NCBI GenBank assembly: GCA_029882215.1
Contig: JAOULC010000030.1
Location: 1-38,081, forward strand
DNA length: 38,081 nt
Origin: Gammaproteobacteria bacterium
Lineage (GTDB): Bacteria > Pseudomonadota > Gammaproteobacteria > SZUA-229
Reading direction: 5' to 3'
Shown here: positions 1 to 38,081 of the stretch, piece after piece
Layout of the letters: the number at the start of each line of letters is the position of its first letter
Position numbering within the stretch: position 1 is the first letter of the stretch
Notes under the pieces: generated by a model
The model's database searches: none
The model's input: the letters and a program-made list of their open reading frames with translations, nothing else
What the model was told of the DNA's origin: nothing
Program-made: the position numbers and the translations under genes

Positions 1-372
1 CAGTAACGGGATGGCTATCGGCACCACGGCAATGGCGCTTTTATCTTCTGCTTCGGCTTTTTCTGCCGGTGTGGTGCGCACGGAATCCGTTTGTGCTCGC
101 AACATGGATAAGGCCATTAACAGCACGACGATGCCGCCGCCAACGCGAAATGAAGCCAGGCTGGTCCCCATGCTGTGCAGAATAGTTTCACCGGTTAGTG
201 AGGTTATAGCAAGTACTATCAGCACGGCGACAGAAGCCACATTGGCAATTCGTCCCTGTTCAGCACTGCTGTAATGTTTGGTCAGTACTAAGAACATCGG
301 AACGGCAGCAAAGGGATTCAAAATAACAAACAGAGCGATAATAAAGCGTGAGTATTCTGTCCAGTGTTCCAT
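1..372 (-). CDS. MarC-family integral membrane protein (partial, C-terminus outside window)
   Basis: The first 124 codons of a gene read leftward off the window edge. The start is the ATG at 372-370, preceded by AAAGAGAAC. The N-terminus MEHWTEYSRFIIALFVILNP runs into FAAVPMFLVL, which matches the MarC/UPF0056 family pattern of a membrane segment followed by an Asn-Pro or Asp-Pro turn. Two more hydrophobic stretches follow (about residues 45-65 and 75-95), the second starting FRVGGGIVVLLMALSML, also family-typical. The last visible part is a polar loop rich in Glu/Lys/Ala. The family consists of polytopic inner-membrane proteins of unclear function; the old link to multiple antibiotic resistance is not supported for MarC itself. 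Family assignment is fairly sure, function is not. Confidence 0.8.
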   Translation of the reverse strand, partial: MEHWTEYSRFIIALFVILNPFAAVPMFLVLTKHYSSAEQGRIANVASVAVLIVLAITSLTGETILHSMGTSLASFRVGGGIVVLLMALSMLRAQTDSVRTTPAEKAEAEDKSAIAVVPIAIPLL

Positions 373-440
373 TCATGTTCTCTTTATTTTTTTAAATTCA
401 GTTTTATAATTTCGTAATATCAGTGAGTAACTAGCGATGC

Positions 441-1400
441 TTATAACCAGCGTTTCTTCCTGAAAAGAAACAGTAATAGCGCCGCAATAGAAGCCATTGC
501 CGTCAGTAACATATAATAACCGTTTCTGTTTTTCAGCTCCGGGATGTTCTCAAAATTCATACCATAAATACCGACCAGTAAACTCAGTGGTACAAAGATA
601 ACGGTGACAATCGTCAGTACCTTCATGATCTGGTTGAGCTTGTGGCCGTTCAGGCTGATATAGGCATCGATCAGATCTGTGATCACACTCTGGTACAGGG
701 CGGCTAAACTGCTAAAGCGTTCGATGCGTGCATAAATATCATCGAAGTCGTCGTATTGATGATGACTGGTTTCGTGCAATTGCTGTCGAAGTCTGGCAAA
801 CACATCGACATAATAGGACAGAATACGGTGCATTTTACGCAGACTGGTGTTGTAACCCACCAGTTCTTTCATCAGTGTGTCAGTGGGGGTGTCGAATAAT
901 TCATCTTCAATAATGTCCAGACGCTGTTCGAGATTAAGTAAAATTGTGCCGTACCGTTCGGCAACACGTTTACACATTTTACTGACAACAGAAACAGGCG
1001 TTGCACCGCTGCAGCCGTTTTCAGCCAGTTGCTGCCAGAGCTTTGAAAGATAGGGTGATTTTTTGTTGTGCCTCGTCACCAGAAAACGCTCACTGGCAAA
1101 CATGGCCAGTTGCAGGGTACTAAAATCCAGTGAATTGGATTCGGCATCGAGCGGTTTTAGTAACAAATAAATATATTCGTCAAAACGCTGAAAGTTGGGC
1201 GGGTGGCGGTCACGCTGAGCTTCGTCAATGGCGATGCTATCGAGTGAAAATTGTTGTTGTAAAAATCTCTTTTCATCAACCGCCGGTTCATCAAACAGTT
1301 CGACCCAGATCCAGCTGTCTGCTTTTTCCCGCCATTGTTGTAATAACTCTGCACCACCGACCTGTGTTGTATTGTGATGGCATAACATAAACTGCATCAT
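441..1400 (-). CDS. CorA-family divalent-cation channel/transporter
   Basis: A 319-residue protein of usual CorA length, an inner-membrane channel family carrying Mg2+, Co2+ or Zn2+ as a homopentamer. A long soluble N-terminal part with helical, charged sequence (about residues 1-255) is followed by two C-terminal membrane helices. The first ends in the family signature Tyr-Gly-Met-Asn (in LLVGIYGMNFENIPE), and the second (about 293-312) is followed by the basic tail RKKRWL. The loop after GMN is acidic, as expected for the pore mouth. The start ATG at 1400 overlaps the stop of the upstream mscS gene in an ATGA, so the two are co-translated. Whether it belongs to the CorA or ZntB subgroup cannot be told by eye. 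Confidence 0.88.
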   Translation of the reverse strand: MMQFMLCHHNTTQVGGAELLQQWREKADSWIWVELFDEPAVDEKRFLQQQFSLDSIAIDEAQRDRHPPNFQRFDEYIYLLLKPLDAESNSLDFSTLQLAMFASERFLVTRHNKKSPYLSKLWQQLAENGCSGATPVSVVSKMCKRVAERYGTILLNLEQRLDIIEDELFDTPTDTLMKELVGYNTSLRKMHRILSYYVDVFARLRQQLHETSHHQYDDFDDIYARIERFSSLAALYQSVITDLIDAYISLNGHKLNQIMKVLTIVTVIFVPLSLLVGIYGMNFENIPELKNRNGYYMLLTAMASIAALLLFLFRKKRWL

Positions 1401-2737
1401 TGCTGTTCGCCTTTATCATCTGCTTTAATATCGTGATCTTTGAGCTGCTCAAAGCCGCTGCGTAAATGCAGATCGCGCTGCGGGTATGGAATCTCGATCC
1501 CCTGTTCATGAAAACGATCCCAGACACCCAGTAAGACATCACTTAAAACATTGGCGCGTCCGTTCGGCGGGTCATTGATCCAGACGCGCAATTCCAGCTC
1601 AACCGAGCTGTCACCAAAGCCTTTTAATAAACAGCGGGGTTCCGGTTTGTCGAGTATACGAGTGGTGGCTTTAGCTGATTCCACACACAGTTTCATTGCC
1701 AGTCGCACATCGGAATTATAAGAGACACCAATCGGCAGTTTTAAGCGCACCAGGTTGTCACTGAATGACCAGTTTTCAACCCGTTCGGTGATCAGTATCT
1801 CATTCGGGATCAGGTGCTCGATGCCGTCACGGGTAATGACGGACACATAACGCGCACTTAAATGATTAATCCAGCCAAAAGTATTGCCGACTGAAATGAC
1901 ATCACCGGGTTTGATGGAACGATCCATTAGCAGGATCACGCCACTGACCAGATTGGAAAATATCTTTTGCAAACCAAAACCAAGACCGACACCTAATGCA
2001 CCGCCAAATACGGCCAGTGTAGTGAGGTTAATGCCAATAGCAGAAAAGGTAATGAGGAAAGCCGAGATCACCAGACCAATGTGCAGTAGTTTGACGCTGA
2101 GTACCCGCATCACGGGGGAAACGTTTTGAGAGCTTTCCAGTTTGCGGTCAAGAAAACTCGCCAGTACGTTAGCGATCCACAGGGATAAGGATAAGGCCAG
2201 GCCGGCTTTGATAATAATCAGCGGTGACAGTCTTATCTCCCCGAGTGTAAAAGACAGACTGTCTAGCAGGTTCAGAGCCGGTGTTACCCAGCCGAATATA
2301 TTGAGTACAGCGAAGCTCCAGGCCACGCCGGCCACTACACGGGCAGCCACTTCATTTTTTAGCAGTTTTGAGGCAATGCGAATCAGCAGCCAGGCGCTGA
2401 GCAGGCTGGCAACTGGCGTGAGCAGGTGGTGCGTATAGCCCAGAAAAATATAAAACTGGATGCTGATCCATTGCAAAGTCAGCCACACCAGCGTGTTAGC
2501 AAATTCGTTCAGCGTGACGATGACCTGATTAAAACTGGCAACTTTGCCACTGCTGGTACTGAGCTGTATAAGTAGTCGCTGTAAGCGTGGTGTGATAAAC
2601 CAGCGGGCCACTATAAAAACCAGCACAATGACAACGAGCTGCAGCCAGATTTCAGTAGAAATGAGTAAAGACTGTAGTTCACCCAGCCAGGATAAAATAA
2701 TGGTTTTGAGTTGCGTAAAATCTGGCCAGTCAGTCAT
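1397..2737 (-). CDS. MscS-family small-conductance mechanosensitive channel
   Basis: About 446 residues with four or five hydrophobic segments and then the MscS core. The pore-lining helix and adjacent beta domain are recognisable as FGGALGVGLGFGLQKIFSNL followed by VSGVILLMDRSIKPGD, the Gly/Ala-rich TM3 and the vestibule. The C-terminal cytoplasmic domain ends with the typical GIEIPYPQRDLHLR. The channel opens on membrane tension to release solutes during hypo-osmotic shock. An in-frame ATG 33 bases upstream (2770) has no ribosome-binding site, whereas the ATG at 2737 is preceded by AGAGAG at a good distance, so I use the shorter start. The stop overlaps the corA start (ATGA), giving an mscS-corA operon that points to shared ionic or osmotic stress control. 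Confidence 0.88.
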   Translation of the reverse strand: MTDWPDFTQLKTIILSWLGELQSLLISTEIWLQLVVIVLVFIVARWFITPRLQRLLIQLSTSSGKVASFNQVIVTLNEFANTLVWLTLQWISIQFYIFLGYTHHLLTPVASLLSAWLLIRIASKLLKNEVAARVVAGVAWSFAVLNIFGWVTPALNLLDSLSFTLGEIRLSPLIIIKAGLALSLSLWIANVLASFLDRKLESSQNVSPVMRVLSVKLLHIGLVISAFLITFSAIGINLTTLAVFGGALGVGLGFGLQKIFSNLVSGVILLMDRSIKPGDVISVGNTFGWINHLSARYVSVITRDGIEHLIPNEILITERVENWSFSDNLVRLKLPIGVSYNSDVRLAMKLCVESAKATTRILDKPEPRCLLKGFGDSSVELELRVWINDPPNGRANVLSDVLLGVWDRFHEQGIEIPYPQRDLHLRSGFEQLKDHDIKADDKGEQQ

Positions 2738-3021
2738 AACTATACTCTCTGCGGGTTTGCCTTCTTTCATTATGCGGCACAGACCTTGTGTATACCACTT
2801 ACATTCTGTAACTGTATTATAGTGTACGTTAACTATTTAGATAAAAGAGTGGCTGATGTATTACTTCTGAAATATCCGGTAAATATCATGATGATCAGTA
2901 TAACAGGTCGTGACGATCAAAAATATTAGCTTTACAGTAGCTGCCCGCTGATAAATATTACGCTGCTTATGATATAGATTTACGCCGGCAGTATGAGCGG
3001 TATAACTGAAGGGTAAAAATC

Positions 3022-3213
3022 ATGAGTGAAGATGAGTTTGATACGCAGATCACCGATGACTTCGCTGCTGGCGATGAAAATGCAGCTGAGAAGAACCGCT
3101 CATCAAAGGGCTCGCATGATGCCCGTCGTCAGCTTGATACACTAAGAGAAGACAGGGAAATGGAGCGTCTTATGAAAGGCTGTTCTGATGTCTGGGATAC
3201 GGACTTCTACTGA
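3022..3213 (+). CDS. Small acidic PA3496-like protein
   Basis: 63 residues, with GAAGGG before the ATG. The N-terminal half is strongly acidic and the C-terminal half carries an Ala-Arg-Arg-x-Leu-x-x-Leu-Arg-Glu-x-Arg-Glu helix (in SHDARRQLDTLREDREMERL). This matches what I know of the small gammaproteobacterial family named after Pseudomonas PA3496 (annotated as a putative envelope-integrity protein). No membrane segment or signal peptide is visible. Its last 7 bases overlap the tail of the convergent LysR gene. Function is unknown and the family call rests on the C-terminal helix only. Confidence 0.65.
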   Translation: MSEDEFDTQITDDFAAGDENAAEKNRSSKGSHDARRQLDTLREDREMERLMKGCSDVWDTDFY

Positions 3214-4043
3214 TTAAACCAGCTCAGGGCATTGTCAATGGCATCTTGTTTGTTGTTTGTCGCTGAATACACAGCGTAGATTTCTTTCTGAATGACCGGC
3301 GCATCCGCGACTTTAAATAAAGTAGAACCCATTTGTTGCTCAAGCATGGCTTCAGGCAGGTAGGCTGAGCCACCACAGTTGCTGATAAAACCAAGCGCCA
3401 CCCGGCCAACGCTGGCTCTTAAGCGGGGAGCTGGAACATCAGGAAACTGTCTTGCATGAATAATCCCAAATGATGTTCCCCAGTCAACGAAAACATAATC
3501 TTTCTGCATGGCTTTTTCTGTGGTTATGCCTTTTTCTGATGAGACCATGATTAAGGGTACAGGCGCGAGTTCTTTAATGCATAGCTGAGGCGTTTTTGGC
3601 GGGTTAAATACAAAGCCCAGATCAATAACACCGTCAATAAGACTCCTTAATAATGAATCCGTTTGCATGACATCAGCCTGTAATGCCGTCGTCGTATTGT
3701 GTTTATGAAACCAGATAAGCCAGTCTTGCAGAAAAATATCCCAGATGCTGGGTAAGGCGGCAATGCTGAGTAAGGTGTCTGTTCCTTCCGGGATCGATAC
3801 TTCCTGCCTTGCCCGGTCCCAGGTGTTAAGAATGTTTTCCGCATAAATAAGAAATTTTTTCCCCGCCGCTGTCAGGTCAATATTATTACGGTCACGGGTA
3901 AACAGGCGGGTACCCAGTTCATCTTCAAGTTGTTTAATGCGTGCGCTGACAGCAGACTGACTGATAAAAAGATTGTTTGAAGCCTTGCCAAAATGTTTTA
4001 CGCGATTGACTTCGAGAAAGGCCTTGAGTAAACCTGCATCCAT
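3207..4043 (-). CDS. LysR-family transcriptional regulator
   Basis: 278 residues, slightly short for LysR (about 300). The winged helix-turn-helix at residues 1-60 is clear: LLKAFLEVNRVKHFGKAS, then LFISQSAVSARIKQLEDELG and TRLFTRD. The remainder is a periplasmic-binding-protein-like effector domain containing VIDLGFVFNPP and VGRVALGFISNCGGSAYLPE. The domain pattern resembles HdfR-type LysR proteins, but the target cannot be read from context. Upstream lies a divergent 193-bp gap shared with the small exported protein at 4237, which is a possible target since LysR proteins often control the divergent neighbour. The stop codon overlaps the convergent gene at 3022-3213. Confidence 0.9.
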   Translation of the reverse strand: MDAGLLKAFLEVNRVKHFGKASNNLFISQSAVSARIKQLEDELGTRLFTRDRNNIDLTAAGKKFLIYAENILNTWDRARQEVSIPEGTDTLLSIAALPSIWDIFLQDWLIWFHKHNTTTALQADVMQTDSLLRSLIDGVIDLGFVFNPPKTPQLCIKELAPVPLIMVSSEKGITTEKAMQKDYVFVDWGTSFGIIHARQFPDVPAPRLRASVGRVALGFISNCGGSAYLPEAMLEQQMGSTLFKVADAPVIQKEIYAVYSATNNKQDAIDNALSWFNQ

Positions 4044-4236
4044 TAATTCATTACCTGTTATGACTACATGAGAAAGAAGAGTGAAAAGCTAATCTTAATC
4101 TAAATACATGATCGTTACATACACATTTATTCACTTTACTGACGGAATATAAAGCTTTAAAAAGACAGCACTCTGAAGCACTTATTTTTTGAGTGACAGA
4201 TATTATAAATTTTAATTTTTCTACGGGAGTAGAGCG

Positions 4237-4458
4237 ATGAAGTTTTATGCATTACTGACAGTTTTGAGCCTGACTTTTGCCTCTGGTGCCGTTTATGCGG
4301 CAGATGAAATGAAAACTGACGATGAAAGTTTCAGTTATTGTTCTGAAGAGGCTCAAAGAGAAGGGATTGAGAATGAGGGAGATAAAATTCAGTTTATCAA
4401 TGAATGTATTGACAGTTTCAATCCGCCACTGACAGAGTCCGGGGCTGCAGAGAAGTAG
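4237..4458 (+). CDS. Small exported protein with two cysteines
   Basis: 73 residues. A signal peptide (residues 1-22: Lys at position 2, hydrophobic core, cleavage after AVYAA or VYA) precedes a mature part of about 50 acidic residues with two cysteines, in YCSEEAQREGIENEGDKIQF and INECIDSF. Cys...Cys about 24 residues apart with the intervening Gly-Ile helix suggests one disulfide in the periplasm. GGGAG lies before the ATG. I do not recognise a named family. The gene is monocistronic: an upstream divergent gap and a strong terminator 43 bases downstream. Confidence 0.75.
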   Translation: MKFYALLTVLSLTFASGAVYAADEMKTDDESFSYCSEEAQREGIENEGDKIQFINECIDSFNPPLTESGAAEK

Positions 4459-4501
4459 AATACTAGCTGTATCAACAGCGTTAAATGCTGACTGTTTCAA
4501 T

Positions 4502-4531
4502 AAAAAAACCCCGGTTCACCGGGGTTTTTTT
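4502..4531 (+). terminator. Rho-independent terminator after small exported protein gene
   Basis: A perfect 6-bp GC stem (CCCCGG / CCGGGG) with a TTCA loop, extended by seven A:T pairs on each side and ending in a run of seven T. It reads as a terminator on the plus strand. The symmetrical A-run means it would also serve the minus strand, but no minus-strand gene ends here. Confidence 0.93.
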
Positions 4532-4597
4532 ATAGTTATTAAAATACGAAAGGTTTATAGTGTTTTTTAACAAGATGGTGGACTGGTATCTGGTTTA

Positions 4598-6880
4598 ATG
4601 AAAAGTAACAAACTCAATATCCTGAAGACGATTATTCAGGATGTTAATGACGCATCCGGGCTTGAACAGGCCCTGAATATAACGGTACAACGCATCAAGC
4701 AGATCATGCATGTGGACGCCGTGTCAGTGTACTTTCGTGATACTAAGGCCGAACAGTTAGTTTTGATGGCAACTGATGGCCTGAATCCGAAGGCGATCGG
4801 AAAAATAAGATTTAACTTTGATCAGGGGCTGGTTGGACTGGTTTATAAACAGGCTGAACCGGTTAATATTAAAGATGCTCATAGTCATGTAAATTATTGT
4901 TTTATTAGTGAGACGGACGAAGTCTCTTTCCATGGTTTTCTAGGTGTTCCACTGATTCAACACCGTCATGTGCTTGGTGTTCTGGTCGTGCGTCAGACAA
5001 AACAACGGCGCTTTTCCCCTGACGATGAAACCTTTCTGGTCACGCTGGCTGCACAACTGGCCGGCGCCATTTCTCACGCAGAGAAAATGGGTGAATTAAC
5101 CCGTCTGTTTGACGGTGTAGAGGGTCACTCATTTAATATGAAAGGCCTGGCAGGCTCACCGGGTATTGCCATTGCTGAGGCAATGGTAGTCTTTCCGCCA
5201 GCCAGTCTGCAGTCAGTGCCAGATAGCCGTATCAGTGAGAACGAGGTCGATGAGCAGATCAGTTCATTTAGACAGGCCGTTAGCAATGTAGAAAATGAAT
5301 TTAAAGAGCTCTCCCGTCGCATGCAAGGCAGCATTACCGCCGGAGAGCTGGCTTTGTTTGATGTGTTTGGATTAATGCTCAAAAGTGATTCGTTAATCGA
5401 CACGATTATTAAGCGGATTACAGCTGGTCAGTGGGCACAGGGTGCATTACGTGAAACGATAGCAGAACACGTTAAAAAATTTGATGCCATGGAAGATGCC
5501 TATTTTCGTGAGCGAGCGGTAGATATTAAGGACCTGGGCCGGCGACTGTTAATGCATTTACAAATGCAGCAGACACAGGTTGCTGAAGTATCCGCACCGG
5601 TTGTGCTGGTTGGTGAAGAAGTTACCGTCTCGCAATTTGCCGAGGTGCCGTTACAATATCTGGCCGGTATTATTTCAACCAAAGGTTCGGCGTCTTCACA
5701 TGTTTCTATACTGGCTCATGCCTTAAATATTCCGTCAGTCATGGGCATTGATGATTTACCCGTGCAGCGCATTAAGGGCCAGAAAATAATCATTGATGGT
5801 TATAGCGGGCAGATTTATGTCAAGCCCTCACAGGCAGTTCTGGATGAATTTAATCAGCTGATACAGGCAGAAAAACAGCTGGATGAAGAACTGGTGAAGC
5901 TGGTTGATACTGCTTCGGAAACCTTGGACGGATTACATATTCCTCTGCAGGTAAATACCGGTTTACTGGAGGATATTTCGCCTTCTTTGAAAAGTGGTGC
6001 TGAAGGGGTTGGCTTGTACCGCACCGAAATACCGTTTCTGATGCGTGACGGTTTTCCCGGTGAAGATGAACAGTCAGCTATTTACCGGCAAGTATTGAAA
6101 AGTTTTTCCCCGCGCCCGGTAACATTCCGCACACTCGATATAGGCGGCGATAAATCCCTGCCGTACTTTCCCGTTGTCGAAGAAAATCCTTTTCTGGGAT
6201 GGCGCGGTATCCGCATTATGCTCGATCACCCGGAAATATTTTTAACACAGATCAGAGCCATCCTAAAATCCAATGTGTATGAAAATAATTTGCGTCTGAT
6301 GTTACCGATGATCAGTGATGTTAGTGAAGTGGATGATGCACTGCTGTTAATAAAAAAAGCCCATAAGGAGTTAATCAGTGAAGGCATGGCTGTGCCGTAT
6401 CCACAGATAGGTGTCATGATTGAGGTACCATCGGCTGTTTATCAAATGGATGCACTGGCAAGGCGGGTTGATTTCTTTTCTGTGGGAAGTAATGATTTAA
6501 CACAATATCTTCTGGCAGTAGACCGAAATAATAAACAGGTTGCTGGTCTTTATAATTGTCTGCACCCGTCTGTTTTGCACTCAGTACAGCATATAGTGAG
6601 AGTGGCTCACCGTCATAAAAAAACGGTCAGTGTGTGCGGTGAAATGGCCGGCGACCCGGCATCGGCATTGGCCTTAATCGGTATGGGCGTTGATAGCTTA
6701 AGTATGAGTGTCGGCAGTTTGCTGCGGGTTAAACGGGTGGTGCGTGCATTTACCTCCGCACAGCTTGAGTCCTTATTGAAAGAAGCGTTGAAAATGGAAA
6801 ACGTGAAGGATATTCGTTGTTTGCTAAACACCGCACTGGAAAATGCCGGTCTTGGTGGTTTAGTGAGAGCCGGTAATTAA
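4598..6880 (+). CDS. ptsP: Phosphoenolpyruvate-protein phosphotransferase, nitrogen PTS enzyme I (EI-Ntr)
   Basis: 760 residues, the usual PtsP length. It transfers phosphate from PEP to NPr (PtsO) at the head of the regulatory nitrogen PTS in the cytoplasm. An N-terminal GAF sensor domain (about 15-160, including GLVGLVYKQAEPVNIKDA) is followed by the enzyme I region from about 175 (GSPGIAIAEAMV). The phospho-histidine is His368 in SASSHVSILAHAL. The PEP-binding TIM barrel carries GGDKSLPYFP, the NPFLGWRGIR loop and VGSNDLTQYLLAVDRN. The active-site Cys680 is in VCGEMAGDP. All key residues are present. In many relatives ptsP follows rppH (nudH); here it does not, and the gene stands alone after a terminator. 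The ribosome-binding site is weak. Confidence 0.95.
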   Translation: MKSNKLNILKTIIQDVNDASGLEQALNITVQRIKQIMHVDAVSVYFRDTKAEQLVLMATDGLNPKAIGKIRFNFDQGLVGLVYKQAEPVNIKDAHSHVNYCFISETDEVSFHGFLGVPLIQHRHVLGVLVVRQTKQRRFSPDDETFLVTLAAQLAGAISHAEKMGELTRLFDGVEGHSFNMKGLAGSPGIAIAEAMVVFPPASLQSVPDSRISENEVDEQISSFRQAVSNVENEFKELSRRMQGSITAGELALFDVFGLMLKSDSLIDTIIKRITAGQWAQGALRETIAEHVKKFDAMEDAYFRERAVDIKDLGRRLLMHLQMQQTQVAEVSAPVVLVGEEVTVSQFAEVPLQYLAGIISTKGSASSHVSILAHALNIPSVMGIDDLPVQRIKGQKIIIDGYSGQIYVKPSQAVLDEFNQLIQAEKQLDEELVKLVDTASETLDGLHIPLQVNTGLLEDISPSLKSGAEGVGLYRTEIPFLMRDGFPGEDEQSAIYRQVLKSFSPRPVTFRTLDIGGDKSLPYFPVVEENPFLGWRGIRIMLDHPEIFLTQIRAILKSNVYENNLRLMLPMISDVSEVDDALLLIKKAHKELISEGMAVPYPQIGVMIEVPSAVYQMDALARRVDFFSVGSNDLTQYLLAVDRNNKQVAGLYNCLHPSVLHSVQHIVRVAHRHKKTVSVCGEMAGDPASALALIGMGVDSLSMSVGSLLRVKRVVRAFTSAQLESLLKEALKMENVKDIRCLLNTALENAGLGGLVRAGN

Positions 6881-6956
6881 TCAAGAGGCTATAAAAAACC
6901 GACTTCTCTGCTGTAGATAACTATGAGCTTAGCGAGTGCTGCGTTACAAATACTGC

Positions 6957-7568
6957 TTACAATATTAATTTAAGTTGTTCCCATACTGTCTGCAGAATCA
7001 CTGGCTGGGCATCTTTTGACGGATGAAGTCCGTCTGCCTGCATTAATTCGCTGTTAGTGCCAACGCCCTCTAATAAAAAGGGCACGAGACTGAGTTTGTA
7101 TTCCTTAGCTAAATTAACATAAGTGTTGTTAAAGACGGTGGTGTAGCGCTTGCCGTAATTGGGCGGTATTTTCATGCCGGCTAATAATACTCTGGCGTCC
7201 GACTGCAGACATAACTCAACCATCTGGCGTAAGTTGTTTTGCATTGCTTTTAGTGATAAACCACGCAGACCATCATTGGCGCCCAGTTCAATAATCACGA
7301 TATCTGGTCTATATTTATTTAACAGAGAGGGCAGTCGTTTAACGCCATTAATGGTAGTATCACCACTGATACTGGCATTGATAACCTGATGTGGCTGCTT
7401 TTTTTGTGCAACTTTTAATGCCAGTAAACTGACCCAGCCTGACTGCGGGTCAATGCCATATGCTGCACTGAGACTGTCACCAACAACGAGAATGGTGGCT
7501 GATTTTTTGCCGGCAAAGCTTAGCGGACTACTCAACAATAACGTGATAAATAATAAAGAGCGAATCAT
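6957..7568 (-). CDS. tesA: Periplasmic GDSL esterase/lysophospholipase (TesA)
   Basis: 203 residues from the ATG at 7568, preceded by AGAAGGGA. A longer in-frame ORF extends upstream into ybbA and is discarded because this start has both the ribosome-binding site and the signal peptide (MIRSLLFITLLLSSPLSFAG). The mature protein is SGNH/GDSL: block I GDSLSAAYGI with the nucleophile Ser, block II Gly in ASISGDTT, block III GANDG, block V DGLHPS with the catalytic Asp and His. The family member in E. coli is a multifunctional thioesterase, protease I and lysophospholipase L1. Divergent from ybbA, with the two start codons overlapping by two bases (CATG). Confidence 0.93.
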   Translation of the reverse strand: MIRSLLFITLLLSSPLSFAGKKSATILVVGDSLSAAYGIDPQSGWVSLLALKVAQKKQPHQVINASISGDTTINGVKRLPSLLNKYRPDIVIIELGANDGLRGLSLKAMQNNLRQMVELCLQSDARVLLAGMKIPPNYGKRYTTVFNNTYVNLAKEYKLSLVPFLLEGVGTNSELMQADGLHPSKDAQPVILQTVWEQLKLIL

Positions 7569-8262
7569 GCAAATCCCTTCTGAAATGGTTATATCTGTCA
7601 ACAACCTGACTAAACAGGTGCCGGCGCTGGACAGTTCCAGCGGTACTATGCTGGATATCCTGAAGGGAGTTAACCTTGAAATCAAGCCTGCTGAAACAAT
7701 TGCTATCGTAGGGGCATCGGGGTCCGGCAAATCAACCCTGCTGGGTTTGCTTGCAGGTCTGGATCAGGCCAGCAGTGGAGAGGTGATTCTGGCTGGACAA
7801 TCGCTTAATAAAATGGATGAAGATGGCCGTGCTGCCTTGCGCGGCGAGAAAGTCGGTTTTGTGTTTCAGTCATTTCAGTTACTTGCCGGTCTGACGGCAT
7901 TAGAAAATGTAATGTTACCGCTTGAACTGCAATCCAAATCTTCGGCCAGAGACGATGCGGTTGCATTGTTAACACGGGTGGGTCTGGCTGAACGTTTACA
8001 GCATTATCCAAAGCAGCTATCCGGAGGTGAGCAGCAAAGAGTTGCCATCGCCAGAGCATTTGTCACCGCCCCGACCATTCTTTTTGCGGATGAGCCAACC
8101 GGAAATCTTGATAAAGTCACCAGCAAAAATATTATCGATTTGTTATTTGAAATGAACCGCGAAAAAAAAACCACACTGGTGATTGTTACCCATGATGAAA
8201 ATCTGGCGCAGAAGTGTGAGCGTTGTTTACTACTTGAAAACGGTGTTTTAAACAATGACTAA
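7567..8262 (+). CDS. ybbA: ABC transporter ATP-binding protein, YbbA type
   Basis: 231 residues. Walker A is GASGSGKST, the Q-loop is in VFQSFQLL, the signature is LSGGEQQRVAIARAF, Walker B is ILFADEPTGNLD, and the switch His is in IVTHD. The ADEPTGNLD form is typical of the MacB/LolD/FtsE-like group that pairs with FtsX-type permeases. The start ATG at 7567 is preceded by AAAGAG inside the tesA coding sequence. The gene overlaps ybbP by 8 bases, so the two are co-translated. The order tesA / ybbA-ybbP is the one known in E. coli; substrate unproven, with lipid or lipoprotein handling the usual suggestion. Confidence 0.93.
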   Translation: MQIPSEMVISVNNLTKQVPALDSSSGTMLDILKGVNLEIKPAETIAIVGASGSGKSTLLGLLAGLDQASSGEVILAGQSLNKMDEDGRAALRGEKVGFVFQSFQLLAGLTALENVMLPLELQSKSSARDDAVALLTRVGLAERLQHYPKQLSGGEQQRVAIARAFVTAPTILFADEPTGNLDKVTSKNIIDLLFEMNREKKTTLVIVTHDENLAQKCERCLLLENGVLNND

Positions 8263-10747
8263 ACACTTCCTGCTTGCTGCGCGTTTATTAGTCAGAGACT
8301 GGCGCGCCGGTGAACTAAAAGTTTTATTACTGGCCTTGCTGATTGCGGTTGCCAGTGTGACTTCAACTGGACTGTTTACACAGCGTATTAACCGCGGAAT
8401 GAACGATCAGGCCGGTCAGTTTTTAGGTGCGGATTTATTATTAAAGAGTCCGCAGCTGACGGATCAGTCAGTTATCAATTACGCGCAGAGAGCCGGTCTC
8501 GGTATCACCAAGAGCATCAGCTTCTCCAGCGTGATTGTGGCGCACGATGAATTTCAGCTCACACATATCAAGGCCGTTGACCAGCATTATCCGTTATTGA
8601 GTCAGATAAAAATATCCGCGCAGCTATACGGTGATGAACGCCCGGTTAATTACGGACCGGCTGCCGGTGAAGTCTGGCTTGCGCCGCGGCTGTTTAGTTT
8701 ATTGAATTTAAAAATCGGCGATAAAATTGAATTAGGTGAAACCGAATTGCAGGTCGCAGCTGTTTTAAAACACGATCCGGGGCAGGCCAGTAGTTTTGTC
8801 ACGATCGCGCCACACCTGCTAATGAATATTCAGGATGTGGCCAAAACAGCGGTGATTCAGCCGGGCAGCCGGGTAACCTATTTAACCGGTTTTGCCGGCG
8901 AATTAAAGGCAAGAAAACAATTTGAGAAGTGGCTGGCACCAAGGCTTTCAGGCAGCCAGAGATTGGTCGGTGGTACTGAAGGCTCACAGGCCGTTAACTC
9001 GGCAATGGATAAAGCCGGGCAATATTTATCACTGGCGTCGATGCTGAGTGTAATGCTATCGGGTATTGCGATTGCAATGACGGCTAATCGTTACGGTCAG
9101 CGACATTTTGATCAGGCTGCACTGATGCGATGTATGGGGGCATCGCAAAAAACCATTATCCGGATCTTTAGTATGCAGCTATTTATATTAGGAGTCATCG
9201 GCAGTTTGCTGGGCTGTCTGGCGGGATACCTTACGCAGCAAGGGCTGATGATCCTACTCAAAGACCTGCTGGTGACTGAGTTACCCGGCGCCGGTGTTTA
9301 TCCGTTAATCAGCGGTTTTGTTGCCGGTTTTGTGACCTTAAGCGGCTTTAGTCTGCCGGCGTTGTTAAGACTCAAATCGGTATCGCCTTTGAGAGTGTTG
9401 CGTAATGATATTGCACCGTTAACGATTAGCTCATGGTTTGTTTACGGGCTGGCTGTCTGCAGTATGGTAGTACTGATGTGGTGGCAGTCAGGCCAGCTGA
9501 AATTAACACTGCTGGTACTAGCCGGTGTAATGGTCAGTGTTACCATGCTGTTTATTTTATCTCTATTGCTGATTTATCTTAGCCGGCTGATATTACCAGG
9601 GTTGAGCGGGCCATGGAAAACAGGCTTGCTACAAATTGTAAGAAACCAGAAAAGCAATCAGTTACAGATGCTGGCATTTGGTTTGTCACTAATGATACTG
9701 ATGATTATTTTTTTAATAAGAACCGATTTAATTCATCGCTGGCAGGACCAGCTGCCGGATAAAGCGCCTAACCATTTTGTCATTAATATTCAGAACGATG
9801 AAGTAAAAGCGGTACAGCAGTTTTTTGCCGAGCACGGCATTGCAACAGAAGGTTTGTATCCGATGGTTCGTGGCCGGATTGTTAAAATTAATAATAAAGA
9901 TATACTGGATGTGGCGGAAGATAAAACAAAACTGGATGAGTCGCTCAAACGCGAGCTTAATCTTTCATGGTCAAAACAGATACAGGCCAATAATAAGTTA
10001 CTTGAAGGGCAGTGGTGGAGTGCAGCGGATGACGGTAAGGCCGTTATTTCAATTGAAAAAGGACTGGCCAGGCGCTTGCAGGTAGATATAGGTGATGATC
10101 TGGCTTTCCGTATTGCCGACCAGCATATTTCAGCGACGATAAAAAGTATTCGTTCGGTGCAGTGGGATTCATTTCAGCCGAATTTTTATATTATTTTTCC
10201 TGAAAATGTTATTAATGAATTTCCGCTCAGCTATATCAGCAGTTTTTATCTGGAACCTGCAAAAAAGAAAACACTGAATCAGTTGATAAAGAATTTTCCA
10301 ACGCTAACCGTGCTTGAAATTGATGTGATTATGCAGCAGGTTAAGTCCATTATGTCGCAGGTCACTACGGCTGTTGAATACGTTATGTTATTTGTACTGT
10401 TTGCCGGCATGATGGTGCTGGTTGCTGCCATGCAATCAGGCATGGACGAACGCATGAATGCAGCCGTTGTGATGAGAACGCTAGGCGCGAAAAAGGCTTT
10501 TCTAAGGCGCAGTCAGTTTGCTGAATTTAGTTTGCTGGGGTTGTTTGCCGGTGTGCTGGCGGTATCCGGCACGGAAATTATTGCCTATCTGCTTTACAGC
10601 AAAGTGTTTGAATTATATTTTGAACTGCATCTGTCATTATGGATTTACGGGCCGTTATTATCAGTATGTCTGATCCTGATAATCAGCGGTTTTTATATGA
10701 ACAAAGTGATAAAACAGTCACCGGTAAAAGCCCTGAGGTATGCTTAA
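8255..10747 (+). CDS. ybbP: FtsX-like ABC transporter permease, YbbP type
   Basis: 830 residues, near the usual length for YbbP. An N-terminal membrane helix (VLLLALLIAVASVTSTGLFT, about residues 24-43) is followed by a large periplasmic domain. A cluster of membrane helices spans about 255-470, starting SLASMLSVMLSGIAIAMT and continuing with the FtsX-typical AALMRCMGAS loop. A second periplasmic domain (about 500-690) precedes the final FtsX domain, containing VMLFVLFAGMMVLVAAMQSG, VVMRTLGAKKAFLRRSQFAE and the ending SPVKALRYA. The duplicated FtsX layout with ALMR(C)MGA and VMRTLGA motifs marks this permease type. Coupled to ybbA. Confidence 0.92.
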   Translation: MTKHFLLAARLLVRDWRAGELKVLLLALLIAVASVTSTGLFTQRINRGMNDQAGQFLGADLLLKSPQLTDQSVINYAQRAGLGITKSISFSSVIVAHDEFQLTHIKAVDQHYPLLSQIKISAQLYGDERPVNYGPAAGEVWLAPRLFSLLNLKIGDKIELGETELQVAAVLKHDPGQASSFVTIAPHLLMNIQDVAKTAVIQPGSRVTYLTGFAGELKARKQFEKWLAPRLSGSQRLVGGTEGSQAVNSAMDKAGQYLSLASMLSVMLSGIAIAMTANRYGQRHFDQAALMRCMGASQKTIIRIFSMQLFILGVIGSLLGCLAGYLTQQGLMILLKDLLVTELPGAGVYPLISGFVAGFVTLSGFSLPALLRLKSVSPLRVLRNDIAPLTISSWFVYGLAVCSMVVLMWWQSGQLKLTLLVLAGVMVSVTMLFILSLLLIYLSRLILPGLSGPWKTGLLQIVRNQKSNQLQMLAFGLSLMILMIIFLIRTDLIHRWQDQLPDKAPNHFVINIQNDEVKAVQQFFAEHGIATEGLYPMVRGRIVKINNKDILDVAEDKTKLDESLKRELNLSWSKQIQANNKLLEGQWWSAADDGKAVISIEKGLARRLQVDIGDDLAFRIADQHISATIKSIRSVQWDSFQPNFYIIFPENVINEFPLSYISSFYLEPAKKKTLNQLIKNFPTLTVLEIDVIMQQVKSIMSQVTTAVEYVMLFVLFAGMMVLVAAMQSGMDERMNAAVVMRTLGAKKAFLRRSQFAEFSLLGLFAGVLAVSGTEIIAYLLYSKVFELYFELHLSLWIYGPLLSVCLILIISGFYMNKVIKQSPVKALRYA

Positions 10748-10782
10748 AGTATTTCAAATGAGGCTAAAAGGAGTGCGCTGAT

Positions 10783-11265
10783 TTGAAAGAGATAGCTGAA
10801 GTTTTACTGCTGATACTGGTAGCCAATGGCTCGCCAGTTATCGTGAGTTTTTTATTTTCGCACAGATTGTCTTTGCCTGTTGATTTTGGTTTGAAACTAA
10901 AAGATCAGCAGTATTTATTTGGTAAAACTAAAACCTGGCGCGGATTAATCATGTCGCTTGCTCTGACAGCGTCAGTTTCTGTGCTGCTCGATGGTGAGTA
11001 TTATATTGGTCTGCTTATTTCGCTGCTGGCAATGACTGGTGATTTGTTTTCAAGCTTTATTAAACGGCGGTTAAAAAAAGCTTCCAGCTCAGAAATGCTG
11101 TTACTTGATCAGCTGCCTGAATCCGTGTTGCCTGCTGTCATGATGATGTCAGTCATTCCGCTGAACTTGACACAGGTCATAGCAATCGTCATTGCGTTTT
11201 ATATTATTGAACGTATGGTGTCAAAAATGCTGTTTAAGATTGGCATTAGGAAACGCCCCTACTAG
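10783..11265 (+). CDS. CarS-like (CDP-archaeol synthase / CdsA-related) membrane protein
   Basis: 160 residues starting at TTG (10783), justified by AAAAGGAG nine bases upstream; no ATG is suitably placed. About five hydrophobic helices. The sequence carries family features of CarS/DUF46: an early VANGSPVIVSF, then LPVDFGLKLKDQ and LFGKTKTWRG, the LLAMTGDLFSSFIKRRLK loop and LLLDQLPES. CarS and CdsA load CTP onto phosphatidic-acid-like lipids to give CDP-activated lipids in the inner membrane. Ten bases separate it from a CDP-alcohol phosphatidyltransferase, the enzyme class that uses such products. The true substrate is unknown; in a bacterium it is probably a diacylglycerol lipid, not archaeol. 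Confidence 0.78.
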   Translation: MKEIAEVLLLILVANGSPVIVSFLFSHRLSLPVDFGLKLKDQQYLFGKTKTWRGLIMSLALTASVSVLLDGEYYIGLLISLLAMTGDLFSSFIKRRLKKASSSEMLLLDQLPESVLPAVMMMSVIPLNLTQVIAIVIAFYIIERMVSKMLFKIGIRKRPY

Positions 11266-11275
11266 GTATTATCCA

Positions 11276-11845
11276 ATGATCAATAAAAAAGATTTTTTTA
11301 ATCCGCCTAACATTGTCAGTATAGTACGGGTATTTATGGCGCCTGTGTTATTGTTGCTGGCCTATCATCACAGCGTGACAGCCTATTTTATCGTTCTGGT
11401 TTTTACATTGTTTACGGATGTGCTTGATGGTTTTCTGGCCCGGCATTTAAACATGATCACAGAGCTGGGTTCACATCTGGACAGCTGGGGTGATTTTATT
11501 ATCTACACAACACTGGCTATTTCTGCCTGGTGGATGTGGCCGGATATGATACAGGAAGAAATGTTATATGTTGTGCTGATCATACTAAGCTTTGTTGTAC
11601 CGGTCATCGTTGGTTTGATAAAGTTTCGTACACTCACCAGCTATCATACCTGGTCGGTTAAACTGGCGGTGTTTCTTACATTAATATCCTACATTGCTGT
11701 TTTCACCGGCTGGTTGCGCTGGCCCATTTATATGGCAGCGGCTGTTTCCGTCATTGCTGCCATTGAAGAAGTAGCAATAACGCTGATAATGAAGCATGAG
11801 CATGCCGATGTCAGATCATTTATACATGCGTTACATTATAAATAA
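11276..11845 (+). CDS. CDP-alcohol phosphatidyltransferase family protein
   Basis: 189 residues from the ATG at 11276; the open frame extends further upstream but that part overlaps the carS-like gene. The class signature Asp-Gly-x2-Ala-Arg-x8-Gly-x3-Asp-x3-Asp is perfect: DGFLAR, then Gly eight residues on, then Asp and Asp in GSHLDSWGDF. Six hydrophobic helices. The N-terminal NPPNIVSIVRVFMAPVLLLL is typical. The enzyme joins a CDP-lipid to an alcohol acceptor (glycerol-3-phosphate, serine, inositol phosphate or similar), displacing CMP. The neighbouring CarS-like gene makes a two-gene lipid-head-group module likely; the acceptor cannot be inferred. Confidence 0.88.
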   Translation: MINKKDFFNPPNIVSIVRVFMAPVLLLLAYHHSVTAYFIVLVFTLFTDVLDGFLARHLNMITELGSHLDSWGDFIIYTTLAISAWWMWPDMIQEEMLYVVLIILSFVVPVIVGLIKFRTLTSYHTWSVKLAVFLTLISYIAVFTGWLRWPIYMAAAVSVIAAIEEVAITLIMKHEHADVRSFIHALHYK

Positions 11846-12069
11846 GCAGGCTATTGTTTTTCTACAAGCTTATTGGACAGTGACAGAGTAAGTTACTATA
11901 TTGCCTGCTAATGTCGTAACGACGGCGTGAGCAAAGACTATTTATCATATTGTTACTGTCACAACTGCCTTGTCGGACTACTACGGCTGAATTAATCCCT
12001 AAATTAGATAGATAAAGCTGCGCTATCGCAGTAAAATTTCTGCTGTTTTATTCATTCACAGAGTCTCTG
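11846..12069. other. Intergenic leader of the MscK-like gene
   Basis: 224 bases with no convincing gene. Direct reading shows a 6-bp inverted pair GCAGGC (11846-11851) / GCCTGC (11903-11908) too far apart to be a standard terminator, and a short CTGCG-CTAT-CGCAG hairpin about 40 bases before the next start. Nothing here can be assigned with confidence. Confidence 0.4.
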
Positions 12070-14352
12070 ATGCGCTTTCTACTTGTACTGATATTGCTAC
12101 TGACATCTAACCTTGCTCTGGCTGAAGACAGTCTTAAAGAGACCGGGGCTGCAGTTCTCAAGATTGAGAAAGACCTGAAGAAGAGAAAGCTCGATGAAAA
12201 AGAGGTGAAGAGCTGGAGTGTTGTCCTCTCCGATGCTAAACAAAAAGCACTGAAGTGCATCGAAGAAAAGACCCTGCAAACCAGTAAAATCAGTGATGAT
12301 ATTAAGTCACTGGGCGAAGCCGTAAAGGGCGAGCCGCGTGATGTAGTCATCAAACGTGGTGAGTTAATGAAGGAAAATTCCGCTGTTGAGCAGGAATTAT
12401 CCAAGTGCCGGTTATTACTGCTGCAGAGTGAAGGCTTACAGGCTGAGGTAAATTTAAAGTATAAACAAATAGCTGCTGCACGTCTGTTTGCGCGTGAACT
12501 GACGGTAGTCGATATTTTACAGAAGAATTTCGATCAGCCAACGATATGGTTTGATGCAAGCCGGGAATTTATTAGTACCAATAGCGGGCTTTCGCTTTTC
12601 TCACTGGCTGATGCGGTATTTTTTGCTGTATTTGCTATCGGCCTTTACTGGTTCGCACTGACGGTCAGAGAAAACATATTCAGCAGTCTTACGCGTGTTC
12701 AATACATAAAAAGTTTTTCACATAAGTTTAACCGGGCAGTATTGTCGAGTTTTGGTCACTTTTTGCCACATCTTTCGGTGAGTATACTGGCATCGATTTT
12801 TGCCTATATTGTAACCAGTCAGATTACCCCGGTGCCGTTTGTCAGTATGCTGGCATATGGACTGCCCTTTTATTTTCTCTTACTGGCAGTCATCCATGTG
12901 CTGTTTTCACCCTGCAAGCCGGCAACCCATATTTTCAAACTGCCGGGTCATCTGGTTGGGCCACTGGCTACAAATCTGAAAGTGTTATTAACACTGATTT
13001 TTATCGGTTATCTGTTTTTTGGCACCATCGTCGCAAAAAGCCTGCCCGAGAATATCCTGTTATTTGGCCGCGAAGTCTACTCTGTTTTATACATAGCGGG
13101 CATTTTCTGGTTAGTAAAATTACTTGCAAGCCTGCCACGCTTCAAATCCAGGTTCTGGCTCAGGATGACAATATACGTTGTCCTTATTTCTATTCTTATA
13201 CTGGAGCTTGCAGGTTTCAGAAATCTGTCTGTGCAGGCTTTAAGAGTGTTATTCGGTACCAGCATCATGCTGGGTGTCTTCGTGCTGGTGCAGATGCTGT
13301 TCAAGGATATGTTCTATGGTTTAAAACATGGCACTCAGGCCTGGCATCGTTCGATCAGAAGAATGCTGGGCTTACACGGGCAGGAACATTTCCCCGGTAT
13401 TTTATGGATGCAGGTTATTGCCAGTATTGTCCTCTGGCTCAGTGTCGGCTACGTGGTTCTGCGCATCTGGGGTTTATCGGATACTGCTATTAACGAAGTT
13501 CAGCATTATGTGATTGACGGTTTTACAGTCGGCTCATTAAAAATATCCCCCTCCAGAATCATTATTGCGATGGCCGGGCTGGCGTTGTTGTTATCGTTTA
13601 GTGGCTGGTTTAAAAATCATTTAGAAAAAAGGTGGTTGCCGGAAACACGAATTGAGCGGGGTTCACGCGAGGCGATTGTTTCAATCAGTGGCTATACCGG
13701 TGTCATACTTTCAGTTTTAGTTTCACTGGGTATCGCCGGTGTTGATTTTTCAAACCTGGCTATTATTGCCGGTGCTTTATCTTTAGGTATTGGTTTTGGT
13801 TTACAGAACATCGTTAACAATTTTGTTTCCGGCATTATTCTTTTGCTGGAACGCCCTGTTAAAACCGGCGACTGGATTGTGGTGGGTAGTACCGAAGGCT
13901 ATGTTAAAAAAATTCGTATTCGTTCAACCCAGATACAGACTTTTGACAGAGCTGATGTGATTGTGCCTAACTCTGAATTAATTTCAGGGCAGGTAACAAA
14001 CTGGATGCTGCAGGATACTAAAGGCCGTGCAAAAGTACCTGTTGGTGTGGCCTATGGTACCGATACGCAGTTGGTCAAAGACATACTGCTGGCGATTGCA
14101 CAGGAGCATCCCGAGGTCATAAAAAGTGACCCGACGCGGGAGCCGCAGGTATACTTTATCGCCTTCGGTGAAAGTTCTCTGGATTTTGAACTGCGCTGCC
14201 ATATACAAAATATTGATAAGAGAATGTCAGTGATCAGCGATATTAATTTTGCTGTTGAAAAAGCCTTCAGGGATAACAATATCGAGGTTCCATATCCGCA
14301 TCGTGAAGTGTTTGTACACCATAGCGATAGCAGAGCAAAGGCGAATGACTGA
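12070..14352 (+). CDS. Large MscS-family mechanosensitive channel (MscK/KefA-like)
   Basis: 760 residues. A signal peptide (MRFLLVLILLLTSNLALA) precedes a charged helical periplasmic domain with coiled-coil character (about 20-165). About ten membrane helices follow (170-560). The conserved MscS core is IAGALSLGIGFGLQNIVNNF then VSGIILLLERPVKTGDWIVVG (about 565-605). The C-terminal cytoplasmic domain ends in the usual NIEVPYPHREVFVHH. Full-length E. coli MscK is about 1,100 residues, so this is a shorter variant with a reduced periplasmic part. It is the second MscS-type gene in the window, unrelated in position to the one at 1397-2737. Monocistronic, with a nested inverted repeat just after the stop. 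Confidence 0.88.
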   Translation: MRFLLVLILLLTSNLALAEDSLKETGAAVLKIEKDLKKRKLDEKEVKSWSVVLSDAKQKALKCIEEKTLQTSKISDDIKSLGEAVKGEPRDVVIKRGELMKENSAVEQELSKCRLLLLQSEGLQAEVNLKYKQIAAARLFARELTVVDILQKNFDQPTIWFDASREFISTNSGLSLFSLADAVFFAVFAIGLYWFALTVRENIFSSLTRVQYIKSFSHKFNRAVLSSFGHFLPHLSVSILASIFAYIVTSQITPVPFVSMLAYGLPFYFLLLAVIHVLFSPCKPATHIFKLPGHLVGPLATNLKVLLTLIFIGYLFFGTIVAKSLPENILLFGREVYSVLYIAGIFWLVKLLASLPRFKSRFWLRMTIYVVLISILILELAGFRNLSVQALRVLFGTSIMLGVFVLVQMLFKDMFYGLKHGTQAWHRSIRRMLGLHGQEHFPGILWMQVIASIVLWLSVGYVVLRIWGLSDTAINEVQHYVIDGFTVGSLKISPSRIIIAMAGLALLLSFSGWFKNHLEKRWLPETRIERGSREAIVSISGYTGVILSVLVSLGIAGVDFSNLAIIAGALSLGIGFGLQNIVNNFVSGIILLLERPVKTGDWIVVGSTEGYVKKIRIRSTQIQTFDRADVIVPNSELISGQVTNWMLQDTKGRAKVPVGVAYGTDTQLVKDILLAIAQEHPEVIKSDPTREPQVYFIAFGESSLDFELRCHIQNIDKRMSVISDINFAVEKAFRDNNIEVPYPHREVFVHHSDSRAKAND

Positions 14353-14354
14353 TG

Positions 14355-14409
14355 GTATTGCTTAAAGGACTGACTAGCTGTGCCGGATTGTCAGAGCTGA
14401 AAGCAATAC
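14355..14409. terminator. Nested inverted repeat between convergent genes
   Basis: Arms GTATTGCTT (14355-14363) and AAGCAATAC (14401-14409) are perfect complements and enclose a second pair, CTGAC (14370-14374) / GTCAG (14390-14394). It fills the gap between the mscK-like stop and the stop of the convergent thioredoxin-like gene, so a bidirectional 3'-end hairpin is the natural reading. There is no T-run, so a simple Rho-independent terminator is not established. Confidence 0.5.
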
Positions 14410-14670
14410 TTAAGCACTTTCACTTTCGCAGGCCTGCTCAATAAATTCAATAATTTCACTTTTCTTAGGTATTACCCAGGAACGTATGTCATCGCCGATG
14501 ACAATGGCAGGGAAAATCTTGATACCGGCCTTGTTGAAGCGACTAAAATCCTTTAACAAATCTATGTATTCAATGTCTAGTTCAGGGTGTTTGAGATTGA
14601 GTTCTTTCAGTACTCTTGAAATATAGAGGCAGCGAGGGCAGATAGCTGTCATGTAAACTTCTATTTTCAC
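14410..14670 (-). CDS. Small thioredoxin/glutaredoxin-like protein
   Basis: 86 residues, starting at GTG (14670) with AAAAAGGAC upstream; the next ATG is at 14652. The thioredoxin-fold beginning IEVYMTAICPRCLYISRVLK carries a Cys-Pro-Arg-Cys active site (residues about 11-14), followed by helix and the cis-Pro region IKIFPAIVIGDD. The size is that of a glutaredoxin-like domain with no signal peptide, so a cytoplasmic thiol-disulfide role is likely. CPRC is an unusual active-site dipeptide (thioredoxin CGPC, glutaredoxin CPYC). Partner unknown. Confidence 0.8.
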   Translation of the reverse strand: MKIEVYMTAICPRCLYISRVLKELNLKHPELDIEYIDLLKDFSRFNKAGIKIFPAIVIGDDIRSWVIPKKSEIIEFIEQACESESA

Positions 14671-14992
14671 TATAAAGTCCTTTTTTGTTAGCGTGTTATT
14701 GTGCGAGGCTGGTCAATAGCCTGATGACTGATACTAGCACTGCATGCTTTTTATTGTAAATGTTTCATACTGAATGTTGCCATCAGGCTGATATGCATTT
14801 ATCGCCAGTGAAAATACATTTTAGCCGTTTCTTTTCAAACCAGAATGCATATATCAGCCACTCAGCGTTTTTGAAGTGCGTGTGTTTATCTATATTGCTA
14901 CGGTCTAGCATTTTTAGTTTTAGCTGAGAACAGATTTTTCCTGTCTGCCTGATGTATAATTATTTACTAATAAAGATTTAACGGAGTGTTGC
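14671..14992. promoter_or_regulatory. Divergent intergenic region with a candidate promoter
   Basis: 322 bases between divergent genes, no ORF of note. The only firm element is a perfect TATAAT at 14955-14960, about 33 bases before the start at 14993, a suitable sigma-70 -10 box for that gene. No good -35 hexamer lies 16-18 bases before it. The rest is AT-rich, without a convincing RNA gene or long repeat. Confidence 0.45.
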
Positions 14993-15361
14993 ATGAACCA
15001 TAAGTTAACGGTGTACATTAATAATGAGTCGATTGTTGAGTATGACCGTAATAAGCGCTTGCCCGGTAAGCAACGCGAATACCTCGACAAAATGGATTCA
15101 GATATGGATGGCGGCTTTAAACTGGGTGATGAACAGATCGACAATCCGGATAATAAAGCCCGCGCCAAATTTGTGGCAATGACGCTGATTCACTCCATCG
15201 AAGCCAATAATGAGCAGATGATTGTTGCCACCTGTGCATATCTGGCCAGCAGAGAGCCGGGTTTAACGGAAGTGCGGGCGACGGCCGAAGGTGAGAACAT
15301 GATGATGGATCTGATTTATGATCAGGGTGCAGAAGTCGCGTTTTCCAGAACCTTAAATTAA
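14993..15361 (+). CDS. Conserved-looking hypothetical protein
   Basis: 122 residues; ACGGAG lies before the ATG. Soluble, no signal peptide or membrane segment. The first 60 residues are rich in Asp/Asn/Lys and include a stretch reading DKMDSDMDGGFKLGDEQIDN, with EF-hand-like spacing of acidic residues but no complete EF-hand. The C-terminal half (about 55-120) looks like a helical bundle (KFVAMTLIHSIEANNEQMIV, then CAYLASREPGLTEV). I do not recognise the family. It has its own candidate -10 box and is convergent with ispG, so no function can be drawn from context. Confidence 0.75.
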   Translation: MNHKLTVYINNESIVEYDRNKRLPGKQREYLDKMDSDMDGGFKLGDEQIDNPDNKARAKFVAMTLIHSIEANNEQMIVATCAYLASREPGLTEVRATAEGENMMMDLIYDQGAEVAFSRTLN

Positions 15362-15413
15362 AGAGTCGCCATGCCAGGGTACGGGCCGCTGCTCTCAGGC
15401 AGTGGCTGGTGCT

Positions 15414-16646
15414 CTATACCTTGCGGTATGTTCTTTCGACATAGGCATCGACCATCTGCTGGAACTCTTCACTGATATTGTCACCCTTTAGTGTCACCGT
15501 TTTTACCCCATCCTCATACACCGGTGCCACCGGCTTCTCACCGTTGCCGGGCAGGCTGATACCGATATTGGCATGTTTGCTTTCACCGGGGCCGTTGACA
15601 ACGCAGCCCATGACGGCAACAGACATGTGCTCGACACCGTGGTATTTTTCACTCCATGTGGGCATGGCCTGACGGACATAATTTTGAATATTTTCTGCCA
15701 GTGACTGAAAGTATGTGCTGGTGGTGCGGCCGCAGCCCGGGCAGGCTGTGACCAGCGGCACAAAGGCTCTGAGACCTAAGGTCTGTAGTATTTCCTGGCC
15801 GACGATGACTTCTTTTTCACGGGCTGCACCGGGTTCCGGTGTCAGTGAAATGCGTATGGTATCGCCAATGCCATCCTGTAATAAGATGCTCAGTGCCGCG
15901 GTCGAGGCAACAATGCCTTTTGAGCCCATTCCGGCTTCCGTTAAGCCAAGGTGTAAAGCGTACTGGCAGCGGCTGGCCATGGCCCGATAAACAATGATCA
16001 GATCTTGTACCGCACTCATTTTGCAGGACAGAATAATTTTATTGGCAGCTAGCCCCAGTTCTTCGGCTTTTTCTGCACTTTCCAAAGCAGAACGAATAAC
16101 GGTTTCAAACATCACGTCTTTCGGATCGGCCGGCTCAGCCTGCAGCGCGTTCTCATCCATTAATCTGGCCAGTAATTCCTGGTCCATACTGCCCCAGTTG
16201 ACCCCAATGCGAACAGCCTTGTCGTATTTGATGGCGAATTCGATCATGGTCGCAAATTGCTCGTCACGTTTTTTACCTCGGCCGACATTGCCGGGGTTAA
16301 TGCGGTACTTTGATAGGGCCTGAGCACATTCAGGGTGTTGCGTTAGCAGCTTGTGACCATTGAAGTGAAAGTCGCCAATTAATGGCACATTGCAGCCCAT
16401 CGCATCCAGTTGTTTACGAATTTCTGGTACAGCGGCGGCGGCATCGGAGGTATTGACGGTCAGACGTACCATTTCCGAGCCGGCTTCAGCCAGCGTTAAT
16501 ATCTGCTTTACCGTCGATGCTATATCGGCCGTATCGGTATTGGTCATAGACTGAATAACAATAGGGGCATCGCCACCAACTGTGATGTGGTCTACTTTGA
16601 CGCTGTGGCATTTGCGGCGTGTTTGGTACGGGTGATCGAATTTCAT
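15414..16646 (-). CDS. ispG: 4-hydroxy-3-methylbut-2-en-1-yl diphosphate synthase
   Basis: About 410 residues. It is the penultimate step of the MEP isoprenoid pathway, reducing MEcPP to HMBPP with a 4Fe-4S cluster. TIM-barrel signatures are [26 protein letters not shown] and [18 protein letters not shown]. The cluster cysteines are in TACPGCGRT and [18 protein letters not shown]. The start is uncertain: a GTG at 16670 would add eight residues but has no ribosome-binding site, so the ATG at 16646 is preferred. The [11 protein letters not shown] type with the KRDEQF insert is, to my knowledge, the form common in alpha- and betaproteobacteria, unlike the shorter enterobacterial form. In E. coli and many relatives ispG sits near hisS and rodZ; here it does not. 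Confidence 0.95.
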
Positions 16647-16735
16647 TTTGTTTAACTCAGGTGAATTCACTGATTGATTAAAAGCCAGTGTATGATACCA
16701 CTATCATTCATTTTACGTTAGAGAACTATCTGAGT

Positions 16736-17881
16736 ATGTCCTTGTTTAAACTGGGTTTAATTGTTAATCCCGTCGCGGGTGTCGGTGGCCGGGTGGGCCT
16801 AAAAGGCAGCGATGGAAAAGCCATTCGGGAAAAAGCCTTTGAACTGGGTGCTAGCGCATTAGCCGGTGCTCGCACTGAGCAGGCGCTGGCTTGTCTGCTG
16901 GCGCTCAAGCAGTCATTTGAACTGTATACCGTGGCCGGTGCGATGGGCGAAGAAGCAGCCATAAATACTGGCCTGGAGTGTCAGCTGCTGATGCAGCCGG
17001 ATGAGCTGCAAACCGAAGCCTCTGATACCCGCCAGGCGGTTGAAAAAATGCTGGCCGCCAAGGTTGATTTGTTATTGTTTGCCGGAGGCGATGGCACGGC
17101 CCGTGATGTTTATCAGGCCTTATCAGACTTGAATGCTGTTGAGCGTTTATCGGTGGTGGGGATTCCATCGGGCTGTAAAATTCATTCCGCTGTGTACGCG
17201 GTATCCCCGCAGCATGCCGGCCAGCTGGTGGCGGACATTATTCAGGGTAAAGCCGCCAGACTGGCCGAAAGCGATGTCATGGATATCGACGAACAAGCCT
17301 TCCGCCAGGGTATCGTTAAAGCCCGGCGTTACGGCGGATTGTGGGTGCCGCAGGATAATGAGCACATGCAGGGCTTAAAAGAAGGCGGTATCGAGCATGA
17401 GTCATTGCAGTTGCATGATATGGCCACGAGTGTGATTGAGCAGATGCAGGATGATGTGCTGTATTTCATTGGCTCAGGCACCACTCCGGCAGCCATTATG
17501 GAAGAGCTGGGTCTGGAAAATACATTACTGGGAGTTGATCTGGTGATTAATCAGCAGCTGGTGGCCAGCGATCTGACCGAACAGCAAATTCTGCATCTGC
17601 TGGATCAGCACAGCGAACAAAAGGCGCGACTGGTTATTACCGTGATTGGTGGTCAGGGCATCGTGCTGGGCAGAGGTAATCAGCAACTGAGTCCGGATGT
17701 TATCAGGCGCATTGGCATTGAGAATATCCTTTACTTAGCCACAGCAGATAAAATACGCCGTTTGAATGGCCAGCCATTGCGTGTTGATAGCGGTGATGAG
17801 ACACTTAATTCGGCATTAGCGGGTATGGTCAGAATCATGACCGGATATGATGAATACATGCTGTACAAAATATCCGCCTGA
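16736..17881 (+). CDS. ATP-NAD kinase-like protein (COG3199/AcoX type)
   Basis: 381 residues from the ATG at 16736 (MSLFKLGLIVNPVAGVGG); an upstream in-frame ATG at 16688 has no support. The nucleotide-binding GGDGTARDV (around residue 120) is the diagnostic motif of the NAD/diacylglycerol/sphingosine kinase superfamily, and GIPSGCKIHSAVYAVSP is the second conserved loop. It is longer than NAD kinase (about 290) and matches the separate ATP-NAD-kinase-like family related to AcoX. The activity of that family is not well settled, so NAD phosphorylation is an inference. Divergent from ispG, with 89 bases between starts, and followed 52 bases later by the M18 aminopeptidase. Confidence 0.82.
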   Translation: MSLFKLGLIVNPVAGVGGRVGLKGSDGKAIREKAFELGASALAGARTEQALACLLALKQSFELYTVAGAMGEEAAINTGLECQLLMQPDELQTEASDTRQAVEKMLAAKVDLLLFAGGDGTARDVYQALSDLNAVERLSVVGIPSGCKIHSAVYAVSPQHAGQLVADIIQGKAARLAESDVMDIDEQAFRQGIVKARRYGGLWVPQDNEHMQGLKEGGIEHESLQLHDMATSVIEQMQDDVLYFIGSGTTPAAIMEELGLENTLLGVDLVINQQLVASDLTEQQILHLLDQHSEQKARLVITVIGGQGIVLGRGNQQLSPDVIRRIGIENILYLATADKIRRLNGQPLRVDSGDETLNSALAGMVRIMTGYDEYMLYKISA

Positions 17882-17933
17882 GCCCCATTGTATATATTGA
17901 GTTTGATAAATATTTAGCTAACACAGAGGTTTT

Positions 17934-19220
17934 ATGGACGCTCCACAACAAACATTTAATGATGAACTGATCGACTTTCTTAAATGTTCCCCAACGCCTT
18001 TTCATGCCATTGATTCGATGAGGCTCAGCCTTGAACAGGCCGGCTATAAACGGCTTTTTGAAGCGGATAGCTGGCAGGGCTTAGAAGCCGGGCGTTATTA
18101 TGTCTGTCGTAATGATTCGGCCATCATTGCCTTCAGTAAAGCGGCTGATACGGCAGAAACAGGTTATAAAATGCTCGGCGCACATACCGATAGCCCGTGC
18201 TTAAAAATTAAGCCCACACCAGAAATCTGCAAACACAGTTATTACCAGCTGGGTGTTGAAGTATATGGCGGCGTGTTATTAAACACCTGGTTTGATCGTG
18301 ATTTATCGATTGCAGGTCGTGTTACCTTTAAAACAACGAACGATGAACTGGTCAGCCAGCTAATCGACTTTGAAAAACCGGTCGCCATGATACCCAGTCT
18401 GGCAATTCATCTGGACAGAGATGTCAACACCAATAAAACGGTGAACCAGCAAACGGATTTACCGCCCATTATTTTGCAGTTACCAAAAGATAAATCATTA
18501 GATTTCCGCGATTTATTACTGCAACTCATCAAGGCAGAGTCGCCCAAAGCCGATGCGGCGGAAGTACTGGATTATGAACTCAGTTTATATGACACTCAGG
18601 CAGCAGCAATCGTCGGTTTTCACAATGATTTTCTTTGCTCGGCCCGGCTGGATAATTTGCTCAGCTGCTTTGTAGGTTTAAAGGCATTATTAGAATCAGA
18701 TAGCAATAAAAATACCTTACTGGTGTGCACTGATCATGAAGAGGTGGGAAGCGTGTCATCGTCGGGCGCACAGGGGCCTTTCTTAAAGTCAGTACTGGAG
18801 CGCCTCACTGACAGTGCAGAAAACCTCAGTCGCTGTATGGATCGGTCGATGATGATTTCAGCCGATAATGCGCACGGTATACACCCTAACTTTGCCGACA
18901 AACATGATGCTAACCACGGGCCGATTTTGAATAAAGGACCGGTTATAAAGATTAATGCTAACCAGCGTTATGCAACCAATTCTGAAACCAGTGCTGTTTT
19001 TCGTGAGTTATGCGCACAGGCCGATGTACCGGTGCAGTCTTTTGTTGTGCGCAGTGACATGGCCTGTGGCAGTACGATAGGGCCGATTGTCGCTGCGGAC
19101 TTAGGTGTCAAAACAATTGATGTGGGTGTACCCACCTTTGCGATGCATTCCATCAGAGAAACTGCCGGAGCCTGGGATGCGTATTATTTGTTCCGCGTGC
19201 TCAAGCTTTACTTCAGTTAA
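17934..19220 (+). CDS. apeB: M18-family aminopeptidase
   Basis: 428 residues, the usual length for M18 (aspartyl aminopeptidase family). Dinuclear zinc ligands and catalytic residues are visible: His84 and Asp86 in GAHTDSPCLKI, Glu269-Glu270 in CTDHEEVGS, an Asp in MISADNAHG, and His405 in PTFAMHSIRE. The N-terminus NDELIDFLKCSPTPFHA is the family start. The enzyme removes N-terminal residues, usually acidic, from peptides in the cytoplasm as a large oligomer. AGAGG before the ATG supports the start. The symbol apeB follows common bacterial usage for this family and has no further support here. Confidence 0.92.
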   Translation: MDAPQQTFNDELIDFLKCSPTPFHAIDSMRLSLEQAGYKRLFEADSWQGLEAGRYYVCRNDSAIIAFSKAADTAETGYKMLGAHTDSPCLKIKPTPEICKHSYYQLGVEVYGGVLLNTWFDRDLSIAGRVTFKTTNDELVSQLIDFEKPVAMIPSLAIHLDRDVNTNKTVNQQTDLPPIILQLPKDKSLDFRDLLLQLIKAESPKADAAEVLDYELSLYDTQAAAIVGFHNDFLCSARLDNLLSCFVGLKALLESDSNKNTLLVCTDHEEVGSVSSSGAQGPFLKSVLERLTDSAENLSRCMDRSMMISADNAHGIHPNFADKHDANHGPILNKGPVIKINANQRYATNSETSAVFRELCAQADVPVQSFVVRSDMACGSTIGPIVAADLGVKTIDVGVPTFAMHSIRETAGAWDAYYLFRVLKLYFS

Positions 19221-19274
19221 TATTAATCCTGATGTAAATGTTCTTCCGCAAGGTTAATTAGGAAAATAAATTAA

Positions 19275-19799
19275 ATGTATATAAGAGCAACCATTACAGT
19301 TTTGCTTTCACTCGGTATGTCAGCAGGGGCAGTGTATGTCTATACACTGATTGATCCCAGGCTTGAAATTATCCAGCTAAAAAATGAAGAAATAATGCGG
19401 CTTGATAATAAAATTGCGGATTTGACGGAAGCAAATGCAAAAGTCAGTGAGCAGGTTAACAGTATATCAACCGTGGTTAAATCAAATGAGCAAGACACCG
19501 GTAAAATTAATGATGAGTATAAAATCTGTCTGCGTACATCGAAACGCTTATCGAATAAGGTGCGGAGTTTGAATGCCGAGATTTCTGTGTTACAAAACAA
19601 AAATAAAATCATGCGCGAGTATGTATCTGTTAATAATGATGTGACTTCATTGCAGGAGCAGATCGATATTTTAAATAAGAAAAAAAAGAAGCTGACAAAA
19701 CAGCTGGGTGACAAGGCCAATACTAATCTTGATATTGAAGGCGATGTGGATCCTACTGCTATTGATCCGGAACAGGCTAATACACCCGAAGTCAAATAA
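19275..19799 (+). CDS. Membrane-anchored coiled-coil protein of unknown function
   Basis: 174 residues with AGGAAA before the ATG. One N-terminal hydrophobic segment (about 5-26: ATITVLLSLGMSAGAVYVYT) acts as anchor or uncleaved signal. Residues about 35-150 are almost continuous heptads rich in Lys, Asn, Glu, Leu and Ile (for example IMRLDNKIADLTEANAKV, then SLQEQIDILNKKKKKLTKQL), a long parallel coiled coil. The tail is acidic (GDVDPTAIDPEQ). I do not recognise the family. It stands 191 bases before the HU-like pair; a structural or scaffold role fits the sequence, but nothing ties it to those genes beyond position. Confidence 0.72.
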   Translation: MYIRATITVLLSLGMSAGAVYVYTLIDPRLEIIQLKNEEIMRLDNKIADLTEANAKVSEQVNSISTVVKSNEQDTGKINDEYKICLRTSKRLSNKVRSLNAEISVLQNKNKIMREYVSVNNDVTSLQEQIDILNKKKKKLTKQLGDKANTNLDIEGDVDPTAIDPEQANTPEVK

Positions 19800-19935
19800 G
19801 CGCTTGAACGGGCCAGGCTGGCTGAAATCTACGGGACAGTTTCTTTATTTTGTAACGAAAGCGAGTAGAATAAAAGCAACAGGTGATTGCGCGACATATA
19901 AATATATAACGATAGTCTAATATGGAGATTGAATC

Positions 19936-19971
19936 TGGCTGTTAAGCGTCTATATTAATAGACAACAGCCA
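19936..19971 (+). promoter_or_regulatory. Two-part hairpin in the leader of the HU-like operon
   Basis: Outer arms TGGCTGTT (19936-19943) and AACAGCCA (19964-19971) and inner arms GTCTAT (19948-19953) and ATAGAC (19958-19963) are perfect, with a 4-base bulge AAGC on one side and an ATTA loop. An AT-rich stretch follows (TTTATTAATTATT), and the HU-like ATG is 20 bases downstream. It could be a leader attenuator, a transcript-stabilising stem or a protein-bound cruciform. The weak T-run makes a plain terminator less likely. Confidence 0.6.
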
Positions 19972-19990
19972 TTTATTAATTATTAGTGAA

Positions 19991-20278
19991 ATGACAACTA
20001 CTGAAATAATAAAACTGTTATCCATTCGTTTAAAGATCAGTCAGGCGGAAGCGCGCCGCTGTTTAATGCAGGAACTTGATATTATTGCCACTCATATGAG
20101 TGGAGATTCTCAGGTAACCTTACGCCGCTTCGGCGTGTTTGGCGTCAAACTGACGGCGGCTCGTAAAACCTACCTTCCGGGCGAGAAAAAATATTACTTA
20201 ATACCCGCTCGCCGTGTTGCATTTTTTCGCGCCTCAGAACGGCTGAAAGAATTTGTTAAGAGCTGGAAACCTGAATGA
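19991..20278 (+). CDS. Divergent HU/IHF-like DNA-binding protein
   Basis: 95 residues, HU size. The two N-terminal helices (TTEIIKLLSIRLKISQAEAR, then CLMQELDIIATHM) and the beta turn VTLRRFGVFGVKLTAARKTY match the HU/IHF fold (family: GxGxF or FGxF turn after the second helix), and the C-terminal helix ASERLKEFVKSW is present. The DNA-intercalating arm normally reading Arg-Asn-Pro-x-Thr-Gly is replaced by KTYLPGEKKYYLIPARRV, so minor-groove kinking is doubtful. Its stop overlaps the next start in an ATGA, so it is translationally coupled to an HU-like membrane protein and may form heterodimers with it. This is inference from fold and context. Confidence 0.82.
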   Translation: MTTTEIIKLLSIRLKISQAEARRCLMQELDIIATHMSGDSQVTLRRFGVFGVKLTAARKTYLPGEKKYYLIPARRVAFFRASERLKEFVKSWKPE

Positions 20279-21852
20279 AACGGTTATATGACAAAGCGTT
20301 GATGGAACAGATTGCCAAAATCTATGGCAATGAAGTGACGTTTTTGTCTGAGTTCTCTAATGCATTACTGGATATTATTCGTGAAGGTCTGATTCGCGAT
20401 GGTCAGGTCAGATTACATCAGTTTGGTACCTTTAAACTGAAGTGGATGAAATCACGCAGTGGTATCAATCCTTCAACGGGTGAAAAAATAATGATACAGG
20501 CCCGGCCACGGGTGCTGTTTATTCCGGCAAAACATCTAAAAGAAAAAATTGAACCCCATCCGCCAGCACTGCAGTCACTGGATCAGGCTGAGGATGCCGT
20601 AAGTGCAGATGAAACGGTTAGTTTAAAAAATAATTTGCAACTGAAAAGCGGCACTAATGTAACGCCGGTAAAAGCAGATGAATCTGTGTTAGTTAGTAAC
20701 TCTGTCTTATCCGCACAGCGAGAAAATGATCAGCCGCTAAACGGTGAGTCGTTATCTGAACCTGAGAAAGTAATCAGCGATATCCAGGATGAAATTAAAG
20801 TGCTGGAACAGGTTGTCAGTATTCTGAAAGAGGAAGCTGACGGTGTTGTTGATAGCACTGCTAAACAAAGGGCTGAAAAAACAAACTGGCTTGATCAGTC
20901 GGTAGTTGAAAAAATACAGGAAATCTCTGAATTACAATATTTCAGGAAGGATAGCGAACTGAATAATAGCGCAGAGCCGGCAAAAAATAGCACGGAGCCA
21001 GCTGCAACTGTAATGCTCGATATTGATACAGATACTTATTCAGAAAAAACAACCGATGATAGTCTGTCTGTTAAAAAATCGTCAGCAAAACCGTGGTTTG
21101 CAGTTGCGGCGGCCGTGCTTTTGTTACTGGCCAGTGCAGTGTTATTTAATGCCATGAAGACAGATAAGCCTGCAGAGGTTGTGCAGCAGAACTCACAGGC
21201 CTCCGTGGCACCGATGACTCCGAATTATTTATATTCGTATGAAAATGAATTGTCGGTGACTAAGTCGCCAGTCACAGCACCGGTGCATGTGCCGGTGAAA
21301 ATCATTATGGATAATACTGAGTTAGCCTCACTCTCAATTGATACCAAAAATGATCTGCCCGATCAGCAGGCAGCAGATGATTTGCTAGCAGATAAACAAC
21401 CAGCGGATAGTATTGTTGTTTCGAGCGAAGCCTACGATGAATTAAAGCGTGCCAGTGCCGAACAGAGTGTCTTTTTCCCGGCCATGGAACATAAACTGAT
21501 GAACGGCGACAGTCTCTGGCGGCTTGCCAGTAAGCATTATGTGAACCCGTTTTACTGGCCGCATATTTATCAGGCCAACCATAGTAAAATAGATAATCCC
21601 GATAAAGTAAAAATTGGCAGAGTCATTAATCTGCCAACACTGTATGGCAGTCCCGATGATCTGACTCAGCAGGACAAGCACAATATTGCCGTCGGCTATT
21701 ATTATAATTACCTGTACCACAAGGGCAAAGGTAATCCCTTTGCGTACTTTTCTTTGATTGGTGTTGAAAAATTCGATCCGACCTTGCTGATTGAATACAA
21801 AGATGAGATTGAACGGGCAGACGTTAATAATCTTGCATTATTAACTATCTAA
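20275..21852 (+). CDS. HU-like DNA-binding domain / transmembrane helix / LysM fusion
   Basis: 525 residues with an unusual layout. Residues 1-95 form an HU/IHF domain (KALMEQIAKIYGNEVTFLSE, then VRLHQFGTFKLK) that keeps the DNA-arm motif GINPSTGEKI and the RPRVLFIPAKHLKE ending. A long, polar, low-complexity linker (about 96-270) contains a short coiled coil. A single membrane helix lies at about 274-293 (WFAVAAAVLLLLASAVLF), preceded by Lys residues, giving an inside-to-outside orientation. A second linker precedes a LysM domain at about 404-453 (NGDSLWRLASKHYVNPFYWP, then HIYQANHSKIDNP), then about 70 residues of tail. LysM binds peptidoglycan, so the protein could tie DNA in the cytoplasm to the cell wall. 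Coupled to the small HU-like gene and convergent with a ParA gene 14 bases away. Confidence 0.85.
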   Translation: MKRLYDKALMEQIAKIYGNEVTFLSEFSNALLDIIREGLIRDGQVRLHQFGTFKLKWMKSRSGINPSTGEKIMIQARPRVLFIPAKHLKEKIEPHPPALQSLDQAEDAVSADETVSLKNNLQLKSGTNVTPVKADESVLVSNSVLSAQRENDQPLNGESLSEPEKVISDIQDEIKVLEQVVSILKEEADGVVDSTAKQRAEKTNWLDQSVVEKIQEISELQYFRKDSELNNSAEPAKNSTEPAATVMLDIDTDTYSEKTTDDSLSVKKSSAKPWFAVAAAVLLLLASAVLFNAMKTDKPAEVVQQNSQASVAPMTPNYLYSYENELSVTKSPVTAPVHVPVKIIMDNTELASLSIDTKNDLPDQQAADDLLADKQPADSIVVSSEAYDELKRASAEQSVFFPAMEHKLMNGDSLWRLASKHYVNPFYWPHIYQANHSKIDNPDKVKIGRVINLPTLYGSPDDLTQQDKHNIAVGYYYNYLYHKGKGNPFAYFSLIGVEKFDPTLLIEYKDEIERADVNNLALLTI

Positions 21853-21866
21853 CGGAGAGTCGTGAT

Positions 21867-22535
21867 TTAACTAGCAGTTGCTTCAAGCTGCTTGAGAATC
21901 TGATCCCATAATATTTTATCTTCTTCCAGCTGTTTCTTCGCTATCTCATGAATCCCCATTCCTCTCTCGGCTGCATGCACATAGTTTTGCGTATCTTTAA
22001 TTTGTGCAATAACGGGAATTTTTAGCGTATCTAAAAACCGTTTTAATGCCTGAAAGGCAATCGTATTAGCTTTGACGCGGTTAGTGATGATGTTGACACG
22101 GGTATTACTGGCTCGCAGTTTTCCAATCAACAGTAAGTCGCGGATAAAGTCAGCGGTTGAATGAATATCAATGGGTGAGGGTAAAACGGGAATAACAATT
22201 TCGTCAATATTATGTATGTGATTTAATAATTCTGTTTCCCGCAATCCGGCGGGAGTGTCAATAATGACGCGTTCTGTGCCGATGGGTAAACGTAAATGCC
22301 AGCTTTGGGTTTTATTATCTCTGGCTGATTTATGGGCGACTACGCCATATATATCCGGCAGGTTCTCATCCCTGCTGCGTAGCCAGCGCATGCTGGAGCC
22401 TTGCGGGTCATAATCAAATAATGCAGTGCGAAATCCGTGGCTGGCATAACAGCTGGCAAGATTGGTTGCTATGGTGGTTTTTCCACAGCCACCTTTTGAA
22501 TTCATGACAACAATACGTCTTAGGTTTTCAGTCAT
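21867..22535 (-). CDS. ParA-family partition/positioning ATPase
   Basis: 222 residues, of the small ParA type without an N-terminal helix-turn-helix. The deviant Walker A is KGGCGKTT (residues about 14-21), Walker A' FDYDPQGSSMRWL, Walker B VIIDTPAGL. The length and the GMGIHEI stretch near the C-terminus fit orphan ParA/MinD-like ATPases that position cargo on the nucleoid or membrane. No parB or parS is recognisable nearby, so it is not a canonical chromosome par locus. Its stop lies 14 bases from that of the HU-LysM gene (convergent). Cargo unknown. Confidence 0.9.
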   Translation of the reverse strand: MTENLRRIVVMNSKGGCGKTTIATNLASCYASHGFRTALFDYDPQGSSMRWLRSRDENLPDIYGVVAHKSARDNKTQSWHLRLPIGTERVIIDTPAGLRETELLNHIHNIDEIVIPVLPSPIDIHSTADFIRDLLLIGKLRASNTRVNIITNRVKANTIAFQALKRFLDTLKIPVIAQIKDTQNYVHAAERGMGIHEIAKKQLEEDKILWDQILKQLEATAS

Positions 22536-22696
22536 AAATATGTGCTGGCTCCATCAGCAACTCCGTTTTATTGTGATTATAGGTTGATTATATATCGACT
22601 AATAAATATATGTACTACTAAGAGGCTATTGAAGAGACTGGCCGTTTGACAGAATGATTGGCGATGTTTTTGTCAGTAAGGGGAAATGGGGGAGGT

Positions 22697-22727
22697 GCAG
22701 GGTGCTTGCTTTGATAAAGCGCCCTGC
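22697..22727 (-). terminator. GC-rich hairpin 3' of the minus-strand hypothetical gene
   Basis: An 11-bp stem (GCAGGGTGCTT / AAGCGCCCTGC, one G:T pair) about 14 bases past the stop at 22742. It is strong enough to be an RNA 3'-end structure, but no T-run follows on either strand, so Rho-independent termination is uncertain. Confidence 0.45.
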
Positions 22728-22741
22728 TTCAGATCTGAGTA

Positions 22742-23443
22742 TTAATCAGGAATTTTCTTTCTTAGTTCATCGCGGTCAAACCACCACTGATCACCAACAA
22801 TAGCATTAATGATCAGTGAAAAGCGTGAGAACAGTTTATCCTGATTGTTGAGTTCGAGCTTTTCAATCCAGAAATCAAGCCCTGCCTGATCGTTAACATC
22901 GCTGTGGCGTTTTGCAACACGGCCGAGCAGATTAACGGTCAGAAACTGCATATTGGCTCTGGCTTTGTCATCTTCTGCACGAAGGTCAGCAATATAATGC
23001 GCTACCATGGCCGCCACCGCGCCACCATCGGCTGAATTAGGTGTCTCATCAACAATGTGCTCGAGCATCACGTAACTGGTCTGCATTTTAACCGGGAAGG
23101 TAACTGCCAGCCATACGCCCATGCCCAGTGCCGGAATGGATGCAGGCTGGTCACATTGGTAAAGTACTTCACAGGCTTCTACCGCATCCTGCCAGTTTTC
23201 GTCATTCAGGAACAGGTCAAAAGCGCCGCGAGCCAGACTCCAGGCTTCCTGTCCGCGTTCCAGGCCGGCCATGGTTTCAGCGATATCCAGTTGCGCACGG
23301 GCCTGTGTTAAGGCATCAGCGCCAAACTTTTGCTGTAATGACTCCAGGTGGTCTAACTGGTCTTTAAGCTGTTGTTCCAGCGCCTCTTTATCACCCAGTT
23401 CAGGTGCTGCAGCGATGGCTGAAATATTTTCGTTGTCACTCAT
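22742..23443 (-). CDS. Hypothetical cytoplasmic helical-repeat protein
   Basis: 233 residues with CCGGAGA before the ATG. The N-terminal 60 residues form a charged helix (EALEQQLKDQLDHLESLQQK), followed by helix pairs (TMAGLERGQEAWSLARGAFD, then DAVEACEVLYQCDQPASIPA) of TPR-like spacing, and a Trp-rich end (VGDQWWFDRDELRKKIPD). No signal peptide or membrane segment. I do not recognise a named family; an adaptor or scaffold role is only suggested by the repeats. Transcribed alone. Confidence 0.75.
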   Translation of the reverse strand: MSDNENISAIAAAPELGDKEALEQQLKDQLDHLESLQQKFGADALTQARAQLDIAETMAGLERGQEAWSLARGAFDLFLNDENWQDAVEACEVLYQCDQPASIPALGMGVWLAVTFPVKMQTSYVMLEHIVDETPNSADGGAVAAMVAHYIADLRAEDDKARANMQFLTVNLLGRVAKRHSDVNDQAGLDFWIEKLELNNQDKLFSRFSLIINAIVGDQWWFDRDELRKKIPD

Positions 23444-23511
23444 ACATGTCTCCGGAGGGGGATGTTTGCCGTATATTAACTTATTCTTATGTTGATTTCA
23501 CTAAAGGTGTT

Positions 23512-24264
23512 TTATAACTTAAATTCCGCCATTAACGGAATGTGATCCGACAGCCGTTTCCATGGCTTGTGCTTCAGGCGCTCACAGTTATAGGGGGTGA
23601 TGCCGCGATAGTAAATGCGGTCAGTATGCATCACAGGGAACCAGGCCGGGAAGCTTCTGGCATGTGAGCCTGTTAACTGTTTGAAAACTTCGGTCAGATC
23701 AAGATGGTCATGTAAATGTTGCTCGGATTTATGCCAGAAATCATTAAAGTCGCCGGCAATAATAAGCGGGTCCGTATGCGGTATGTGTGAATCAATGCGC
23801 TGACATAAGGTGTCGAACTGGCGACTACGCTCTTTTTCAAACAAGCCGAGGTGGACACAAATAACATGCAAGGATTTAGTGGAGTTTGGCAGCTGAATAA
23901 CGCCGTGTAATAAACTGCGGCTGGCGCTCTTCATGTTCGAAACATTGATGTTTTCCCACTGCTGAAATGGATGCTTGCTGAGGATGGCATTACCATGATG
24001 ACCGCTCTGGTAGATGGCATTTTTACCATAGGCATGGTGTGGCCAGACCTGATCAGCCAGAAACTCAAATTGTGGTTCACTCGGCCAGTTAAGTACCGAT
24101 GAACTTTTGAGCTGATGTTCACCCTGAATTTCCTGCAGAAAAACGATGTCGGCAGCTACGTCCTGTAAGGCGGACTTAATATCGTGTAAAACAAAGTGTT
24201 TATTGGTGGTGCTGAAACCTTTATGGATATTATAGGTTACGATTTTGATGGTATCGTCAGACAT
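23512..24264 (-). CDS. Endonuclease/exonuclease/phosphatase-family protein (YbhP-like)
   Basis: 250 residues covering one EEP (DNase I-like) domain. Motifs are IVTYNIHKG (Asn), DIVFLQEIQG (metal-binding Glu), HVICVHLGLF (His), LIIAGDFNDFW (Asp and Asn) and LSDHIPLMAEF (Asp and His). No signal peptide or membrane anchor, so cytoplasmic. The family includes nucleases, phosphatases and phosphodiesterases; the LQEIQGEH and AGDFND variants fit the YbhP-type group of unknown substrate. All catalytic positions are intact. Confidence 0.88.
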   Translation of the reverse strand: MSDDTIKIVTYNIHKGFSTTNKHFVLHDIKSALQDVAADIVFLQEIQGEHQLKSSSVLNWPSEPQFEFLADQVWPHHAYGKNAIYQSGHHGNAILSKHPFQQWENINVSNMKSASRSLLHGVIQLPNSTKSLHVICVHLGLFEKERSRQFDTLCQRIDSHIPHTDPLIIAGDFNDFWHKSEQHLHDHLDLTEVFKQLTGSHARSFPAWFPVMHTDRIYYRGITPYNCERLKHKPWKRLSDHIPLMAEFKL

Positions 24265-24380
24265 AGCTTTCCTGTCATTATCGCCAGTTGCTGCAAAAAA
24301 ATCAGATGTACTGGCTACATTATAGAGCCTGTTTTTGAAAGTCGTTTGATTTTACCTGACTGGCTTGTTTTAAATCATTA

Positions 24381-24947
24381 TTAAATAGCGAAAAAATATT
24401 CCCACGGGGTGTGTGTCAGGGATTGCAATTCATCCATAAAAATTTGATTAGGAACCGCTAACTGCTCCTGAATACCATGAATCTGAATAAAAAGTTGACC
24501 GTAGCCGGCATTTTTTTTCCATTTCATTTGAGTAAAGTTAAAGTCTTTATGACAGTTCGGGCAGCTTTCAAAGCTGTCATTATTATCCGACCAGTGCTGT
24601 AAATACAGCGGCCAGTTTTTATCGGTTTTCTGACAATGCGGACAGCGTGCCGGTGGTAGCGGAGAACTGTTAGCAAACTGAATCTGCTGATGCTGAGCAA
24701 TACTAATAAAGGTTTTACTGTCATCACTGTTATCAGCGGAAAAAAGCGTGGGTGAACAGCCGAGAAAAGTGATCTGATGAAGAAAATCATCACCGGTTTC
24801 AAAGCACTGATAGTCCGCCGATGGCCCGAGCTCTGAGCCGATAAAATCGAGCTCAGATAATTTTGAAATAAATAGCTTAATATTACTAAGGCTAAATTCA
24901 TTTTGCTGCGGCGAGAGAATAAGGCGGGGCGTATTTAAATTTAACAT
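24381..24947 (-). CDS. Hypothetical protein with a zinc-ribbon
   Basis: 188 residues. Two Cys pairs, in PARCPHCQKTDKNW and ESCPNCHKDF, spaced about 30 residues apart, form a zinc-ribbon knuckle pair in the middle of the protein. The flanking regions are soluble alpha/beta sequence without recognisable motif. Because the ribbon is central, not terminal, it may be a structural zinc site. Reads away from the EEP gene's start; 116 bases separate it from that gene. Family not recognised. Confidence 0.72.
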   Translation of the reverse strand: MLNLNTPRLILSPQQNEFSLSNIKLFISKLSELDFIGSELGPSADYQCFETGDDFLHQITFLGCSPTLFSADNSDDSKTFISIAQHQQIQFANSSPLPPARCPHCQKTDKNWPLYLQHWSDNNDSFESCPNCHKDFNFTQMKWKKNAGYGQLFIQIHGIQEQLAVPNQIFMDELQSLTHTPWEYFFAI

Positions 24948-25109
24948 ATCAAGTGATTCGGACCATTAACCATATCTATTGTAAAGGAATTGCGGTGTTT
25001 TTACTGCTGTTTAGCCATTTTATGCCGCTGCATTATAGGCTAATACTGTGATAATATTATGACTCGATTAGGATTTTAGAAAAGGGCCCGAGAGTGTCCG
25101 GGATTATCT

Positions 25110-25493
25110 ATGAGCGAACAACAGACTGAAAACCCAAGAATGCGAATGACCCGTTACGTTATCAATTTATTAGAGTCATGGGAATTAAACGCAAGCCAGC
25201 AGCTGGATACACTGGCCTTACCAGAGGGTACCAGAACACGAGTATTAAGAGCTTTTCATGAAGACACTCCACTGCCTGATACCGCTGATGTTAATCTGCG
25301 TGTTGAGCATATTCTGGCCATTGATGAAGCACTGCATACCACCTATCCTCACAGTGAAAAAATGGGTGCATTATGGATGCGCAGGCCGCACCGGCGCTTT
25401 AAGCAGCGCACTCCGGTTAACACTATTATAGAGGACGGGTTACAGGGACTGGTTTCTGTTCGTATGCACCTTGATTGTTCATGGGTGAGTTAG
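25110..25493 (+). CDS. Orphan MbcA/ParS/Xre-type (DUF2384) antitoxin-like protein
   Basis: 127 residues. The C-terminal part (about 84-125: MGALWMRRPHRRFKQRTPVN, then TIIEDGLQGLVSVRMHL) matches the MbcA/ParS/Xre toxin-binding domain, in which a Trp, then Pro-x-x-x-Phe-x-x-x-x-Pro and a final Gly-Leu-x-x-Val helix are conserved. The N-terminal helices (RYVINLLESWELNASQQLDT) may be a helix-turn-helix. In type II toxin-antitoxin loci the partner is a RES-domain toxin, usually immediately downstream. None is present; instead the next gene, six bases on, is a pseudo-receiver. A regulatory adaptor is therefore as likely as an antitoxin. Confidence 0.75.
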   Translation: MSEQQTENPRMRMTRYVINLLESWELNASQQLDTLALPEGTRTRVLRAFHEDTPLPDTADVNLRVEHILAIDEALHTTYPHSEKMGALWMRRPHRRFKQRTPVNTIIEDGLQGLVSVRMHLDCSWVS

Positions 25494-25499
25494 CAAATA

Positions 25500-25871
25500 A
25501 TGGCTGACAATCATAAACGTCTGTTATCCATTGTAGAGCAGGGTGGTTACCCTCTCTACGATAGTCTTTATCAGCAGGCGGGTTATCAGGTGACGATGGT
25601 TGAAAGCATGCGTAAAGCGGTGGCATCGATTAAAAAAAGCCAGCCGGATATAATTGTCGCCGAGTTTAACTTCCAGTCAGATTTTCGAGACCGTACCAGT
25701 AGCCTGGAAACTTTATTAGCTTCTATTCAGCAATATCCTGATACTAAAGTCGTGGTATTTTATGACCGCGAAAATACCGATAAATTAAACCGTTTGCTGG
25801 CGGTGCGGGATGTGCACTCGACACTGGCTTATCCGATTGATGAAAAAGCACTGGCCAGCGCACTAAGCTGA
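25500..25871 (+). CDS. Pseudo-receiver (degenerate response-regulator) domain protein
   Basis: 123 residues, one CheY-like domain and nothing else. The (beta-alpha)5 pattern is visible: LLSIVEQGGYPLYDSLYQQA, QVTMVES, QPDIIVAEFNF, TKVVVFYDRENTD, AYPIDEKAL. The phospho-acceptor Asp expected after PDIIV-x is a Glu (in IIVAEF), the acidic pair after beta-1 is lost, and the Lys-Pro near the end is Tyr-Pro. It cannot be phosphorylated in the normal way, and Glu may mimic the active state. Six bases after the MbcA-like gene and almost certainly co-transcribed. Function unknown. Confidence 0.78.
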   Translation: MADNHKRLLSIVEQGGYPLYDSLYQQAGYQVTMVESMRKAVASIKKSQPDIIVAEFNFQSDFRDRTSSLETLLASIQQYPDTKVVVFYDRENTDKLNRLLAVRDVHSTLAYPIDEKALASALS

Positions 25872-25877
25872 CCGCTA

Positions 25878-26513
25878 TTACGCCAGCATCAGCCGGTTGA
25901 TTTGTTGCAGTATATTGCCGGCCTGATTGTAATCAAGCGTTAATAAGGCTCTTTTATTTCCATGTTCAAAGACCAGACTAGGAAAGCCCTGTGCACCGAG
26001 CTGACTTGAGAGTTCAATTTCCTGTACTAACGTTTGCTGCGTAGTCGCCGCATTAAGATCTTCTGCAAACTTTTCAGCATCGAGTTTCAGTTGTCTGGCG
26101 AGTGCCATTAAGGTGTCATCATCCGACGGATTTTTAGCCTGTAAATAATAGGCATTCTGAATGGCATTAATCATTGGCTTTTCAACAGAGCGGTTCTGGT
26201 TTCTTGCAGCAATAACAGCACGACACGCCGGGTAGGTTGAACGCTTAGGTTTGCAGTCAGACCAGAAATCAAAATTAAAATCAGTGCCGGGGATTTTCTT
26301 TTGGATATTGCGCCATGTCTGTTGTAAAAAATGTTGCATTTCATCCGGCATAGGCAGGTCCGAGTCGGCAGCCAGTCCGCCCAGTACATAGTGTACCGTG
26401 ACTTGCTCAGGAAGTTGCTGTTCTAATTGCCGCAGCACAGGATGGAAACCCCAGCACCAGCTGCACATGGGATCATGAATATAGTAAAGTTTAAACGCAT
26501 GTCTGTGTTGCAT
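25878..26513 (-). CDS. DsbA/FrnE-family thiol oxidoreductase
   Basis: 211 residues from the ATG at 26513; a longer reading to 26549 has no ribosome-binding site. The thioredoxin fold opens FKLYYIHDPMCSWCWGFHPV with the active site Cys-Ser-Trp-Cys, typical of the FrnE/2-hydroxychromene-isomerase-like DsbA group. A helical insertion follows, then the cis-Pro loop in GAQGFPSLVFEHG. There is no signal peptide, so it acts in the cytoplasm. Likely thiol-disulfide exchange or glutathione-linked detoxification; substrate unknown. The stop is six bases from the convergent pseudo-receiver stop. Confidence 0.88.
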   Translation of the reverse strand: MQHRHAFKLYYIHDPMCSWCWGFHPVLRQLEQQLPEQVTVHYVLGGLAADSDLPMPDEMQHFLQQTWRNIQKKIPGTDFNFDFWSDCKPKRSTYPACRAVIAARNQNRSVEKPMINAIQNAYYLQAKNPSDDDTLMALARQLKLDAEKFAEDLNAATTQQTLVQEIELSSQLGAQGFPSLVFEHGNKRALLTLDYNQAGNILQQINRLMLA

Positions 26514-26608
26514 GAGTCGTGGGTCTCCAGAAAAGGCTTTGAGTCGCAATTATTGTATATTAATATCTTAACAACCTGTCTTATATATTTACCTGAAAGG
26601 ACATTCCT

Positions 26609-27493
26609 TTGACAAGCGCATTGCTAGAAATTCAAAATCTGGTGAAACACTATCCATCGGTTAAAGCCGTTAACGGCATCGACATCAGCCTGAAGCAGGG
26701 AATCTGCTTTGGTTTGCTGGGACCCAATGGCGCGGGTAAAACGACCACGATTGAAATTCTCGAGGGTATTGTTGAGGCAACATCCGGTGAAATACTCTAC
26801 AAAGGTGAAGCACCAGGTGAACGGTTTCGCAAAGAAGCCGGCATTATGTTTCAGTCTACTGCATTGCAGGATTATATTACGGTGCGGGAAACCTTACAGA
26901 TGTTTGCCAATTTTTACCCTGCAAATGCCGATATTAATGACTTAATCCGTCGCTGTAACCTGACAGAATATTTGCAGCAGGATAACCGCGAACTGTCGGG
27001 TGGTCAGAGGCAGCGTTTATTGCTGGCGATTGCACTGGTAAATAATCCCGATATTATTTTTTTAGACGAACCCACAACCGGACTTGACCCTCAGGCCAGA
27101 AGAAATTTCTGGGATCTGATTAATGATATTAAAGCCGAAGGTAAAACCATTGTTCTGACCACTCATTACATGGATGAAGCGTATTCATTGTGTGATGAAA
27201 TTGCAATCATGGATCACGGAAAAATTATTGCTCAGGGTACGCCCAAGGATTTACTGAAAGCTAATTTCGATGATGTAATCCTGCAGTTGCCAGAGGCGGA
27301 GCTGGAGAACTTTGATCTGAGTTCATTTAGCGTGCATAAAAAAGACAGTCATATTGATATCATGACCGATGATGTGAACAGAGTGATTGCTGTGTTAATT
27401 GAAAACAATGTTTCACTGTCGCAGTTACAAATTCGTTCCCGAACACTGGATGATTTGTTTTTAGAACTCACCGGCAAGGAATTAAGGGCATAA
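26609..27493 (+). CDS. ABC-2 exporter ATP-binding protein (DrrA/CcmA-like)
   Basis: 294 residues from a TTG start (26609), supported by AAAGGA eight bases upstream; the residues before it would not extend a sensible ORF. Walker A GPNGAGKTT, Q-loop in IMFQSTALQ, signature ELSGGQRQRLLLAIAL, Walker B IIFLDEPTTGLD, switch His in TTHYMDEAYSLCDEI. The TGLDPQARR and EAY pattern and the C-terminal 80-residue extension are typical of the DrrA-type ATPases of ABC-2 exporters. Six bases precede the permease. Export of drugs, polysaccharides or lipids is usual for the class, but this substrate is unknown. Confidence 0.93.
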   Translation: MTSALLEIQNLVKHYPSVKAVNGIDISLKQGICFGLLGPNGAGKTTTIEILEGIVEATSGEILYKGEAPGERFRKEAGIMFQSTALQDYITVRETLQMFANFYPANADINDLIRRCNLTEYLQQDNRELSGGQRQRLLLAIALVNNPDIIFLDEPTTGLDPQARRNFWDLINDIKAEGKTIVLTTHYMDEAYSLCDEIAIMDHGKIIAQGTPKDLLKANFDDVILQLPEAELENFDLSSFSVHKKDSHIDIMTDDVNRVIAVLIENNVSLSQLQIRSRTLDDLFLELTGKELRA

Positions 27494-27499
27494 AAAGCT

Positions 27500-28507
27500 A
27501 TGTTTGTGAAACGATTTTTAGCACTATTATCGACACGTAATAAAGAATTTATCCGTGACCGTTCATCACTGGGCTGGAATATTCTGATGCCGGTGCTGAT
27601 TGTGATGGGTTTTGCCTTTGCCTTTTCAGGCGATATTGGCAAACAGTTTAAAGTCGGTGTGTTAAATCAAAATGCGGCGACAGAGCTGGCCAGACAGTTT
27701 CTTGAACTCAAACACATTGAGTTTTATGCAGTGACTGATCTTGAGCGCGCCATCAAGAAAGTTCAGCGTCATCAGGTGGATATGATCCTGGATGCGCAGC
27801 AGCAACAATACTGGATTAATGCAGAGTCCCCCGCCGGTTATATGGTTGAAAAAGTTTTACTGGCAACACCTCAGGCGTCATTTGAGAAACAGACTGTAGA
27901 GGGAAAAATGATTCGTTATTTAGACTGGGTTATCCCCGGTATATTATCGATGAATATGATGTTCAGTGCGTTGTTCGGTGTTGGTTTTGTAATTGTGCGC
28001 TATCGAAAAAACGGCATGTTAAAAAGACTTAAAGCCACGCCCGTCACAGCGTTTGAATACCTGTCGGCACAAATTGTTTCGCGCATGCTGTTAATCATGG
28101 TTGTCACGGCATTTGTGTTTTACGGCACAAATGTGTTTGTCGATTTTGTTATGAATGGCTCACACCTCAGTTTGTTTTTTATCTTCGCGCTGGGTGCGTT
28201 TAGCATGATCAGTCTGGGGCTTGTGATAGCTGCACGAATCACCAGTGAAGAAGCCGCCGGCGGGCTGCTAAATTTATTTAGCTGGCCGATGATGTTCTTT
28301 TCAGGTGTCTGGTTTTCACTGGAAGGTGCCGCGCCAATGATGCAAATGATTGCCGATATTTTTCCACTGACGCATGTCACTGCAGCCGCAAGAGCTATCA
28401 TGATTGACGGTGCCAGCCTTGTCGATGTGAGTTATCACATACTGATCCTGGCAGGGCAAAGTGTGGTCTTCCTGTTGTTCGGATCCTGGTATTTCAAGTG
28501 GGATTAA
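27500..28507 (+). CDS. ABC-2 type transporter permease
   Basis: 335 residues with six predicted membrane helices: the first in SSLGWNILMPVLIVMGFAFA (about 23-42), then a periplasmic domain (about 45-150), then IPGILSMNMMFSALFGVGFV and further helices to the C-terminus (QSVVFLLFGSWYFKWD). Signatures of the ABC-2 membrane family include the KRLKATPVTAFEYL cytoplasmic loop and WPMMFFSGVWFSLEG. It pairs with the upstream ATPase (6-bp gap). The YhhJ/DrrB-type layout with a large first periplasmic loop is consistent with one half-transporter of a homodimer. Confidence 0.92.
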   Translation: MFVKRFLALLSTRNKEFIRDRSSLGWNILMPVLIVMGFAFAFSGDIGKQFKVGVLNQNAATELARQFLELKHIEFYAVTDLERAIKKVQRHQVDMILDAQQQQYWINAESPAGYMVEKVLLATPQASFEKQTVEGKMIRYLDWVIPGILSMNMMFSALFGVGFVIVRYRKNGMLKRLKATPVTAFEYLSAQIVSRMLLIMVVTAFVFYGTNVFVDFVMNGSHLSLFFIFALGAFSMISLGLVIAARITSEEAAGGLLNLFSWPMMFFSGVWFSLEGAAPMMQMIADIFPLTHVTAAARAIMIDGASLVDVSYHILILAGQSVVFLLFGSWYFKWD

Positions 28508-28608
28508 GAAAATATGATATGGCTGGTCAGTTAGCAGTTATCAGATCTGTTATTCCCTGATATTATAGCGTTCCTGTTTTTCAATTTACTGTTTAGGTGG
28601 TTTTAATA

Positions 28609-29664
28609 ATGAGTCGTTTCTGGAGCAAGTTGGTTAATGAACTGACTCCCTATGTGCCGGGTGAACAACCTAAAACCACTAATCTGATTAAACTCAATAC
28701 CAACGAGAACCCTTACGCACCGTCTCCACTGGCGCTTAAAGCAATATCTGCTGAAGCGAATGATAAGCTGCGACTTTATCCTGACCCGGAATCATCCGCA
28801 CTCAAAGCCTGTATTGCGGATTATCACCAGCTTAAACCGCAACAAGTTTTTATTGGCAATGGTTCAGATGAAGTACTGGCCCACTGTTTTCAGGCACTGC
28901 TGAAGCAGGATAAACCATTACTTTTCCCGGATATTACTTACAGTTTTTACACCGTCTATAGTCAGCTCTATCAGATTGAATACCAGCGCATTTCGCTGGC
29001 GGATGATTTCTCAATTAATCTGGATGATTTTCAGCAGCCAAACGGCGGTGTTATCTTCCCCAATCCTAATGCGCCGACCGGTAAATTACTGGTACTCGAT
29101 AGCATCGAAACTTTTCTGCAGAAAAACACGGATACAGTGGTTGTTGTGGATGAGGCCTATATAGACTTTGGCGGCCAGTCGGCGGTGACACTGGTTGATA
29201 AATACCCGAATCTGCTGGTGGTTCAGACATTGTCAAAATCACGCTCACTGGCCGGTCTGCGGGTTGGTTTTGCCATCGGTAATGCGAACTTGATAGAGGC
29301 GCTGGAGCGGGTAAAAAATTCATTTAACTCATACCCTATGGATCGCCTCTCAACCGCCGGTGCAATCGCTGCATTTGAGGATGAGACTTATTTTTCCCGG
29401 CAATGTCAGAAAATCATTAATAGTCGCGAGTGGTTAACCGGGCAGTTATCAGCCACAGGCTTTAACGTGGTTCCGTCAGTGGCAAATTTTGTCTTTGTCA
29501 GTCATGCGTCACAGCCTGCAGAGAAAATAGCTGAAAAACTAAGAGCACAAAAAATAATTGTGCGGCACTTTAAACAATCCAGAATAGACAATTATTTACG
29601 CATCACGATAGGCACTCAGCAAGAGTGTGAAAGCCTGGTTGCAGCACTGAAAGAAATTGTTTAA
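28609..29664 (+). CDS. hisC: Histidinol-phosphate aminotransferase
   Basis: 351 residues from the ATG at 28609 (AGGTGG eight bases upstream); a GTG at 28597 would add four residues but coincides with that ribosome-binding site. Class II PLP aminotransferase: [14 protein letters not shown] near the start, [19 protein letters not shown], and the PLP lysine Lys210 in [15 protein letters not shown], all typical of HisC. The C-terminal NFVFV and [17 protein letters not shown] close the fold. Converts histidinol phosphate and 2-oxoglutarate to imidazole-acetol phosphate and glutamate in histidine synthesis (written in reverse). It is isolated from other his genes, next to flagellar genes. Confidence 0.95.
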
Positions 29665-29702
29665 CGGCCAGGTATTGATTCAGGCCTGAGCGGGCACACA
29701 GC

Positions 29703-29981
29703 TTAAGCCTTAAAACGTTTTGGGAATTTGCCTTTGATGATATAAGCAAAGGCTATTACCTCGGCTACTGCCTTGTAAAGTTGCTCTGGAATTTCATCAC
29801 CCAGGTTAAGTTCAGCCAGTATCTGTATCAGTTCCTTGTCTTCCTGTAAATGAATATTATTTTGTTCAGCGATGTCTATAATGCGCTGGGCTAATTCCCC
29901 CGTGCCTTTTGCTTTGACAACAGGCGCTTTTTCTTCATCGTATTCCAGTGCGATGGCGACAGGTAGTTTTTGTTTCATCAT
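29703..29981 (-). CDS. FlhB C-terminal-like flagellar protein
   Basis: 92 residues from the ATG at 29981 (two consecutive ATGs; the longer reading overlaps fliK). It matches the cytoplasmic C-terminal domain of FlhB/YscU/EscU: PVAIALEYDEEKAPVVKAKG, then TGELAQRIIDIAEQNNIHLQ and DEIPEQLYKAVAEVIAFAY. The auto-cleavage Asn-Pro-Thr-His of full FlhB lies before this region and is absent. Such short FlhB-like proteins (sometimes FlhX) occur with fliK in other bacteria and may tune the export substrate switch. It follows fliK with a 4-base gap between coding regions, same strand. Confidence 0.85.
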   Translation of the reverse strand: MMKQKLPVAIALEYDEEKAPVVKAKGTGELAQRIIDIAEQNNIHLQEDKELIQILAELNLGDEIPEQLYKAVAEVIAFAYIIKGKFPKRFKA

Positions 29982-29985
29982 GGTG

Positions 29986-31341
29986 TCACGCTTTATCATC
30001 CAGTAATGGCCCATGTCTTTGCCGGTTTTTGTCGATAGGGGTTATCACTTCTTGCTTGCAAGTGATGGTGGCCACATCAAATCCGGCCTGTGTCAGAGCT
30101 GACTCAAGCAAGCCAATATTTTCATCAATGATCTGATGAGTGATTGCAGACTGACTGCTAACCCCTGCGTGTAACTGTTTATTAATCAGCACTAGTCTGG
30201 CTTGCATCAGACCAAGATCCGGCATATCCATCTGCACAGTGACAAGCCAGTGTTCTTCGTCCTGGTTTTGCTTTTCTTCTTTGCTGATGCGTATATTAAA
30301 CAGGTCAGTCCAGTCAGGATTTTTTGCCACCAGTAAATTAAACAGAAGCATAAAAGCAGAATCGGCATCGGCCTGTAATGCCTGTAACTGATGGTTGTTA
30401 ATCGTGTTGATGCTCTGTTCCACTAACAGACGCATTTCTGAAAGAAAAGGAATAAATTGTAGCCATTGCTTGAGTTGCTGAGCCTGAGCGGGAGTGAGTT
30501 TTTGTATGGCCTGAAATACAGCTGACTGAGAGTTGCTCAGTGTGCCGGGATTAAAAGAGCCAGGGTTAGAAAGAAAGCCAATGATGCTGCTTTTTTCAGC
30601 AGCGGGTATCGCATACAGCAGATAGCTGGCCAGTGCGGGTAACTGGTTGCCGGAAATAGTGGTAGTTAAAGACGGCGGGTTTTTTATGATCGTGCTGTCA
30701 TCTGTCATACTTAATATTTGACTGACCGATTGTTTTAACTGCATCAGTTCAAGTTTCAGGTTTTTATCCGGCATGCCTGTTGTTAATAGCTGGTTCTCCA
30801 AACTGATTCCGCTTTGCTGTAAAAAGCGCTGAATGCTCGGAGCTGATATATCACTGGCATTAACTGGCATTTGCGAGAGCGAACGGATTTGCCTGCTGAA
30901 GGCCATTAGTTCAGCATGATGATCAGTGACTTGCGCTGGCGAAGCAGAAGCAGGCGTTTTTGCAGCTTCGACATCAGGTATCAGCTGAGTGATGTGCGAA
31001 ATTAAATTAATCAGCTTTTGTACGCTGTTGTTCTGCGGCACGGCCTGCCTTAACAGTAAAGTGATCGGATCTGTTTGCACAGGACTATTAAGAATCTTTA
31101 GTACCGGTGTATCGCCTAACTTAGTGATTTGCAGCGTCAGTTCCTGTCCGGCCACAATAGGGATTTTAGTTTTAGCATCGAGCAGCTGTTTACCAACCTG
31201 CAGTTGCAGCTCACCTTCTGCATTACTACTGGTTTTTGCACGGCTTTCTAAAATCTGACCTATTTGCCATGATTTCAATACCTCAGGAATGATCTTGCTG
31301 TCGATCCTTTTAGTGGAATGTAACGGCGGTAAATTAAACAT
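29986..31341 (-). CDS. fliK: Flagellar hook-length control protein
   Basis: 451 residues. Low-complexity, Ser/Gln/Ala-rich N-terminal and middle regions are followed by the C-terminal hook-length domain (about 330-430). That domain contains the conserved beta-rich block VQMDMPDLGLMQARLVLINK and the helix SAITHQIIDENIGLLESALT, typical Flg_hook sequence. FliK is exported as a molecular ruler and then switches FlhB from hook to filament export. The short FlhB-like gene follows on the same strand, which supports the assignment, as does the divergent fliL operon. The overall sequence is less conserved outside the C-terminal domain, as usual. Confidence 0.85.
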   Translation of the reverse strand: MFNLPPLHSTKRIDSKIIPEVLKSWQIGQILESRAKTSSNAEGELQLQVGKQLLDAKTKIPIVAGQELTLQITKLGDTPVLKILNSPVQTDPITLLLRQAVPQNNSVQKLINLISHITQLIPDVEAAKTPASASPAQVTDHHAELMAFSRQIRSLSQMPVNASDISAPSIQRFLQQSGISLENQLLTTGMPDKNLKLELMQLKQSVSQILSMTDDSTIIKNPPSLTTTISGNQLPALASYLLYAIPAAEKSSIIGFLSNPGSFNPGTLSNSQSAVFQAIQKLTPAQAQQLKQWLQFIPFLSEMRLLVEQSINTINNHQLQALQADADSAFMLLFNLLVAKNPDWTDLFNIRISKEEKQNQDEEHWLVTVQMDMPDLGLMQARLVLINKQLHAGVSSQSAITHQIIDENIGLLESALTQAGFDVATITCKQEVITPIDKNRQRHGPLLDDKA

Positions 31342-31656
31342 ACTGAAAGCTCTATTAATTGTCTAAGCAATGGCACGTTAAAACACACTTTCATTATAAG
31401 CATAATGAACAGAGCTGTACTACGAGCTGTTGAGACAATATCGTCAATAGATCATTTAACTAAGCCTTGTGAAATATCGGATAGTTAATGTCATAAATTT
31501 GGTGTCATTTAATCGTCACTTCTGATGATGATAGCGGCAGCTATTGCTAATTATTTACATATTCTTCACTTTAATAGTCTATATATTTCCTTAGAAAACA
31601 ATCAAATAGCTGAAATTTTGCTCAAAGTTTCATTTAAATTGTTTTAATTTCGATAT
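31342..31656. other. Divergent flagellar intergenic region (upstream part)
   Basis: About 315 AT-rich bases between the divergent fliK and fliL. A perfect sigma-54 -24 half (TGGCACG) stands alone at 31372-31378 on the plus strand, but its -12 half is missing. No minus-strand sigma-54 or sigma-28 element for fliK was found by eye. No ORF, RNA gene or repeat. Confidence 0.5.
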
Positions 31657-31672
31657 AGGCACGTTTGTTGCT
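31657..31672 (+). promoter_or_regulatory. Sigma-54 promoter of the fliL operon
   Basis: AGGCACG-TTTG-TTGCT: the invariant GG (31658-31659) and GC (31670-31671) are ten bases apart, and 15 of 16 positions fit TGGCACG-N4-TTGCW; only the first T is A. Transcription would start near 31683, about 20 bases before the fliL start. Sigma-54 control of class II flagellar genes is usual in gammaproteobacteria such as Vibrio and Pseudomonas. The FleQ/FlrA activator is not in the window. Confidence 0.88.
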
Positions 31673-31703
31673 TTTCAATTATTAATATTACGGAGTTGGG
31701 CTA

Positions 31704-32222
31704 ATGGCCAAAGAAGAAAAAGCAAAAGAAGAAGCACCTGCCTCAGGCGGATCAATGAAGATGATCGTTATTGTACTGGTGGTCTTGTTGCTGGTTGTGA
31801 TCGGTGCGGGTGTCGCTTTGTTTATGATGATGGGTGATAAAACGCCGCCACCGCTCGCAGCGGATGGCAGTCCGGCACCTGTTGAAGAAGTGGCGACACC
31901 GAAAGTACCCGTCTATGTGCCTTTGCATCCGGCATTTCTGGTTAATTTTGAAGACCAGTCATCGGCATCGCATCTACAGGTTGATGTACAGGTCATGACT
32001 TACGATGAGAAAGTGGCAGAAGCCCTTAAAATTCATATGCCTAAAATCCGAAATGATTTGATTTTGTTGTTTGGTAGTCAGAAATATGAAGAGTTAAATA
32101 CCATGAAGGGCAAAAAAGAATTAAGTAAAAAGTCGATTGAAGTGGTAGAGAAAGCATTAAAAGACGCGGGTGAGGCACATAAGATCGAAGCCTTTTTGTT
32201 TACCAGCTTTGTCATGCAATAG
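31704..32222 (+). CDS. fliL: Flagellar basal body-associated protein FliL
   Basis: 172 residues. A cytoplasmic Lys/Glu-rich start precedes a single membrane helix (MIVIVLVVLLLVVIGAGVAL, about 19-38), a Pro-rich linker and the periplasmic FliL domain: VYVPLHPAFLVNFEDQ at about 70, LQVDVQVMTYD, then MPKIRNDLILLFGSQKYEEL and the C-terminal IEAFLFTSFVMQ. It associates with the stator around the basal body and supports torque. First gene of the fliLMNOP run, with GGAG before the ATG and a sigma-54 promoter upstream. Confidence 0.95.
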   Translation: MAKEEKAKEEAPASGGSMKMIVIVLVVLLLVVIGAGVALFMMMGDKTPPPLAADGSPAPVEEVATPKVPVYVPLHPAFLVNFEDQSSASHLQVDVQVMTYDEKVAEALKIHMPKIRNDLILLFGSQKYEELNTMKGKKELSKKSIEVVEKALKDAGEAHKIEAFLFTSFVMQ

Positions 32223-32231
32223 CGGATTATT

Positions 32232-33224
32232 ATGGTTCAAGATGTATTAAGTCAGGATGAAATTGATGCGTTACTTCACGGTGTTGATGGTGGCGATGTT
32301 GATACGACAGCGGAAGTAAATGACGGCTCTGCCCGCGGTTATGACTTCAATAGTCAGGAACGGATAGTCCGCGGGCGACTGCCGACGCTTGAAATGATTA
32401 ATGAACGATTCGCCAGAAACTACCGAATCAGCCTGTTTAATCTGCTCAGGCGTAATGCTGAGTTATCGGTCAGCGGTGTGCAAATGCTTAAATTTGCAGA
32501 ATATGTACACAGCTTATATGTACCGACCAGCCTGAACCTGGTACGTGTTAAACCGTTACGCGGCACGGCATTATTTGTCATTGATCCCAAGCTGGTATTT
32601 GTGGTGGTGGATAACTACTTCGGTGGTGAAGGGCGTTTTTATAACAAAATTGAGGGCCGTGACTTCACCCCGACAGAGCAGCGAATCATTCAGATGTTAC
32701 TGGAACAGGCCTTTATTGATATGGCCAAGGCATGGGAGCCGGTCACACATCTGGATTTTGCCTATCAGGGATCTGAAGTCAATCCACATCTGGCCAATAT
32801 TGTGAGCCCAACCGAAGTGGTGGTTGTAAGTACCTTCAGAATTGATCTTGAAGGGGGGGGCGGTGATATGCATATTACGATGCCTTATTCAATGATTGAA
32901 CCGATTCGTGATTTGCTCGATGCCGGTGTTCAGAGTGATGTGACCGAAGTCGACGACCGCTGGATTGGTTCATTACGCAATGAAATATTTGAAGCAGAAG
33001 TAGAAGTCTCATCACACTTGTTTGAAACTCAAATGACGATAGGTGATGTCAACCAGCTACAAAAAGGCGATGTGATCCCATTCGATATGCCAGACAATGT
33101 TGTGCTTGAATCAGAAGGAATTCCGTTGTTCAGGGGCAAGATGGGGCTGTCAAATGGCAGTGTCTCTGTGATGGTCAAGGAAGTGGTTAAACGTGAAGCA
33201 ATTGATTTTAAATTATTAGACTAG
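32232..33224 (+). CDS. fliM: Flagellar motor switch protein FliM
   Basis: 330 residues, the normal length. The N-terminal CheY-binding peptide is VLSQDEIDALLHGV. The middle domain includes GRLPTLEMINERFARNYRIS and the GGEGRFYNKIEGRDFTPTEQ loop. The C-terminal SpoA-like domain closes with MGLSNGSVSVMVKEVVKRE. It forms the C-ring with FliG and FliN, and binding of phosphorylated CheY switches rotation. Nine bases follow fliL. Confidence 0.96.
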   Translation: MVQDVLSQDEIDALLHGVDGGDVDTTAEVNDGSARGYDFNSQERIVRGRLPTLEMINERFARNYRISLFNLLRRNAELSVSGVQMLKFAEYVHSLYVPTSLNLVRVKPLRGTALFVIDPKLVFVVVDNYFGGEGRFYNKIEGRDFTPTEQRIIQMLLEQAFIDMAKAWEPVTHLDFAYQGSEVNPHLANIVSPTEVVVVSTFRIDLEGGGGDMHITMPYSMIEPIRDLLDAGVQSDVTEVDDRWIGSLRNEIFEAEVEVSSHLFETQMTIGDVNQLQKGDVIPFDMPDNVVLESEGIPLFRGKMGLSNGSVSVMVKEVVKREAIDFKLLD

Positions 33225-33248
33225 AGCGCAGTAAGTGGAGGGGTTGGA

Positions 33249-33692
33249 ATGAGCGATGAAGAAGATATGGCAGTAGACGATGCTGCAGAAGATGACTGGG
33301 CTGCTGCATTACAGGAGCAGGCAGAAACCGATGGTCAGGACAATAGTGAAGTGGATGCACTGGGTATAAAAGCACACCAGATAGAAGCATTTCCAGAAAA
33401 AGGTTTTGGTGAAGAATTCGGCTCCAAAGAAGATGTAAAGTTAGATGCCATTCTTGATATACCTGTTCATATCTCAATGGAAATTGGCCGCACTCAAATC
33501 AGCATCAGAAATTTATTAAAGCTCAATCAGGGCTCTGTTGTTGAACTGGACCGGCTTGCCGGTGAGCCCATGGATGTGCTGGTTAACGGAACCCTGATAG
33601 CCCGCGGAGAAGTTGTCGTGGTCAATGAAAAATTTGGTCTCAGACTAACCGATATAGTAAGCCCGTCTGAACGTGTTAAAAAGTTGAAGTAA
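33249..33692 (+). CDS. fliN: Flagellar motor switch protein FliN
   Basis: 147 residues. An acidic N-terminal extension (MSDEEDMAVDDAAEDDW, about 1-60, Glu/Asp rich) precedes the SpoA/FliN domain: LDIPVHISMEIGRTQISIRN, then LKLNQGSVVELDRLAGEPMD, VLVNGTLIARGEVVVVNEKF and LRLTDIVSPSERV. All conserved blocks are present. It assembles with FliM in the C-ring and helps dock the export ATPase complex. GGAGGGG lies before the ATG. Confidence 0.96.
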   Translation: MSDEEDMAVDDAAEDDWAAALQEQAETDGQDNSEVDALGIKAHQIEAFPEKGFGEEFGSKEDVKLDAILDIPVHISMEIGRTQISIRNLLKLNQGSVVELDRLAGEPMDVLVNGTLIARGEVVVVNEKFGLRLTDIVSPSERVKKLK

Positions 33693-33699
33693 CAGTCAA

Positions 33700-34155
33700 A
33701 TGAAACAATTAAGACAAAAACTGTTATCCACACTGTTGTTGTTACCTTTTATGGTCAGTGCAGCGGCAGAAGAAAAACCAATGCCAATGCCGGTTGATCC
33801 CTTATCGGTATCGAGTATTGCCAATATGCTCATGGGGCTTGGGCTGGTGCTGGCGATTATTTTTATCATGGCCTGGGTTGTAAAACGCATGGGAGGCATG
33901 CAGCTGGCCGGCTCGCAGCAGCTAAAAATATTGGCCGGTTTGTCATTAGGTGCAAGAGAAAAAGTCATCTTAATACAGGTAGAAAATAAGCGCATGGTAT
34001 TAGGTGTTGCACAAGGACAGGTAAACGCTCTACATGTATTTGACGGCGATTACGATAATGTTGAAAACACGACAAATATTACAGCCACCGATTTCAAAGA
34101 AAAAATGCTGCAGGCATTGAATAACACGCTTAAAAATAAGCCCGCTGAAAAATGA
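33700..34155 (+). CDS. fliO: Flagellar biosynthesis protein FliO
   Basis: 151 residues. A signal-like N-terminus ([18 protein letters not shown]), a short periplasmic segment, one membrane helix ([20 protein letters not shown]) and the conserved cytoplasmic turn [20 protein letters not shown], then [15 protein letters not shown]. FliO assists FliP assembly in the export gate. The stop overlaps the fliP start in an ATGA, so the two are co-translated. Confidence 0.93.
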
Positions 34156-34937
34156 ACATAATAAGACTCAAATCATTTTGTGAATTAATAACAGCTAAAA
34201 AAGCACTGCTGATCCTGATTGCTATAACAGCAGGTTTATTGCCAGCAGCGGTTTTTGCAGATGCCGGGCTAACCGCCATAACCGTTCAGGATACAGCGGT
34301 CGGTAAGACATACAGTGTAACCTTACAGATAGTCGCTTTAATGACGGTGCTGACACTGTTGCCCGCACTGTTATTAACCATGACATCTTTCACCCGGATC
34401 ATTATCGTGCTGTCAATTTTACGCCAGGCGCTGGGGACGGCTCAGACACCGTCAAACCAGGTATTAATTGGTCTCTCTCTGTTTCTGACTTTTTTCATCA
34501 TGTCACCGGTCTTTACCAAAGTGTATAACGAAGCGTATCTGCCTTACTCCAGCGAGAAAATATCGGCAGATGATGCCATAGAAAAAGTAAAAGAACCTTT
34601 CAGGGCTTTTATGCTGGCACAAACAAGAGAGGATGATATCGCCTTGTTTGCACGCATCTCTGATCACGGTGCGATAGACTCGGCTGACAACGTGCCATTT
34701 TCTTTATTAATGCCGGCGTTTCTGACCAGTGAGTTAAAAACAGCTTTTCAGATTGGCTTTATGTTATTCATCCCGTTTTTGATTATTGATCTGGTGGTTG
34801 CTTCGGTATTAATGGCAATGGGTATGATGATGCTGTCACCACTGATTATTTCATTACCATTCAAGCTGATGTTGTTTGTTTTGATAGATGGCTGGGCGTT
34901 AGTGACAGGTACACTCGCGATGAGTTTTGTTACTTAG
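34152..34937 (+). CDS. fliP: Flagellar export gate protein FliP
   Basis: 261 residues with a cleavable-type signal region ([19 protein letters not shown]). Conserved helices are [20 protein letters not shown], then [20 protein letters not shown], the [14 protein letters not shown] segment, and the C-terminal [20 protein letters not shown] and [18 protein letters not shown]. It is a core pore subunit of the type III export gate (FliPQR). It is the last flagellar gene visible: the usual fliQ, fliR and flhB do not follow, and no fliQ-like start is found in the next 170 bases. Confidence 0.96.
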
Positions 34938-35107
34938 GTGTATAGTTTTTTTAGTCAAACTTTAAAGTTAAAGTCAAAGAAGTCGGTAGTCGACCGACAG
35001 CGAGTAACCTTTTTTGCTCGTACAAAGCTTGCCCATCCTGCTCACACCTCTTACCTACATCTATGTCGGCAAAAAAAGTCATCCAAAAAATACGCCCTAA
35101 CACTGTT
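34938..35107. other. Junction between fliP and the IS remnant
   Basis: 170 bases without a gene. It holds a short inverted repeat GTCGGT / ACCGAC (about 34983-34999) and T-rich tracts. It does not resemble the start of fliQ in any frame. It may be the remains of an insertion or deletion that removed the operon's continuation. Confidence 0.5.
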
Positions 35108-35803
35108 TGAATCGCCACTAGTCCCTTAGACGACTTAACAGTCGTTTTTCGAAATTCTCTCCGTACTCTACAGGTGATAACTGATTATTGGAACCATGTC
35201 GTCGCTGACAATTATAAAACAGTTCAATATATTTAAAGATATCTTGTCTGGCTTCTTGCCGGGTAGAGTAGATTTTTCTTTTAACACGTTCTCGTTTCAG
35301 TAATTGGAAAAAGCTTTCTGCAACGGCATTATCATGACAATTACCGCGACGACTCATACTGCCTTCAAGGCCATTGTTCTTTAAAAAGGTATGCCAGCCA
35401 TGGCTGCTGTACTGACTTCCTTGGACAAAATTCACCGTGACTTTTGTCATCGGTTTTCGTCTCCACACAGCCATTAGCAATGCGTTTAATGCAAGCTTCT
35501 TCGTCATGCGTTGCTGCATTGACCCACCAATGACTCGACGAGAAAACAAATCAATAACGACAGCAAGATATAACCAGTCCTCATGGTTTCAGCATTGGGT
35601 CCGTATTTCCTAATCCAGGCATAAAGACTGTGTGTGGTTGTACCTAACCGACTAGATACTTCGGCCACACTATGACCACGTTCTGTGACTTGACGGACGG
35701 CTTCAATTTTAAATTCTTCAGCATATCGTTTGCTACTCATAAGCCCATCTCTTTTAGCTATTATTTCTCGCTGAAAGGTGTCTAGCAAACTAGTGGTGAT
35801 TCA
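35108..35803 (-). mobile_element. IS3-family insertion-sequence remnant (internally deleted)
   Basis: The ends match as terminal inverted repeats: reading inward, the left end is TGAATCGCCACTAGT and the right end (complement) is TGAATCACCACTAGT; agreement continues with CTAGAC/TTAGAC a few bases on. The whole is 696 bp, against about 1.2-1.3 kb for an intact IS3-family element. The transposase reads on the minus strand. No 3-4 base target duplication is visible (GTT on one side, AAA on the other). Confidence 0.85.
35118..35740 (-). pseudogene. IS3-family transposase orfA/orfB, deleted and inactive
   Basis: OrfA begins at the ATG at 35740 (MSSKRYAEEFKIEAVRQVTE, then a helix-turn-helix with HSVAEVSSRLGTTTHSLYAW) and breaks off around 35585. 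The other frame resumes at about 35579 with DWLYLAVVIDLFSRR of OrfB, so the end of OrfA, the frameshift region and roughly half of OrfB are missing, including the first catalytic Asp region. The downstream part keeps LEGSMSRRGNCHDNAVAESF (catalytic Glu region), but the second Asp block, normally HSDQGSQY, reads NFVQGSQY. The enzyme cannot be active. The sequence closely follows the IS3-group consensus where it survives. Confidence 0.88.
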
Positions 35804-35986
35804 AAACTCATATCAGTAAAACACTTATTTTTACTATGGTATTCAAATGTTTTTTGAAACATTGGATACCTTCAGCTAACCGCAGATGATAAAAGGAGGG
35901 ATGATTTTTTGGTTATGAATTGATAAAAACTCCTGCTTTATCATCACCACTCGTCCCTGTGGCTAAAGTATGAATATAGTCGCTTA
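35804..35986. other. Region between IS remnant and the cassette-like genes
   Basis: 183 bases without a gene. Next to the stop of the STAS-like gene, on the minus strand, is GCCTGATAAGCG, which resembles the start of an attC site (GCCTAACAAGCG) with two changes. No matching second half is present before the IS, so a truncated attC is possible but unproven. Confidence 0.35.
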
Positions 35987-36355
35987 TCAGGCTAATAGCC
36001 AGTTATTTGCATTATTAAGATTTGGAAAATATTTAACTTCCCATGAGCTGCTACTGGCTCCTTTCTCGTATGATTCGAATAATTCTAATACCTTTTTATT
36101 TTCTGTTATAACGGCAATTTTTATATGTGGATTACTAATAGCTGCAGCTGCGTCCATAGCTCCAACTAAACGAAAATTTGAGTCTGTTATTTCCAGTTTA
36201 TCAACTTCTAAAAGGTTGATGATGAGGTAACGAATTTCATCAAATTTAGGGCTCCCATAAAACTGTGAAAGAATTTCTTTTAATTCCAAGAGATTTATAG
36301 TTCCTTTAAACTCGGCAGTAGCTCCTTTTTCATTCCAAATTAATTGATAGCTCAT
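35987..36355 (-). CDS. STAS/SpoIIAA-like small protein (cassette-type gene)
   Basis: 122 residues. Alternating strands and helices fit a SpoIIAA/STAS-like fold: YQLIWNEKGATAEFKGTINL, then IRYLIINLLEVDKLEITDSN, AMDAAAAISNPHIKIAVITE and a C-terminal ANNWLLA helix. No signal peptide. It has the same layout as the protein at 37169 (opening strand, Gly turn, I/V-rich strands, xxWLA end), suggesting a common family. The start is 27 bases after the recombination end of an attC-like site, and the stop lies in an attC-like half-site, as in integron cassettes. Partner and function unknown. Confidence 0.72.
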   Translation of the reverse strand: MSYQLIWNEKGATAEFKGTINLLELKEILSQFYGSPKFDEIRYLIINLLEVDKLEITDSNFRLVGAMDAAAAISNPHIKIAVITENKKVLELFESYEKGASSSSWEVKYFPNLNNANNWLLA

Positions 36356-36381
36356 AGCGCTTCTCTAGTTATGAAATTATA

Positions 36382-36459
36382 GCTTAACGTTTAGCTTGAG
36401 AGGGCGCTGTAAGGTGATACCCGTGAGCGAAGCGAACAAACTCAAACGCATTATTAGCT
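36382..36459 (-). repeat. attC-like site 2 (integron cassette recombination site)
   Basis: Reading on the minus strand: R'' AGCTAAT (36459-36453), spacer, L'' GTTTGAG, a central palindrome TTCGCTTCGCTCAC, then L' CTCAAGC, a 5-base spacer TAAAC and R' GTTAAGC (36388-36382). R' fits GTTRRRY exactly; R'' departs from RYYYAAC (AAT in place of AAC). L'' and L' pair with one G:T. The 78-bp length and spacing are those of attC sites. Confidence 0.62.
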
Positions 36460-36569
36460 GGTATTAACTAAATCAATGTAAATTATTATTGATAATAGTA
36501 GACATTAAGAATATAACAATCTTCTATGCTTTATATTAACAGGCTTTCTAAAGGCCCAAAATCCACATT

Positions 36570-37082
36570 TTATTTGCCAATTAATAAATTTATGTCAGTT
36601 GGTATATCTTTAGGTTTCTTCATTAAAACTCTACCACCTTTAGTGTCATTAGGTATTTGACTATATGCCTCATACAAATCATCAGCTAAGGATTTAGATA
36701 GTTTCTCTATAATGGTTTGAGCGAGTACCATAGTTTCAGTGCTTATATTTGTAGGGTTTTATCTGTTTTGGTAACATAGTTCATATAATGTATCAAGATG
36801 ATCGAGGACTTAATTGTCCTGCTTTGTGAGTGGAAAAGGAATACCACTTGCTACCAGATCTTGCCTCAAGTGCTGTAAAGAGTGAGTGCCATTAAATTCA
36901 TCATTGATATGAAGTAAGCATGATTTAAGCATTAGCTCAACCGATAAATGTAGAATGTAACCACCAGAATCAAATGCCTCAGGACTCTCGTTTAACAATA
37001 CTTTTGCGGCACCATAGTGACCAATTAAGGAATGAAGAAGATCCTCAGGTTCATAGCCGTCAGATTTTTTATATATAGTCAT
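36570..37082 (-). pseudogene. HEPN-like protein gene with two in-frame stop codons
   Basis: One frame runs from the ATG at 37082 to a TAA at 36572-36570 (170 codons), interrupted by TAA at codons 91 and 108. Between and after the stops the coding sense continues without frame change: LTKQDN-stop-VLDHLDTLYELCYQNR-stop-NPTNISTETMV and on to DINLLIGK. The intact N-terminal part (GAAKVLLNESPEAFDSGGYI, then LHLSVELMLKSCLLHINDEF and GTHSLQHLRQDL) resembles HEPN-type helical proteins found in accessory islands. The nearly untouched frame indicates a recent loss or a population variant. It starts within 8 bases of the attC-like site at 37090. Confidence 0.72.
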
Positions 37083-37089
37083 TTAGTGC

Positions 37090-37174
37090 ACATATCGATT
37101 CAATAAGGGGCCGCCGCAGCTTGGCGGTTCCAGTGTGCGTTTTTTTGCGTGCGATCTTGATTGGCTTGTTAGGC
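37090..37174 (-). repeat. attC-like site 1 (integron cassette recombination site)
   Basis: On the minus strand: R'' GCCTAAC (37174-37168, exact RYYYAAC), then AAG, L'' CCAATCAAG, a central arm with CCGCC / GGCGG, L' CCTTATTG, spacer AATCG and R' GATATGT (37096-37090). R' departs from the conserved GTT by one base (GAT). The stop codon of the upstream gene (37169) lies inside R'', which is characteristic of cassette genes. 85 bp. Confidence 0.62.
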
Positions 37175-37558
37175 TTTGTCTAATTTTGTTGCCAGCCATT
37201 TATTTGCTTCTTCACGAGTTTCGAATGTTCGAATGCTATCAGAACTATCCTTTATATATTCTTTCCATAAATCACCCAATGATCTAACTAAATCATTAGG
37301 CGATATGAATGCCGTGATTATATTGCCATTTATATCATTTATATTTGTGTCTAATTCAGAAATAGCTTTTACTTCTTCTACAGAAACGTAGTTTTCTGTA
37401 ACATTACTTTTATCGATGATTTTAAACTTTAATTTTGCAACTACTTTTGGTGAGTGGATTTCTTTATGGATTTCAATAATATCACTTCCGTGGACAACAC
37501 CAGAAAGAATAAACTCGATCCCTTGACCTTCTTCCAAATATTTAACTTTGATTGTCAT
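37169..37558 (-). CDS. STAS/SpoIIAA-like small protein (cassette-type gene)
   Basis: 129 residues from the ATG at 37558, preceded by AGAGA; a longer frame to 37600 starts inside an operator-like palindrome and is rejected. It opens MTIKVKYLEEGQGIEFILSG and ends FETREEANKWLATKLDKA, with strands LKFKIIDKSN and GNIITAFISPND between helices. This is a SpoIIAA/STAS-like layout, like the 122-residue neighbour at 35987. The stop codon is part of the attC-like R'' heptamer. Its own promoter with two flanking palindromes lies upstream. No partner is identifiable. Confidence 0.72.
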   Translation of the reverse strand: MTIKVKYLEEGQGIEFILSGVVHGSDIIEIHKEIHSPKVVAKLKFKIIDKSNVTENYVSVEEVKAISELDTNINDINGNIITAFISPNDLVRSLGDLWKEYIKDSSDSIRTFETREEANKWLATKLDKA

Positions 37559-37588
37559 CGTACATTTCTCTGGCAGACCAATATTTAA

Positions 37589-37610
37589 GTATACGACCAC
37601 GGTCGTATAC
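37589..37610. promoter_or_regulatory. Operator-like palindrome O1
   Basis: Arms GTATACGACC and GGTCGTATAC around AC form a perfect 10-bp dyad. It lies from about +11 to +32 of the predicted start of the STAS-like gene's transcript and 31 bases before its ATG. The size and symmetry fit a TetR- or similar dimer-repressor site; the regulator is not in the window. Confidence 0.72.
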
Positions 37611-37627
37611 CCTTTTTTCGCTACTGA

Positions 37628-37656
37628 GTTATATTGAAAATCTATATCAATATCAA
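37628..37656 (-). promoter_or_regulatory. Sigma-70-like promoter of the STAS-like cassette gene
   Basis: On the minus strand, -35 TTGATA (37656-37651) and -10 TATAAC (37633-37628) are separated by exactly 17 bases. Operator-like palindrome O1 is immediately downstream and O2 about 70 bases upstream of the -10. Confidence 0.65.
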
Positions 37657-37702
37657 CATGTTATTTCCATAGTTCACACATATATGATCGCTGCTCTGAG
37701 AT

Positions 37703-37720
37703 ATGCGACCATGGTCGTAT
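37703..37720. promoter_or_regulatory. Operator-like palindrome O2
   Basis: ATGCGACC-AT-GGTCGTAT, arms of 8 bp with one mismatch; the central 12 bases are a perfect dyad. It shares CGACC..GGTCGTAT with O1, and the centres are 112 bases apart, consistent with binding of the same protein upstream and downstream of the promoter. Confidence 0.65.
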
Positions 37721-38081
37721 TTGCTTTTTCAATATGCCAGTATTATTACATAATTTATATCCATTGATATCAATCACTTAGAGTTAGAGTGAAAAACTAT
37801 TACATTTCTTATTCTGTTTTTATTAAAAAATATCTAATGTGAGCGCGTTACTACTGAACTAGACACTCGGCTGAGTAAATATAAGTATCACTACTGTTTT
37901 AACTTGTTATGTGTCTTTTGAATATGGGGTGCAAAAAAAGTCATATAAACGTTAAGTATTAAGGTTAAATGAGTAGGTAGGACGTAGTCGTCAGTTTAAA
38001 GATTTAATCTCTTGTTGGGTTTTGACTTACCCACCCCATTTAAGCCGGCCGAGGTGGGAGTAATATTTACGGGGGGGCGGA
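37721..38081. other. AT-rich end of window without recognisable gene
   Basis: 361 bases with no ORF of note on either strand and no integrase. A weak inverted pair TTACCCACC / GGTGGGAGTAA lies at about 38027-38061, and the window finishes in a G-rich run, which may indicate a contig end. A GTTGGGT heptamer at 38014-38020 fits the attC core on the minus strand, but without a partner. Confidence 0.4.

What the first reader, a model, noticed from the sequence alone, without database searches (positions are those of the whole stretch)
10783..11845. Two-gene CDP-lipid module: CarS-like synthase and CDP-alcohol phosphatidyltransferase
A CarS/DUF46-like cytidylyltransferase (TTG start, strong ribosome-binding site) is followed ten bases later by an enzyme with a perfect CDP-alcohol phosphotransferase motif. 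CarS is known for archaeal lipid synthesis; its bacterial relatives are poorly characterised. The pair could make an unusual phospholipid or glycolipid anchor in addition to the housekeeping PssA/PgsA products.
Basis: partly seen in the sequence, partly recalled or inferred. Interest (0 to 1): 0.52.

Follow-up and report, generated by a model that had tools for sequence, protein, structure and literature searches.

The report
Bacterial CarS-like and phospholipid-transferase gene pair
A gammaproteobacterium carries, besides its normal membrane-lipid genes, a conserved two-gene unit resembling the last steps of archaeal phospholipid synthesis, which probably makes an extra phospholipid whose identity is not yet known.

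Summary
The pair is real. ORF1 (10783-11265, TTG, 160 aa) is a CarS-like cytidylyltransferase (PF01864; AlphaFold model matches A. pernix CarS at Z 17.7, CdsA at 7.2). ORF2 (ATG 11276-11845, 189 aa) is a CDP-alcohol phosphotransferase with a perfect signature. The genome has separate CdsA, two PgsA and PssA, so the pair is extra. It lacks GGGP synthase, so archaeal ether lipid is very unlikely.

The CarS-like clade carries DQxPE where archaeal CarS has DQLD, and is widespread in bacteria. Two layouts occur. Layout A (the window's) is CarS plus this transferase subfamily, usually beside a YbhP-like phosphatase. Layout B is CarS beside, and three times fused to, a calcineurin-like phosphoesterase. 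In 80 named loci, 29 of 38 transferase-linked CarS have the YbhP-like gene within 1 kb and none the metallophosphoesterase; 31 of 42 others have the metallophosphoesterase and none the YbhP-like gene that near.

Best reading: a dedicated side branch in which the CarS-like enzyme makes a CDP-lipid (probably CDP-diacylglycerol) and the transferase adds a polar group, much as E. coli ynbAB may. The product is unknown; a PG/cardiolipin-type lipid is my first guess. New variant of a known kind.

The parts
10769..10773 (+). AGGAG ribosome-binding site of ORF1
   Evidence: sequence
10783..11265 (+). CarS-like cytidylyltransferase, 160 aa, TTG start
11038..11121 (+). active-site stretch G86-D87 ... 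S91-F92-x-K94-R95-R96 ... D109-Q-x-P112-E113 of the CarS-like protein
   Evidence: G86, D87, S91, F92, K94-R96, D109, P112 and E113 in 36 of 36 aligned rows; E113 sits on the Asp of archaeal DQLD in the profile alignment to 5guf
11276..11845 (+). CDP-alcohol phosphotransferase, 189 aa, ATG start
   Evidence: PF01066 71.4 bits; model Z 15.4 to the PgsA structure 7drj
11417..11494 (+). CDP-alcohol phosphotransferase signature D48..D51-G52..A55-R56...G65...D69...D73
   Evidence: invariant in 38 of 38 rows
11621..11662 (+). subfamily-specific acceptor-side residues K116 ... Y123-H124-T125-W126 ... K129
   Evidence: K116, Y123, H124, T125 in 38 of 38; W126 in 37; K129 in 36 of 38, Arg in the other 2
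8255..10747 (+). YbbP-like permease, 35 bases upstream of the pair
   Evidence: 35% identical to E. coli YbbP over 823 aa; same order in G001 and G003 of the genus
7453..8262 (+). YbbA-like ATPase (the match to YbbA begins at residue 41, so the start is probably further in)
   Evidence: 58% identical to E. coli YbbA
6957..7730 (-). TesA-like GDSL lipase/thioesterase, divergent from ybbA (the match to TesA begins at residue 58, so the start is probably further in)
   Evidence: 42% identical to E. coli TesA, PF13472
23512..24264 (-). YbhP-like endonuclease/exonuclease/phosphatase; relatives adjoin the pair in other genomes, here 12 kb away
   Evidence: 42% identical to E. coli YbhP; 442 bits to the partner profile

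Best explanation
The two genes form a dedicated CDP-lipid side branch. Step 1: the CarS-like enzyme, embedded in the inner membrane, transfers CMP from CTP to a lipid phosphate and releases pyrophosphate; the most likely substrate is phosphatidic acid or a close ester-lipid analogue, as the genome has no visible route to archaeal lipid phosphates. Step 2: the neighbouring CDP-alcohol phosphotransferase takes the CDP-lipid and moves its phosphatidyl part onto a polar alcohol, releasing CMP. A YbhP-like phosphatase, next door in most relatives and 12 kb away here, probably acts on the product or on the head-group precursor. My first guess for the product is an anionic phospholipid of the phosphatidylglycerol/cardiolipin kind, made besides the housekeeping CdsA-PgsA-PssA pathway. 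Shown: fold families, signature residues, genetic linkage, existence of the housekeeping enzymes. Inferred: both reactions. Guess: donor and acceptor identity.
For: Fold and family: the CarS-like model matches ApCarS (5guf) at Z 17.7, 1.9 A over 143 residues, and TmCdsA at Z 7.2; the transferase matches PgsA 7drj at Z 15.4, 2.6 A over 159 residues, and inositol-phosphate synthases at 11-13. Linkage: 38 of 80 named relatives of the CarS-like protein have the transferase downstream on the same strand, 34 of them within 300 bp. Co-occurrence in 274 genomes of the class: transferase subfamily 21, CarS-like 44, both 10, expected 3.4, p 4e-4; transferase with YbhP-like 13 of 21, expected 2.8, p 4e-8. 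Tree: transferase-linked versus metallophosphoesterase-linked CarS needs only two changes, with the four methanotroph CarS-YbhP-transferase loci inside the other group (98-starred group of 48 rows), so the pairing probably arose twice. Displacement: in G026 the transferase adjoins a YnbB/CdsA-like protein (156 bits to YnbB) instead of CarS, and E. coli ynbA-ynbB is the same pairing. A fusion of a CDP-alcohol transferase with a CarS domain exists in G262, though of other subfamilies. Extra to housekeeping. The YbhP-like gene also adjoins ClsB-type cardiolipin synthase in E. coli, and a YbhP-like gene adjoins a ClsB-like gene in three Nitrosomonas loci, which points to PG/cardiolipin chemistry. 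Own genome has no PLD-type protein (PF13091).
Against: 11 of 21 genomes with the transferase subfamily have no CarS-like gene, so the transferase does not need it. 34 of 44 CarS-like genomes lack the transferase; most pair with a metallophosphoesterase, so a transferase partner is not the rule. Only 5 of 44 CarS-like genomes in the even sample have the two near each other (G000, G135, G156, G144, G032). The product guess has a result against it: 20 of 21 transferase genomes do have a PLD-family protein, strong ones (E <= 1e-18) 13 of 21 against 156 of 253 in the others, so no replacement is seen (my count of its rows). No residue pattern identifies the acceptor. No activity data exist.
Confidence: 0.55

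Rival explanations
1. The transferase is a CDP-diacylglycerol-dependent cardiolipin synthase (CLS_cap type): CDP-DAG plus phosphatidylglycerol gives cardiolipin, and the CarS-like enzyme feeds it CDP-DAG locally. (This is a special case of the best explanation.)
For: Own genome has no PF13091 protein at all. NCBIfam CAP-type ClsA is among the best weak hits (37.5 bits). The YbhP-like partner adjoins ClsB in E. coli and Nitrosomonas. CLS_cap occurs in diverse proteobacteria (PMC3378450, passages).
Against: No anticorrelation with PLD proteins in 274 genomes. Score far below the ClsA cut-off of 240. PMC4634129 (passages) states that CDP-alcohol transferases with lipid acceptors typically have extra membrane helices, which this 189-aa protein lacks; that statement concerns eukaryotic PE/PC synthases.
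Confidence: 0.25
2. The pair makes a pyrophosphate-linked glycolipid anchor of the MPIase type (sugar-phosphate plus CDP-DAG), as proposed for the E. coli CdsA paralogue YnbB.
For: E. coli ynbAB is the same pairing of a CDP-alcohol transferase and a cytidylyltransferase; YnbB overproduction raises MPIase (PMC6362211, passages). A YnbB-like gene replaces CarS beside the transferase in G026.
Against: YnbA itself is only marginally similar to ORF2 (34 bits, 37 residues). The paper ascribes GlcNAc-PP-DAG formation to CdsA/YnbB themselves, not YnbA. The YbhP-like partner is unexplained.
Confidence: 0.15
3. The CarS-like clade is an archaeal-type CDP-archaeol synthase and the pair makes isoprenoid ether phospholipid.
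For: Best PDB match is CDP-archaeol synthase.
Against: No GGGP synthase (PF01884) in a genome estimated 98% complete. Archaeal equivalog NF003114 scores 81.9 against a cut-off of 148. DQxPE instead of DQLD.
Confidence: 0.03
4. The CarS-like protein does not serve the transferase: its main role is one shared with the metallophosphoesterase found beside it in most bacteria (a CDP-lipid turnover or lipid-phosphate salvage couple), and the window pairing is a minor secondary arrangement.
For: 33 of 44 CarS-like genomes also have the metallophosphoesterase, 27 of those 33 within 500 bp, p 7e-28 for co-occurrence; three CarS-metallophosphoesterase fusions.
Against: The window genome has no metallophosphoesterase of this family. 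Transferase-linked and metallophosphoesterase-linked CarS are mutually exclusive in the 80 loci, though G144 has CarS, transferase and metallophosphoesterase together. The pairing with the transferase persists while other neighbours change.
Confidence: 0.17

Closest known systems
Archaeal CDP-archaeol synthase CarS (PF01864; PDB 5guf)
   Same: Fold over nearly the whole chain (Z 17.7, 143 residues), GD...SFxKRR...DQ motif
   Different: DQxPE instead of DQLD (E113 lies where the second Asp lies); below the archaeal equivalog cut-off; no GGGP synthase in the genome
Bacterial CdsA and its paralogue YnbB
   Same: Same superfamily and presumed reaction (CTP plus lipid phosphate)
   Different: PF01148 below cut-off; structure Z only 7.2; the genome has its own CdsA at C127
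E. coli ynbAB
   Same: A CDP-alcohol transferase gene next to a cytidylyltransferase gene, besides housekeeping copies
   Different: YnbB is CdsA-like, not CarS-like; YnbA and ORF2 are only marginally similar
PgsA, phosphatidylglycerophosphate synthase (PDB 7drj)
   Same: Closest solved fold of ORF2 (Z 15.4), same signature
   Different: Outside the PgsA group in the tree; TIGR00560 34.9 bits against cut-off 109; the genome has two real PgsA (165 bits each to E. coli PgsA)
E. coli ybhP-clsB operon
   Same: YbhP-like phosphatase beside a phosphatidyl-transferring enzyme
   Different: ClsB is a phospholipase-D-type enzyme; ORF2 is a CDP-alcohol transferase

Membership tests
CarS-like family PF01864 | score over the curated cut-off | tested here: met
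   58.4 bits, cut-off 22
CarS-like family PF01864 | CarS fold | tested here: met
   5guf Z 17.7, rmsd 1.9, 143 aligned
Archaeal CDP-archaeol synthase (NF003114 equivalog) | score over the equivalog cut-off | tested here: not met
   81.9 bits, cut-off 148
Archaeal CDP-archaeol synthase (NF003114 equivalog) | DQLD motif (as in 5guf) | tested here: not met
   D109-Q-x-P112-E113; D109, P112, E113 in 36 of 36 rows, Q110 in 33
Archaeal CDP-archaeol synthase (NF003114 equivalog) | GGGP synthase in the genome to supply the substrate route | tested here: not met
   PF01884: 0 matches in G000; all four archaeal controls rang
Archaeal CDP-archaeol synthase (NF003114 equivalog) | activity on unsaturated archaetidic acid | not testable with these tools
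   needs enzyme assay
CdsA (PF01148) | score over the curated cut-off | tested here: not met
   18 bits, cut-off 24
CDP-alcohol phosphotransferases (PF01066) | signature D-x2-DG-x2-AR-x8-G-x3-D-x3-D | tested here: met
   complete; invariant in 38 of 38 rows
CDP-alcohol phosphotransferases (PF01066) | score over the curated cut-off and fold | tested here: met
   71.4 bits, cut-off 22; 7drj Z 15.4
PgsA | equivalog score | tested here: not met
   TIGR00560 34.9 bits, cut-off 109
PgsA | clusters with known PgsA | tested here: not met
   PgsA rows form another group (95 starred); ORF2 subfamily apart (quick tree)
Phosphatidylinositol-phosphate synthase | Arg after the last signature Asp (R94 of M. 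tuberculosis PgsA1) | tested here: not met
   F74 in ORF2; F in 34, V in 2, I in 2 of 38 rows; role of R94 from PMC6506517 passages
CAP-type cardiolipin synthase ClsA (NF053678) | equivalog score | tested here: not met
   37.5 bits, cut-off 240
CAP-type cardiolipin synthase ClsA (NF053678) | makes cardiolipin from CDP-DAG and PG | not testable with these tools
   needs assay
ynbAB-like module | CDP-alcohol transferase gene adjacent to a cytidylyltransferase gene | tested here: met
ynbAB-like module | cytidylyltransferase homologous to YnbB over its length | tested here: not met
   24 bits over 48 residues

The most novel reading that the evidence does not exclude
Bacterial CarS-like proteins with the DQxPE motif are a separate, widespread lipid-activating family that makes a CDP-lipid other than CDP-diacylglycerol. 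It runs in two mostly exclusive modules: with a CDP-alcohol transferase and a YbhP-like phosphatase (window type), or with, and sometimes fused to, a calcineurin-like phosphoesterase. The window pair would then make a bacterial membrane lipid not yet described.
Probability: 0.25. Interest if true: 0.72.

Novelty: new variant of a known kind. Interest (0 to 1): 0.5.

Why it matters
Reviews describe bacteria as activating phospholipid precursors with CdsA and archaea with CarS (PMC9385802, passages). Here a CarS-fold enzyme coexists with CdsA, tied to specific partner genes, and relatives are spread over several bacterial groups. If active, it gives bacteria a second, separately addressed CDP-lipid pool, and its substrate bears on how the CarS/CdsA split and the lipid divide arose. 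Named strains such as Nitrosomonas marina Nm22 and Marinobacter oulmenensis DSM 22359 carry the CarS-like gene, so the question can be tested.

Tried and rejected
Archaeal ether-lipid route: rejected, no GGGP synthase. ORF1 as CdsA and ORF2 as PgsA: rejected. ORF2 as replacement for PLD-type cardiolipin synthase: suggested by the absence of PF13091 in the own genome, but not borne out in 274 genomes. Apparent CarS fusion in L024 (412-aa frame): judged a spurious long frame in GC-rich DNA; the extra part overlaps a YbhP-like gene on the other strand. The 73 of 274 PF01864 hits overcount: hits in frames of about 270-300 aa are CdsA cross-matches; the profile A4 separates the clade (103 bits and more, 44 genomes; next 30 bits).

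Placement of YnbA in the transferase tree is not used: end branch 8.3. Families not listed in the VIA-align tables are not thereby excluded. The share of the DQxPE motif among the 80 named loci is biased, since the scan used that motif as one of its patterns, and A4 was drawn from those loci and the window; the 18-row alignment A1, made before the scan, also has D109, Q110, P112 and E113 invariant, but was itself chosen by similarity to the window protein. Reading Li et al. 2016 on ClsB failed, not held; what I use on ClsB is from a review passage.

Full report
WHAT IS THERE. ORF1 spans 10783-11265 (+, TTG, 160 aa) with AGGAG nine bases upstream; ORF2 starts at ATG 11276, ten bases after the ORF1 stop, and ends at 11845 (189 aa). 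ORF1 is CarS-like (PF01864 58.4 bits, cut-off 22; PF01148 18, cut-off 24) and ORF2 a CDP-alcohol phosphotransferase (PF01066 71.4 bits). No NCBIfam equivalog cut-off is reached: ORF1 81.9 of 148 for the archaeal synthase; ORF2 37.7 for archaetidylinositol-phosphate synthase (cut-off 180), 37.5 for CAP-type ClsA (240), 34.9 for PgsA (109).

STRUCTURE. AlphaFold models from alignments of the search for related loci relatives: ORF1 pLDDT 94.5, ORF2 87.0. ORF1 matches ApCarS 5guf at Z 17.7 (1.9 A, 143 residues) and TmCdsA at Z 7.2. ORF2 matches PgsA 7drj at Z 15.4 (2.6 A, 159 residues), then inositol-phosphate synthases at 11-13 and PS synthase at 11.7. In the profile alignment E113 of the clade's DQxPE motif lies on the second Asp of archaeal DQLD, so an acidic residue is kept but shifted by an inserted position; D109, P112 and E113 are in 36 of 36 rows. 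On the acceptor side ORF2 has Phe (34 of 38 rows) where inositol-phosphate enzymes have Arg94, and invariant K116, Y123, H124, T125 (Arg94 from PMC6506517, passages and one section). This speaks against inositol phosphate as acceptor but does not name one.

GENOME. The window is contig C86 of a 3.4-Mb genome, 98% complete, 4.6% contamination. Elsewhere it has one CdsA (175 bits) and three CDP-alcohol transferases: two PgsA, 165 bits each to E. coli PgsA and 81% identical to each other, and one 266-aa protein (L004) that I name PssA from its length; that name rests on recall and was not tested by an equivalog search. There is one CarS-like gene, no GGGP synthase and no PF13091 protein. Hence the pair is additional and no archaeal ether-lipid route is visible.

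RELATIVES. In the window's family 17 of 24 searched genomes have the CarS-like gene, and in 15 of the 17 the transferase is next to it, though other neighbours change. In the genus (G001, G003) and the window the pair follows ybbA-ybbP with divergent tesA; the window proteins are 58%, 35% and 42% identical to E. coli YbbA, YbbP, TesA. E. coli YbbAP-TesA has been described as a lipid hydrolase complex that extracts hydrophobic compounds from the inner membrane (PMC12646458, abstract). This linkage is genus-level only.

TWO LAYOUTS. 38 of 80 have the transferase downstream on the same strand, 34 within 300 bp, four further off with the YbhP-like gene between. Of these 38, 29 have the YbhP-like phosphatase (EEP) within 1 kb and 0 the metallophosphoesterase (MPE). 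Of the other 42, 31 have the MPE within 1 kb and 0 the EEP; 3 have an EEP further off. Some loci end at contig ends, so misses are upper bounds. On the CarS tree, transferase-linked against MPE-linked needs two changes; four methanotroph loci of the first kind lie inside the group that holds all MPE-linked rows (98 starred, quick tree). So the pairing with the transferase probably arose twice; the root is unsure.

CO-OCCURRENCE. In 274 genomes of the class, by profile scores: transferase subfamily 21 (138 bits and more; next 58), CarS-like 44 (103; next 30), EEP 36 (215 bits and more; my cut, weaker ones trail off from 150), MPE 38 (293; next 129). CarS with transferase 10 (expected 3.4, p 4e-4); transferase with EEP 13 of 21 (expected 2.8, p 4e-8); CarS with MPE 33 (expected 6.1, p 7e-28), 27 of the 33 within 500 bp; CarS with EEP 7 (expected 5.8, p 0.35); transferase with MPE 6 (expected 2.9, p 0.05). 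These p-values take genomes as independent, which they are not quite. In three genomes CarS and MPE are one protein (G255, G158; G270). Against the reading: 11 of 21 transferase genomes have no CarS, and 34 of 44 CarS genomes no transferase. In G144 CarS, transferase and MPE lie together, so the two layouts are not strictly exclusive.

DISPLACEMENT. In G026 the transferase adjoins a YnbB/CdsA-like protein (156 bits to YnbB). E. coli ynbA-ynbB is the same pairing. In G262 a 400-aa protein joins a CDP-alcohol transferase domain and a CarS domain, both of other subfamilies (18% identity of that protein to ORF2; 25.5 bits to the CarS profile). These support that a CarS-fold enzyme can feed a CDP-alcohol transferase.

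MECHANISM. From established chemistry of the two families, the CarS-like enzyme would make a CDP-lipid and the transferase would exchange CMP for an alcohol. The YbhP-like partner keeps the residues that I recall as catalytic in its family (N12, E45, D172, N174, D240, H241 among the invariant columns). YbhP adjoins ClsB in E. coli, and a YbhP-like gene adjoins a ClsB-like gene in three Nitrosomonas loci; this is my main reason to guess a PG/cardiolipin-type product. The test of that guess by anticorrelation with PLD proteins failed: 20 of 21 transferase genomes have one.

LITERATURE. Searches of the CC-licensed PMC library (listings) showed no paper on these bacterial CarS-like proteins; PMC7852524 (passages) reports CarS as not detected in Cloacimonetes. 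AfCarS prefers unsaturated archaetidic acid and does not replace E. coli cdsA (PMC9385802, passages). YnbB raises MPIase but cannot replace CdsA (PMC6362211, passages).

VERDICT. A real, conserved module; a new variant of a known kind; product open.

Noticed in passing
L072 4716-15415 (G262:C34, about 77.7-88.4 kb): Gene cluster in another gammaproteobacterium-class genome: NADPH-type HMG-CoA reductase fused to an APH-like kinase, a CDP-alcohol transferase (best like archaetidylserine synthase, 75.7 bits) fused to a CarS domain that has archaeal-type DQLD, a formyltransferase, a hydrolase-ligase like olefin beta-lactone synthetase, a UbiA prenyltransferase and a PEP-synthase-like protein. It looks like an isoprenoid-lipid pathway and deserves its own look.
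   Followed up: partly
L191 460-1938 +, L192 412-1878 -, L193 523-1935 -: CarS-like domain fused to a calcineurin-like phosphoesterase in one protein of 470-492 aa in three genomes; elsewhere the two genes lie side by side. No literature search was made for this couple by itself.
   Followed up: partly
G000 whole genome: No PF13091 (phospholipase-D-type) protein at all in a 98% complete genome, so no PLD-type cardiolipin synthase is visible; 233 of 274 class genomes have a match.
   Followed up: yes
L002 1498-2055 + and L003 1447-2034 - (G000 C90 and C24): Two PgsA copies 81% identical in the own genome; one could be a contaminant contig (4.6% contamination).
   Followed up: no
window 20275-21849 +: 525-aa protein with an N-terminal HU-type DNA-binding domain and a LysM domain, next to a 95-aa ORF at 19991-20278 that looks HU-like by eye; an odd pairing.
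   Followed up: no
window 4598-6880 +: GAF plus PEP-utilising domains: a nitrogen-type phosphotransferase enzyme I by domain order (name recalled).
   Followed up: no

Follow-up and report, generated by a model that had tools for sequence, protein, structure and literature searches.

A probable integrase-less, degraded cassette array between fliP and fliQ and its likely origin in the integron of the same genome

Three small minus-strand genes and the two spacers between them, lying from 37.6 to 36.0 kb of a contig in a draft genome of 3.43 Mb and 144 contigs, probably constitute a short, degraded cassette array that lacks an integrase (a CALIN-type locus) and derives from the genome's own integron. 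The window analysed here is the whole of this contig (C86, 38,081 bp). Read along the minus strand, a copy of the segment upstream of intI is followed by gene, attC, gene, attC and gene, all inside an insert of 3.46 kb that separates fliP from fliQ. We base this reading on two spacer elements that outrank the rest of the window and the shuffled sequences, on the homology of one of them to an attC site elsewhere in the genome, on the presence of a resident IntI with its cassette arrays, and on the homology of the cluster head to the intI-upstream region. Further support comes from the stop codon of the first gene, which falls inside R'', from a STAS–attC–STAS arrangement in a related genome, and from the short fliP–fliQ gap of other genomes. 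Counted against it are the weak response of the covariance models, the lack of a folding excess over shuffles, the scarcity of attC sites beside most STAS-gene relatives, the placement of attI by position and junction only, and the likeness of two other copies of the segment past the supposed crossover. The locus adds an example to a known class of features; its unusual part is the set of scattered attI/Pc-like copies.

Table 1. Coordinates of the features discussed (window numbering unless a locus is named)
Feature	Position	Strand	Remarks
fliP, bordering the 3463-bp insert on the left	34152..34937	+	
IS3-family remnant beyond the cluster tail	35108..35803	-	both inverted repeats (TGAATCRCCACTAGT), internal deletion
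Gene 3, intact, predicted STAS/SpoIIAA fold	35987..36355	-	AlphaFold model and Foldseek
Site 2, degenerate attC	36382..36459	-	78 bp; rank 2 by profile; 15.7 bits with R2
Gene 2, HEPN-like pseudogene	36570..37082	-	in-frame TAA at 36812 and 36761
Site 1, degenerate attC	37090..37174	-	85 bp; rank 1 in the window by profile, missed by covariance models
Gene 1, STAS-like, intact	37169..37561	-	stop TAA 37171-37169 inside R'' of site 1
Head region, Pc/attI-like copy of the intI-upstream segment	37592..37810	-	87% over 224 columns to C67:43800-44021
Palindrome B, terminator-like, points away from the cassettes	37589..37610	+	half of the 42-bp palindrome of C97/C119
Pc-like promoter TTGATA-17-TATAAC, reads into the cassettes	37628..37656	-	consensus match only
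Palindrome A, terminator-like, points away from the cassettes	37703..37720	+	in head region
Overlap with contig C30, leading to fliQ	37952..38081		131 columns, 99%
Further copy of the segment (C97)	L027:1-192		
Further copy of the segment (C119)	L028:100-271		
Further copy of the segment (C67)	L006:13801-14033		

Degenerate attC sites and the genes they separate

The spacers were scored with a paired attC profile in which R''/R' and L''/L' are explicit pairs and the loop length is free. Seeds were taken from arrays beside intI in other phyla, a Pseudoxanthomonas array and class 1 integron plasmids; version 1 of the profile holds 12 foreign seeds and version 2 holds 19, that is, these 12 and seven resident attC sites. 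The design of the profile postdates the first view of both sites, and neither site is among its seeds. With 12 seeds, sites 1 and 2 scored 23.5 and 22.4 bits and took ranks 1 and 2 over both strands of the window, the next-best score being 19.0 bits. When the 1.8-kb stretch at 35.9–37.7 kb was shuffled 150 times with its dinucleotide composition preserved, the best match averaged 11.5 bits and one reached 22.6, while the second-best match never exceeded 13.4 bits. With 19 seeds the two sites scored 26.3 and 26.1 bits, compared with a shuffle maximum of 19.4. Elsewhere in the genome, 111 kb outside the arrays gave chance scores of up to 21.9 bits, so that a single site of this kind would be unconvincing, whereas two such sites in place are convincing.

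The covariance models responded less clearly. Model R1, built from 17 foreign seeds, returned only chance matches in the window and recovered neither site. Model R2, to which resident seeds were added, recovered site 2 weakly, with an E value of 0.24 over 82 kb and 0.0053 over 1.8 kb, and did not recover site 1. When its filters are switched off, R2 misses long sites, including its own training sites from C141; this mode therefore says little about sites of such length, and default filters were used afterwards. Site 2 agrees with the resident attC at C141:4925-5006 at 56 of 78 bases, including TTGTTCGCTnCGCTCACGGG in the loop, and is, by this alignment, homologous to it. Because that resident site is an R2 seed, the R2 score of site 2 partly reflects this homology.

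Both sites have the order R''-L''-L'-R', paired arms and an extrahelical base. The boxes are GCCTAAC (R'') and GATATGT (R') in site 1, and AGCTAAT (R'') and GTTAAGC (R') in site 2. The conserved AAC/GTT core triplets are thus not kept throughout, GTT being changed to GAT in R' of site 1 and AAC to AAT in R'' of site 2, and each altered box departs from the consensus a second time (ATGT in the former, G at position 2 in the latter). The arms of site 1 (AAT[C]AAG / CTTATT) pair fully with bases that differ from those of most seeds, which should be expected of a real attC stem; in site 2, one L pair is missing. A stable bottom-strand hairpin was not seen for either site when compared with shuffles (z of 0.26 and 0.79); among six resident sites in the same test, the homologue of site 2 gave -0.29 and the other five lay at z -1.5 to -5.5.

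Much of this had been read from the letters in the initial annotation. The lengths and positions it gave for the 85- and 78-bp elements are exact, the paired profile finds the arrangement of boxes it proposed in both of them, the two core changes were called correctly, and the next genes do begin shortly after R', with an ATG 7 and 26 bases past it. The placement of stop codons in or next to R'' holds for gene 1 and fails for gene 2, which stops 110 bases upstream of site 2. In answer to the covariance-model check it had proposed for both elements, the models R1 and R2 built here reject site 1, and R2 recovers site 2 weakly.

Gene 2, named a HEPN-like pseudogene from the start, does contain two in-frame stop codons. 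Read through both, it matches Pfam HEPN at 19.8 bits (E 9e-4), just under the cut-off of 22, and a search of 273 further genomes from the class found no relatives of it. Gene 3 has no match in Pfam; its AlphaFold model (pLDDT 82.7) has SpoIIAA/STAS structures as its best Foldseek matches (E 1.7e-4 to 1e-3), from which a STAS/SpoIIAA fold is predicted. Searches with genes 1 and 3 retrieve the same relatives in other genomes. A recent duplication as the origin of these two genes was considered and rejected, as their products give no BLASTP alignment and 22% identity when alignment is forced; gene 1 is at most a distant relative. Gene 1 had no match in a plasmid search, phage searches with gene 1 and with the head region were likewise negative, and an Rfam scan of the whole window returned no matches. 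Downstream of gene 3, the paired profile recognised no third attC.

In a same-genus genome (G002, L148), a STAS gene, an attC site (TCCTAAC...GTTAGGT) and a second STAS gene stand head to tail, and the stop codon of the first lies inside R''. In most other genera, relatives of the STAS genes have no attC nearby. A conserved, contiguous three-gene operon was looked for in relatives, following the initial annotation, and none was found. Its reading of the cluster, as what is left of a cassette array whose two attC sites have degenerated, is the best supported, by the profile and shuffles, the homology to C141 and the arrangement in G002.

The resident integron and the head of the cluster

Integrons recombine cassettes through IntI, which joins attI, double-stranded and cut at G|TT, to the folded bottom strand of attC; the promoter Pc drives the first cassettes. 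The absence of an integrase, reported at the outset, is correct for the locus, where no intI fragment was found at 34938-38081 (3.1 kb of the window) or in the end of C30, and does not extend to the genome. An intact IntI, the sole one of the genome, is encoded at C67:42724-43701 (456 bits against a cut-off of 265), 331 bp from the contig end, and cassette arrays with clear attC sites are present on C10, C45 and C141. These sites show little or no damage and score 34–48 bits with R2. A source of cassettes therefore exists in the genome. The last cassette of the C141 array (L170:3936-4370) ends in GCCTAACAAG with no R' after it, a truncated attC at the array end. Many relatives have contigs that break off within a few hundred bases of intI on its upstream side, which would be expected if the attI-proximal sequence were repeated or strain-variable.

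The head region directly precedes the first cassette and is about 220 bp long. The core of this region, 140 bp long, is also carried by C97 (90%) and C119 (82%), in each case at the left contig end; both of these copies are without intI, and each contig ends at the copy. Beyond the core, on the intI side, the C67 and window copies share some 80–90 bp, and C97 and C119 share another flank. Homology to the intI-upstream region ends about 100 bp short of the expected intI start. An intI pseudogene near the attI-like copies was rejected, as no intI fragment was found near any of the three intI-less copies (window, C97 and C119). Two other candidate readings of the repeat were also set aside: a family-wide element, since it is confined to this genome except for one 26-bp match, and a genome-wide operator formed by the TACGACC palindromes, since 10 of 10 exact matches lie inside the four copies. 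As the intI-upstream copy stands before the first cassette, the locus is an array head without intI. Of the two options left by the initial annotation, a CALIN-type cluster or the tail of an array continuing beyond the window, the former is the better reading and the latter does not hold.

The promoter-like pair TTGATA-17-TATAAC is kept in the four copies (TATAAG in C119) and is absent from a stricter promoter scan. The copies also hold palindromic, terminator-like stems oriented away from the cassettes. In C97 and C119, a perfect palindrome of 42 bp adjoins the supposed crossover, and its other half is absent in the window. The core junction of the window reads AAATA|TT at about 37577, with ATT where GTT is expected. 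The three copies that reach the junction match one another as far as ...TATACTTAAATR|TT and mostly diverge afterwards (TTAAATGC, TTATAAGC, TTGGTCTG), at the position expected for a crossover between attI and attC. Past this supposed crossover, C97 and C119 show some further likeness (GCTTATGA), so the boundary is suggestive rather than sharp. From position and junction only, we infer that the intI-upstream segment contains attI.

Place of insertion and origin of the cluster

The window carries fliM, fliN, fliO and fliP, and the overlapping contig C30 carries ORFs for fliQ, fliR, flhB, flhA and flhF. Beyond position 38081, where the initial annotation proposed to look for intI, lies fliQ. The fliP–fliQ gap is 3463 bp here as opposed to 134 bp in two same-genus genomes, and a third same-genus genome has another insert at this junction; in G002 (L179:2284-3780), the different insert after fliP consists of the dispersed repeat described below and a long reverse ORF, exonuclease-like by eye. 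In other genera of the family (L182, L183, L185-L187, L191), glutaredoxin-like and cysG-like genes, not fliQ, follow fliP, so that the fliP–fliQ junction is interrupted differently there. The cassette block has pieces of a dispersed intergenic repeat on either side (34962-35025, 35050-35107 and 38020-38074), which looks as though it had inserted into a single copy of this repeat between fliP and fliQ. The repeat is also found at L175:1488-2032 (C22).

A CALIN is a cluster of attC sites lacking an integron-integrase, and such clusters have been proposed to be degraded integrons (IntegronFinder 2.0, PMC9024848); in a large survey they were about as numerous as complete integrons (PMC9024848). 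The present cluster resembles them in its two attC-like sites, its single-gene cassettes and a locus without intI, here flanked by fliP and fliQ, and differs in the intI-upstream/Pc/attI-like copy at its head and in sites too decayed for an ordinary model. The attC count is two by the paired profile and one, weakly, by R2. The available part of a study of Xanthomonas describes CALINs away from the ilvD integron, attC clusters off the platform that are taken as traces of past integron activity, as the present cluster seems to be; that part mentions no attI or Pc copies at such loci, unlike the attI/Pc-like copy seen here (PMC12444791). With the resident integron (C67, C10, C45 and C141) the cluster shares the intI-upstream region, the type of attC and the layout of cassettes, but its own attC sites are damaged, unlike the resident ones, which are intact or nearly so. 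It shares with G002 (L148) two STAS-like genes of the same family, the first with its stop inside R'', whereas G002 has no HEPN gene between them and a single 48-bp attC whose R' keeps the consensus. From a complete integron it differs by the missing intI; its intI-upstream copy has a promoter-like pair and an ATT core in place of GTT.

Three routes to CALINs have been proposed, off-target insertion, loss of intI and rearrangement (PMC8618304). That there are no attC sites at all, and that three unrelated small genes are separated by chance spacers, would fit the failure of the generic model R1 and the 21.9 bits that the profile reaches by chance. We consider it very improbable, given that the shuffles never produced two same-strand sites each placed directly ahead of a following gene, that site 2 has a homologue among the resident attC sites, and that intI-upstream homology stands at the cluster head. 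Off-target insertion of the cassettes by the resident IntI acting in trans, with the upstream repeat being unrelated, MITE-like or regulatory in nature, and lying beside intI by coincidence, is a published route (PMC8618304) for which the genome offers an intact IntI, and the repeat does have similar palindromes at both ends and four occurrences. Insertion of this kind would not, however, bring along about 220 bp of intI-upstream sequence, and the flanks shared pairwise by C67 with the window and by C97 with C119 are unexpected from independent insertions of a small repeat; we regard it as quite unlikely. A second complete integron that lost its intI in place, also a published route (PMC8618304), would account for the correct order of head region and cassettes. 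It is nonetheless unlikely: neither the window's 3.1 kb nor the end of C30 holds a trace of intI, the intI-upstream homology stops before the expected intI start, and the two same-genus genomes with the short gap have no insert at this site.

We favour rearrangement over loss of intI in place because of the short fliP–fliQ gap in relatives and the absent traces of intI, although the two are not fully separable. In the favoured rearrangement, a copy or relocation without intI would have brought the Pc/attI end of the platform and the first cassettes into the fliP–fliQ interval. The IS3-family element would have come to sit at the cluster tail, and decay would have followed in one triplet of each attC, in the attI-like core and in the middle gene. 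That the intI-upstream end is retained without intI favours either a rearranged platform end or a lost intI over one-by-one off-target insertion.

The cluster is probably frozen. Capture and excision of cassettes are probably dead or very inefficient, even though IntI could act in trans, because the junction reads A|TT, one core triplet is changed in each attC and the sites fold no better than shuffles. Transcription from the Pc-like promoter may persist for the two intact STAS-like genes. At present the cluster is a documented fossil, of use as an illustration and for testing how far the detection of attC sites by models can reach. That the copies on C97, C119 and the window are several integrase-free platforms for the landing and expression of cassettes, served, now or once, by one IntI in trans, is a doubtful but conceivable extension; should cassettes also be carried by the copies on C97 and C119, a single integrase could supply several platforms of expression.
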